A stretch of 64,000 bases of DNA from Antedon mediterranea (Eukaryota > Echinodermata > Crinoidea > Comatulida > Antedonidae): positions 20,769,201 to 20,833,200 of the forward strand of contig NC_092670.1 in the NCBI RefSeq assembly GCF_964355755.1, given 5' to 3'. Made by a program: the position numbers and the translations under genes. The notes beneath the pieces were generated by a model. The model did not search any database, was not told the origin of the DNA, and worked only from the letters and a program-made list of their open reading frames with translations. This document shows, piece after piece, positions 1-64,000 of the stretch (position 1 is the first letter of the stretch; each line of letters starts with the position of its first letter).

Positions 1-3000
1 TGCGGATGAGTGTACACTTTCAGCATCACTAGATGAGGAGTGTGGATGAGATTCTACAATCGTGGGTAACTGATGAGGAGTTGGCGATCCATACCCCAAA
101 TGATACGGTTGAACCATTTCGTCATCCATGTCATAGTCGGGATAGGGTGTTTCGGGAATACTGGAAACACTGTTATCAGAAGGGGCGCGACCGTTCCAAC
201 GAGCTGCTGGTTGGTAATTGGGCATGACAACATCACCTTCCAGTAAAGCATCTATGTCTTTACCAGATCTATGAATCAAAAAATAATTCAGTGTAATTAA
301 TTATTATTATTAGTTCATTTTACAAGTTTAGGCAGACTATATCTCCATCAGGCACCACTGTTTAACTAAGCTATCTATTGTAAGAAATGTTATCATTTTT
401 AATAGTTATAATATAGAAATAAAAATTAATTTGACTTCTGGAAAACGAAATGATTTTGATGAAAAATTATGTATCACCTTGTTCTTGACATTCGCTTTCT
501 TTGAGCTGTGGTCATATGAACCGTTTCAGAGGACACCAGGAAATTTGACTCCTGCTCCTGGAGACCTGGTGGTAACTCCATCTCACCAATAAGATCCAAG
601 ACGTAGTCAAAGCCAGAGAGTTCATAGCGTACTGTACCTTCCTGGAGTTGCAGAGACCATCCTTGTAGGTTCTTTTCACTGCCTCTGTGGTATTCAGAAC
701 ATAAGAAATTTATAATTTTTGTTTAGGCCGGTGTCTGTAAATTAGTTTTACATTCATCTGAATGATGGATGAAACTAAGCCAAGGACTGTCTAAAGCACC
801 TATGATTGGTCCTAACATTGGATCATGGGCTTCTCTCGTCTGGTGCCCTCTTTTACCACAGGAGAGGCATGGGTCAATACGTCTGAGGCAGACACTAGAT
901 GCAGGGGATGCCATAAAAGCTCTAACAAGGCCCAACGTTCTTTCGGTGACCTGACAAGAACTGGTGTTTCAACGTGATAAAGCCGTATTTAAGAAATTTA
1001 TAAACACCTTCAAATTTGGGTTAACTTTATTGTCGACGGATATACTATGCTCCATTTCAAATAGCAATGAGGAAGGTTCATAAAAATTTAATTGGTACAT
1101 ACCTGGCTTTTAGGGCCGATGCCACCAACTCTTCACCCGTTGTCCAAGAGTGTACTTGCACGGTGATTTCTTGACCATCCATAAAGGACAACTTCAAAGC
1201 CATCCTAGAACGCAGTCGATGTGCCTTCCACTCAAGGAGTGTCGATGGATACATACGAGCTACACCAAAATCGAGGGCATATGGGTTTATGTTGAGTAGC
1301 TTGTGTTGACAGTAGGATTTAAAACCGTTGTATGCATGGTCTGAAACATATCTAAACCAAAAAGGTTGCGGTTAATGATTGCTTTAATTCTCTTGTGTGT
1401 ACTGGTGTTTATTTATTAATAGATATGAGAAAGGAAATCTGTCCACACTCGTAAAAACGAAAACAGCTAATTTCACTTCACAGTATCCTTTTAAAAGCAT
1501 TGGTCATTGGTTTAAATCTCCTACAGTGATACTTACTTCAGAAGGTATTTATAAAGTTTCTTCGATGGAGGTACACAGCCTAGCAGATTAGCCATCAAAA
1601 TCCAGCCTCGTTCATTCTCAGCTTCAGATGGGTTTCCAAACGTTTGGTTGCATAGTTGGCTGTAGATTTCATCTGTTAGCTTTGGGTAGTTTAAGCCCTA
1701 AAGAGACAATGTTAATTATGTTATACCATGATTTTGACAAATTAACACACCTTTAAAAAAATGGAATATTCCAGGCAAATTATAAAAATACATTCTCTAT
1801 AATTAGAATATTGATTATATCAACATTTGGCCTTATTCACAAATTGACACACCTTGCAAGAAAATGGAACATTCCAGGCTAATTATATAAATACATTTCT
1901 CAATATCTATAATTAGGATATTGATCATGAACACACTTTACCTCCTGTACAATAAAATTGCCATAGATGTTTGCTGTGTTTTTTTCCATCTGCTGGTCTC
2001 CCATAAACCTTTGAATCAGTTTAAACATTGCTATTGCTTTAATCTCATCCTCTTCATTAAAATTATGAAGGGATGATGTAATTGGCCGTCTTGAAACACC
2101 TAAATCAGAATTCTATAGAAACCAAAACCAAAAGGATTAATAGTCTATTTTTATACATTAGTAGTTCAGAACAATCCTGATATTGTGCCAGCATGACTTG
2201 ACCAAAGGACCCTAGAAAGTACATCTTTCGAGTTGAGTAGGGGGTTACCCGGTGTACTAGCTAACACACACTGTCGTGGACAGACGTAATGGCGTCGTAG
2301 TTGACTGCCGATAGGGGAAAAGAATGTTGTTGAAAAGGTGTAACATTGATTGATTGAAATATATATTTATACTGGGTAACCTCTTCAGTCAAAGACTGGT
2401 CTCCCAGAGGGCCCAGTTATGATCAGTGGCTGTGATGTACTAATACACCGGGGTAACCCCCTACTCGTCTCGAAAGATATACTAGGTTCTTTAAAGTGCA
2501 CACGAGCTAGATGTGTACACTGGACCTACGGTTTATAGTCCTTATCCGAGAAGACTCGTTCTACCACCAGAACCATGGAGTGAGTGAGTCTCGAACCCCT
2601 GCCGATGTTATGGCTACGTAATTACGGTTCCACTGTCTTAACCGCTCGGCCACTCACTCATATCTCAGTCCACAGCGCTCTGATCTTCAAAAAATAGCGG
2701 TATATAAATGTTGCATTATATTATATATTATAAAGTTAAGTACACTAACCGATCAACAGAGGCATTAATTCGAATATTACAAAAATGATTAAGAAGCGCG
2801 ACTTACCCGAAAATAAATGTTGACATACTTCGAGAACGGAAACTGATTGATGTCTAATGGAAAAATCAACATTTGTTGATTCGGCGCAACTTTTCCAACA
2901 ACTTTTACAATATTTCGTTCACTGTGAGGAGAATTCCACTCTGAAAAAAATGTTTTATATATCAAATAAGTAATACATTATATTATTATTGTAAAAATAA

Positions 3001-6000
3001 ATAAAAAAACAGAATCTATTATCTTATAACTTACCATTTACTTTATTCAGTACTGCAGAGAGTTCATAAGGTATATCAAGGTGAGAAACATCAACAGGTG
3101 ACGGAGATTTTTGAATAGGAGGTGCTGATTGGTGTGTTTTCTGGACGGCAGCATGCTGTTGCTTCATTTGAAGTAACTTAAACAAATAAAACAAAAAGTT
3201 GGTACAAGAAAAAAGAGTAAGTACATATGTGCAGTAGTTTGATTCATTACTGCAGTAAATGCGGTTAATTACTGCATCAACTGTAAATAGATTTTGAATT
3301 GAATAGAAACATACCATTTTGTATCTTTTCTTCTGCTTGTAACCTCTGTATGCAGCCTGTATGAGGATAATGCTCCGAACCATCAACTTGTAATTCTTAC
3401 GTGCTTGCCAAGCTCTAAAACACTTTTGAATATCTACAGCGGCTTTACGCTGGTTCAAGAAACGTTTGCGCATCAGGTAGCCACGTACATATCGCTGCAA
3501 TATGAGCGTAGCGGATTTAACGATTCTAGATCGCCGCATTTCTAGATCACTTTCAAGTCGTTCCCTTAAGAAAACCTACAAGAGAGAAATAAAGAAACTG
3601 TGTATTCATTTAAAGTACCTACTAAAATAAATTTTTATTTTATCTGTGCTTTCATTGACAAAAAATGTTGAATCACCTTGTAGGTTATTTTTTATAGTAT
3701 ATCTTTATTACAACTCTTTACTTGTTTATATTTATTTTATTTGTATTTTTATGTGAGCGATTGTGCCGGTCATGAATTTCTGCAAATCTGAATGTGTACA
3801 GTATATAAAGTGACTGAAATTTGCAGTGAAGCTGTAGCTTGGTAGTTAACATGCTTGCCTTACAAACCCAAGGTCCACGGTTGAAGCCTGACCTAGTGCC
3901 AGGATTATAACTCATGACTGTTTCTACCAATGAGATTTAGTTTATAAAGCATGATATGGTTCATCCATTTTCTAATTAGCGAATTACTTTTGTATATTTT
4001 TATATGTGCAATATTTTGTTAAATTTTACACAATTTAGCCTTTGGCTACATTGTAAATTTTCGTTTTATTGAATTATTGAATAAAAAACCTTGAAGAAGA
4101 GATTACTTGCTGTTGGATGTGTATGACATTTTAAAGAAAACTTACTTTTGTAGAACCTATTTGGTAATCCTTGGCAAATAATGATTTATCTGCTGTGTGT
4201 AGAATTTGTTTGCATATTTCATGCAAAGGCATTCGGAAAGATACTTGATCAACTAAAAAACGGTATCTGTTAAAAAAAGAGAAAGGATGAAATAGCAGTA
4301 AAAACACAAGAAATCTACACTTGGATGTACGTAGAAATCTAATTGTTGATGATATGAAAATACTTATTTATACAGACCTGTCAATAAAAGCTGTGAATGT
4401 CATTCGTATTGGGTAACCTAGCCTACGAATGCGAATTGTTTCAAGCATCCCCGAATATCGCAGTTGATCCATCACCAATGGCCGGTCAAAGTTCAACGGC
4501 TTCTTGTCGTTGTTCGGTTTAATGCATCGAATAAAGAATGGGTTGCACCTTAAAAAACGTAATAAAATTGAATTAAAAATTAGACAATACACATCCCAGA
4601 CAGTCAGTCATAAGCTAATATTGTCAAACAAAATTGATAGAGCTACCACGGCAGTATTAAGATTTATATATATTTTTACATTCTTCATTTTGAGAAAAAA
4701 GTGACCTACTTAGTCATGTTTGCCATCAGATCGTGTAATGATTCGTTGAATCGTGTTCCAACGGTAGAAGCCCGCATCTTTTTCATTGAGTTCAGACCCT
4801 GGGTCATCATTGCCCGCGTCTCTTCTGATTTCCGCAGATTCTTGAACATTTTAGAAACAAGCTGCAAAGAGGGACAGACAATCAAATTCTGAATAAACAT
4901 TTCTATTGAATTTCTATACATGTTATATTGGTCTTTTTTTTATTCAAGCTCAAAACCATTTTAATACCATATATCCTCAGGTATAATCCCATCCTCAGGT
5001 ATAATCCCACTTCTGGTATAATCCCACCCACCTACTTTATTTCTGATTTCACAAACAGGCATATCCTTGGGTATAGTCCCAGTATTGACTTTTGGTCTGG
5101 ATGTAGGTCTCTCTCTAGGCAGTTAGATGACTTTTTACAAGATGTTTACCAATCATTATTTTCATGAACCAGAGTTTTCCAGAGTATAGTCCCACCCCCC
5201 AAAGAACATGTTCTAGGGGGTAGGGTTATACCAGAGGATAATATATACTGTATATTATACAGTATATACAAAAAAAACTTACTGGAGCTTTACTCTTTAT
5301 CAACATTTCTAAAACGTCAACTCTCAGCATATCACGATTTTTATCCAAGAAACCGGTAGCCTTATATTTGACAAGACCTGCATAATGACGAACGCAGAAT
5401 TCTGTTCTTGACATCTTGGGTTTCTGGTAAAACTCATTGTGGTTATGGTTGTGATGACATTTATCAAGAAACGACGAATCTTTACCCTGTAGGATTACAA
5501 AATAGAATAAAAATTGAAATAATTATAGCATTAAAATTCTAAAATTTTTTGGCAACCAAGTGGTTGACAGCTGGAATGTTCTAAAGCCTGAAATTGAGGA
5601 CCCTTTCCCAGGAATAAAGGGTCAAGCTAATAAGTATCAAGCTTCAAATATTAACAATATTTATATCAAATATAACATTTTTTTATATACCCTAGGAAAG
5701 CTACTCTCATCATCCAGAAGATGGAAGATTCCGATTGGTCGTTTGCCAATCATATCAAGGCACATCTGGTTATCTTTGTACGCCACATTCGTCCACTTGA
5801 TGTGTTCCCGTATATATTCTTCCTAATATAAAAATTACATTAAAAATTAAAATTTTATACTGATACAGGTATATACCGTACATTATAAGCACAGATCTAT
5901 ACTAAATAATTAGATTTTATTTTTCTTGTATAGGTGTTTGTAAAATTGAATGAACTTAAATAAAATGAAAGATGAAATGAATTAAAATTAATATCTAACC

Positions 6001-9000
6001 TGTTCAAGATTGAAAATGTGACGATTGAAAAAAAAGTGTAGGTTCTCATTTGCATAGTTGATACACAGTTGTTCAAAACTGTTTGTTTGGAAATCCTGAA
6101 AAAAAAACAAAAGATGTACTACAGTTGGTTCAAGAGCCAGATGTGTACACTACTACATTTTATCGAACCCTTGCTGATTTTATGGCTACATATTACGGTT
6201 CCACTCGGCCACTCACTCGCTCAAAAGAGCCAGATGTGTACAATACTACGTTTTAATGAACCCTTGCTGATTTTATGGCTACATATTACGGTTCCACTCG
6301 GCCACTCACTCGCTCAAAAGAGCCAGATGTGTACACTACTACGTTTTAATGAACCCTTGCTGATTTTATGGCTACATATTACGGTTCCACTCGGCCACTC
6401 ACTCGCTCAAAGTATACTTTAGTATAGTTTACCTCAAAGCCAAATATGTCAAGGATTGCAATCGAAGACACTTTTTGCGCTTTGTTAACCACTTTGTTGA
6501 TGTTTTGAATCAACCAAGTAAACAATGTTGAATACAGTGACTTTCCAATAGCATCCCTTAAAGACAATATATAATTATTACTATATTTATTAATAGCTAC
6601 ATAATCTTACATCTTACTTAATCTTAAGCTCTGTCTAACTAGTTTGACAAAAAAAGTGTGATGTGCCCAAATATGGTAGTGATATGCTTAAATATGCTAA
6701 TGATATGACATCATCATGTCCATATATGAGCACATCAAGTTTGATAGTGTAGACAGAGCTTAAGATACACATACACATATATCTCCTTTGGTATAAATAC
6801 TATGTATAGTAAATGGTCCTTGATAATTTGATTATGGAATGGAAATCAAATCAAATTGTCATCATATTTTTGACGTCACATAACAATCTCTTTGACATTT
6901 GAATGCAATTAAGTTACAATTCAGTAAATATTATTTGTCTATACTATGGGTACTGATATTAACCACACATAATATGCCTTTTTCTTGAACATGGATATCT
7001 TTTGTATGTAGTATTTTTTTCCATCAAGACATTTTTCAATTTACCTAGCATCTTGTGCTTGTTCATGGGTCAAAGGTGACATGATTCTTTCACCACCAGG
7101 TTCCTATGGAAACAAATATAAACAACAAATGAAACATATCCTATTTATTTGAAATGTATAGAATGACGAAATATTATTATTATTAAGGATCCACAAGAGT
7201 CACTTCTCACAACCTCTGACCTATCATAACCTCTGACCTCTGTTGCATAGTCTCAGTTAAAATCTTATACTTACTCTCATGAACTTATGTGTCATCGCTT
7301 TCTCAAGTTTTTCTGACGACACCATTAGTAGTTGGGCTGACTTTCTTAGTTCTTGAACGTTAGACACAATCAATGATTCTTCTCGGCCATGCTGGTACGT
7401 AAATAAAGAAGTATTTTATATTACTTAAAAGATTCTCAGTGAATGAATAATTATAAAGTATTTGGAATATACAAATTCATAACAATATTTTTAGAATTAC
7501 AGAACCATTACTTGTGATTAGGTAAATTTGATATTACTTAAAAGATTTATCGATGAATAAATAATTATATTATTTGGAATATATAAATTCATATATTTTA
7601 TTTAAAGAATTACCTGTGATAGGGTAAATTTGATATTTCCAAGGTGTAGTACAGCAGACAGGACACTAAAGATGGCTTCCATCTCAGCTGGCTGGAACTT
7701 GAGGATTTCCATAGCCGACACCAACCGTATAAAAGACTCAGCATCCTGACGACTGCTGATCTGCGGACTTCCACCCTAGAAACAATTATTAAATAATATT
7801 TATGTTATTATTTATAATTATGTTAAATATTCACTATTCATATTAAATATTCACTATTCATATTAAATCATTTATATTCATATTCACTCATTAATATTCA
7901 TATTGAATGATTTATATTCATATTTACTCATTAATATTCATATTGAATCATTTATATTCATATTCACTCATTTATATTCATATTAAAACATTTATATCCA
8001 TATTCACTCATTAATATTCATATTGCATTATTTATATTGATATTAAATCATCTATATCCATATTCATTCATTAATATTAATATTGAATCATCTATATCCA
8101 TATTCACTTATTAATATTCATATTGAATCATTTACATCCATATTCATTCATTAATATTAATATTGAATCATCTATATCCATATTCACTTATTAATATTAA
8201 TATTGAATCATTTACATTCATATTCACTTATTAATATTAATATTGAATCATCTATATCCATATTCACTTATTAATATTAATATTGAATCATTTACATTCA
8301 TATTCATTCATTAATATTAATATTGAATCATCTATATCCATATTCACTTATTAATATTCATATTGAATCATTTACATTCATATTCATTCATTAATATTAA
8401 TATTGAATCATTTATATCCATATTCACTCATTAATATTCATATTGAATCATTTACATTCATATTCATTCATGAAAATTAATATTGAATCATTTATATCCA
8501 TATTCACTCATTAATATTCATATTGCATTATTTATATTGATATTAAATCATCTATATCCATATTCATTCATTAATATTAATATTGAATCATCTATATCCA
8601 TATTCACTTATTAATATTAATATTGAATCATTTACATCCATATTCATTCATTAATATTAATATTGAATCATCTATATCCATATTCACTTATTAATATTCA
8701 TATTGAATCATTTACATTCATATTCATTCATTAATATTAATATTGAATCATCTATATCCATATTCACTTATTAATATTCATATTGAATCATTTACATCCA
8801 TATTCACTCATGAAAATTCATATTAAATCATCTACATCCATATTCACTTATTAATATTCATATTGAATCATCTATATCCATATTCACTTATTAATATTCA
8901 TATTGAATCATTTACATCCATATTCATTCATTAATATTAATATTGAATCATCTATATCCATATTCACTTATTAATATTCATATTGAATCATTTACATCCA

Positions 9001-12000
9001 TATTCATTCATTAATATTAATATTGAATCATCTATATCCATATTCACTTATTAATATTCATATTGAATCATTTACATCCATATTCATTCATTAATATTCA
9101 TATTGAATCATCTATATCCATATTCACTTATTAATATTCATATTGAATCATCTATATCCATATTCACTTATTAATATTCATATTGAATCATCTATATCCA
9201 TATTCACTTATTAATATTCATATTGAATCATTTACATCCATATTCATTCATTAATATTAATATTGAATCATCTATATCCATATTCACTTATTAATATTCA
9301 TATTGAATCATTTACATCCATATTCATTCATTAATATTCATATTGAATCATCTATATCCATATTCACTTATTAATATTCATATTGAATCATCTATATCCA
9401 TATTCACTTATTAATATTCATATTGAATCATCTATATCCATATTCATTCATTAATATTAATATTGAATCATTTACATCCATATTCACTTATTAATATTCA
9501 TATTGAATCATCTATATCCATATTCACTTATTAATATTCATATTGAATCATCTATATCCATATTCACTTATTAATATTCATATTGAATCATCTATATCCA
9601 TATTCATTCATTAATATTCATATTGAATCATTTACATCCATATTCACTTATTAATATTCATATTGAATCATTTACATCCATATTCATTCATTAATATTAA
9701 TATTGAATCATCTATATCCATATTCACTTATTAATATTCATATTGAATCATTTACATTCATATTCAGTCAGAAAATTTAGTATGTGTTCTATCTATGTGA
9801 AATGTGTTTTATTTAGAACATATTGTGTAAATATGTATTGTGCTACATTATGGTGCAACTATAATCAAGGTACCTTGCGATCTCTCCAGGTATGCTACAA
9901 TAATTGTTGCAAAGGCCTCGACATTGCAGTGCCAGCCTCATGTTTACGGAATGTAGAATTCCCTCTTTTTATGAATTGTTAATCAATATATCAATATATG
10001 GCCTGATGTGTAGACTTAATGCAAGCAAAAATATTTTAATCTCAACGATTATAAGCAACGTCTTAGTTAAGTCGAAGATGCTCTCCAGATGGAATGCCAT
10101 CCTGAGATGAGTAGTAGTAATTTTGTTTATTTTATTTATTTCATTTATATGTAATTTACTTTCTATGGACCACTCGAGTTTCCGAAATAAAAGATTGAAT
10201 GAATGAATGAATATTCACTCATAAAAAATTCATATTAAATCATCTTAAAGATGAATGAATATGGATATAGATTCTATATCCATATTCATTCATTAATATT
10301 AATATTGAATCATCTATATCCATATTCACTTATTAATATTCATATTGAATCATTTACATTCATATTCACTCATGAAAATTCATATTAAATCATCTACATC
10401 CATATTCATTCATTAATATGAATATTGAATTATCTATCCATATTCACTTATTAATATTCAGAATCATTTAAATTCATATTCACTCATTAATATTCATATT
10501 AAATCGTTAATATCCATATTCACTCATTAATATTCATATTCACTAATTAATATTCATATTAAATCGTTAATATCCATATTCACTCATTAATATTCATATT
10601 CAATAATTTATATTCACTCATTAATATTCATATTAAATAATTATATTCATATTTACTCATTAATATTCACCCATATTCACAGACTTTCAATTATAATCCC
10701 ATATACATACCTGGTTTAAGTAGCGGTAGTTTGAAGCATGTCGCAGACCATACTTAGCTTTCTCTCCCTCTGACATGCCTTCTATCATCTCATAGAAAAT
10801 ATGGTAATTTCTCTCTCCTGGAGCCTGGATAATGTAAAAATAAACTTGTATAATTCATGATTAAATATGTATAAAATATCAATTTAAAAAGACCTTTGAA
10901 AAGATTGAGTTCGCTGGTTTTTTTTATTCACAATTCACAAAAAAATGTATTATTATTTTTATAATACTGTATATAATTATGAATTAAAATATAATAATAA
11001 AACATACCTGATGAGCTATTCTGGACTTTTCAAGGAGATAATCCGTCGTTTTTGCACCAGTAATAGAACCACTACAAATATAGAAAACACATTAATTCAT
11101 AATTACTGACCAGAAAAATAAGTGAATGTTAAGGTCTTACAATTTGTCATTCCATACTCATACTCCCACAGAGCTTAAAATCTTATCTCATATTCTGAGA
11201 GGACTCCATAATGTAAAAGTACTTATTAATACTGTAGCACAATAGTTGACCCCTTTCTTTAACCTCATTAATGCAATTGAAATGACTTACTTTGTGAAAT
11301 ATACTTCAATATATTTTCCAAATCTACTTGAATTGTCGTTTCTGATCGTCTTCGCGTTCCCAAATGATTCTAGGACTGGATTTGCTTCTAAGATCTAAAA
11401 ACAAAAAATGAATTTTCATCTTAATTATTAAAATATATAAGTAGTTAAATTTAATAAATTTGTTCTTTTTTCCCTTGTATTTCCAAATGTATCAAATATT
11501 TGATAATCCGAGTATTATTATTAATATCTACACTACAAAACTAAGTTTGACAAAAAAGTGTGAATGCCCAATAATGGTAGTGATATGATCACATCATCAT
11601 GTCCATGGTTACATCACATGTTTTTGTCACATAAAGTTTGAAAGTGAACACATAGCTTAATTTTTATCTTCCTTAACAGTACTTCATTTACTCTACAAGA
11701 CTGTACCTGTTCTGTAATAAGATTGGATGAGGACTTATTAATGGCTGCTAGATATTGCATAATAAGTTTTGTACTTTCGGTCTTGCCAGCCCCACTCTCA
11801 CCACTAATCACTATACACTGGTTTTTTCCGGCTTTCTGCATGCTCATGTAGGCTGAGTTGCCTATTGCAAATAGATGACTGCGGAAAAGAAATACACCAA
11901 AATTAGACACCTAACTTTGCCTCCAGTTTATCAATCATTTTGTTTATTTATCAAACCAGTTCTTTTATCTTATGGAATGGAATGGATATACAGTATTTGC

Positions 12001-15000
12001 TTAGATTATTTTGAAAACTGACTTAAGAAAAATCATTTATTTAAGCAAAGTTAGTTTTTTTTGGAAAAGCAAGATAACTCTGGTGTACAGATTTGTCTGA
12101 CATCAACAATAAAAAGCCACCATAAACATTAAAAAATTAGAGAGGAATACTTTACTGTATATATATATATATACTTTACTGTATATATATATATATACTT
12201 TACTGTATATAGCCACGAAAGCTAAAGAGTAATTGTTGAACAATTGGAGTACAGAAGGAGGTACTTACGGGGGTAATTGGCCCAGAAGTACACCTTCATA
12301 TTTTTTGACAGTGTCAACACCATAGACGTCAAACAGCTGATAAGGATTCACAGCTACCAGTATGCTACCAGTATATGTCTGAAAACGAAACGAAATAAAA
12401 TAAAAAATGTCAAAATGGCTGAAGGAAGATTTTAATAATTTAAACTGTAATACATTTTAACTTTCCTAGAAATTTGTTTACGTCAATGTAAGTAAACTGA
12501 TCAATTTATTCACCATTTAAAATTCATAATAAATTGATTAATGAAAAAATTATATGAAAAGAAAAATAAAACAAGTCTATGCACACTTTGGCTAATATTC
12601 GCTTTGATTGGAGAAGTCTTGTTAAGTGCGCTATGTCGCAAGACATTCAGCGTTCGTGATGATGAATAAATTGAAAAAAAGAACATACAGCAATCATGTT
12701 ACTGAAATGTTCAATCACAGCATCCTCTCATTATTTGTAGAAATTGTTTTATGTTATAGACTTGACTCATCAAAATAATGGTATTATATACTGTAAACTA
12801 CCATATAAAGAATGATTATATTTATACTGAAAATACACATAGTTAAAACAATACGTAAATAAGTTTAAGCAAAAGGATAGAAAACCCTGATTGATTGATT
12901 AATTGAAATATATATTTATACTGGGTAACCTCTTCAGTCAAAGACTGGTCTCCCAGGTGGCCCAGTTATGATCAGTGGCTGTGATGTACTAGTACACCGG
13001 GGTAAACCCACTACTCGTCTCGAAAGATTTACTAGGTTCTTTAAAGTGTACACGAGCTGGATGTGTACACTGGACCTATGGTTTATCTGTCCTTATCCGA
13101 GAACACTCGTTCTACCACCAGAACCATGGAGTGAGTGAGCCTCGAACTCCTGCCGATAATATGGCTATGTAATTACGGTTCCACTGTCTTAACCGCTCGG
13201 CCACTCACCTGACAATTTTTATTTCTTCAGGCACAAGTGGCCAAAGATTACCTATAGTAAATTAATAACTGTCCTATCAGATAGGTAGTAATCCTCCTGA
13301 TACAGGGCTATTTTGTGAACCAGCTAACAGGGTAACCCTGTACCAGTCTAGAATGATGAACTGGGTTCTTTAAAGTGCACATGTGGCTTATTATAACTGT
13401 ATAGTCTTTCTTTCACCAGCAAAACTAGGACCAAGTCGGCCTTAAACCCATGCCGATATTGTAGGTTCTTTAGATATGGTACACAGCGGCCTTGCCTTAA
13501 CCGCTTGGCCATTTGACTCAATTACAATATTGTACAGTATAATATTATACAAGAATATGATTAGTTTAGATTAAAAAGATTAGATCATATACAGTGCGTT
13601 GTGGCAAAACAAAAGAATGCTTTAATGCCGATTACATTGCCATCAACTATAAACTGTATATATTATCCTATGGTAAATACATTCTTCATTCAATACATTA
13701 TACTGTATCTTCATCAAGTCAAAGGAAACAATCAGTCAGTCAGTGAAATATAGTATGACGGGTATTAAAATTACCATGGTTACCATAAACTAAATTACCA
13801 TTACAATAACATTATGTTGAAAGAGGCACTAACAAAACATCAATATTGTCATAAAAATTGTATCTGTATCAATATCTTAATCATGTCCCCGATAAGGGGA
13901 ATTCAGAGACCGAAAAAAAGTTTGAAAAAATTGAAATTAAAATGTTTAAAATGGATCTAAAAAAAATCAATTTGAGGTTAAAAAGAAGTAAACAAACTGT
14001 ATGGTGTTAATTTCACTGTATATTCAAGATTAGATATATACGGTAGCTGCTGCTTTTCTTTTTTCGAAATTAAACAACTTTTTTTGGTATGGTCTATATA
14101 ATAATTTGAGTAAGGAAAGAGTGGGTTGTTATTGTAAAACTTGATGGTGGGTGAACGTATGACGCCCTAATAAATATCAGGGAAAATTTTCATTTAAAAA
14201 TTTTGTTTAGCAATATTGCTAATCAAACTGATTTTTAAGTCGAGAAACATAGTTTTGTATTGTATTTTTTGCTACACAATTTTCAAAATGTGTAGCAATA
14301 AGGTTGTTTTGTATAGCTTTTTGCTACGCTACACTGGCGAAAATGTTCCCTGAATATCCCTGTTTATGTGTATTACATGTAGAATTAAATGAATATTTTT
14401 CTTTTCGATTTTAAAACAGTTTAATTTTTCGATAAAATAAATTTTACACTATCACACACAATACAACTAGGTGAACAAGCCCCACGACCCTGAACATGTT
14501 ATTCGGCCGCCATATTGTAGCATAGCGATAATTTTCACGCAAACACAAACGTATCCGGACGGCCCCTGAAAACCGATGAAAGCGGCATTTCACAAGTTAT
14601 AATATTAAATGGTAATATAGGTATTCAGGAGACATCATTGTAAAGCGTAAATTTTCTGGTGAAACACATATTCAGGCAACACCCCTATTGAGGAGAAATT
14701 TTGTGTCTAAAAAAGGTGTCTCTTAATAGGGGTTCTAAAGTTTTCAGTACATCAAAAAATAGTAAGCTATTTATTTATGAAAAACAACCTCATTCTTGGG
14801 GATTCAGAGGAGATATGCTGAATTATGTAGGATGCTTTTACAGAAAGAAAATGAACAGTAAAAAGTTCACTTGTAATTATGCTGACGATTGACATTTCAC
14901 CTGCTGTGATAAACAAATACGGACTTTGCACATTTGATCTTGTTGGACCAATATTTAAATTGTTAGATTAGTGGCACTTTGAAAATTCCAATTACTGCAC

Positions 15001-18000
15001 TAATAAATATCATACTTCTTCCGTCTTGCATTATAAACAATTAAAACAAAAAATAAATGACAATTTTTTCATAACTTTTTAAGTTTTTGCAAGCTTGGCA
15101 ATTCATTGCTTGTGATTATTTGCTAGGTTTATTGTCAATACTTCCGTAAAATAATACTTACATAAATTAATCCTTTGTTGTATCTTGTCTCTAGATTAAA
15201 TATCAATGATCCCTCATGTAGGTCTCTAAACAATACAAATCAGGGAAATAAAATACATTATTTTACAAAACTGTAACTACAATTGAAGAACTTCTCAGCC
15301 TTTCCTAAATTTTGAAAATTATTATGCAAAAGATAGAGGACACCAAATTAAACTCAGCCCCTTATTTCACAATTTTTAGGCCTCAGGCCCCTCTCATCTA
15401 TTTCAAAATCATCGAACCTTCCCTCTGGGACAGCAGACGAAGGAGGACAGTAATTTATAGACTGTGATGGCAATAAAACAAGGACTGAATACAGGTTCCA
15501 ACTCGTCAAATTACGGTCCCCTTCAATCTCGTTATTATCAGTGGTATCGTTATCATACCCTAATCATAATCTCATCAAAATTAATATAAAATACTAAACA
15601 TCATCCCTATTACCATCATTAAATACATGGATGTAATACATTTATAACTATGTGATTAAACTTACTAATTATTCTTATCATATATGATTTACATCATCCC
15701 TATCATGTCATTTTGGTATTATGTAAAGCTCTGTTTACACTATCAAACTAGTTTGACATAAAAAGTGTGATGTGCCCAAATATGGTAGTGATATTTCCCA
15801 ATATGGTAGTGACATGACATCATCGTCCATAAATGGGCATATCACATTTTTTTGTCACATAAAGTTTGATAGTGTAGACAGAGCTTTAACACATTGACTG
15901 CCAAGGCATTTTCCGTAATTTCTGTCCCAGTGCCAAGTCCCGTTTACATATTAAATTACAGTTTGAAAGTGTAACATCTGGTCACAGACTATCATGATGT
16001 CATTCAAAATACGATGGCGGGAAAAACCGTTGAGACGTATAAATACGTCACTGGCAATGGTCCAACAATTTTATTGACTTTGCCAGGAACGTAAATATAC
16101 GTCGGGGATTTTCCGCGCTAAAATCGGTCAAACCTATCATCGAGAGATAAAAACAGTAAACCACACTGAATCATTTCATCCTTTATTATTTTTATTTACT
16201 ATTAGTGCAATTTATGACATGTTTGAGATGATTATATTGAGTGTGAGGGCACCATCGTATCAACCATATTCAATGCATGAGGGAATAAACACAAACAAAC
16301 ATATGACATTTATTTTTAGATTATCGTTTACGTACATCATTCATAAACTGCCATGCGATAATTCCTGTTCCAATCACCACTGCCAGCGATTCTACATACA
16401 ATACAAAAGTGCTACGATTTTGACGTAGTATTACGTCTTGGCAAGTAGCGACACGCAATTTTTGACGTATAAATACGCCGTGGCAGTGAACGTGTTAAAA
16501 ACGATTTCTGAATGAAATACATACCTTAATGAAATCATATCTTCAACCTCTTGTACTTCTAGGTTGTCATGGCGAATACGTATCCTCTTGTTGTTATCAA
16601 CTACTTTATATTTCTATCAAATAAATATGAATAAAAACCTAGTGTTAGTCTAGTCCGAGTAAAAATGATCAGGCACGGATTTAGACGGGGGCTAAACATG
16701 CTTTAGCACCCTTCCCGCCCTAAAAATTAACACCCATGTTTAAAATTAAAATAATGACTATTTTTATTTTTCTGCAACCAGACGTTTTTATCATTTTTTT
16801 ATGAAATATTAACTCCACCCTAACATGTTATGTACTGTATGTCCCTGATGATATTGAATGGAACCAATCAGTACTGTAGCATAAACACTTTTTTTTCCTT
16901 CAATTTGATTATTATAATATTGTGTATTATGTTTCTTCATTTATTTATATATTATTTTTGAGTTATAAATATATTTTTTTTTGGTTTTACTGATAACCTT
17001 GAAAATACTGATTAAACTATTATTTTTTTTAATAAACCTGAATAAAAAAAAGTAAATCCTTCCTTTGGTAAAACCTATGAAAATTATTGCATAATAACCT
17101 TGTTTAAAAGAGTGAAGCATTCATAGCATATTATAATAAAAAAAAATTACGTTATATATTTTTTAATGATATCAGTCTTTATAAAAACACAATAACAAAA
17201 ATGATATAATCTATCATAACAATAACCGTAAAATTATGAAGAAATGCAAATTTGAAATCAATACAGAACTAGCTTATTTAATATTTTTATTATTATATAT
17301 CCAGTAGAAAAAGTCTTGTGGTAACGAAAGTATAATATTTCATGGGAATTCTGTCAAATAATGTATACAGTTAGTCTCTATTACTTTGGCGACACTCTGA
17401 ACTTTAAAATTTAATATACAGTTATTATATTTGCGGATTATAGATTGCGACACATTACTATCAAGACTCGTCTTTGATTGGCCAATGATGAATATCAAAT
17501 AAGAAATCATCAATATGGAGATTAAACAAGGATATTCTTGTTATCGAGTTGTAAAATTAGAAATTTTAATTAATTATGTAATTCACTAAATACACAGATG
17601 ATGATAGTGATGATAGCCTTGAATATATGAATATAAATGAGCTATCACTGAATTTAAAATGCTGTATGTAGGTGTCTAAAATCAACTTAAAAAGACTTTA
17701 TGATAAAATACCTTGATAGTGTTTTTCATTTTAAAAATTAAGATTTAAACAAAATATAAATATTTTTTAAATCCCTCCTTTAGGACAATCCCATTAAAAT
17801 GGACCTGAAATGGATTTTCGATTTTTTTCATTTTAGAATGATGTTTTGGGGGCTATTAGGTGTTGCTAGAATGTATATTGTTACAAAATATAAATTGGCC
17901 CTTTTGGGGAAAGCCCCATTTGAAAATCAAAAAAATTTGCGGGTGACGTCACTTTGCGAATATATTCCTATCCCTCCAATGGAAAATTTGCAGTTTTTTG

Positions 18001-21000
18001 GCTATAACTCTTGAAATCTATGGAGTATTTTCTAAAAAATGCTTGTGCATTTGCAGAAACGTATTTAGAATTTTTTTAGATAAAATTATTACCGTATAAA
18101 CGATTATTCATCGAGTAAATGACGATTTAAAATCTTAAAATCAACGTTTTTTTTCTGGCAATACCGAAGTTGGCCTGGCAACGTTGTCCGGGATACAGCT
18201 CCGTGCGCAATGATGCGTATCCATATTTTCCGTTCGTGTATTTTGTATATCGTTCGTAATTTATACTGCTAAAATGTGTTAGTTTCTTTAGTTTTTAGTT
18301 TAGCAGAATTAAATTAGTAATATGAGATGATAATTTATTTGTCACGAATCAGGCAGTTCGAAAACGAATTTTATTCATATTTTACTTTGGCTTGACAATG
18401 AGCGAAGCAAGTTGTTGATATCGCTTTGGTCCTTGGATGCACATGAAACGGAGCCTCGCGCTGGATTGGGGGCCTAGGCCTAGTAAAGGTTTGGGAGGTA
18501 GGCCTTCTAAATTCGGGTTTTAGAACAAACGAAGTACATTTTAGTGACCTATATTTCAACAACATTATATATTGAATAAATTAGTATCAACGCTTCGTGT
18601 ATCTTTCTAGGCCGTCGATCATTCACTGACTATCGGGCGGCATACACGCTCTCGATATCATCGTGTGTATATGTGACGTCGTGAATATAGAGGCTTCCGA
18701 CGGCCGTTAAAATAGAATATTGCAATGGCGTGATTAATTTTCGCTAATTTACCATGGTATCTTAAAATTTCGTTTTTACTCAAAATACTATACATTTTGT
18801 TTTTATTTGTATGGGTTTGTGTTAATTTGATACATTTAAATAACATGTGTGAATTTCTTGAAAATCGAAATTCCATTTCAGGTCCATTTTAAGGAATTAC
18901 TTTGTTGGGTGCCACAGTTGTCTCTTCCTCAAATAGATTTATGTATATATTCAATTTTTAAGAAGAATCATACTCATACACTAGAGACAGAAATATTAAA
19001 CCTCTTTTCAAATAAAATTTGTGAAAATGTTATTGATAGTAAATTGCTTTTCATCATAACATAATCTATTTTTCATCAATTTCTTTAACTCCTTACTGTA
19101 GAGTATACCATGCTAGTTCTACTCAACCTCTTGAATAAGTAATAGGTTAAACTAATATTATTATTTATTCATATAAAAAACCTATTGTGTTTAATAAATG
19201 CTTTGTATCATAATGACAGGTTTTTTCATATGGTTACAGGTAGAGTGTTATTGTTATCACTATGATAAAGAGTACAGTAAATTTAACCTGTAAAAACACT
19301 GGTATTAAGGATTGGATTTGTAAACACTTCAATTATATAATATTAATATTATAATCCTATTCTGACATTTCATAACAATTCTATCTGTTTAACATAATTG
19401 TAATCATTTTGGACAAGGTTTGTTGAGGGTAATCAACTGATCTGGTTTATTGTGGCACTTGATTTTTATCTATAGATATTTTGTAATATGTGACTCAAAT
19501 AAATGAAATCTACTGCACAAATAATAATTGTCTCTTCCAACCCAGCTACATGCAAATTGTAAACTCTAACAACACCATGTATAAAATGCTTTTTTACCAA
19601 AACAGATTAGGCATACAAGAATACAGTATATGGGAAACCAAACAAATTAGGCTAGCTCAAGTGTGTACTGGAAGGGAGTTGATGGGCTGTATGTCTTTTT
19701 CAGCTTTCCTTTTTCATTATTTATCGCTTTTTAAACTTCTGTTTTTTATCGTATTAATATTCGAAATATTTAATAAGAAGAACTTTTATTGTTATTTTAT
19801 TACTGATAATGGACAAATAAAGCTTTTCAGTATAGCATTAGCATAGTACAAAAAAAAATGTTTTGAGCTGAGATGAAAAGTGGATTCTGGTCTGGTGACC
19901 TAAGCTTTTCATGGATGTACTGTGCTAGTCAAAAGGTGGGCCCACATTTAAGTAATAAACCCTACAGTACCCTATAAGGCTTATTTACAGTCTTCCCACC
20001 CAGCATACCTAATTTCAATAGAACAAATCCAAGAAATCTTGATATACAGTATCTCAAAGAACTGTTTTTATCTTATCTACCCACTAACTTTTTGACACCC
20101 ACCAAAACAATGTACGTATTATATAATCCTACATTACACTAAATTTACATAAAGACATTATACTGTACATACCTTTCTATCTGTGATACACTCAATCTCC
20201 ACAAAGCCTTTCTCCAGCCCTCTTACCCAGTAGCCGGGAAGGGGGTAATCAACACCCCCATCAAACCAAACAGGCGTGCCCTAAAACACAACAAATAATG
20301 AATAAACTACTTACATTTTGATTTTATATTCAACTGTCTATAACAAAAACCATGGCTCAGTTTTTTTTCATTAACAAGTTTGTTCCTAATTATTCCTTTA
20401 CTAAAACTTTACTTGTGTTACACTAAAACTCTGTGTACAAAAATAATGTGATGTGCCCATTTATGGATATTACTACCATATTTGAGCTTATCACCACCAC
20501 TTATCATGCACATCACACTTTTGTGTAACTTATAGCGTAGACAGACCTTTTTATTTATAGTGATGTAAAGTTTGAAACATATACTGTATTGCTCAAGAAT
20601 AAAAAAAATACCAAACAGCAGACATATTACACTAGATTACCAGGGTTATCGCCTCAACGTTGCTTACCATCAAAGGCTATTAAATCTGTCGGTGCTACTG
20701 TGTAGTATGATAATAATGTTAACATTACTGTATGTATGTTTAAATCTACAGGCTACTGTAGGCTAAATCTTTTTGAATAAAGTTACCATAATACTGCAGT
20801 TTACAGTAAATGTACATACTGTAGGCTTACAATTAAATGGGATGGGATGTACAGTATTATAGAAATAATGTACCTGTACACTAAATACTGATTTTAGATA
20901 CTGTAATATAGTGTGTTAACTGTGTAACATATATATTGCATTTATAAGGTCGTTTGTTCTGCATAATCTAACTGCAAATCTAAGACTTTTTACTTGCACT

Positions 21001-23774
21001 GATGAAGGGCTAGTGTTGCCCGTAAGCTCTGCTAACTTTTCTGGCTGTTTTACTTCTCGTTTTGATTTAGCTTTTCGCTTTTATTTGTATCTCCATTGAG
21101 ATCCAGCCACTGATACCCACAGCATTGTCATTTTTTGCCTTTGGAAACACCACTGGCATATTACTATAGAACAAAACCACCTGATGATAATGATATACTG
21201 AAATTTAATTAATTAATTTGAAACGATAAGATGAGGAAATCTGTGAGAATGAGAAAAAGTTGTGTATTGTCTGTATATGTACAGTACAGCCCAAGCAAAG
21301 ACTAAAACAATTCCCAGTTTCGTGTTGTAAACACATATATTTGATTGCACTTTATACGACAGTAAACTTTGTAAGGGGGATTGGTAGTTTATGGATATTA
21401 AAAAGCAAAATCAATATACATTGCAACTTCATATGCTTATGATCTATAGAAATCAATACCAATTGTTATGGGGCTTTTCAAAATGTGTGACAGTGACAGT
21501 AAATAATAATTTTCTCTATTATTGTTGTTGTATCTTATTTCATTGTTCACACAGAGCGAAAGTCCTTTTTGATCTAAGATTTTGCGGTAAATCATGTAAT
21601 AAAGTATAATAATAATAATAAGTATAAGAACTAAGGAGGACCAAGAGTTTGGGCTTGTTCAGGCTTTTATAAATTACAGTACTTTTATTTAAATTGAATT
21701 ACTGTAAAATACAGTATATTTATTGAGATATCGAATCGAAACCAGAGGAAAATGTTTTCACAGTACATTTTAAATCATGAATAAATTATTGAAAATATTT
21801 CACCTACATAATATGGGGTTGACATTCCCTGCCCTTAACCAACATATAGTATACAATTAGTAGAACTTAAGAACGCCTTAAAAATGTCAACGTTCCCTTG
21901 GTAAACATTGCCACAACGGTGACAAAATCTATGGACAACACAAGGGCAGTACAGGTGACAAAACGTTGATGACTTAACGGTCTCTAGTGGCAAAACGAAA
22001 ACAGCCCTAAGTAGGTGTAACTATAGAGTATGGACAAGCGCCAAGTGTTTAAATAAGTCAACTAAAATAACACTGTTTACACACAGAGTCTTTTTTAAAA
22101 CTCAAAAGCAATTCCCACGTTTTATTAAAATATGGATGGTTAAAGTAGGACGGTTCTTCCAAAATTATATTTAACACGTTCACTGCCACGGCGTATTTAT
22201 ACGTCAAAAATTGCGTGTCGCTACTTGCCAAGACGTAATACTACGTCAAAATCGTAGCACTTTTGTATTGTATGTAGAATCGCTGGCAGTGGTGATTGGA
22301 ACAGGAATTATCGCATGGCAGTTTATGAATGATGTACGTAAACGATAATCTAAAAATAAATGTCATATGTTTGTTTGTGTTTATTCCCTCATGCATTGAA
22401 TATGGTTGATACGATGGCGCCCTCACACTCATTATAATCATCTCAAACATGTCATAAATTGCGCTAATAGTAAATAAAAATAATAAAGGATGAAATGATT
22501 CAGTGTGGTTTACTGTTTTTATCTCTCGATGATAGGTTTGACCGATTTTAGCGCGGAAAATCCCCGACGTATATTTACGTTCCTGGCAAAGTCAATAAAA
22601 TTGTTGGACCATTGCCAGTGACGTATTTATACGTCTCAACGGTTTTTCCCGCCATCGTATTTTGAATGACATCATGATAGTCTGTGACCAGATGTTACAC
22701 TTTCAAACTGTAATTTAATATGTAAACGGGACTTGGCACTGGGACAGAAATTACGGAAAATGCCTTGGCAGTCAATGTGTTAAACCTGGTGTTTTAAACT
22801 CTGTCAACACTATCAAACTAGTTTGACAAAAAAAGTGTGATGTGCCCAACTATGGTAGTGATATGCCCAAACATGGTAGTGATATGACATCATCATGTCC
22901 ATATATGGGCACATCACATAAAGTTTGATTTGTAGACAAGGCTTAAACCCCCAAATGTGTACTGTTTGTGTCAAATATATTATAATTTATAAATGGAAAT
23001 AACTGCATACGGTACAAATCAATTTCTTAATATCTAAACCAACCATACAAACATACATATTTTATGATTCATTGTAAGACATAAAAGCATCAGTAATACC
23101 GAACGATTCTGTTTACAGACAATGCTGATAACAGAAGCTAATTAGTGTTAATCATTAAAATTGAGATGACACTCTGTATGACAGACATGAATATTAATGG
23201 TTAGATCATTATAAAATCAAAGGAGGGCCGAGTATGAAACTGATGAATACGAATAATGGCAGGTTTACTAACATAAAGGTCTGTCTATACCAGTACTTAA
23301 GTTAATATCAAAAAAGTGTAATGTGCAAAAAAATGGTAGTGATATTGCCAAATACAGTATGGTGGTAGTGATATGACATCATCATGTCCATATATGAGCA
23401 CATCACATGTTTTTGTCACATAACGTTTGATAGTGTAGACAGAGTTTTGTTTATCTTTTCTTTGCTATTATATAATCTCAACTCCTCTCCAATTGTTCTC
23501 ACATCTGAAATCCTAGAGCACAAATTTCTTTGAATTTTTACCACATTCTCGTTCATCTGTAAGGTGGCGGATACAAGATTTTAAAATAGGGGGAAGAGAG
23601 CCCAGGGGCTAAACATGGTGAAATGACGGGCAGAGCTTAATTTGATGTCCTACCTTTTTTATGACAATTTGCAAAATTTAGGCAGTGGAGCTGGGCACCC
23701 TTGGATCCGCCCCTGACTTACTATTTCCATTATTTTACAAACATTATTATAAAGTTTAAGTTTACCTGTTCCAT
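1..23774 (-). CDS. MYO15A: Unconventional myosin XV, 5' part of gene (27 coding exons, 3' end beyond window)
   Basis: Actin-based motor with a MyTH4-FERM tail; in vertebrates this family carries cargo to stereocilia tips. Exons in transcript order: 23766-23774, 20173-20280, 16525-16613, 15162-15225, 12269-12378, 11707-11878, 11291-11394, 11008-11071, 10711-10824, 7614-7775, 7275-7391, 7045-7103, 6433-6556, 6000-6095, 5691-5822, 5283-5486, 4710-4861, 4378-4548, 4146-4266, 3315-3575, 3035-3176, 2807-2940, 1942-2112, 1537-1697, 1103-1351, 478-684, 1-268. Every junction keeps frame (1255 codons). Visible motifs: P-loop GESGAGKT at residues 153-160, switch I NDNSSR at 203-208, switch II DIFGFE at 427-432, [11 protein letters not shown] near 656, three IQ motifs at about 730-811. 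Class XV is indicated by the post-[13 protein letters not shown] segment and the [11 protein letters not shown] entry to MyTH4. The start (Met-Glu-Gln in a tiny first coding exon) fits in phase but is inferred. No giant N-terminal extension like that of vertebrate MYO15A is seen. Confidence 0.9.
2196..2275 (+). mobile_element. Inverted SINE fragment
   Basis: This stretch is the reverse complement of the central part of the neighbouring SINE (the region with the ACCCCCTACTC and CTTTCGAG words) and lies about 200 bp from it in opposite orientation. It has neither head nor tail, so it is an older fragment. Confidence 0.55.
2346..2660 (-). mobile_element. tRNA-derived SINE, full-length copy 1
   Basis: Read on the minus strand the element opens with a tRNA Leu/Ser-like head containing an A box (TGGCCGAGCGGTTA) and a B box (GGTTCGAGAC). 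A middle part contains CTGGGAGACC and GGTTACCCAGT, which resembles the 5S-rRNA-like Deu domain of deuterostome SINEs. It ends in a short TCAATCAATCA tail near 2346. It is nearly identical to the copy at 12890-13208. The Deu assignment is from memory of the domain's key words and is less certain than the tRNA head. Confidence 0.75.
3315..3575 (-). other. MYO15A: Myosin XV neck exon with three IQ motifs
   Basis: This 87-codon exon encodes three IQ-type light-chain sites, each with an (I/L)Q followed by a basic residue pattern: [30 protein letters not shown] and [14 protein letters not shown]. In the family these bind calmodulin or related light chains. The open frame continues into the intron, which is a read-through artefact; the donor GTATGT follows the final Met codon. 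Confidence 0.88.
6133..6411. repeat. Three tandem copies of a 93-bp SINE-derived unit
   Basis: Units start at 6133, 6226 and 6319 and are almost identical. Each contains CCAGATGTGTACAC and ends with GGTTCCACTCGGCCACTCAC, which are pieces of the reverse-complement SINE head with the A-box region deleted. The period is a multiple of three, so one frame stays open for 117 codons across all three units. This is not a gene. The array lies in the myosin XV intron between the exons at 6000-6095 and 6433-6556. Confidence 0.85.
6625..6763. mobile_element. MITE family A copy (TIR with GTCTACACTATCAAAC)
   Basis: Member of a short inverted-repeat element family found at least ten times in this window. 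Typical termini read AGCTCTGTCTACACTATCAA and its reverse complement. The interior has AGTGTGATGTGCCCA, TGGTAGTGATATG and GACATCATCATGTCC. This copy is flanked by TTAAGCT on one side and its mirror on the other. It lies in a myosin XV intron. Confidence 0.8.
7790..9766. repeat. 40-bp AT-rich minisatellite, about 49 copies
   Basis: Units of about 40 bp (TATTCACTTATTAATATTCA followed by TATTGAATCATCTATATCCA) repeat almost without gaps. Alternate units often differ at the same places (TTCATTCATTAATATTAA against TTCACTTATTAATATTCA), giving a partial 80-bp higher-order period. The edges are more degenerate than the centre, as expected for an array that expands from within. It fills the myosin XV intron between the exons at 7614-7775 and 10711-10824. 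Confidence 0.95.
9767..10205 (+). mobile_element. Insert splitting the minisatellite; likely 3' end of a non-LTR element
   Basis: About 440 bp of unrelated, less AT-rich sequence interrupts the array. It ends with GAAATAAAAGATTGAATGAA and further GAAT repeats. A polyadenylation-like signal followed by a short tandem tail is typical of a LINE or SINE 3' end. A short frame before it (GMPS-like end near 10110) is too small to classify. The source family is not identified. Confidence 0.5.
10203..10680. repeat. Minisatellite continuation after the insert
   Basis: The same 40-bp motif resumes after the insert in a more degenerate form, including shortened units (TATTCACTCATTAATATTCA). A local inverted stretch at about 10240-10290 has unit sequence present in both orientations. 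The array ends about 30 bp before the next myosin XV exon. Confidence 0.85.
11527..11660. mobile_element. MITE family A copy, diverged
   Basis: Shares TCTACACTA, AAGTTTGACAAAAAAGTGTG and TTTTTGTCACATAAAGTTTG with the family; both termini are mutated. Located in a myosin XV intron. Confidence 0.7.
12155..12210. repeat. Short tandem repeat of TTTACTG(TA)n
   Basis: Two and a half copies of a 27-bp unit made of TACTTTACTG followed by a run of TA dinucleotides, in a myosin XV intron. Confidence 0.85.
12890..13208 (-). mobile_element. tRNA-derived SINE, full-length copy 2
   Basis: Nearly identical to the copy at 2346-2660: the same A box, B box, CTGGGAGACC centre and ATTGA-type tail, in the same orientation within the myosin XV gene. 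The high similarity implies recent amplification. Confidence 0.75.
13225..13524 (-). mobile_element. Older, diverged SINE next to copy 2
   Basis: On the minus strand a head with TGGCCAAGCGGTTAAGGC and a weakened B box is followed by the family words AAAGAACC, ACAGGGTTACCCTG and a tail toward 13225. It differs substantially from the two young copies and appears to be another subfamily. Confidence 0.6.
13880..15150. other. Myosin XV intron, no gene seen
   Basis: AT-rich intron sequence with repeated words such as TAATAGGGG/CCCCTATT near 14680-14730, possibly remnants of DNA-transposon ends. The 63-codon frame at 14701-14892 has no recognisable features and crosses repeat-like sequence. Confidence 0.5.
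15726..15889. mobile_element. MITE family A copy, intact termini
   Basis: Begins AAGCTCTGTTTACACTATCA and ends with the mirror GATAGTGTAGACAGAGCTT. Its last bases form part of the TTAA that borders the piggyBac-like element starting at 15890. Confidence 0.85.
15890..16494 (+). mobile_element. piggyBac-like non-autonomous element, copy 1 (605 bp)
   Basis: Flanked on both sides by TTAA (15886-15889 and 16495-16498). Terminal inverted repeats match CACRTTSACTGCCAMGGC. The interior carries several short palindromes of the form GACGTATAAATACGTC and ACGTAAATATACGT. The TTAA target is the piggyBac hallmark; no transposase is present. A 69-codon frame inside is also found in copy 2, simply because the copies are nearly identical. 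Located in a myosin XV intron. Confidence 0.8.
17798..18888. mobile_element. 1.1-kb element with about 35-bp inverted ends and TTAA flanks
   Basis: The left end AATGGACCTGAAATGGATTT is mirrored at the right end (AAATTCCATTTCAGGTCCATT), with TTAA on both outer sides (17794-17797 and 18889-18892). No transposase frame is visible inside; the 64- to 72-codon frames look random. It is probably a non-autonomous DNA transposon with a TTAA target, located in the myosin XV intron between exons 16525-16613 and 20173-20280. Confidence 0.7.
18900..20160. other. Myosin XV intron, no gene seen
   Basis: AT-rich sequence with no coding signal. The 118-codon frame at 19490-19846 is hydrophobic in parts but has no splice context, no family resemblance and ordinary intron composition. 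Confidence 0.5.
20427..20550. mobile_element. MITE family A copy, strongly diverged
   Basis: Retains AATGTGATGTGCCCA and a degraded GCGTAGACAGACC end. Lies in the first long intron of myosin XV. Confidence 0.55.
20997..21036 (+). ncRNA. Degenerate hammerhead-ribozyme-like motif, possible Penelope-element remnant
   Basis: CTGATGA is followed by a GGGC/GCCC hairpin, then GTAA where a hammerhead has GAAA, then GC-TCT-GC and TA. This is the order of the conserved core, stem II, second core strand and minimal stem III of the small hammerheads of Penelope-like elements. The second core strand has one change and I could not find a convincing stem I, so it is probably inactive. The flanking sequence is AT-rich and has no reverse-transcriptase frame. 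Confidence 0.35.
22175..22779 (-). mobile_element. piggyBac-like non-autonomous element, copy 2 (605 bp, inverted)
   Basis: Same length and almost the same sequence as the copy at 15890-16494, in the opposite orientation. TTAA flanks it at 22171-22174 and 22780-22783. Its end next to 22779 again lies beside a MITE family A copy. Confidence 0.8.
22797..22946. mobile_element. MITE family A copy
   Basis: Has CTGTCAACACTATCAAACTA at one end and a shortened AAGTTTGATTTGTAGACA at the other, with the usual centre (TGGTAGTGATATGACATCAT). Confidence 0.75.
23276..23449. mobile_element. MITE family A copy
   Basis: Left end diverged (GGTCTGTCTATACCAG), right end good (GTTTGATAGTGTAGACAGAG). The centre contains ATGACATCATCATGTCC. 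Confidence 0.75.
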
Positions 23775-23971
23775 TTTGCTCAAACTGCAACTTGTAAATA
23801 ATTATCCAATAGTGGGTTTTGACCCAAAACAATTCTCTGACATTGAATCTTGTCCTTTTTAGTGCATTTTACAATCATTCTGAGAAAGTGAATAAAATAA
23901 AACATATTTGTTTTAAACAATTAAAAAATAAATTAGCTTATCATACTGTATTAATAAAGAATAAATAAGAC

Positions 23972-24130
23972 TTAAGCTATGTCTACACTATCAAACTTTA
24001 TGACAAAAAAATGTGATGTGCCCATACATGGACATGATGATGTCATACTGTAGCACTACCATATTTGGGCACATCACATATTTTTTGCTCAAGCTACAGT
24101 AGTTTGATAGATAGTGTAGACAGCGCTTAA
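23972..24130. mobile_element. MITE family A copy with inverted centre
   Basis: Both ends fit the family (CTATGTCTACACTATCAAAC and GATAGTGTAGACAGCGCTT), but the centre reads GGACATGATGATGTCATACT, the reverse of most copies here. It lies just upstream of the inferred first coding exon of myosin XV. Confidence 0.75.
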
Positions 24131-24134
24131 AATG

Positions 24135-26520
24135 GATGAGGTAAAATATTTGAGAAAAAAATGGTGATTTGCAAAATGAGATTGTCGATAGTTACTATAG
24201 CACGCCTAATAAATTCTAGATGGAAAGGGATTGTAGGTACAGTACTGTAGGTAACAGTTACACAAAAATACTATCATACCGATACCGTATAAACTGTTGA
24301 TGTTTTCTGAAAAAAAAACCCTTTGAAAACAGACATAAGTGACTGTATACAGTAGTTATATTAAATTCTTCACACTTGACATCTCACATGCTATGATTCT
24401 AGTAGAAGTCTCAAAACTATGGACACATTCATTTCTATTAGAACAGCAGGGAGGTGGGATTATTGTAAAACAATTTTTGAATTTCATACTTCAGTTAAAA
24501 TATAAATAGTAATCTCAATTTTGACAATGGAAACTACAGGACTTTATTATTCCAATGAATTGTATTGCCATTGTAAGTAAAATTGTCACCTTTATAAAGC
24601 ATGAATTGTTATGTACCGCACTATTGAAATTTATTGGCCAACCATATGCCAAAATGTATGGCTTTAGTAGTAATACCGTAACCATACAACTATCGCACTT
24701 AGTTAAGAAAATAACAATGTTTGCGTTCCTAAGTGTGTATTTCAAACGGATCCAATTGCTTGGAAATTCACCGAAAAACAAGAGGTTTAAACTATTTATA
24801 TTTTGAACATTATCAGAAAATCATTACCCGACGACGTAAATAAGAGCCATATTGTTCTCAAATGTACAACTGCAATTGTGCCTTCATGCGTATCGTCTGA
24901 TTAAGTAAGTAAACACGACAGAATCGTTCGGGCGTAGTCGGTATATTCAATATTGGATTGTGTAATCAATAACAATAACTATACAATTAGCATTCAATGG
25001 GCGCTTCTTCACATAACTGATGAACAAATTTGTTCTTTTAAACAAATTTATTCATAATCCAGCAAATTATTAACAGCTCTTGTAAAGAAAATTATTTTAA
25101 CTTTTTAATCTATATTCAACATCCTGATCTATCATACCATCATTTTTTCAATGAGAGGGATTATTATATAATTTAAAAAAAATTATTTTTTTATTATTTT
25201 TTAATCAAAAAGATCAAATAAGGCTATTTTTATTATTATAATTTATAGTACAGTAGATAAAACAAGCCTACAGTTTACAGGATTGGTTTAAATATTCTGA
25301 TGAAATAAACGTAATTTAATAAGCATGTATAATAGGCCTACAATTACCACTTTTACTGTACACAGTAAAATGAAATTCTGTTAGCTTACTATCTAACAGA
25401 AAACTACCCTGAAAATGACTCATCTACCTTACAGTAGGAAAGAGAACTTTAGTACTAGCTAGAGCTACAGTATAATATAATATTAAATTAATTTATAAAC
25501 CTACAGTACAACTTACCAATTAGAGACATAAAGTAAAAACAAGTAAGTGCTAAACAGGTTGCTTCCTGTGCTGAGATCTAATTAAATGCAGATAATGTAA
25601 TAAGGTAGAGTCGTGCAGGAGTCTATTTATCAAAGTATTACACATCAATATGATTTGGGCAGAGTAAACATTGTCTGGGTGTGGACTTGACCTTTAAAAC
25701 CAATCAAACTTCAGTAAACCGCCGTCCTACTGATTATATAGATGGTGTTATCATCATGTCCACACATAAATGATATAACAACTTGATAACAAGGTTTATA
25801 TAGCATCATGAAACAAGACACATTTTGTACATTTCGTGTAATCAAGATGTAAAAACTACCGTACAATATATGACCACAATATTTTAAAATAAAAAAACAA
25901 ATCTCTTGTGCAGAATAAACTTGTTTACAATCAGAATAATTTGGAATACCCTGGCTGAGCCGTTTAAGTGAGTTAGGCCCGGTTTCCGCTGCATATCATT
26001 ATTATGAATGGTATAAATATACTGTATACGGTATATTATTCGATGACCCGTTTCTGCTGAAACTACTTTGTTAGAACCTAAAAAAGTTAGCTTTTATTAC
26101 CCAAAATGTGTTTTGTCAGAAGTATGAATTGGGGGAAGGATAGACATTGCTCAATCCACCTAAATCCCACCGAGCAACCCTATCTCTACCCGACTAGTCA
26201 TCATCAATGGCCAAGTTGCGTGCAGTTTTGTTATGCTTACTGTTCCCTTTGTTTGGCGACAACCAAACCTCAAAAACCTCATGTTACCCTGTATGTAACC
26301 TCTCCTCCCCCTCATTATATATGTGAATAGCAAATTCCGCAATATTTTCGGTCTACCATCACATTTTAGCCATTGCACATATGCACAACAAACCTAGTGT
26401 CATGGGTAAACACCCATATATAATATCCACAAAAGATTGAGAAAAATATACGGTATATATTTTATGAAACACATTTCTTCTGCCACAAAAATATTACGCA
26501 TGAAAAATACCGTATAAATA
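24135..26520. other. Intergenic region upstream of myosin XV, no gene seen
   Basis: AT-rich sequence with many copies of TACAGTA and TACCGTA words. Frames of up to 88 codons lie on both strands over the same bases (24515-24806) and show no coding character. It may contain the myosin XV promoter. Confidence 0.4.
25518..25600 (-). other. Possible untranslated first exon of the myosin XV gene
   Basis: On the minus strand a good donor (GTAAGT) follows position 25518. This could be a non-coding exon spliced to the MEQ exon at 23774. The high-coordinate end is a guess and no clear TATA box is seen. The only support is the donor and its position upstream of the gene. Confidence 0.25.
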
Positions 26521-26564
26521 CAATCACCTTCAGTCAATATATTTAAGTCAAAAACTGTCTCACA

Positions 26565-26770
26565 ACATCAGAACAAGGAGACACAGCTTAAAACTATATC
26601 GTCCAAAACTTAGAGGAAATCTTATGTGCAGGGTCAACTTTTTTACCATCAGAGTCATACATGACTGGAATTCTCTGCCTCAATATGTAATACAAGCCTC
26701 TTTAGTGAACATCTTTAAGTCTAGACTTGACAACTATTTTCGGCTAGAAATGAAATCTAATAGGCACTAG
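26565..26770 (+). pseudogene. LINE reverse-transcriptase C-terminal fragment
   Basis: Read from about 26571 to the TAG at 26768, the frame encodes TRRHSLKLYRPK, then VIHDWNSLP and FKSRLDNYF. This is the conserved C-terminal end of ORF2 of CR1/L2-type non-LTR retrotransposons (basic start, DWNSLP, FK.RLD). No start codon belongs to it; the element is 5'-truncated. The 3' untranslated part probably continues to about 27100. Confidence 0.65.
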
Positions 26771-27114
26771 CCAAAACTATTTCCATCAAACATTAAAGTA
26801 AAGTATTTAAAACTGACTAAATATGGAGGCTAATTATAGGCAGTGGCACTGGCTTAAAGTTATTCTATCAATCAAATAGTAAGTGTATTTTGTAAATGCA
26901 TTGCCACTAGTGTGGGATCATCATTTCCGTTTGTCGTTGATAAAGCTGTGAGCGAGACGATCAGGCTTTTTTGGCCCTCTATAAACCTTAAAAAACCCCT
27001 ATTTCTTTAGTTAGCCTGGTTAGGAGGCAATGATGGGAGTAAAAAAGACGATGATGATGATGATGTGTAAAAAAGACAATAATGGTGAATAAAAAAGGCT
27101 ATTCTATTAAGTTG

Positions 27115-27345
27115 GTATAGCCTAGCTAGAGAGCTACCTACGTATAGCTAGGGCCTAGGCCTAACTAAATAGGCTTAGGCCTCTTTAAAAGTCTAAGGTA
27201 TCCTAGGCCTAGCTAGTAGGCTATGAACTAGCCTAGGCCTACTAGACCCTCAGTCTAGCCTAGCTAGGCCTACTACTACTACTACTACTACTACTAGGCC
27301 TACACTACTAATACTATAGGCTAGGCCTAGCCTAGCTAAAAATAA
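27115..27345. repeat. CTAGGCCTA palindromic low-complexity tract with (CTA)n
   Basis: Dense repetition of CCTAGGC, GGCCTAG and TAGCTAG words, self-complementary on both strands, plus a nine-unit CTA run near 27272-27295. No coding content. Confidence 0.8.
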
Positions 27346-27575
27346 TAGTTTCAAGTGAGTTTTTTAAAAACATTATGATAATTGAACCTACCATTTTTTA
27401 ACATATGATGGGACTATTTAGTTGACAGCAATTGAATTTGTGCACTTCGTTCGAAAAACGTATAGGCTAGTACTAATAGTACTATTCTAGGCGGCCCAGA
27501 CCTACCTAACCTCCTCGCCGCCGACGACCAACAAACCAAAACAAACTAACCGCCGCGAAAACAATATTCATTTTG

Positions 27576-27686
27576 TCAAAGATAGTGTAGTAGGAAGATG
27601 TTACACTTCCTATTCGTTCAATGCAAATAAAAGCGAGACAACATGGAGCTAAATTTAAAGGGCGCCTCGCACGTCGAGTAGGGATA
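27576..27686 (+). repeat. Left arm of a 1.6-kb-spaced inverted repeat
   Basis: TCAAAGATAGTGTAGTAGGA, GATGTTACACTT, then GGGCGCCTC and GAGTAGGGATA recur in the same order as the reverse complement at 29061-29150. The flank is unusually GC-rich (CCGCCGACGACC). It could be the ends of a DNA element or a duplicated promoter-like segment. Confidence 0.65.
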
Positions 27687-27689
27687 CGG

Positions 27690-29055
27690 AAAGTTATTGT
27701 ATAGGAAATAGGCTATTATAACAGTAGAATAATATGATTGTAAAATTAAGATATAATACGAATTAACATATAAAATGTAATGTTATCTTTATAGAAAGTG
27801 CAAATGAATCATATTTATATGTTTTGGAATACAAATTTGTGTTTCAATTACCTGGAATTGTTTAGGTATCTGGAATTTATCTACCCGTATTTGATTTCTT
27901 TTATTTTAATGTTTTTATTTGCAAATCAATTGAACTTTTTAAAATTATTTACATTTAATTGTTTATCATTGGACATAGATAGAAAATTTAATACCTAGCT
28001 TTAGAAACACTTCTTCATCAGAGTGAATAAATATATTAGGAGCCTAGTGGTAAATAGGCCTACAATGTGTATGCCTATATAATAATCCATTACGTATGGT
28101 TTATTTCTAAGGGTAATAAAAGAGAATAGGTAGTATGGCATGTAATCAATAATCAATCAATCAATCAATATTTATTATAATCAATAATATTATACAAATA
28201 GTCGATCTCCATAAACTGAATACGGTACCAGTAGGCTTGAACATTATGGAATTTAGGACTACGAGTATGTTTTTTTACTGAAAAAAAACCAATTATTGTT
28301 AATTATCTATTAATTTTAATAATTTAATAATACTGTAACTAATTATTATATTATGCTTGTAACACTCCGAACTTTCGTGCATTCATCGTAATTGTATATG
28401 CCCTGATTATGTAACGCCTAACATTATTGATAATATTAATTATAAGCCAATGAGTTCATTATTGGTAAGGTTATATCAAGGAAAAAATATCCGCGGGGAG
28501 GCCTACTTTACCCCCTTTCATTATACTATCCTTACAAAAAATGTTCTATCTATAGAAGTTTTAGAATTCTATGTTAATCTATAGAAACAGATAATTTCTA
28601 TAGAAACTTTATAGAAATTGCAGAAGAATTGCTATAATTTATTCATAAATCATATATTGTTTGTCAACAACAATACTGTATACTGTAAAATTAGCATTAT
28701 GACTTCAGACTTTACTGGGGTTTACCAAGATAGGTAAGAGTTTTTATGGGTACGGGTTGGTTTGGGTACGAGATGACCACCATCCATTCATGAATGCGTC
28801 TACAGGCGCGCGTAAGCCTCCTCCTGATCCTAGCTCAGTGTTTACAGTCATGTCATGACAAAACTCACTCCAAATAAATGTATTAACAATTAAAAAGATC
28901 CAAAAACAGTATGAAAACATTATATTAATTTTTAACTTTGTATAATAAAGACAAAAAAGAAGTTTTTGTTTGTTTTTTGTGGCTTATTTTTACAATTTAT
29001 TGCCGAAAACACCATTTTCATTGGGCTTTGCCATTGCGCTCCTCATGTTTCAGAT
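27690..29055. other. Interior of the inverted-repeat unit, no gene seen
   Basis: AT-rich. The 66-codon frame at 27798-27998 has no recognisable features. On the minus strand at 27995-28021 a CTGATGA-hairpin-AAAGC string recalls the hammerhead-like motif at 20997, but its core is worse. Confidence 0.4.
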
Positions 29056-29060
29056 TCGTC

Positions 29061-29150
29061 TATCCCTACTCGTCGTGAGAGGCGCCCTATCTCGAGCGGT
29101 TCTCTAATTTTTGAGCGAAGTGTAACATCTTCCTACTACACTATCTTTGA
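29061..29150 (-). repeat. Right arm of the inverted repeat
   Basis: Mirror of 27576-27686: TATCCCTACTC, GAGGCGCCC, AAGTGTAACATCTTCCTACT, CACTATCTTTGA. Spacing and sequence differ in the middle, so the duplication is not recent. Confidence 0.65.
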
Positions 29151-29217
29151 TTTTGTTTACCGACCCGCCCTCTATATAAAGCAGAAGTGATTTTAAATAG
29201 AAGTGGCCGGGGTGGTA

Positions 29218-29690
29218 TTTAAAACAAAGATTGTATAGCGCCGCTACGCGGCGCAATATAGGTAACTGGGTGAGACCTTTGTAATCCATGGACGCCATTC
29301 CGGCGGACAAGTTTGAACCGGAATAAAGTCGTTGTCAAGGCAATATCCACGATTTTTCGGTTAAAGAACGAAGTTGTCTAACCAAACATATCAATGTAAA
29401 CACACAGAATTAATCGGAAAGTGTCCAGATCCCAAAGAAACTTTTATTTTACTTTGTTTACATAATTTCTTCCCTTTTCCAAGAATCAATCATAAGGATG
29501 GTTAACCACAGATACTTCGAGGCGGACCGCAAACTTTAAACCATTTACATTTAAATCACAATAATAACCTGTCCGCCCGAATTAAATGGCGTCCATGGAT
29601 TTACTGGGCGCGTAGTGTTATAAGATAGGAGCTTGGCAACAGTTACCTATCTTACGCCGCGTAGCGGCGCTATATAATCTTTGTTTAAAA
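29218..29690. mobile_element. MITE with about 50-bp TIRs containing a GC-rich palindrome
   Basis: Left end AACAAAGATTGTATAGCGCC, then GCTACGCGGCGC and GGTAACTG, is mirrored at 29640-29690. Each TIR itself contains the palindrome GCGCCGCTACGCGGCGC. The outer flanks both read TTTAAA/TTTAAAA. No coding frame inside. Confidence 0.75.
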
Positions 29691-29696
29691 TACAGT

Positions 29697-30523
29697 CAGA
29701 GCCATTTAAATAAAGAGTTACGACATTGGATTATAGTCACGTGATATGCAGATCAATTTGTGTCAAACTTGTCTAGTCTCCGTTAATGCATGGAGGTATA
29801 TGCATGTAAAGTATAGGAGCAAGAAAATACTTTACACTTGTTCTTATATTTAAAAAAATGTAATTGTACATTACGGTGAAATATCGATGTGCACAGCGTA
29901 CAGAAGTACTTGCGGCAAAGAATATTGCGCGCGCGTGCGCTAGTACATTAACGTTCGATTGATTGATTTTGGAACGAAACATCCCATAACTACGTCCTAT
30001 TAATAACAATTATGTAATATTTTCAATTCATAATGCATTCTTTGATGGCTAAATAAAAAAATAAAGTGTCGTGGATATATTTGTTAACATATTGAATAGG
30101 GTATGAACAATATTAAAATATTAAAGGCAAATTATTACAAATGAAATGATAAACGAGTCTCGGAAAGTTTGTGTCAAAAACACACACAGAGCCATATACT
30201 GTATAAAAAGAGGGGTAAATTTGTGTTTTTTGTATTGGTTCATGCTTTGATGTATTCTGAATTGCATGTAGGCCCTAGCATTTATTCTTTTGTTATTATA
30301 GACACAATATATATATATGTTACCAAATTAATACCATTAATACAATTAATTACTAAATAAAAACGGAATCTAAGCGTTATTTCATAGACAAAAAATTCTA
30401 AAAAAAATGCATGAACTATAGGAAAACGCTATACAAAATAGACGCGCGCGCCCTCAGCGTGCGAATTCTTTAACACAAAAATGGCTTCTAATTTTCAATG
30501 TCGTAACTCTTTATATGGCTCTG
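29697..30523. mobile_element. hAT-like element 1 (827 bp)
   Basis: Starts CAGAGCC, ends GGCTCTG, with TIRs extending over AAGAGTTACGACATTG. Bordered on both sides by the 8-bp sequence AATACAGT (29689-29696 and 30524-30531). An 8-bp duplication with CAG..CTG ends is typical of hAT transposons. No transposase is present. Confidence 0.75.
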
Positions 30524-30531
30524 AATACAGT

Positions 30532-30624
30532 CAGTCTGAGCTCAGTCTATATTATATCAAAGATCGTATAGCGCCACTAGCGCCACTTCGTGGCGCTATA
30601 GTATCTTTGATATATATGGCTCTG
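30532..30624. mobile_element. hAT-like element 2, hairpin remnant (93 bp)
   Basis: Starts CAGTCTGAGCTC and ends GGCTCTG between two AATACAGT copies. Its centre is a long hairpin, TATCAAAGATCGTATAGCGC with GCGCTATAGTATCTTTGATA, related to the TIR of the 29218-29690 MITE. Confidence 0.65.
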
Positions 30625-30632
30625 AATACAGT

Positions 30633-31215
30633 CAGAGCCATATTTTGAGAGAGTTACGACTTCGAATGGATTAGAAGCCGTGTCTGTGTCCAACTATTCC
30701 TATGTAGCGTATGAAGTTGAGTCTTTTGTTTTGAAAATGTATATGCCTAACGTTCAAAAGGCTTTAATTATCGAATTTAATATCAAAACAATCAATTTGT
30801 TTAAAGGTTTTTGTTAAAATAATAAAAAAATTATAAAGTTACTGCGAACATGATTTTAAACAACAAAAATAGCAATTTCGGAACGGTTCTGGTTGTGCGC
30901 TCCATGCACGCTCTACGCGTGCGCGTTTAGTTTGTACAGCGATTCTCTATAGTAATGCATTGTTTTTACATTTTGTTGTTTAAAATCATGTTCGCAGTAA
31001 CTTTATGATTTCGTTATATTATCTTAACAAAAACCTTTACAAATTGATTGTTTTGATATTAAATTCGATATTTAAAGCCTTGTGAATGTTATACATTTTT
31101 TAAGCAAATGACTCGACTCCATACGCTACATAGGCAAAGTTGGACACAAACATGGCCGGCGTGCACACCACGTGACTTTCTAAAATCCGTGAACGCAATG
31201 CCGTAACTCTCTCTG
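30633..31215. mobile_element. hAT-like element 3 (583 bp) with long internal palindrome
   Basis: Starts CAGAGCCAT and ends CTCTCTG between AATACAGT copies (30625-30632 and 31216-31223); TIRs include GAGAGAGTTACG. The segments 30749-30868 and 30968-31095 are reverse complements over about 120 bp (for example AAAGTTACTGCGAACATGAT and its mirror), so the element can fold back on itself with a loop of about 100 bp. Confidence 0.75.
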
Positions 31216-31223
31216 AATACAGT

Positions 31224-31250
31224 CAGAGCCATAATATATGGCTAGCTCTG
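31224..31250. mobile_element. hAT-like element 4, 27-bp stub
   Basis: CAGAGCCATAATATATGGCT followed by AGCTCTG, bounded by AATACAGT on both sides (31216-31223 and 31251-31258). It is little more than two TIR tips joined together. Confidence 0.6.
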
Positions 31251-31259
31251 AATACAGTA

Positions 31260-33180
31260 TGTTGAAATCGAAGTTGACGAAATCATATGCCCTAAACAAT
31301 CTATATTATTAATCTATATATAAATTTACGTAAGGGCAAAATTCGGTAAATCGCGCGTTTCTTCTATAATGTTTACTCGATTGTATATAAAGTTGGTTCG
31401 TACTTTCGGTATTGATTTTAACCACCTGATGTAACCCTGTTTACTAATTAAATTGAGTTAGATAATTAGTTATTGACAATTAAAACGAATTTAGGTTCAA
31501 CGATTTGCCCCAAATAGGGGTGTTTTCCGATCGTGGTATACACTGTCTAATGGATGTCTATCCTGAAAAATACCCGCTCACAATAATACGAGGATGCTTC
31601 GCATTTTCCTATCATTCTCCTGCTACGATTGTTTGTAATAGCTTAAAACCGGTTGAACAGATCGAGTACAGTATCATAATGTTGAAGACAGGCCGATTTT
31701 CTTTAAACAATACTATTTTGATAGATTTAATATACGTTTATACAAATGTATTGATTTGCGATGAATGGAACATTCCAATCTCTCAGACTCCCAGTTTGTA
31801 GGTAAATTTATGAGCCCTGGTTTAAAACAAGTAGGTAAAAAAAATTCCTGCATGGGAAAACGGTCCTTTTTAAAGTAATCCCAACTGATCGATTTATATA
31901 TAGATTCGAAACAGATGAATTGGGCTTGAGTGAATAACTTCGCAAAAATTCCAAAAACATTTTTAACACACGTTTTTTATTGTAAGTATACGGTATCCAT
32001 GAGGTAAATTGTAAACTTCCATGTTTTATCAATCCATTATGAAAAGGTTACATTATGAGCAATAGCCTTACTAGTATTATTATTACTTCTGTTATTACTT
32101 GTTTTGGTCTGTTCTGGTGGTCTGTGCCTTAAAATATCTATAACTACAGTATTCTTATACGAATTTAAGAGGATTCCTCTTGCTACAGGCTGATAGTTAT
32201 CCCTCTGAATTAAAACTCGGCCTCTAAGATTGTTCTGGGGAGAAGCAATTAATGCACACATTTTCTGTGTATTTTCAATGTAAGAGCATAGACTCTTATT
32301 TTACCTAAAACATACTGTAGGTAAAGGGTCCTCCTAAATACCAAGACCTACCAAGAACTACCCAATACCTACCAAGATGATATAAACCTATGATGCAGTT
32401 ATTGGCAATTATGAATAAATCCGTGACCTAATCATACAGTTCTCTCGTTTATCCTAATTGTTGTTCCATGTATGTTAACGTACGTTAACAGGTGGTTTCA
32501 GATTTTTTAGACTGTAGGTTTAACTCTCACATACGAATAGTACGTTTTGTATGGTGTGTGATAGACTCTGGAGCTTTGCTAGGTAATTTAAAAGGTACAA
32601 TATGATGTTGATCCTCTACTAGCCATGGGCCCGCCCAGGTCTCACATTTTGAGCTACCGTAAAACCTTGGAAAAAAGCCCGTTAAGCTATTAAAATATAT
32701 TAGGCAAAAATGTTTCTGGTCACAATGCAAACCTCGAAAAGAAGCCCCCTTAACCGTATGTGGATTACGGTGCAAACATTCACGCAACTGTTCACACATC
32801 ATGTACCCTATAAATATAGGCGTTTGCGGGCGTGTATCATAATACACGCAAATGCCGTCAAACAAAAAGCGTTGTTTTTATTTAATTTTAATCTTTTAAC
32901 GAACACATGGAAGAAAAAAATTCAATTTTTAGAGATGAGATAATCAATACAAATCTTAATGAAAATTAAAAGTCGATGCGTTACACATGAATTATATTAA
33001 TTATTCATTTTTATAAAAAAGTGTTAATGTACATAACGTACTATAATTACATTATTTATTACAATCAACAAACAACTGACTCATGTTTGCAGCCGATATT
33101 CAAAGTACCGTGCTTAAATAACATTGTTATTGTTTCAAATTGTTACTGTACTAAAGTTAGGTACAGTATATTTTCTAAAA
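31260..33180. other. Intergenic region, no gene supported
   Basis: Contains frames of up to 112 codons (32527-32865 minus and 31505-31801 plus) without recognisable features or splice context. The stretch around 32650-32850 (AAACCTTGGAAAAAAGCCC) resembles a decayed repeat. AATAAA-type signals on the minus strand near 33050 and 33185 probably serve the IAP gene. Confidence 0.45.
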
Positions 33181-33222
33181 AAAATTTATTTAATTAACAA
33201 ATTTCCCAAGAAGGTGCACAGA

Positions 33223-34758
33223 TTATGCCAGATAAGCCTTCACATATCTCTGAATTGTAGTTCTGCAAATCGGACACGACGACAGGTTTTCTGCACACGA
33301 CACGCATGTGGCAAGATGAGAACATGGCACAAAAAGCACACATGCTTCATTGTCCATGCAGATCTTACAAGTGCCCTTTTCCCGAAGATCGCGCAGAGTA
33401 GATTTCAATTCTTCTGACAAGTTTTCTTCATCAGACTCTGAAGATGTTGATCTACGACCTTGACGACTGGTGGTACTGTCGTCGTTTTTAGGCAACTCCA
33501 ATGCCTGGTGCTTGCTCTTTCCATTTGCTTGCAGAGAATCATCTTTACAGTTCTGAGAATCGCCCTTCAAAGAATCAACCTTGCTGCAGCTCATAGAATC
33601 CGACTTGAAGCTTGATTCATCATTCTCGGCCATCATAACTGCATCAAACAGTTCCGCAGCAGAATTGAAGTTGTCACCAGTTGATTTAAGTCTGCGCTGG
33701 ACAACTTTTTCCACTTGTTTGATGTCATAACCCATCTCCAGAATTTGTAGAACATATTTTGAGTGCATGGCATCTTGTAATGTAGTCTGCTTTTTGCTTG
33801 TATGTTGAGACGGCTTTTGCTGATTTCTCTGTTGAGATGGCTTTTGCTGATTTCTCTGTTTTTGTTGGCTTTGATCACTAAGTGGCATTTTCAGATTTGG
33901 AAAGTCTCTCTGAACCTTTTGAATAAAATGTTTTCCTTTCTTTTGTATCAGCCACTCGCACTTTGGAAACCACTTAGCATGTTCAACCCAAGGGTCATCA
34001 TTAATCCCCCAGCTACGTAATCCTCCCCCGCAATAAAAACACTTTGTGTCAGTCGGACTGTCTTCCAGAGCGAAAAATCCAGCCTCAGCTATTACATATG
34101 GTTGTTGGTAAGTCTGCCATCTTTTAAATGTCTCTTCACGTCTATCTGCACTGCTGTATTGTGGAAACAATGTCCGTGTTAATGGCGGCTGTCGTTGATT
34201 ACTACCGTGCCTTATCAGTGTGTTTGTATCAAGTATTCTCGCTGTCTGTCTTTGTGGTTGTTTAACAAGATTTTGATGCAATTGCTGTTTTTTTATTGGA
34301 TTAAAATATTGATTACTATTTACTTTTGCTGCTCTGACAACTTTTTCAGAGTTCGTCTCATCAGATTGTTTCAGTAACTGACATTGAGGATAGTGTCTCC
34401 TGTGTTCCGCATCGGCTGCATCACCTACTTCCCAATCTCTAATTTGACCACCACAGGAGTAGCATTTGACAATGTCCCTGCATCCTAGGTAAAATAATCC
34501 TGACTTTGCTAACGACGTTGCTGAGATGATGTCTGTGATTGGCCAATTCTTAAAAGATGCCAATCTTGTAAAGTAAGATGACATATCAGGGGGTTCCGTT
34601 GATGTGCTGTCAGTTTCGACGTCACTACTAAGTTCGCATGAGTCATTTATGTCACCACCATCACATTGATCTTCTCCACTTCCTCTCCCATTATAAGTAG
34701 GTTTCTGCTTGCTCTTCTGTCTTGTAAGGTCATCATGTTTGTTTTGCCTATGGCTCAT
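33223..34758 (-). CDS. Inhibitor of apoptosis protein: two BIR domains, UBA-like region, C-terminal RING
   Basis: Predicted 511-residue BIRC protein of the XIAP/cIAP type: a caspase- and/or TRAF-binding E3 ubiquitin ligase in the cytosol. BIR1 spans about residues 60-129 with zinc ligands C99, C102, H119 and C126. BIR2 spans about 206-270 (C240, C243, H260, C267) with the type II signature DDPWVEHAKWFPKCEWL. A UBA-like stretch (YVLQILEMGYDIKQVEKV) lies near 335-380. An acidic Ser-rich linker leads to a RING at 464-498 (CKIC, PCSHLATC, CPIC). There are Gln/Lys/Pro repeats (QQKPSQQRNQQKPS) at about 303-318. I use the ATG at 34758; an in-frame GTG just upstream lies right after a splice acceptor (exon begins at 34766) and is not a start. 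The coding part has no introns. Compared with XIAP or cIAP one BIR is missing. No CARD is present. Confidence 0.93.
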   Translation of the reverse strand: MSHRQNKHDDLTRQKSKQKPTYNGRGSGEDQCDGGDINDSCELSSDVETDSTSTEPPDMSSYFTRLASFKNWPITDIISATSLAKSGLFYLGCRDIVKCYSCGGQIRDWEVGDAADAEHRRHYPQCQLLKQSDETNSEKVVRAAKVNSNQYFNPIKKQQLHQNLVKQPQRQTARILDTNTLIRHGSNQRQPPLTRTLFPQYSSADRREETFKRWQTYQQPYVIAEAGFFALEDSPTDTKCFYCGGGLRSWGINDDPWVEHAKWFPKCEWLIQKKGKHFIQKVQRDFPNLKMPLSDQSQQKQRNQQKPSQQRNQQKPSQHTSKKQTTLQDAMHSKYVLQILEMGYDIKQVEKVVQRRLKSTGDNFNSAAELFDAVMMAENDESSFKSDSMSCSKVDSLKGDSQNCKDDSLQANGKSKHQALELPKNDDSTTSRQGRRSTSSESDEENLSEELKSTLRDLREKGTCKICMDNEACVLFVPCSHLATCVSCAENLSSCPICRTTIQRYVKAYLA

Positions 34759-35414
34759 GTTCACTACTGGAATAAAGAAATAAGTTTGTATTTTGTAAGA
34801 AGGAACAGTATAATTACACTACGTAATCTAAAGTGGTCAAACAAACTTACCAAACAGGTAACACTTCTCAATTAGGCTAAACCAAGAGATAATGATTAAC
34901 AAATCTAAACCTGGTATTTTATATATGTTGACTAATTTATTACTAAATTAAAAATTAGATTCATGGGTAAAACCAGTTTATTGCATATTGTTGTTGTTGT
35001 AGCTTTGTATTCTGCGTAATTACGAAATTCCGGTTTCCATTTAAAAATTAATAGTTAATACAGTAACTTCCCAGTCGGCCATAATTACATCATTTTAAAA
35101 TCAATATAAATAGGCTACAGAAGAGTAGGCTTACCACTATCGGTATGACGAAATAACATAATGGAACAGTTAGCCGTTCAGTGGCCTGATCGTACAGTAC
35201 AGTAGGCCCTATCCTATCCCTGACCAGCCTCTAAATAGCCGGCCTAGTAGGGCCTAGCTAGGCCTAAAATAGTAGCTAGTAGGTAAGGTAGGCTAACTAA
35301 TAATAAATCCCCAGTTATTATTCGATATTTATAATAAATAGCAGGTTTTTTAAAGAAGTAAATTAATGTATAGTCTATACTATACTATTCTATACGGTTA
35401 AAAAAAGATCTTAC

Positions 35415-35470
35415 CTTCCAAAATAAATTTGATGAAATAGACGACACACGACATGAATACAGTACATAAA
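35415..35470 (-). other. Untranslated first exon of the IAP gene
   Basis: A donor (GTAAGA) follows position 35415 on the minus strand, and an acceptor (TTCTTTATTCCAG) opens the coding exon at 34766. The start near 35470 is inferred from the TATA box about 30 bp upstream. Confidence 0.55.
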
Positions 35471-35478
35471 AAAACACC

Positions 35479-35503
35479 GGAAATTTCCGAAGCTCTATTT
35501 ATA
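35479..35503 (-). promoter_or_regulatory. IAP core promoter: TATA box and kappaB-like palindrome
   Basis: On the minus strand, CTATAAATAGAG (TATA core at 35495-35503) is followed 6 bp later by GGAAATTTCC at 35479-35488, a near-perfect Rel/NF-kappaB half-site palindrome. Just upstream of the TATA box is TGATGTCATCG, an ATF/CREB-like word. Vertebrate cIAP2 is a known NF-kappaB target; use of this site here is inference. Confidence 0.55.
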
Positions 35504-35509
35504 GTCGAT

Positions 35510-37400
35510 GACATCATTATTCATACTGTATTATCGACCATTCATGAACTTTATTGAACCATTGAGGAAAACCATATAATAATTGGACGAGTCGCAATCC
35601 TGTTTTTTAAAACCGTCTATACTTCACGTGACATCTATTGTAAATTCCTGACGTACTTTCCATGTTCCTATTTTGATCGATGCACAGAGGAGTGACATCA
35701 TCGTTACCATAAGATAAAGAAAATACAATATGTGTGGAAAATTGAATATTTTATTTATAGTACTTTGTCTCCAATTGTATTACGGCCAGATTTCCGGTAT
35801 AATTATTTTTTATTATCAAATAAATCAATTATTAAATATATTTTGTTGATGAAAATCCGATTAGTCCTAATACATTTTTATAATGACATTTATATAATAG
35901 TTTTTAAATGAAATAAAATAAACATATACAAAAATATCTTGATAAAAACACACAAGAGTAGGTCTACATCATCGATAAAAAACAATACACGAAAATGAAC
36001 TGTACAACAATTATCGCAATCAGTAAAATTATTGAAATTATCAATCAAATGCACAGCCTGCAGATATTTTTGTTTTTTTTGTCTGAAAATTAAAATTGTT
36101 GATGCGGCCTATACTGTGACAAACACCGTGGTTCAATATCGGAGGGGGAAGGCTGTTCAATATTCAAAGGTTTTAAAGCACAAACAAAACTGCGGAATAG
36201 GCCTATACAGGGAACCAAGGGTCTGATAGCCTTGATCTACCGTAACGAATGAAAGGTTCCTTCAACAAAACAAATTCGAAAAAGTGGCCCGGACTCGGAC
36301 TGTAGGACGCACGATAACGATTAATAACGTATTTCGTAAGCTATAGATATTATTTGTTAAGAATACGTTTTTAAAGAATATTTTACAAAAACAAAGTAAA
36401 TAACCGGAATTTGTGTCTCACTACGTTTTTATTCCATAAATCGAGAATGCTAATTCTTATTATGTTTATTTTATTATTATTACTGTCACACTGTAGTACA
36501 AAATGTATTCAGCCTATCAAGTTTAATTATCAATACTTGCATACATATTTGCAATATTACGTCACGGAATCATTGAAGTTGAAGTACATAGCATGGAATG
36601 TATTTATTTATAAATATTGTAATAAATATTTATAATATATTTTTTAATTAGGCCTATAGACAGAAAAATAAATACGATTGTACTGCTTTGGCACACACTG
36701 TACATTGCAATATCATAGTCTGGGTTCCAGACGGAGTTTTGACTTAATATTATAAGTAAAAATATAAATATTTTGACACATAATGGCGTTTCATCCATAC
36801 GTATACTATTTGAAGTTGTAAAGTTGTGTTTTCAGACAAAACTCGAAACGTGGAATAACATAAATAAAGACAATAAATAGGCCCTCCAGACTTGGGGCGA
36901 GTCTATAATATCATACAAAATAAAACAGTAAAATGAAGAAAAAAATGGAAATGTCGGTGGAGAATGGTATTATAATATATTATTATTATATTCATGGAGG
37001 ATGGGAAGAGTTAGTGCGGTCAGCTTTTGCTAATGTTTTAATTGATTCCAGAAAAAATCACCCCCCCCCCCCCCATTCAATATACAATAAAATATACTGG
37101 TCACTTTAATAACGATAAATCTAGTTTACGATAATTAATTCCCTTTGAAGTAGCACTTAAAAATCAAGCATCAATTAATAATATCGTCATTTGTGAATAA
37201 TGTTGTATCAGGCAACACAAAATAACTTTCCATAAACAATTTAAAAGTTACATAACTATAAATAATATTACCTAGGCTATTTTACTTAATTCCGAGTGAA
37301 GTTATTTATAAAAAGTTATAGATCACTGATAACACTGACAAAAAAATGTTCCAGAAGAGTGATTGTTCGAATTGGTGGTCAATCATGTAAGGTTTGAATG
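35510..37400. other. Intergenic region between the IAP gene and receptor A, no gene seen
   Basis: AT-rich with a C16 homopolymer near 37062-37076 and short frames of at most 74 codons on either strand, none with splice or family support. Confidence 0.45.
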
Positions 37401-37406
37401 GTAAGC

Positions 37407-38970
37407 CTAAAATATATCCTCAGCATCATCGTCATTCGGTGGAACTCCTCTTTCATCCTGGTTCGTTAGTGGATCGGCTCTACCTTCCTCTACTAGATTT
37501 TTAAAAAGACAGTTACATTTCAGAATTTATAACAAGTAATGTGCAATAAAGTATACTTTTACGTATTTATATCTATACGTAGACGGAAGTGGACGGTGAC
37601 GATATATATCCGATATTATTTTGATTTGATACCGGTAATTATCATATCAGTTTCAGATTGTAACACATGATTACATGATGTTAAATTAATGTATATAAAT
37701 ATATAAATATTTCAATAAAGAAATTGAAATACAAACTGTATGTTTTGTCTAGTACCGGTAAGGTATGGAATATAATAGGCCTAATTGTTTTAATGCAATG
37801 CTGAATAAAGTTTTGCTTTTTCACAAAAGGCAAATTAGAATTAAAACTTACGATCGGTCGAATGTTGGTCGTCACTTCGTTTGCGCCATGCCCACCAGAT
37901 ATACATGCCGACCATCAGACAAATCACAGCCAAAATAACTGGGACGACAATCAGGTAATTGCCTGAAAAAAAAAAAACCACCGATACAACGTATTTGACA
38001 CATGGCACAATTGTGGGGAACTAACTGTTATTTTTGTAGTGTTAAGCAAAATCACAGAATATGAAATTAATATGTTAATAAAAAATAATAAAGAAAAAAT
38101 TACTACCGCGTATACTCTTAAACCCTGTCTACACTTTCAAACTAGTTTGATAAAAAAAAAGTGTGATATGCTCAAATATGGTAGTGATATGACATCATCA
38201 TGTCCATATATGGGCACATCAGATTTTTTTGTCACATAAAGTTTGATAGTGTAGACAGTAGTAGTAGTACTGTTGCTAGGATCGGGCGTATTATTTGAAT
38301 CAGTTGTGTACATAATGTCAGAAAATGATGAAGGCATCAAAGATGTTGATTCAATCATCGTTGTCGTTGTTGCTGAAGGTACCATGCCTAAATAAAGATT
38401 GAGTATAATATATTTGTGTGTTTAAACAAATGTTATTTAGAGCAGGGAGATGTAATCTCCCTGTTTAGAGTTATGTACGCTTACGCCTATTTATTTAAAT
38501 GTTTCGTTATTTCTTTATATACATTTAATTTATGTTTGACTTAAGTCAATGCTATCAATCGTGTTGGTACATTGGAGTGGCGGATCCAGTATTTCTATCA
38601 ACTTACAGTTTACACTGTAGGCCTAAATGTTAGTGTTATAAATGTATACATATATGCCTACATTTCCATGTGAAATGTACCCGCCACACGATCGACATTA
38701 ATACGGCACCAGAGAATTAGTTTTTGCCTCAACACATAGGCCTACAGTATATATAGTATACCATATACAAAATGGATCAAGACAATATCGCTTTTATACA
38801 CTTCATCATGTTATTCCAAAAGTACCGTACTGCACAAATAGTGTCCAGCTTACCTGGGCATAGATTGTTACACAAGGTCACATTGTAAAAGGGCGAGTCA
38901 TCATTGCAAATCAGGTTGCAGTTTTAACATAAACCTGTTTGTTCGTTACGAAACGTACCCGTAGTACATA
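37407..38970 (-). pseudogene. TNF-receptor-like gene A, damaged
   Basis: Four exons fit the pattern of receptors B and C: cysteine-rich exon 38854-38970, Thr/Ser-rich exon 38271-38387, transmembrane exon 37852-37962 (LIVVPVILAVICLMVG core, then WRKR), tail exon 37407-37492 ending in DDDAEDIF and TAG. All junctions are phase 1 and keep frame. The cysteine-rich module (VCTTGTF, GLC, NCNLIC, LCNNLC) has an in-frame TAA at 38924-38926, between the Cys of GLC and the Asn of NCNLIC. The Thr-rich exon's donor would be a weak GTACTA, and a MITE begins about 10 bp beyond it. No exon for a signal peptide or first cysteine module was found up to 43.5 kb. I read it as a pseudogene, or a gene carrying a nonsense allele. 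Confidence 0.6.
38118..38259. mobile_element. MITE family A copy next to a receptor A splice site
   Basis: Ends CCTGTCTACACTTTCAAACT and GTTTGATAGTGTAGACAG. It sits at the very start of the intron after the Thr/Ser-rich exon of receptor A. The antisense reading of the exon runs straight into it for 44 codons. Confidence 0.8.
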
Positions 38971-38999
38971 CTAGTTGTAAATAAAAGACGTTTTTATAT

Positions 39000-39255
39000 A
39001 ACTTGTTATCAAATCAGTTAATATCGGCTAGGAAAACTGATACTTAAAACTCATGATTAAACAATTAATATTTTGCATAAGAAATGAAAACAAAAAATAC
39101 TTTAAAATTGTTGATTTTATATAATGTTTTTTTTAATCCCCTGTGAGTGTTGAAGAAAGTATATCAATTGAATTAATTAGTATGTCTGTACTCTACATGC
39201 AATAACTGCTTCGTGAACGTGAAATCATGGTTATTTCCTCCATTGAATATGAATG
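39000..39255. other. Short AT-rich spacer, nothing recognised
   Basis: No frame, repeat or splice signal that I can interpret. Confidence 0.4.
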
Positions 39256-39263
39256 ACAATTAA

Positions 39264-39889
39264 AGCCCCATTCCCTACGTTTTTTAGATCTAATTTAAGA
39301 TCACAAACTATATTTAATGTAAAAATAATACTATATGGTCCTATTGCGATAACTTTTTTCGTCTTTAAACGGTTAAAAATGTGAAAAATAAATCGATTTT
39401 AATAATTATAGCGGCCCGCTATAAATCCCAAAATGCATTGCGCGCGGATTGCTATTGTTGTTTTTCACCTGTAATTCGCCCACTTTTCGATCGATCGTGA
39501 AGCCAAAACAAATGGAAGACTCCTAACTTTTCAGCGAAAATACTGGGTTTTCCCCAATTTGTATCAACGGAGGTTGGCAAAAATAGAAAGACAATTAATG
39601 CAGCAACTATACAACGTCAGACTAGGTATATAGCTAGCGTACGATGTTCGTACGTTACCGATGTTTACCAGCTAGGCCTACAAAACTAAGCCTAGCTAGG
39701 CTAGGCCTGAGACCGTCCACGAGAGGTCGATCGCCGCGAGCTACTTAGGTAGTGCATTGTTTCTCACTTTTTATCATAATTTACCATAAAACGTACATTT
39801 AAGAAAAGGAATGACATGATTTAATGTTTTTAAAGTGATATATATGTATTATTTTCCAAAAAACGTCCAAAATTGCAGGGAAGGGGTCT
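39264..39889. mobile_element. 626-bp element with TTAA flanks
   Basis: Left end AGCCCCATTCCCTACGTTTT and right end GCAGGGAAGGGGTCT are imperfect inverted repeats, and TTAA borders both sides (39260-39263 and 39890-39893). The interior is GC-richer than its surroundings (GCGCGCGGATTGC, CGATCGATCG). No transposase; probably a non-autonomous TTAA-target transposon. Confidence 0.65.
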
Positions 39890-39899
39890 TTAACTATTA

Positions 39900-42800
39900 T
39901 TGAAAACATTACAATTATTGATTGTGAGACTTACGATTCATTCTGACAATAATCTCTGGTCAGTCTCTCAAAATGTCTTTATTATTTAGAGAAAAGATAA
40001 ATAGAAGTTGTTTTTATCAACAAAACTTAACCAGTCTATCTGCAGGTCTCAATCATGGACAATTTAGATTATAGAAGGAAATCTAACCTACTCCAACTGG
40101 CTTACATTTTATTTACACACATCTAAAATAAATTATAAAATAAGTACGAACAAAAATTGATAATAAAATGATAATTGCCTAAGTGGTAAAATCCACCAAG
40201 CCAGGAATCTTTTAATTGAAATTCATTCAAATGTGATTCAAAATAAATTTCGTCGGACGGCAAACAAACAACAACAACAATTTCTTAGTAGCCTACAGAT
40301 CTACTATGAATATTGTAGTAATATAAGGAGATGTTAATCCGTGTTACAAATAATATCACAGGCCTAACTGACTACTACATCTTGTTGCAATGTATGTGCA
40401 TGGAGAAATAACTTATTTCTTCATGGTGTCTACGCTAGTAGTACATTAAACTTCTACAGTATAAAATGTAACGAGCGGTATTTCCAGTAGACGGGCTCTC
40501 GGATAAAAGGATCTAAGCATGGAGTAAATAATATTTCTTATTCTTTACTACAGGATCTAAAAATAATTAATGAGTAAACATTTAATCAAGACCTACCTTC
40601 TGTATTTTTGATAAGAAATGTAAATAAATATAGCTATTTAATTTCCGTTTATCTAACACTTCAAATGGTTTTAAATGACTGATCGTGCAGTCAAGTTCAT
40701 GGTCTGCTGTACTCTCTGAAATAAACAATACGACTCGATATATATCATGTGACAATGACATCACACCGTTCATTACATCGTCACCGTTTTCTGGAAGCTT
40801 CTATACTATTCTTTTCAATACTCGACTTATGTTGACTGTTTATATTGTATTTTTACCGTACGCTTAGGCCTATTTATTAAATACACTGTCAGTGTGTAAT
40901 ACAAGTTTGTTTATTTTACGTTTAAATCGGTCGCACACTAGATTTTTTTAATTTTTTTTTTCGAAATATGATGGAAAAAATATAATAAAAGATAAATATG
41001 GGCCTACCTAAATAAAAGAGAATTAGCCACTTAATTACATTTTGAATAAATAGGTCTCATTTCAATTTAATGTTAGGACTACAGCCTTATACCAAGGCAA
41101 TCATAATTGATTGATTAGATAAAGATGACAAACATATATATTGATACATAATTTATTAATTTCAGTAAATCGTTGCTATTTCTCATCGTTTTATAGGTGT
41201 ACACAATATTAAAAGTCTTTTATTTTTTATTGGAGTTGTTTTTTTTGTCATGAACCGGATTTAAAGGTAGGCCTTGATCGTATGATGTTTGTATGAATGG
41301 AACCGAATTTACATGCATGGAAAATCCAAAAATACTATGAATGTGTATTGCGTAATAATATGACGCATGGTACAATAATAGGCCATTCATGAAAATTTGA
41401 ATAAAGAAATTCCAATCAGTTTAATTGTTGAACGAGAGAAATATTGACTGGTTCTGGGGAAAAAAGTAATATGCCCATTTTTTTTCTCTAGTGGTAAATC
41501 GCTTTCTGCGTAGGCCCTACTGAAAGTTTTCCCATCACATTATTTGAATCACACAGTCAATGCTAATGCCCTTTCTTCAAAACTGAACTGTGATGGCAAT
41601 AACATTAGCCTACTGTCAACCACATTTTAACAAGAAATTATTTCTTAATAAAAAAAATTATTGTAATTAATATTAGTGTAATTACGACTGTTAATCAACT
41701 ATGAGCAAAATCACTTTTAAAAGAGGAGTGGCCCTTGTCAGAGTTTTCATCAGCATCAATCTTGTCTTTATTTTTTACGTTTTTAAACTATCAGCCTAAC
41801 TACACCACCCTCAAAACACACATGCCACTTCCTTGTTAACAGTGGTAGTTTGTAGTTATTAGTTACCATAGATATATACTACTATCTCTATGGTAATACT
41901 GCAGTAAGTAATGAGTGAAATGAAGCCTATTATGAATGTTACTATCTATATTCAATGGGGGAAACATTTGAAAATTTCAATTGTGTCATCTGACAGTATT
42001 ATACGTACCGATCCATATTGTAATTCGGTGCCAATCACAACGTTGAATCATATATTACGTCAATACATAGGCCTACACAATACACATTATTATTTAAGAT
42101 AGTTATTATTATTATTATTAACAATACGCTGCGTATACTCCCAGTGATAGATTTATTGTCCTATTGTTGCTTGTATAAATAGTTTTCGTTTCGTAATAGC
42201 AAATACCACCGAAGGCCTAACCTGCATGATTTGCTTTCTGTTATATACTACGTAAGTTATACATTATCGGAATGTGTTTTTAATATCCAAAAAAAAAATT
42301 TGCACCTTAACTGGAGGATGATTCCAATATCGGAAAACTCCCGCAATATCAGGAGTGGGAAGTCTTATCCTAAGTACAGTTAGTATATTAGCATGAAGTG
42401 TCTAATTATTACTCCATACAAGATACAAGTCTACTTTATTGTCAACATTTTACAATGTTGAGATATGTTTTGTACCATAGTAGATCGTTAAACAATACAG
42501 TGATGAATATTTAAATAAATGATAATACAAGTTACTATATCTTTTAAGTTTTGATAAATTGCATGCCATGTACAGTCTTGAAAATATGCTGAAACGGTTA
42601 GTGTGAAAATTGTTTTTTTTTCAAATACAAATTTGAAAAAAAAAATTCAGGGGGACAATATATCTTTCTCTAAATAACTGTTACGTCAACAAGCGAAGGG
42701 CGTTTTTTGTAAAAAATATTTCTTGATTTTACAATAACCTCTTTAGTTTTCTTGGCATAGGCCTATGAGTGTGCGTCATAAATCAAGCGTTTGCACCGGA

Positions 42801-43540
42801 GTTGTTCCGAGTAGTGGAGTGCAGTATGGATTAGCGATTAAACATTAATCATTAAAAAAGAAATGACACTTGTATAAACATATATGTGCATTATTTTATT
42901 GAAAGATTTTGTTATAAATTAAACCGTAACAAACGTTTAAATATAAAAATGTCAATTTACTTAATAAAATATACTAGCATACTATACACCTTATATTAAT
43001 ATTCAGCCTATATTTAACATTTTTACAAATTTACAATAGTTCATTCATTCTCATTTCAAAGTCTTTAATGAAAATCAAGTACTGTTTTTTTGGAATATTT
43101 TCACTTTCCTATGAAATGAAGATAGGGCAATGAATAGTTTTAAAAACACGGCCAACTCCCTCTCCAGGGGACACTGTATTGTTGGGGTGGGGCAGGGGGG
43201 GGGGGTGTGTCTACTGGGGTGGGGGTGTAACAATGCCAATCTGGGAGTAAGAAGAATGTATTCATATTCCAAGCAATTAAATATTTTGTGTCATCCAAAT
43301 TATACTTAATTTAATTACAAATCATTGCAGTATTTAAAAATAATTATGCAGTTTCTTATTACTTTTAATACAGCGGTCATTTTACGTAATGCAATTTTCT
43401 CAATCTTCATGATTTCAACGTAGGACATTGAAAGAAAGTACAGTAAATGCAGAACAGATCCTCGTTCTGTTATGTGCGTCGTATCCGCCGATTTCTTTCG
43501 TCAATAAAAAAGCAAGTTGTTTTCCTTTTTTATTTTATTT
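39900..43540. other. Intergenic region, no gene seen
   Basis: AT-rich. A G-rich tract at 43180-43230 is the only compositional feature. Frames of 60-70 codons are unsupported. I searched the minus strand for a missing signal-peptide or cysteine-rich exon of receptor A and found none. Confidence 0.4.
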
Positions 43541-43552
43541 GTTTATTTTACA

Positions 43553-44913
43553 TCATACCATATCAGATGGAGCCTGGTCCGCCACCGGTTTATGTGGAAT
43601 GGTTTCTATAGGTTTTCCAGAGATAGGTCTTGCAGTTTGGTTTTTAAGTTTGTTTGTGTTTCTTTTACACCGTCTGTTTAAGTAGAACAACCCAATACAT
43701 ACCAATATTATGACTGCGAAAACCGGTATACAAATCAGAATGATGTTCCATTTACCTACAAACAAAGAAAATTAATGAAAAAAGGAGGTAATACGGAATT
43801 TAAAAATGTAGGCTAAAAATGTTACTGATGAATTGTAACGACATTTAGAATTAACAAAAATGTGAATAAAAGTGGTGTTTGCACCACAAAAGAGAAGAAA
43901 AATAAAATAAAAATGTATCACAAATGGACTATAGTCAAAGGAAATGGGTCTATCTGCCGTAAACTACTACATTTTGTCTATTTACTTACTAGTGCCACTA
44001 GTAATGCTATCACTATGAGGAATCAATGTTTCTGCTATAACTCCTGGAGGTACAGTAGTCATTGTAGTTAACGTAGGCCTAGTAGTAATGTAATTAGGCC
44101 TAGTAGTAGTAATAACTGTTGTTGGTATTAAAAGTATGGAAGTAGGTGACACCAAGCCTATAAAAAAGTAGAAAAAATAATGTCATTATTACATTGACAT
44201 AAACGTCAAACGATGTTTTTTTTTTTAAATTGTACTGCAATTAGAATAAGTTGAGTGATCAGTAAACAATGGAATAGTGAATTTCAATATGGACAGCAAT
44301 ATAAACAGTCTTACCTGGACATTTGTCGGTGCATTTAGTAACATCAAAGAAGCCAGAGTCTTTACTGCACCATATCTCACACGGGTCACACACGCCTGTT
44401 CCCTCGTTACAGTATGTCATTGGAAAATCTAAGCATCTATTGGAACATGCATCAAGCACCACAGGCTCTACAAAATACAAATATAATATAGGCCGATGGT
44501 TATGTAACTGCGCTCCACGTTAACGCGTAAAAAAGTAAGCTTTAGAATGACAATAATTCTGTACAGCGATAAATTCTTTGTGATTTTTGTGTGATGTAAG
44601 ATAAATAATAAAACAACGCAATTTCTGTTTCTGGTCTAAACCTACACTTACGTAATTTTTACTATATCCAACATCTCTTTTCAAAGACCAATGAAATCTT
44701 ACCATCTAAACATCCAAGAGATTCACATTTGTTTTCACTATAAAATTGCGAATCGTCTTCGCAATATATGTTGCAGTTCTCACATATCGCTGTGAGTTTG
44801 TTGCAGTAAACATACTTAAATTGTTGACAACGATTATTACAAACGTCAACCGCCAATGACATCCAGTGATTGAACATAAAGGAGAGAATTACAAGAGCAG
44901 TTTTACACGACAT
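43553..44913 (-). CDS. TNF-receptor-like type I membrane protein B
   Basis: Exons 44703-44913, 44315-44467, 43990-44157 and 43553-43755 join in phase 1 to a 244-residue protein. It starts with a signal peptide (MSCKTALVILSFMF). Two cysteine-rich modules follow, at about 24-70 and 77-121, each C-x3-C-x7-C-x6-C-x2-C-x3-C-x11-C-x3/4-C. The C-x2-C-x3-C core and final C-x3-C recall the short BCMA/TACI/Fn14-type TNFR modules. Next come a Thr/Pro-rich stalk (about 122-177), a transmembrane helix at about 181-203 (IILICIPVFAVIILVCIGLF) and a 40-residue basic tail without a death domain. Family membership is inferred from cysteine spacing only. A 5' untranslated exon lies at 46064 and the ATG exon begins at 44946. 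Confidence 0.72.
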
Positions 44914-45465
44914 GGTGGTTAATTCGTGACAGCAAAGGAAAAAAACCTGTAGTAGTGACTGACATGAGATTATATTTGTTAACAACTATATTTCCTTTTA
45001 GAATATCAGATATATTAATGATAATAGGACTTTTATTTTTGAATCATCAGCTATAATTATATCTTTGGTTTATCCCATTGTGACGTCATAGTGCGCCGTG
45101 TGACAGAAGTCTAAGAGCATATCAATAACAAATGAAGTTCTAAACTTACATTCAATTGTTAATGGGAAATTCTCGAAAATTAGGCCTATTAGGCGCACCT
45201 AGGCTATCTTTATCAAATCGTATCTGAAAAACGAACACTGTACTTAAATATAATTGAAGATCTATTAGGCCTGGTCTATGGATACAGGCATATATTTTAA
45301 TCGGAAGCGGTATTTCCAATATATTTATATACATTATATTTAATCAATCAAAATAATCATGTGATGTTTGACTGTGAACAAATGTTTCGTGTTGGAATTT
45401 TTAAATTACTATTTTAGCTTACACAAGTAGGGTTATTAGCGGTACATTGGATTTTCCAAGCCTTC

Positions 45466-45523
45466 AGCTCTGTCTACACTATCAAACTAGTTTGACTATC
45501 ACATGTTTGTCAGTCAGAGCTTT
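45466..45523. mobile_element. Short internally deleted MITE family A copy
   Basis: AGCTCTGTCTACACTATCAA at one end and CAGTCAGAGCTTTAAA at the other with almost no centre. In the 5' intron of receptor B. Confidence 0.65.
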
Positions 45524-46063
45524 AAATTCGGTCTCATTCACAAATCGAATTATTTCATCATTACGTCAGACACAGACAATATAAAAATAAGGCGCGTTTT
45601 TCAAAATAGTTATACCAGGAACGAGTAAAATTACATATCTGAATAGCATATTCAATCATTTTTAATAAAGATAAAGACATTTTGTTAAAATTATTAAACA
45701 ATACCCTTTTTGGTGTGAAAGGGGAACAACAAAATTGAGCTGATTGGAGATATTCATTCTCTTATAACACGTGGAGTAGAACGCCTCAAATATAATAAAC
45801 CCTACTATTCCATTAGTAACATGAACTCTTCGTTCAAAGTTGCAGGCTTTAAAATAATATGGAAGCTTAAAATGTTCAATCTCTCCATCCGGTTTTTCAC
45901 CATCCCATTTAGTTGCGCCTTATAAGACCATCGCGATTAAACACTAGCTATTGAAACCAAATTTATAAACAAGTTGATCATATAACTTAATATAAAATAT
46001 TGTTTTAAATTTTTAATAGTCGAAACGAATCACTAGTTTTAGAATAAACAATATTTGACTTAC

Positions 46064-46115
46064 CGTTCGTATTGGTTCTTTGTACTGCTTGCTTGTTACT
46101 TGATTGTCAGACAGT
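46064..46115 (-). other. Untranslated first exon of receptor B
   Basis: A donor (GTAAGT) follows 46064, and the segment closely matches 50932-50985, the corresponding exon of receptor C (shared words TTGATTGTCAG, ACCAATACGAA on the minus strand). Similarity stops near 46118, where LINE sequence begins. Confidence 0.55.
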
Positions 46116-46117
46116 AA

Positions 46118-46730
46118 TGTACCGCCGGGTGTTGGTCAATCTCAGCTAAACGACGTTGGTATGTTAAAAGTCCAAGACCGTGTCGAATTTCTTAGAGTCT
46201 GTCATGTTTTTAAAATATATAATCATTGTTGTCCACCTTATTTATGCAATCGTTTTATTAGAATTTCAGACAGTCATAATTACAATACTAGGGGATGCAA
46301 TTTTAATTTTAGAATCCCAACTATCAAGCCAATGGTACATGTGACCTTTTTTTACAATGCTATTAAAGAATGGAATAATTTACCAATTAACATTAAGGAA
46401 TCACAAACTGTTTGTTGTTTTAAAAGTAAAGTTAAAAAGTATCTACAGGAACGTTTACTAGCTCTAGAAACTATTTAATTAGCGCTTCTTCTTTTTTCGA
46501 TTGTCCTTTTTTGCTGTTTTTTTGTAATTTTTATATGTTGCATTGTTTGTCGTTTTTGCTGTTCTTTCAAAGGACCTCGTTGGAAAAAAGTCCGTAGAGG
46601 ACTTTTATGAGTTATCCTTGGCATCCTTGTTTTATTTTGGTATTTTTATATTTGCCAATTTTAATTGTATGTCTGTGATTTTTTATGTACTGATGCCGAA
46701 ATAAATCAAATCAAATCAAATCAAAAATTC
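46118..46730 (+). mobile_element. 5'-truncated LINE with reverse-transcriptase C-terminus and 3' tail
   Basis: The open frame to the TAA at 46476 encodes LKVQDRVEFLRVCHVFKIYN, then SHNYNTRGCNFNFRIP, then FYNAIKEWNNLPINIKES and FKSKVKKYLQER. This is the C-terminal signature of non-LTR ORF2 (NTR, EWNNLP, FK..VKKYL). About 220 bp of 3' untranslated sequence follows, ending in ATAAATCAAATCAAATCAAA. The ATG at 46104 belongs to flanking sequence. It inserted head-on beside the first exon of receptor B. Confidence 0.75.
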
Positions 46731-46734
46731 ATTC

Positions 46735-47710
46735 ACTATTACTTGTTTTGTGATCATGGGTAGCATGTTTCTGTGTTCTTTACCACAGGTAACAGTGCGC
46801 GTGCATGCCTATTAGCATAGGTAGGAAATACACATGTTTTCTACAGTTTCTTATCGCCAGCATCAAAACGATTGGAATTGTACTGGGAAGGTTTTACACT
46901 ATCTTACTAAATTCTATTAATTAAAAACATAAATGAATAAATAGGGCCTATAATATTTTTTTTTTAAATAGCCGGCCTATTCTATTTTATTCTACTAATA
47001 CTTTATTCTTAATGAGTTTTTTTTTAGTTTATAGTTAATCATGAAAAATACCAACATAATGAACTACAGTACGGTTTACAGACACACAGAGAAACATGTA
47101 CAATATTCATGATATTATTATTTTTTAATATTTAAATCTATTATATTTATGTCAAATAATAATTATATGTTGTTATAAATATATAGTACATATAAAATAT
47201 AAAATAAGTTTACCATTGACCAGTTACAAAACAAAGATATTTCAAAGATATATAACTTATCCTAATATATTATTTTTTTAAATCGTTATATAAATACATA
47301 CATATTACAATATATACATAAATCTTAAACTTTAATCTTCTGTCTAAATCGATATAAATATCAAAGTATTGCATTTTTTTAAATACAAGGCAAAATTTAT
47401 TAAAATGAATAAAGTACTGTATTTATAAGTTGCTATCGTACAGAAACTGCTGCATTATTTATTGTAAAAGGCCTAACGGATGATGTAGTTCCTATGGATC
47501 GATAAATTATAAAAAAAATAAGTCCAATCCGAAAAAATGCATACATCATTCTTGGCCTAAACAATCTTTGTCCTTCATAATATTGATATATTCTCAGTTC
47601 TTTATCTATATATTTTGGACGAATATTTGTTTAGTTTATTTTCTCAAACAAACAACCACATGCATTTATATATCTAAATTAATTGTAAATACAGATATAT
47701 AACGTGGTAT
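46735..47710. other. Spacer between receptors B and C, no gene seen
   Basis: Very AT-rich with long A/T runs. Nothing coding recognised. Confidence 0.45.
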
Positions 47711-47717
47711 ATTTTAA

Positions 47718-48250
47718 TTTACCACTGATGATTTTGTTCCAGTGATGGTGACAGGAGTTCAACTGGATCGTCTACCGATGCAGTTTGATTCGGCTGCAGG
47801 GATGATGATTCATCAGTGGTATATTATGTTAATTTACCAGTAGACTGGACGGAGCGTCATCATTCACCGGCTTGTGCTGATGATTTTGTTGATGTGATGG
47901 TGACAGGAGTTCAACTGGATCGTCTCCGATGCAGTTTGATTCGGCTGCAGGGATGATGATTCATTATCAGTGGTATATGTCAATTTACCAGTAGACTGGA
48001 CGAAGCGTCATCCTTTACCGGCTTGTGCTGATGATTTTGTTGCTGTGATGGTGACAGGAGTTCAACTGGATCGTCTACCGATTTGATTCGGCTGCAGGGA
48101 TGATCATTCATTATCAGTGGTATATTTTAATTTAGCAGCAGACTGGACGAAGCGTTATCATTCACCGGTTTGTGCTGATTTTGTTCCTGTGCTGGTGACC
48201 GAGGTTCAATTGTATCCTCTACTGATGCAGTTTGAATCAGGGATGATGGA
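47718..48250. repeat. About 150-bp tandem repeat derived from the last exon of receptor C
   Basis: The segment around GGAGTTCAACTGGATCGTCT occurs at 47755, 47907 and 48058, with a more diverged copy inside the coding exon near 48202. The periods are about 152, 151 and 144 bp. The coding copy carries the end of the receptor C frame; the other three lie in its 3' untranslated region. Confidence 0.8.
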
Positions 48251-49681
48251 TAATCTGTAGGCCTATGGCTAGTTTCAGGGTTAGTTTCAGGGTTTGTATC
48301 AGGTGTCACTTCATCGGCTTGTCTAAAAAGTGGACGCGTAGGTGCAAGAACTGTTAGCCCTACGATAAAAGTTAGAACAAATTAAAAATTCCGCTTTAGA
48401 AATGTTGAGCCAACTATGGCTTAACTAACTGGTTATTTAACCATATAAAAATGCAAATAACAATCAACTTACTTTCTACATTGTTTGGCAAATTAATTTT
48501 ACTATATCTACGTCGATAGATGAAAACGATAAGTAGGACTATAAGCACCAATAGTACGATGGCTGCGAATACCATCATACCAATGAACATGTTTTGGCCT
48601 GTAAAGAACAAAGTATACATCAATAATATAATATGACATAACAAATTCATTAATGATATTGTTTTATATTGTGCATTCTGAACGTAGGCCACTGATTAGC
48701 TAATTCTTAAACAAATCAAGGAAGAAAACTCTTTCGTAAGGACTGTTACCACTTTTTTTTTAAATAGAAAATAGGGTGTGGAAGAATTTACTTTATAGAA
48801 GACCTACTATTGTCACTTGTAATAGCATCATGCACAGGCTCTGCTTGTGTTGTAGAATATGTAATAGATGCTGTAGTAACAGCAGTAGCAACAGTAGAAG
48901 AAGGAGTAAATATTTCATCTGGTGTTGATAATTCTATCGGAGTAGGTGATACCATTCCTGTTAAAAAGCGTTAAAAATGCTATTCATTTACATATTGGTA
49001 TCAACGTTATACGAGGTTCATTTTTCTTGAGTGCAGGAGTAAACAATAGACCACTTTTAGCAGTAGTGAATTTTAATGGATATAGCAATATCAACACAAC
49101 CTTACCTGGACATTTGTCGGTACATTTAGTAACATCAAAGAACACGGAGTCTTTACTGCACCATATCTCACACGGGTCACACACACCTGTTCCCACGTTA
49201 CAGTATGTCATTGGAAAATCTAGACATCTATTGGAACATGCATCAAGCACCACAGGTTCTACAAAATGCAAATAATATAGGCCGATGTAACTACGCTCCG
49301 CGTTGATTGAATTGAAATATATATTTATATTTCAATTCAATGATTTTTGTGTGATGTAAGATAAATAATAAAACAACAAAATTTCTGTTTCTGGTCTAAA
49401 CCTACACCTACGTAATTTTTACTATGAATACAACATCTCTTTTGAAAGACAAATCAAATCTTACCATCTAAACATCCAAGAGATTGACATTTGTTTGAAT
49501 TATAAAATTGCGAATCTTCCTCACAATATATGTTACAGTTCTCACATATTGCTGTTAGTTCGTTGCAATATACGTACTTAAATTGTTGACAACGATTGTT
49601 ACAAACGTCAACCGCCAATGTTATCCAATGATTACATATAACCAAGAGAATTACAAGAGCATTTTTTATCAACGTCATCAT
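48127..49681 (-). CDS. TNF-receptor-like type I membrane protein C
   Basis: Exons 49465-49681, 49106-49258, 48808-48957, 48473-48598 and 48127-48359 join in phase 1 to 292 residues. A signal peptide (MMTLIKNALVILLVICNHW) precedes two cysteine-rich modules almost identical to those of receptor B. A Thr/Ser-rich stalk, a transmembrane helix at about 178-200 (MMVFAAIVLLVLIVLLIVFI) and an Arg-rich stop-transfer follow. The 90-residue tail is rich in Pro, Thr and Glu and unrelated to that of B. It contains NPETNPETS and a PAQE motif at about 271-274 that fits the TRAF-binding consensus [PSAT]x[QE]E. There is no death domain. An untranslated exon at 50932 is inferred; the ATG exon begins at 49735. 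Confidence 0.72.
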
Positions 49682-50019
49682 GGTTGATGAAAAATGTGTA
49701 GGCCTATCTGACAGAAACGATGAGGAAATATTAACCTGCAGTAGAAAAAAAGAGAAGGTGATTAAGCAAACTTTTGTTAATATATTGATTTCCTTTTAAA
49801 ATACAAAGTACTGTACGGTAATATATGTAATTATGTTCTGAGTCATCAAGTTATTTCCGTAATGTGCGTAATTCCCCGTGAAGCATATGCCTGTAATGTG
49901 ACGTCAGTTAAAGTTATCAATGAAACGCCCACCCACGTCACGCGATCGAATGCATTTCCGGTAACGTCATTGTATACGGTATTATTACATTTGTTTGAAA
50001 ACCTATAGGCAGAAGAGGA

Positions 50020-50345
50020 GATGGGGTGTGGTGGTTGGAGATGGGGTGGGGTAGTTGGAAATGCGGTGGGTGGAGATGGCTGTGGTGGTTGGAGATGGGG
50101 TGGGGTATTGGAGATGGGGTGGGGTATTGGAGATGGGGTGGGGTGGTTGGAGATGGGGTGGGGTGGTATGAGAGTGAGAGGAGTGGTTGGAGATAGGGTG
50201 GGGTGGTATGAGATGTGGTGGTTGGAGATAGGGTGGGTTGGTATGAGAGGGGTGGTTTAAGAGGGGAGGGTGGGGTATGAGATGGGGTGGTTGGAGATAG
50301 GGTGGGGTGGTTGGAGATGGGATGGGGTGGTATGAGAGGACTTGT
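50020..50345. repeat. G-rich minisatellite (GGAGATGGGGTGGGGTGGTT type)
   Basis: Irregular tandem units of 20-30 bp, with GGGGTGGGG cores on the plus strand and C-rich on the minus strand, in the 5' intron of receptor C. Runs of four G at short spacing could form quadruplexes. The antisense 159-codon proline-rich frame is a by-product. Confidence 0.88.
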
Positions 50346-50931
50346 TGGAGATAGAGTGGAAATCAGTGGTGGAGAAAGCTGTTTTTGAGGAAATCCACTG
50401 TCTAAAAATTGCAACATTTTAGATTATTAAACAAAATTGAGCTGATTGGCGATATTCATTCTCACTTAAAGCGTGTGGAGTAGAACGCCTAAAAATAACG
50501 ATACCCTACTATTCCATTAGTAATTCCGTCGTTCCTATTCGCCAACATTTCAATTGCTTCATTCAAAACTAGATATCGATCTCATTTTTTTACAAAACTA
50601 AAATAATTTTTCCCAATTTATTTCCTATTCAAGACAGGACAATGCAAAACAAGGTTTTTCTTTTACCTGTGTAATCCTGGATAAAGATGTTGTAATATAT
50701 GAAGTTCTAAACTTAAACTGGTCATTCTCTCTACACCCTTTTCCTAACTTTCCCCTCCCCATTAAACTTGCGCCTATGAGTGTTTGAAACGTAGGCCTAC
50801 CTCTAAAATAAAGTGGGGGCAGACCATCGTGTGATTAACTATAGCTATTCAAATCAATTTATCATAACTTAACATTAATTATTTTAAAGTGAATCACGTA
50901 CTAGTTTTAGAATAAATAATATTCGACTTAC

Positions 50932-50985
50932 CTTTCGTATTGGTCCTTCGTACTGCTTGAATGTTACTTGATTGTCAGGCAGTGA
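50932..50985 (-). other. Untranslated first exon of receptor C with AT-rich promoter
   Basis: A donor (GTAAGTCG) follows 50932. The exon matches that of receptor B. Upstream on the minus strand are TATATATATCTATTTTAT and TTTTATATCATT, which could serve as TATA elements; the start site is uncertain. Confidence 0.5.
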
Positions 50986-50999
50986 TGCAATGATTGAAT

Positions 51000-52870
51000 G
51001 ATATAAAATGATAAAATAGATATATATATAGTATTGGTTATCGCTACTATAAATAGTACAATACGAGTAAAATGGGTATTTCCCTTTTATTTAGTATGAG
51101 GGCGCGCTCATTTATGCTGTCAAGCAACATTGATAGGAGGTCTGTGTAGCATGGCCTACGGTTGTACAGGGCTTATCGAAGCATTTTGACCGAAACATAC
51201 ACTTTCTCAATTTTAGTTTACTGCAATTATTTAAAATGACACAAAATGCAATTTGACATATAATTCAAAAATTGGTTCTGATATTGTTTGTTTTGGTTTT
51301 GTACCAGGGATTCACATAATTACTGCCACCATATACAGTACTTTATAACGTTAGGTCTACAAAAAAAATAAAAAATCAATTATCGACCTTTTTTTTACGA
51401 GTGGGCCAATGTTTTTGTTTATCGCTAATGTCCATCGCATTCACTCACATTGTATGAAACCCGTAAGGCTTCACATTTTCAGAGCAAATTAATGTTATCA
51501 GACTAAAGTTTAATTCATGTCGCTGAAATACAAAATGTTATATTAAGTAGAAAAATAGGTCTCACTAATATCTTTACACAAATATTACCAGAAATAGTTA
51601 AACGATGATACTTGATAGGAGACAGTTTTTTTAACTCACAAGTATACAATATTTATATTTTAGTTAATATTTTCTTATATTATATATATGTTTATAAATA
51701 ATAATACACTGAGTGGTATGTACTGGTACAGTATTTCAAACTGTAAACAGCCTCTTCAACCTTGTTATGCTGCAGTAAATGATGGACAAAGGCTATTTGA
51801 TTATAGTAAAAATGTGTGTTTCTGCAGTTCAGGTGGTCAATCCAACAAGGGGACACGGTTTATTTATTTATTTTTATTTATTCTGTAAAAACACTCAAAA
51901 TGCAACAGAAGTTGCAATTCTTGTGAGTTTACAAAAGGTATAACAATTAAAACAGTTATAAAAATAAAATAGATCAAACGTTACAGATGTATTGTCCCCC
52001 AAAAACATGAAAAATTAAGATTAATTAAATCAGACTTTGGATATGTTATTTTGTAGTTTTAATAAAGTTAATCACTTCCGTAGAAGAAAAACCGAAAAAA
52101 ATAATGTTTTCAATTATAAAATGACGAAATAAAAAAACCCATTGGCTGGCAGCAAATTGACAATTTTTTGCTTTAAACAGAACCGATAAATACACATTAT
52201 AAAATCGCTAGATCAGCATCTTACTTTTAGCACATACGACCAAGTGCGCACGCCCCATCTTGGGTCTACAACACTGAAGATTTATGAAGGAATTAAAATT
52301 AGATAGGCAGAAAAGAAAATTGTTATCATGTTTTCTTGTTTATTAATTTAATAAAATAGAAACAACAAGTATAGTGTACCAAGGGTGGCAGAAGAGGCAG
52401 ACAGCTTCTGCCCCGACTTAGGCGTGTCTCTCTAACACAAAAACATAAAATAAATTGATTAGATATAAATTATTATATATATAGTTGTGATTTGAAATAG
52501 TGTAAAATAATAAAGTTTTAAACTGTCTGTACAAATGTTTCCAATTTGTTGTCTTTGAAAGAATAAATTTTAAACGTCAATAACCTCACATATTAATATA
52601 TATGTTATATACATTTAGGTTACTAAATAAAAACAAACGTTAACAATTTGCTTAATAATTAATTTTGTAATGTCAGTAGGCCAATAACAAGCCTTGGTAT
52701 GAGCGTAGGTACTCAATATGCACGCACAAAAGTGTAGTAGGTCCTACAAAATGTTGAACACTTTCGTATTTCTATATACGCGTTTGGATAGACTCCCGAA
52801 TATGACGTGATTTTATTCGTTTCACTGTCTTTCTAAGTTCACCTCTTCAAAAGTTGTAATGCGACATCGA
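51000..52870. other. Intergenic region between receptor C and the GPCR, no gene seen
   Basis: AT-rich. The two genes point away from each other, so both promoters should be here. The 66-codon frame at 51688-51888 lacks support. Confidence 0.45.
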
Positions 52871-52880
52871 TATATTGAGT

Positions 52881-55800
52881 ATGTTATATTTTGAATCACA
52901 CGCGAGTTGGTTATTTTTATTTTTTCTTGTTAACAGTTTCGTTGCTACAGGTAAGACAACATTTATTTATAAACTATTTTAAAACAGTTTTTCTCCTTTT
53001 TTTTTTATAGTAGGCCTATAAGTTCTCTCAGTGAATTTCCTTTCCACCTTCACTATTAGGCACCGCGGCCTATGTAAAATATATCCTCCGCGACTGTGCT
53101 TTCACACGTATTTTAAGTAAGTGAAGTTATTGGATTTCCACACTTTTTATAATTATATATTATAATATTTATTATAATTCATTCCAATAATTATTTGACT
53201 TTACTATTATTCTTTAAAAACGTTGCAAAAAATCATATTTTATAAAATATAAAAAGTTATATTAGGACTCCAATGGAAACTAATTCTTTTTTGTAGAACT
53301 AATTATAATGAAGACTATAATTAATGAACAAACAGGCCTACATTAATTGTTACAGTTATCAACAATAGGCGGCTAAGCCTCAGATTGATCGGTATATCTT
53401 CATATTTACTAAACTTGGCAATAATACATAACAGGGAGTGTCCAATCATGTTGCGTAATAAACGTTTGTTATAGCTTACAAACAACAGATCTGAAATATT
53501 TTATAGTATACCTACAGTATATCATCACAAAATCAATACAAACATAAATTGAGAAAGTAGTAATTCAAAACCGTTAATGATCAAAAAATACAATCTAGGG
53601 GATCTTTTGTATGCATGTAAAAAGACAGTATGTAGGCTAAAACCTTCATTAGGTTTATTTTAATAGGCCTATTTTATTGGATTCGTCACGACAGATAAGC
53701 TATTGCAGATCCGCCTAAGGAAGTCAAGTCACTGGTTCATGCTCGTTCTAAACATACACATACATTTCAGAGGACCCATTCGGGACTCACCAAACTGTCC
53801 TCTGCGTAGAGCTGTTCTACTAGAAGGATTATATTGTATACAAATGGAATTATTTATCATTATTTATTTCTTTCAGCTTTACTAGAAACAGACGAACATT
53901 CAGGAAAAGGTAGGCCTATAATGTCTCAATTAATTATAACCAAACACAAAATCAATGGTAGCCTTCATTACTTAGTAATTTTAGTTATTTATAATTAATA
54001 ATAATAATTTTGATGAACTTAATTAAATATTTAATGTAAATAATCAGACGTCTCATGCATTCTGCCGGAAGTAGACAGGCTATAGTAACTAAAAGTTGCG
54101 AGTAACAACATCTGGTTTACCGATTAAGTGTGTTTACAGAATTATTACAAAATCACAAATTACTTAATATTCCACAAAATGTCAATATGAACTAACATTT
54201 AGTTCATTAATTAGTTTTTTAATGTTGTTTCAATTCATTTTTATTTCGGATTTCATGAACATTTTAACGAAGATAAGGCCTAAACACATACATAATATTT
54301 TCACATTTATAAATTCTAAAAACAGCGGTGGCAGTATTTGGAACTTCAGGATCTGGAGAGAATGTTTATTTTCACACCGAGGATGAACACAAGCAAGACA
54401 AAGATGTACACGTGATGATGACGGCTGCACCAGTTGTGGCGGGAAGTGGACCTTCCGGTTCAGTAGTAAAGGACACGACATCATATGTTAGAATAAATTT
54501 ACACAACATTGGAACTGTAGTTTCAAACGAAGACACAAGACACACATCTAACACTCATACTGAAGAGAGTACGTCAGGAGGTTGGTGGAAAGAGGAGACA
54601 ACAAACAACTATACTCATTATTCGGTAGAAACTGTGACACCAGGAACAACGGAACACAGCTTTAACATCCATGAAGAAAGTGGAGTAGATACACTGAGAA
54701 ACAATTCCGAAAGAGTGGAGTCGGAGATGCCAATTTTAGCAATACCTACAGAACCAACTGTTGACACTGGACCAGGTAAAAGACGACTATTGTGGACTGC
54801 AATCAAATTGCAGACGACATCTCAAAGAACGGATGGCAAACAAGAAAGGGATACATTGTTATACAAATTTCGGTCATAGCATTAGTACTTCATGGTCTTC
54901 TCTCAAAAATAAGAATTATAATTATATTATTTAGTACACTTTTCAGGAGAGCGTTTGTCATAAATTAATCCATTTAAACTGATCATTTAAAATAAATCTT
55001 CACGCTGTATATTATTGTAGTTAGAAAAAATTATTTGCATTTTCGTAAACATTTTTGCAAATATTTCAATTAAGTTACTGTTCTATACATTTTAAGTACA
55101 TTATTTTAAATGTCGGGTTTTCAGGTACAAGTAATTAGATGAATTCATCTTGCTAATTTTCAAGCTTTTGCTTTTATTTAGGTTACATAGTTCTCATAAG
55201 TGACTATCAGAATGGGGTTATTGAGCATGCGTACTTGGAAGATGAGCACGATACCAATGTGTCTTTTTCTGTGCTACCAATAGGCATTAGGCCTACATTC
55301 GGTGTATCAGGAATCGCATTTGATCCCGTAGATAGCGTTGTTTACTGGTCTGATCGGAGTAAAAAGGTAATCGAAAGGGCGTATCTGGATGGTACACACC
55401 GTCACGTGATAGTGAGAAATGTTGGTAAGTCTCTTTTTTTTCTTCTCATTTTATACATTGATTTTTTCATTTCCCTCTTCCCTCTTCTCATTCTCAAATA
55501 TGATTTATCTTTATTTATAAAAAAAATATTGTTGATGTTGGTGTAACAAATGCTGTTTTTCAAGCTCGTCAACTTTGTGTTTCCATTTATCTCGTAATGT
55601 ATCTTACGAAACTTTATGAGTGACTTCTCAAATTAATTATTAAATCGAAAAAAAACTTCAATAGTATCATCATTTACGTTTTTGTTTATTCTATGAAATT
55701 CTGCTGGTATTATAGTGTATGGCACAGGTTTGAATATTGCGTCATCGTTTATCAGAAATGAAATGTGTTTACTGTCACTAGACATGATTTATATTATTTA

Positions 55801-58800
55801 CAAATAGAAACTATATATATGAACTTGTTTGGTCCTACAGAAATACAAAGTTGTTGAGCATAAATGAAATATCGTGTAGACTTTTTAAACTGTATTACTA
55901 TTATTAGTAACAGGACAGAGTGGAATTGAAATGACTAAACAACATACGATTGATGTGGTGTTATACCTTAAACATAGTATAGTCCAAAAGACATATTATT
56001 CTCTACTAAACTGCTACTACTGTTATTTCAAATGCTTATAACATTAAACATGTCTTTATGTTATCATTTATATCGATATCTGCTTTACAATAATAACATC
56101 CCTATTCATACGTTATGAGCTAAATTTCCAGTGGCAAAACGAGTGAATATACACAACTAAATACTCTGATACCTATGAAGAGGACGCATGGTCACAGGAG
56201 TGTTTCTGTATATCTACAGTATTCACCGTAGTTAATATTATATCAACTAGAAATGTCCCCCTTTTAATGGCCTCTACTATCAACAATTCAAATTCCAGAT
56301 GCCTCTTCACTTGCACTTGACTTGGTCAACAGGAGGTTGTTTTTTGATGTTAACAATAACAAAAATACAGAAATAGAACGATCCAATCTGGATGGAACTG
56401 GACGAGTTACCGTGGTTAAAAATCAAAATTTTGAAATTGACGATGTTGAAATTAATAAACGGTAAATGTGTTTTTTTTTTATTTAGGTAAAGAACGTAAC
56501 GAAATGATTTGTTAAATAATTGCTGTCTTCTAATTGTTGTCCAATCTTTTTTCTTTACTGTCCTACAGTTTAACATATTCTAAATACATAATTTACAACT
56601 GTAAATTCTTTAGTATAGTGGAATTATAAGTTCATATATTAATGAAAACAATTATTTATGCCCTCAATAAGTATTTAGTAACCTCCGAAAAGCTGGAGCT
56701 AAGTCACACATGAGCCTTTAAACATAATTTAAATATAAAATTGACTTATAGGCCTATTTAAATAAGTTTCTCAAAAAGAACTGTTTTGTTTTCTTGTCTC
56801 GTAGCTTTGTCTATTTTAGTTCTATGGAGGCAAGAAAGATAGAGCGCGCTGTCAAGACGAGTGGAAAGCAAAGGAAAACTCTAGCTGAGGAAATTTCCCC
56901 AAAAGGCCTGGCCATCTCATCAGACGGTATGTATCATTATCATAGGTCTACTATTTTTCTTAGGGTCCCAAGTACTCCTCCCCGATCAGTTCCTGAACAA
57001 CCACATTCAACAACCACGGTCTATATATTGTTGTTTAAGGTAAAGGTATCTACTGGACTGACGGAACATCTAACCATGTGATGGAAAGTGACCTATCAGG
57101 CGATAGCAAGACGATGGTTTTGGACTCTTCCTACTATCCTGGTCTGAACAACACTCAAGATGTTGCCGCCATTGGAGAGTACCTGTTCGTAATCACAGGT
57201 GACAGTGACCGTCTTATTCGGATAAATCGAAACAATCTTCAAATACAAGATATTGGAGAAGCTGTTTTCAATGATCCACGCAAAATAAAGATCGGTAAGT
57301 ATACAAACAATATAACAAGACTAGTCTAGGTTCTAATATTGGTAAAAATGTTGGCATATATGGTACACTTAAGCTGGAAAAATCAAATTACAGTAATAAA
57401 GAAATCAAGAAAGAAAAAAGAAAGTTGTCTGAGAAAGTTAAATCAACACCATGAGCAATACTAGACTTCCAGAGACATTATTTATATAATAAACGATCTG
57501 GATTCAACTGGGATGCCTGGATCAGACGTTAACTGCCAATCAATCAATCAATCAATCAACAATTGGGTTTTAATTTGTTTTCTTTTAATTTTTTGCAGTT
57601 TCATTGATGGGAGCATTTCTAGCAATGCCAACAAAGACAGGTAACGTTATCGTATTTAATTTAAATTAATTATTTAGACGATATATCGTTGTTTAAATGA
57701 AATGTAAATACAATTTCTAGTACCGATAGGAAGAGGGTTTACATGTAAAAGTATACATCCAATCATTACATTAACACAGTTTCTATTGTCAAGTGGTTAG
57801 TAAACTTGGATATTACCATCATTAACTTTTACAATTTGTTTTACAACAAACAGATTCTCTGTTGCAACGTTTTATGGCAACTAATGAAAAAGCAACAGCA
57901 GAATTTGCACCACAGTGCAAGGCGTTAGGTCTTGATGAACGAGAGCCACTCGTGTACAATGATGAAGCTGGTGAGTATTAAGCTCTGTCTACACTATCAA
58001 ACTAGTTTGCCAAAAGAGGTATGATGTGACAAATATGGTAGTGATATGACATCATCATGTCCATACATGGCCGGCACATCAACATATTTTTGTCTCAAAA
58101 AGTTTCAGACTTTACTACTTTAGGTATCAATCATTGAGAAGTAACCAAACAATTGGCAATTAATCCACGTTGTGAAATCGGGACACAAACATTACAGTAC
58201 TGTGGTTATTATTTTGAAAATTAATTTTTGTTCTTGTATTGGTTTTTGCTTTAGTTGGTACACTGTCAAAATCACGTGGTTCACATACTGACGTAAATAT
58301 TCATTCAAGCTCATCGATTTTGTATTCCATATCACCCTACTCATCTCAAGGTAATTGTACAATATCATTTCAACATTTGTAATGGAACGCTCAATACGAT
58401 AAAACTTATTGGCGTGCCAAATATCTCAAGAAAAAACCAAATGTAGCTGTCTATTTTTCATGTCAAAGATTACCAATAGTAAATTATAGACCTATCTAAA
58501 ATGTTCAAAACCTGTGTGTAATAACACGTTATTCTTGTTCTTTTTTTCAAGGAGAGACATGTAGTGTATCGCTATTATGGAACAACTCGTATGACAATAC
58601 TTTAATACAAAGGTTTGTACTGTTGTTAAAGATCAAACATGGATTATGTTTTAAAAAAAAGATAACAAAAAATAACTCACCCCAAACTTCATTGAATAAG
58701 TAACTTGAACGAATGGTTTGTTTGTGCAATTCCCCCTAAAAAAAATCCTAAAACAGTTGCAGGCATGTCACAATCTTTATAAAAAGAAATCAATATATAT

Positions 58801-61800
58801 TATATAGAACTGTCACAATGTGGAAATCGGTTAGATTATATTCGTAACCTAACATAAGGTATAGTCGATAGCATATGTTAAACATAATAAATAGGCTTAC
58901 CTGTTTTCCATTTTGGTTTATTTCGGTGGGCCGAAACACATTGAAACTGTATGATGTTCATCATGGATAAAAATGTGTGTAGCTTGAGTTGAGTTACAAC
59001 TTTAGAGACTTCTTGTGCAATGAAAGGACCATACCATTCTCATAATAAATTCAATATAGGCTACCTAATGAAGGCCCCGTATCTTTTTTCTACCCTGATA
59101 CAAACTATCTTATAAATTAACTAGTATGGTTCTATCATTTGTTTTCTTCTTAGAGTTAACAAAGAAGAAGAAATGGTCTACTTTCTTGCAAGCAGACTTG
59201 TATCCATTGTAACCTATAATGTAAATGAAGATGCAGTCGCTAATGGAAACACCTTTATACATTTTCCTTCGGATGAGGTAATGTCTTTCTACAAAGTTTG
59301 TTCAAAACATAACCTTAAACATTAGGCCTACACAGAAGAAGATTGATAGGCAGTGGGAGATTTGTCTCCTCGCCATGTATTGAATGAACATTGTAATTGA
59401 TGTTCTTTATCTTAATAAACCTTTATTTTTAGATACGCTGGAAGAGAAATGGTTACCGTACCAGAGGAACAAGCAAGCCTGTGTGCACATACATTGATAG
59501 AACTTCACTGTAAGAATTAAACTATATCAATTTTCTTTCTTCAATAAAGTGAACACTTTTTAAAGCTACTTTTTAAAAAAACGTAATGCATACTTGTTCG
59601 TACTCAGCAACTTGTTGCTGATGCAAAATATTAAAAAAAAGCTTGACGTACTTTATTTATAAAGATACAATAATTGATTTGGTCAACAGTTCCTTTTCTC
59701 CGGATGGATGCAAGACCTTCGCAAGTGATGCCAGGAAAAATGGCGTATCGTGCTCTTGCCACGAAGGGACTTCATTCGCACTCCTAATGGATATTTCGTC
59801 ACTGGTACGTACAATGAAAATTGCAAATACTGCTGCAGTTCAGTCTGACTGTGCTCACTATGCAAATATTGTAATATAAATGGGTTGGCCTCCTCACAAG
59901 TTTTTATAAAGACGTACTGTACTACATTAAATTACACACTCTCTAAGCATAATCCAAAAAAGATGCATGGACTACAGCATGTATTACCAGACGTTACTGA
60001 AACTGATTTGAAATAATGCTCATCTTCTTAAAATCTTCTCTATTACAGATTTACTATCCAGAAGCACTGTTGATAGTTACTTGCTTAGCCACAGTCTTGT
60101 CAATTTTAAGTCTACTGCTGATCATCTTCGGAACTGCAATAATGAAGTAATTATGCTTACAAAAGAATATCATGATCTTCATTTTTATAGTTGATTGGAC
60201 AGGAGAAAGTAGTAAAACCATAGCAATTGGAACTTAATCTTAGTGTTTAATATTAGTAAAATTTGACTTCAGGCTAAATATATAGGTGTGCCATAATCAA
60301 ATAATTCCCCTATAAAGACCTATTTACATAACTAGTTCATTGTTTAGTTTTATTTATGTAATACTATAATTGTCTTACAATTTACAGGAGAATGAAACAT
60401 CTTCCAGAAAAGAGCCTCATTCGAAATCTGTCAATTGCTTTGCTACTGGCGAATGTTGCACTATTGGCAGATACGGGTGCTGATTTAAACACATATTTTG
60501 TAAGTGATCTTTCGTTACAGTTCGTATGACTGAAGAGGTAATACGAAATAGATTGGTAAATCTTGTACTCTTTTATTACAGGAGCTTACAAACACGATGG
60601 CGTTATCGATTCACTTCTCACTAACATCCGTTTTCGTCTGGTTGTTCTTAATGATTTTCGACCTCTTCATCAAAGAGAAATTCGCATCCTGCCGAGCACA
60701 GAACTTCAATTGTTTCTACCAGTCGTTTGGTTGGGGAATGCCAATATTGATTTCTGGACTGAGTGCCGGGCTGCTGTGGGACGAATATGCTGCACCAGAA
60801 TACAGGTATGCGAGAAAAGTGGAACTTTGTAGTTATCATGCTTACCTACCAATCCTAGGCTCTTGTTTCAAGGGTTACATAAAGAATTCTGTTTTTCAAA
60901 CTAAGCTTGCATTATCGTGAATATAATCTAAACAAACATCATTCAAAAGTATAACTATGACATATGACATGACTTCAGGAATCAATTTCTACCATTATCA
61001 CACAGATCATGGCCAGACCCAGACACTGAAGCTATATGGAGCATGGTTGGACCAATCATTTTCTTTATTGCGGTAAATATTCAAAGCTTTCATTAGAACA
61101 CGATAATGTCCTAACTCGGTTTAAACGTTGTAAATCATTAAGGAATTACAAGACTATGTTGCAACGAAGCCATATATATGGCTGCGTTCGCGTGTTCAAG
61201 TTAGTGTTTACCGACCAACCGACCGACATAGTGAGCTGTAGAGTCGCGTTAAAAACTGTATAGTATCGTATTCATCAGTAACAACAGTAGTTTGTGATTT
61301 TTAATAGATATGTAGTTGTGTAATTAGGTGCATTCGAGTTCTCAGTAACCATTCCATACATATTTAAATATAAACATGTATTGTATTTTAGATATCATTG
61401 TTGATGTTGTTGGTTTTAATTGTTCAAAGTTGCAGTGCCAGCTCTATGCATTTGATCAAACAGCAAGAACGGTACAGGCGACAAAAACGAACAAGGTATT
61501 TTCCATAGCTGTAATATCCATATTTCAGAAATAATTAACTAATAGGATATTTATTATCGGTGCTATCTGAATAAAACTATTAAATGTTTTATAATTTTTG
61601 TTTAGGTTAAAAATTGGGCTGTTCACCTTTCTACTAATATACATAAGTGCTACGTGGTCTATTGGGGTGTTTGGAATCAAGAACATAGATCTACAATATG
61701 TGTTTGTCATTCTGAATGGAACAATTGGCTTTGTGCTCTTATTATGCATAAACAGATTGTCAAAGAGGGTGAGTATTTAACGTCTTGTTAAGATTGTTTC

Positions 61801-64000
61801 CTACTAGCTGCGCGTCTACGCAAACTCACAAATGAGTTGGGTTATGGGTACGATGTCATTACAATCATGGGCATCTGGACATAGTAAGCCAAAGTGTCCG
61901 ATAGTCCAGATCGCTAGTCATACGAATCAAGTTTTTACAAATTCTTTTTAAATTCAATAAGAGTGAATATTATATTTGTAGACAAAACAGGTACAAGCCC
62001 GAGTGGAGCCATCTATTCATGGACAGTCTTTACCAGGTGCTTATTATGATGAAGATATTTTGATGCCTCACAGTTCAGATTACAAACAAAGCCATTATAA
62101 TGAAGGATACATTGTGACAGAAAGTCCCATACAAAAGCCGATGGAAAAACCAAGCAGGAAAAAATATAGAAAAGAAACTTCTGATACTAAAGTATTCTTT
62201 ACTGAAGGTTCTGCGCAACAAGAACACTATCAACAAAGAACTAGTGACGTTGGTAAGCGGGATGGTAAAGCACGTGAGAAGGTCTTTCGTGAAGATATAA
62301 CACTTCAGATTTTGGAAGAAGGCAAGCCAAACGATGAAGTAATTGATATTGAAGAAGAATATATTACAGGTATATACCATAAGGATAGAATCTCTGATGT
62401 ACCAATGGAAGTTGAACCATCTTCAAAACGTAGATCATTAAAGAGATTGACAGGTTCCCTAAAGGATAAAAGCAAGGCACTGATCCATAGCAGTACCGGT
62501 TTAGGAAAGAAAATAACAGATTATCAGAAGCAGAAATTTCATGGAAAAAATAAAGAATTAACAAAGGATATTCAGGAGACAACTATTACCACGAGAATTG
62601 AAGACGATTCCATTATTGAAATGGTTGATTATCCACAACAACTTGTAGAAACAGAAAGGAGGCAAACCATGCCAGATAAACATGAAACTACAATTATCCA
62701 AGAAAAACAAGAAATACAGCAAACAAGATCTCCTGGTGTAAGACGTCACTTACAGGATACTAGTGACAATAACCGAAAAGAACCAGAAACAAGACGAACG
62801 AGGTCACCTGAGCAACAAAGACGTCCGACACAACCAATAGAAAGGCATCCGATTAGATCAAAAGATCAACATAATAGAGACGTTTATAAAACATCTGTAA
62901 CAAGAACAGAAGAGGATTATATCATTAATGAAGATGACAGAGTAGAACGTAGACCAACAAGGTCACCTGAAAGGCAAAGACGTCCAACAGAAAGGCGTAC
63001 AGGTAGACCAGATGAACAAGACAAAACAAAAGATGTTTACGAAACAACTGTTACAACAACTGACTATGTCATAACTGAAGATGACAGAAGAGAACCTGAA
63101 GACATAAGACGAACAAGGTCACCTGAGAATCAAAGACGTCCAATTCAACCAACAGAAAGACGTCCAGGTAGACCAGATGAACAAGACACAATTAGGGATG
63201 TTTACGAAACAACTGTTACAACAACTGATTATATCATTACTGAAGATGGCAGGAGAGAACCTGAAGACATAAGACGAACAAGGTCACCTGAAAGGCAAAG
63301 ACGTCCAACAGAAAGGCGTCCTGCTGAACCAGATGAACAAGACATAATTAGAGATGTTTACGAAACAACTGTTACAAGAACAGAAGATGATTATATCATT
63401 ACTAAAGGCGACAGAAAAGAACCCGAAGCAATAAGACAAACAAGGTCACCTGAAAAACAAAGACGTTCAATTCAACCACCAGAAAGACGTCCAGGTAGAC
63501 CAGATGAACAAGGCACAACTAGAGATGTTTACGAAACAACTGTTACAACAACTGACTATGTCATAACTGAAGATGACAGAAGAGAACCTGAAGACATAAG
63601 ACGAACAAGGTCCCCTGAAAAGCAAAGACGTCAAACTCAACCAGCAGAAAGACGTCCAGGTAAACCAGATGAACAAGACACAATTAGAGATGTTTATGAA
63701 ACAACTGTTAAATCAAAAACAGAAGAGGATTATATCATTACTAAAGGTGACAGAAAAGAACCCGAAGCCATAAGACGAACAAGGTCACCTGAAAAGGAAA
63801 GACGTCCAATTCAACCAACAGAAAGACGTCCAGGTAGACCAGATGAACAAGACACAATTAGAGATGTTTACGAAACAACTATTACAACAACTGACTATGT
63901 CATAACTGAAGATGACAGAAGAGAACCTGAAGCCATAAGACGAACAAGGTCACCTAAAAAGCAAAGACATCCAATTCAACCCACAGAAAGACGTTCAGGT
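52881..64000 (+). CDS. Adhesion-type GPCR with YWTD-like propeller and giant repetitive cytoplasmic tail (3' end beyond window)
   Basis: Exons: 52881-52950, 53877-53909, 54326-54775, 55182-55424, 56299-56461, 56805-56926, 57040-57294, 57599-57640, 57854-57970, 58255-58350, 58552-58612, 59154-59277, 59433-59509, 59690-59804, 60049-60146, 60388-60499, 60582-60805, 61006-61072, 61392-61495, 61606-61768, 61982-64000. All junctions keep frame (1585 codons so far). The order is signal peptide (1-23), Thr/Ser/Glu-rich region (35-184), YWTD-like repeats (about 184-445; VVYWSDRSKKVIERAYLDG, GIYWTDGTSNHVMESDLSG), a GAIN-like stretch, a GPS at about 618-656 (CSCHEGTSFALLMD), seven membrane helices (657-912), then a cytoplasmic tail of at least 673 residues. 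The family senses matrix or cell contacts at the surface. GPS and TM2, TM4 and TM7 words identify the class. The first two small exons are less certain. Confidence 0.8.
55182..57294 (+). other. YWTD-like (LDLR class B) propeller exons of the GPCR
   Basis: Four exons encode repeated blades. Each has a hydrophobic VYWSD, LFFDV, VYFSS, IYWTD or LFVIT strand, followed by an I.R or IER basic turn, a (L)DG or SG, and a hydrophobic end. At least five blades can be counted. This is the LDL-receptor class B pattern; an NHL or other propeller is the main alternative. Confidence 0.6.
57979..58112. mobile_element. MITE family A copy
   Basis: Starts AGCTCTGTCTACACTATCAA nine bases inside a GPCR intron, right after the donor of exon 57854-57970. 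The right end is degraded. This is the second case in the window of this family beside a splice donor. Confidence 0.75.
60049..61768 (+). other. Seven-transmembrane exons of the GPCR
   Basis: Six exons hold TM1 (LLIVTCLATVLSILSLLLII), TM2 (NLSIALLLANVALL), TM3 (IHFSLTSVFVWLFLMIF), TM4 (FGWGMPILISGLSAG), TM5 (WSMVGPIIFFIAISLLMLL), TM6 (LKIGLFTFLLIYISATWS) and TM7 (LQYVFVILNGTIGFVLLL). The GWG-P and GP words are standard for adhesion GPCRs. The usual cysteines at the start of TM3 and in the second extracellular loop are absent. Confidence 0.8.
62798..64000 (+). repeat. In-frame coding repeats of 52-58 residues in the GPCR tail
   Basis: RTRSPE-type unit starts occur at 62798, 62957, 63113, 63278, 63440, 63605, 63779 and 63944. 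Spacings are 156, 165, 162, 165, 174 and 165 bp after the first, all multiples of three. Each unit has an Arg/Pro-rich part (SPE.QRR, ERRPGRPDEQ) and a part with DVYETTV and an acidic Tyr motif. Two Tyr-motif versions, TTTDYVITEDDRREPE and DYIITKGDRKEPE, alternate in part. The array continues beyond the window. Confidence 0.92.

Follow-up and report, generated by a model that had tools for sequence, protein, structure and literature searches.

Exon chain and YWTD propeller

The window that we have analysed, a stretch of 64,000 nucleotides from the Antedon mediterranea genome, carries on its plus strand a chain of 21 exons that begins at position 52881 and runs on beyond the end of the window at position 64000. 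Our independent re-derivation of this chain has found GT-AG splice sites at all internal boundaries, an unbroken succession of exon phases and, within the window, 1,594 joined codons that are free of stops. Exon 1 (52881-52950) provides the start codon and a signal-peptide-like segment (MLYFESHASWLFLFFLVNSFVAT), whose hydrophobic core is readable by eye at the N-terminus, and ends at the donor CAG|gtaag in phase 1; it is followed by exon 2 (53877-53909, phases 1/1), which encodes the short linker LLETDEHSGK, and by exon 3 (54326-54775), which encodes a low-complexity linker of 150 residues, rich in Ser, Thr, His and Glu, where the Pfam search of the joined protein has found no domain.

The next four exons encode a six-blade YWTD propeller (residues 186-446), recognised through the Pfam profile Ldl_recept_b and through solved LRP and nidogen relatives: blades 1 and 2 are located in exon 4 (55182-55424; VVYWSDRSKKVIERAYLDGT), blade 3 in exon 5 (56299-56461), blade 4 in exon 6 (56805-56926; FVYFSSMEARKIER) and blades 5 and 6 in exon 7 (57040-57294; GIYWTDGTSNHVMESDLSG). 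The profile search of the joined protein, which could have returned no propeller, has matched Ldl_recept_b at 4.5e-6, over the Pfam cut-off, with exon 4 contributing to the match; comparison with the PDB has retrieved nidogen (1npe, 7e-17) and LRP4/6 (1e-13 to 1e-35, with LRP6 at 1e-14 to 1e-35), with exons 5 to 7 aligned to these relatives, and six blade-like segments can be read in the sequence. Each of the four exons also has a counterpart in a paralogous gene on another chromosome (C7), with the same phases in the case of exon 4 and a length of likewise exactly 122 nt in the case of exon 6. An NCBIfam search of the propeller has given no match. Single-sequence AlphaFold predictions of exons 4 and 7 are of low confidence (pLDDT 47 and 60, respectively); propellers are numerous among the best matches of the fold predicted for exon 7, yet all have E values of at least 0.2, and because none falls below this value we have left the fold search out as proof of a propeller.

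Stalk, GPS and seven-helix domain

The propeller is followed by a linker of 14 residues (exon 8, 57599-57640), whose counterpart has not been located in the paralogue, and by exons 9-12 (57854-57970, 58255-58350, 58552-58612 and 59154-59277), which encode a stalk and a short region that resembles GAIN subdomain B, with conserved cysteines and with collinear paralogous exons of equal phase. The stretch between the propeller and the GPS, about 200 residues long, has space for GAIN subdomain B only, and the match to ADGRG6 starts only close to the GPS. Pfam GAIN has no match in the joined protein; since PF16489 has matched just one locus in the whole genome, this model is insensitive here.

Exons 13 and 14 (59433-59509 and 59690-59804) encode a degenerate GPS of the form VCTYID...GC...CSC-HEG-TSFALLM. 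Its Pfam match (E 0.015, 16.3 bits) lies below the cut-off of 22.5 bits; the four cysteines are kept, and both they and the C-x-C align with ADGRG6, ADGRG2 and ADGRL3. The HL|T(S) autoproteolysis triad is common in adhesion GPCRs, though some members lack it. At the corresponding position, CSCHEGTSF, the window gene reads EG|T, i.e. the histidine is replaced by glutamate and the leucine by glycine, while the threonine is kept. The GPS is probably not cleaved, and because HL|T is lost, the receptor most likely stays one covalent chain; uncleaved GAIN domains have been reported for B2 and B3 (PMC13197933). The segment that follows the GPS, TSFALLM, is intact and matches the tethered-agonist consensus TxFxxLM, described together with the toggle tryptophan in the same review (PMC13197933).

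The adhesion-type seven-helix domain spans residues 663-910, where Pfam 7tm_2 is matched at 2.1e-15 across 248 residues and ADGRG2 at 5e-15. TM1 is encoded by exon 15 (60049-60146), within the 7tm_2 match and with no counterpart located in the paralogue; TM2 by exon 16 (60388-60499), 112 nt long in both genes; TM3 and TM4 by exon 17 (60582-60805), 224 nt long in both, where the conserved cysteine at the start of TM3 is missing; extracellular loop 2 and the start of TM5 by exon 18 (60979-61072), where the loop cysteine is replaced by serine; TM5 and intracellular loop 3 by exon 19 (61392-61495), again within the 7tm_2 match and not located in the paralogue; and TM6 and TM7 by exon 20 (61606-61768), 163 nt long in both, where the toggle tryptophan is retained (ATWSIG). 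The loss of the cysteine pair between TM3 and extracellular loop 2 leaves the G-protein activity of the predicted receptor in doubt.

The first-pass annotation of the window had described a signal peptide, an LDLR class B-type propeller, a GPS-type motif and seven adhesion-family helices in one continuous reading frame across 21 exons. The propeller (Ldl_recept_b, PDB relatives), the helices (7tm_2, ADGRG2) and the frame (splice sites, phases, stop-free join) are borne out; the signal peptide is retained as signal-peptide-like only, and the GPS appears to be present with its four cysteines, but in a weak form that has lost HL|T and falls below the Pfam cut-off.

The C7 paralogue and related loci

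The paralogue on C7 repeats the order of the window gene, i.e. propeller, GAIN-like stalk, GPS, seven helices and tail; its 14 matched exons have identical phases at both ends, several are exactly equal in length, and 184 of 617 residues are identical (about 30% protein identity). Since both the order and the exon phases are repeated, the propeller and the seven-helix domain belong to one ancestral gene, and we have rejected a separate origin of the two. The proposal that a YWTD propeller, a GPS, adhesion-type helices and a giant tail are joined in one gene thereby gains support from the collinear paralogue as well as from the profiles. That the chain might instead merge two neighbouring genes, one for a propeller protein of the LRP/nidogen kind and another for an adhesion GPCR, would be in line with the abundance of LDLb exons in the genome, but it is very improbable in view of the order and phases kept in the paralogue, and of the nine LDLb matches that have a 7tm_2 match within 60 kb downstream on the same strand, against none on the opposite strand.

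The GPS of the paralogue (CSFEYGNVF) is more degenerate than that of the window gene, and two scans have not found its TM1 and TM5-ICL3 exons, because of which the paralogue may be decaying; transposon insertions occur at its locus. These features, together with the degenerate GPS and the lost disulfide cysteines of the window gene, would fit an adhesion or decoy protein that does not signal, or a decaying gene. We regard this as an improbable alternative to a signalling receptor: the exons of the window gene are all open and its splice sites intact, its tethered-agonist motif and toggle tryptophan are retained, and the paralogue, at 30% identity, retains an open frame in all 14 of its detected exons, implying constraint over a long time.

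A propeller exon with 43% identity at C4:6.98-7.06 Mb had suggested a third family member; this locus has been rejected as a receptor, as the blades are followed by a Thr-rich frame of 901 codons and no seven-helix domain has been found in 26 kb. Another kind of gene is represented by at least seven candidate LDLb-GPS-7TM loci with a canonical GPS, arranged in order on one strand; C1:6.90-6.93 Mb and C9:14.90-14.94 Mb are two examples. The candidate YWTD-EGF-GAIN-GPS-7TM genes on C1 and C9 share with the window gene an LDLb propeller upstream of a GPS and seven helices on one strand, and differ from it in their canonical CFCDHLTNFAVIM-type GPS, other blade exons, an EGF exon and another exon structure of the seven-helix domain; the single copy that was read carries a stop in the GPS. 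Judged by these candidate loci, LDLb propellers are joined to adhesion GPCRs repeatedly in the same genome and not in the window gene alone.

The tail, the proposed receptor and its relation to known systems

Exon 21 begins at position 61982, in phase 0 as in the paralogue, and encodes the cytoplasmic tail; its first 673 residues are located within the window (to 64000), and the exon continues to G000:C1:20847516, 14.3 kb beyond the window end. The repetitive tail of at least 673 residues that had been noted is correct as a lower bound: the full predicted length is 5,444 residues in one exon of 16,335 nt without an internal stop, whereas the other five frames carry 138-698 stops over the same 16.3 kb. 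About 34 units of about 55 residues and about 43 units of about 43 residues surround a non-repetitive island of about 450 residues; Pfam has matched nothing in the tail, the island included. The composition is that of a polyampholyte with tandem repeats, rich in S/T-P sites (92 in all), with a net charge of -62 over the 5,444 residues; substitutions between the repeats show no more than a slight excess at third codon positions. An ORF-level search has found the tail of the paralogue, a frame of 264 codons, to be unrelated in sequence, and because of this a conserved function of the tail is unsupported.

These wholly different tails would also fit the giant exon being part of another transcript or of a rare isoform, with the receptor normally ending just past TM7, where reading through the donor of exon 20 meets an in-frame stop a few codons on (SKRVSI*, position 61780, ORF 61595-61780); the first methionine of exon 21, 28 codons in, makes an internal start conceivable. 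We consider this unlikely, although it is the strongest of the alternatives: at both paralogous loci a good donor and acceptor join exons 20 and 21 in phase 0 and a long open frame follows, the open frame of exon 21 starts exactly at the acceptor, and the intron before it (213 bp) leaves small room for a separate promoter. The better-supported reading, which we hold with moderate confidence, is that one gene encodes a predicted adhesion GPCR of 6,365 residues, i.e. 921 residues to the end of the seven-helix domain and a tail of 5,444.

In such a receptor, the propeller would act as the ligand-binding head, as it does in LRP5/6, LRP4 and nidogen; binding or tension would shift the stalk, so that the retained TSFALLM could engage the seven helices without dissociation of fragments, and the helices would then signal via a G protein. 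The tail would most likely be a long, multivalent cytoplasmic scaffold or a cytoskeletal tether, tuned by phosphorylation. We give about an even chance to the broader proposal of a mostly intracellular class of GPCRs, in which an uncleavable YWTD-propeller receptor, through a 16.3-kb last exon that encodes a 5,444-residue scaffold, would couple binding or tension outside the cell directly to a giant polymer within it. If translated, the tail would be exceptional among GPCRs, placing most of the protein mass inside the cell and not outside it; the protein would be about the size of ADGRV1, whose mass is instead mostly extracellular. The paralogous pair, with its degraded cleavage site and, in the window gene, an intact tethered agonist, offers a natural test of dissociation-free activation. 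The gene adds the YWTD propeller, familiar mainly from LRP and nidogen, to the range of adhesion-GPCR heads, and the candidate loci suggest that the genome contains many receptors of this kind.

Our literature search has found no paper that describes an LDLb propeller on an adhesion GPCR, or such a propeller combined with a degenerate GPS, seven helices and a giant tail. To this extent, as judged from papers and not from the protein databases of other animals, the suggestion of an undescribed receptor type stands, but the pairing of propeller and receptor also recurs at the seven or more candidate loci. A 2026 review does not list YWTD/LDLb among the extracellular domains of adhesion GPCRs (PMC13197933). 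The expanded adhesion GPCRs of amphioxus resemble the window gene in combining an invertebrate deuterostome origin with unusual extracellular domains; the novel N-terminal domains listed for them include LDL class A, Kringle, SMB and SRCR, but not, unlike in the window gene, a class B propeller (PMC2246102).

With class B2 adhesion GPCRs, of which ADGRG2 and ADGRD1 are the nearest solved relatives of its seven helices, the window gene shares the 7tm_2 fold, the GPS cysteines, TxFxxLM and the toggle tryptophan, and it differs from them in the loss of HL|T and of the TM3-ECL2 cysteines, the short GAIN region and the predicted tail of 5,444 residues. With the LDLR/LRP family and nidogen it shares, at the sequence level, the six-blade YWTD propeller; LDLR/LRP proteins combine LDL class A repeats and YWTD-EGF modules with one transmembrane helix, whereas the window gene has seven, and Pfam has matched neither LDLa nor EGF in the joined protein, with no EGF after the propeller, which sets the gene outside that family. 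An olfactomedin propeller, a lectin domain and HormR are likewise absent among the Pfam matches of the joined protein, which separates it from the latrophilins. Latrophilins (ADGRL) and ADGRV1 do carry, like the window gene, a beta-propeller head on an adhesion GPCR; their propellers belong to the OLF and EPTP families, whereas that of the window gene matches the YWTD blades of LRP and nidogen.

Exon chain and domains of the receptor gene

The receptor gene at 52881-64000 (plus strand) has been re-derived from the raw sequence: its 21 exons are joined by GT-AG sites at 20 of 20 introns, in phases that fit from one exon to the next, and together make up 4,782 nt, or 1,594 codons with zero stops (921 residues from exons 1-20), upholding the single continuous reading frame of the first-pass annotation. 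Pfam matches are found to Ldl_recept_b (the LDLR class B or YWTD repeat, LDLb; E 4.5e-6), to DUF5050, overlapping the propeller region (E 3.4e-7), and to 7tm_2 at residues 663-910 (E 2.1e-15). When compared alone with solved structures, residues 186-446 match the nidogen propeller (7e-17), LRP4 (3e-13) and, repeatedly, LRP6 and LRP2; six blade-like segments are readable there, the number expected of a YWTD propeller. Residues 607-921 match ADGRG2 (5e-15), as well as ADGRD1 and latrophilin-3. Both the class B-type propeller and the adhesion-family helices that had been annotated are confirmed by these matches, and it is well supported that the receptor is real, is encoded by one gene and is an adhesion GPCR (aGPCR) in new form.

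Shortly upstream of the gene lie a 151-bp repeat (47725-48235, 3.4 copies) and a G-rich minisatellite (50017-50331); the window also holds an AT-rich satellite whose 40-bp unit is repeated about 48 times (7855-9770), a related 20-bp array (10273-10669) and a stretch of 20% GC with strong G/C skew (8001-10000).

A paralogue and other propeller-headed candidates

With the protein as query against its own genome, we have found a second locus on the minus strand of contig C7, where the 7TM match lies 15.7 kb downstream of the propeller match; over the 30 kb read, propeller blades, stalk, GPS and 7TM pieces are ordered as in the window gene. Fourteen exons are pairable at both ends; the tail exon is matched at the acceptor side. 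All paired exons are open, with GT-AG sites and exactly the phases of their counterparts, and six (exons 6, 10, 12, 16, 17 and 20) are equal in length. Identity amounts to 184/617 residues (29.8%), and intron phase agrees in all 18 introns (of 20) comparable on at least one side. This layout gives strong evidence that propeller and 7TM have long been united in one gene. Transposon-like reverse-transcriptase frames lie inside the paralogue introns; the TM1 and TM5-ICL3 exons were looked for at this locus and not found, and the paralogue may therefore be damaged.

Whole-genome Ldl_recept_b and 7tm_2 matches have been compared by strand and distance, with counts that are lower bounds: at least nine LDLb matches have a same-strand 7tm_2 match at most 60 kb downstream, none among the matches listed has an opposite-strand one within that distance, and at least three have a same-strand one upstream, as tandem arrays would give. 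A GPS stands just ahead of the 7TM at seven or more of these loci, four on C1, the contig of the window (6.90, 7.27, 39.60 and 39.67 Mb), and three on C9 (14.90 Mb, 16.79 Mb and 15923301-15942200). In the 18.9 kb read at the last of these, YWTD blades (Ldl_recept_b 6e-18) are accompanied by one EGF-like and one GAIN-B-like exon and by a GPS of canonical form (DHLTNFAVIM), whose exon contains a stop in this copy. Judging from order, strand and recurrence, each chain would form a single transcript; their exon structure is unlike that of the window gene. Two kinds of YWTD-headed aGPCR are therefore probably present in the genome, the C1/C9 candidates being the larger set, and the pairing is not unique to the window gene.

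A propeller exon 43-45% identical to exon 4 of the window gene stands in four tandem copies at C4:6985303-7057007; in the copy read, the YWTD gene lacks a 7TM, and downstream of it come a Thr-rich frame of 901 codons and an exon containing Cys. Eleven near-identical tandem GPS matches, 3-6 kb apart (C7:2285068-2320980, minus strand), may have arisen by recent duplication of a gene or exon in an array, or reflect an effect of the assembly. Adhesion/secretin-type 7TM genes are very abundant in this genome, where 7tm_2 has at least 160 exon-level matches; in several, the 7TM is encoded by a single exon.

The giant tail exon

Exon 21 starts at acceptor 61982 and has no end inside the window; in the neighbouring genome sequence its open frame runs to C1:20847516, reaching 5,444 codons, and the annotated minimum of 673 tail residues is thus far exceeded. 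The tail is polyampholytic (1,068 K+R, 1,130 D+E), with few hydrophobics and 92 S/T-P pairs; a ~55-aa unit, with about 34 anchors, and a ~43-aa unit, with about 43, form two repeat regions, separated by some 450 non-repetitive residues (roughly C1:20839018-20840367) that match no Pfam family and of which no second copy was found in the genome. Judged by eye, this island seems foldable. The five other frames hold 138-698 stops, which argues that selection keeps the tail frame open; constraint on the exact sequence is weak, as third-position differences between units show only a slight excess (0.126 vs 0.091 and 0.116; 0.105 vs 0.086 and 0.078).

At the paralogue, the tail exon starts in phase 0, directly after TM7, with a 264-codon open frame unrelated in sequence to the window gene tail. 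The 7TM-to-tail join is therefore supported by two loci; tail sequence and length are not conserved between them. In an alternative isoform, the receptor may stop at SKRVSI*, shortly after exon 20. Among the claims on this receptor, the architecture and its paralogue are the strongest, and the predicted tail as a translated, functional scaffold is the weakest.

Stalk, GPS and comparison with published receptors

Only about 200 residues separate the propeller from the GPS, which leaves room for GAIN subdomain B and is too little for a complete domain; the Pfam GAIN model has no match in the protein, but is insensitive here (one hit in the whole genome). The annotated GPS-type motif (VCTYID...SPDGC...VSCSCHEGTSFALLM) stands in its four cysteines, which align with ADGRG6, but its Pfam match is below cut-off (E 0.015), both tryptophans are lost and EG|T replaces the usual autoproteolysis triad HL|T; the paralogue GPS (GVRCSFEYGNVFVLLS) is more eroded. 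In the window gene, the segment TSFALLM conforms to the TxFxxLM consensus of tethered agonists, and TM6 retains its toggle Trp; this consensus and the role of that Trp are described in a 2026 review that also records uncleaved GAIN domains for B2 and B3 (PMC13197933). Both the window gene and the paralogue carry other residues in place of the Cys that precedes TM3 and of the ECL2 Cys. With moderate confidence, we infer an uncleaved receptor that would retain its tethered agonist.

The combination of propeller, GPS and 7TM had been called unusual: this holds for the open-access text covered by our full-text searches, where no YWTD-headed aGPCR was matched, but not for the genome itself, given its recurrence at seven or more other candidate loci. 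The architecture may already be present, uncommented, in annotated genes of related species. The extracellular domain list of the same review includes OLF and EPTP and lacks YWTD/LDLb (PMC13197933), and a term search of the choanoflagellate and sponge surveys gave no mention of an LDLb-headed aGPCR. LDL class A, but not class B, is among the domains listed in the survey of amphioxus (PMC2246102), and the LDLRR-GPCRs of Ciona carry class A repeats (PMC2396169), whereas the window gene carries a class B (YWTD) propeller.
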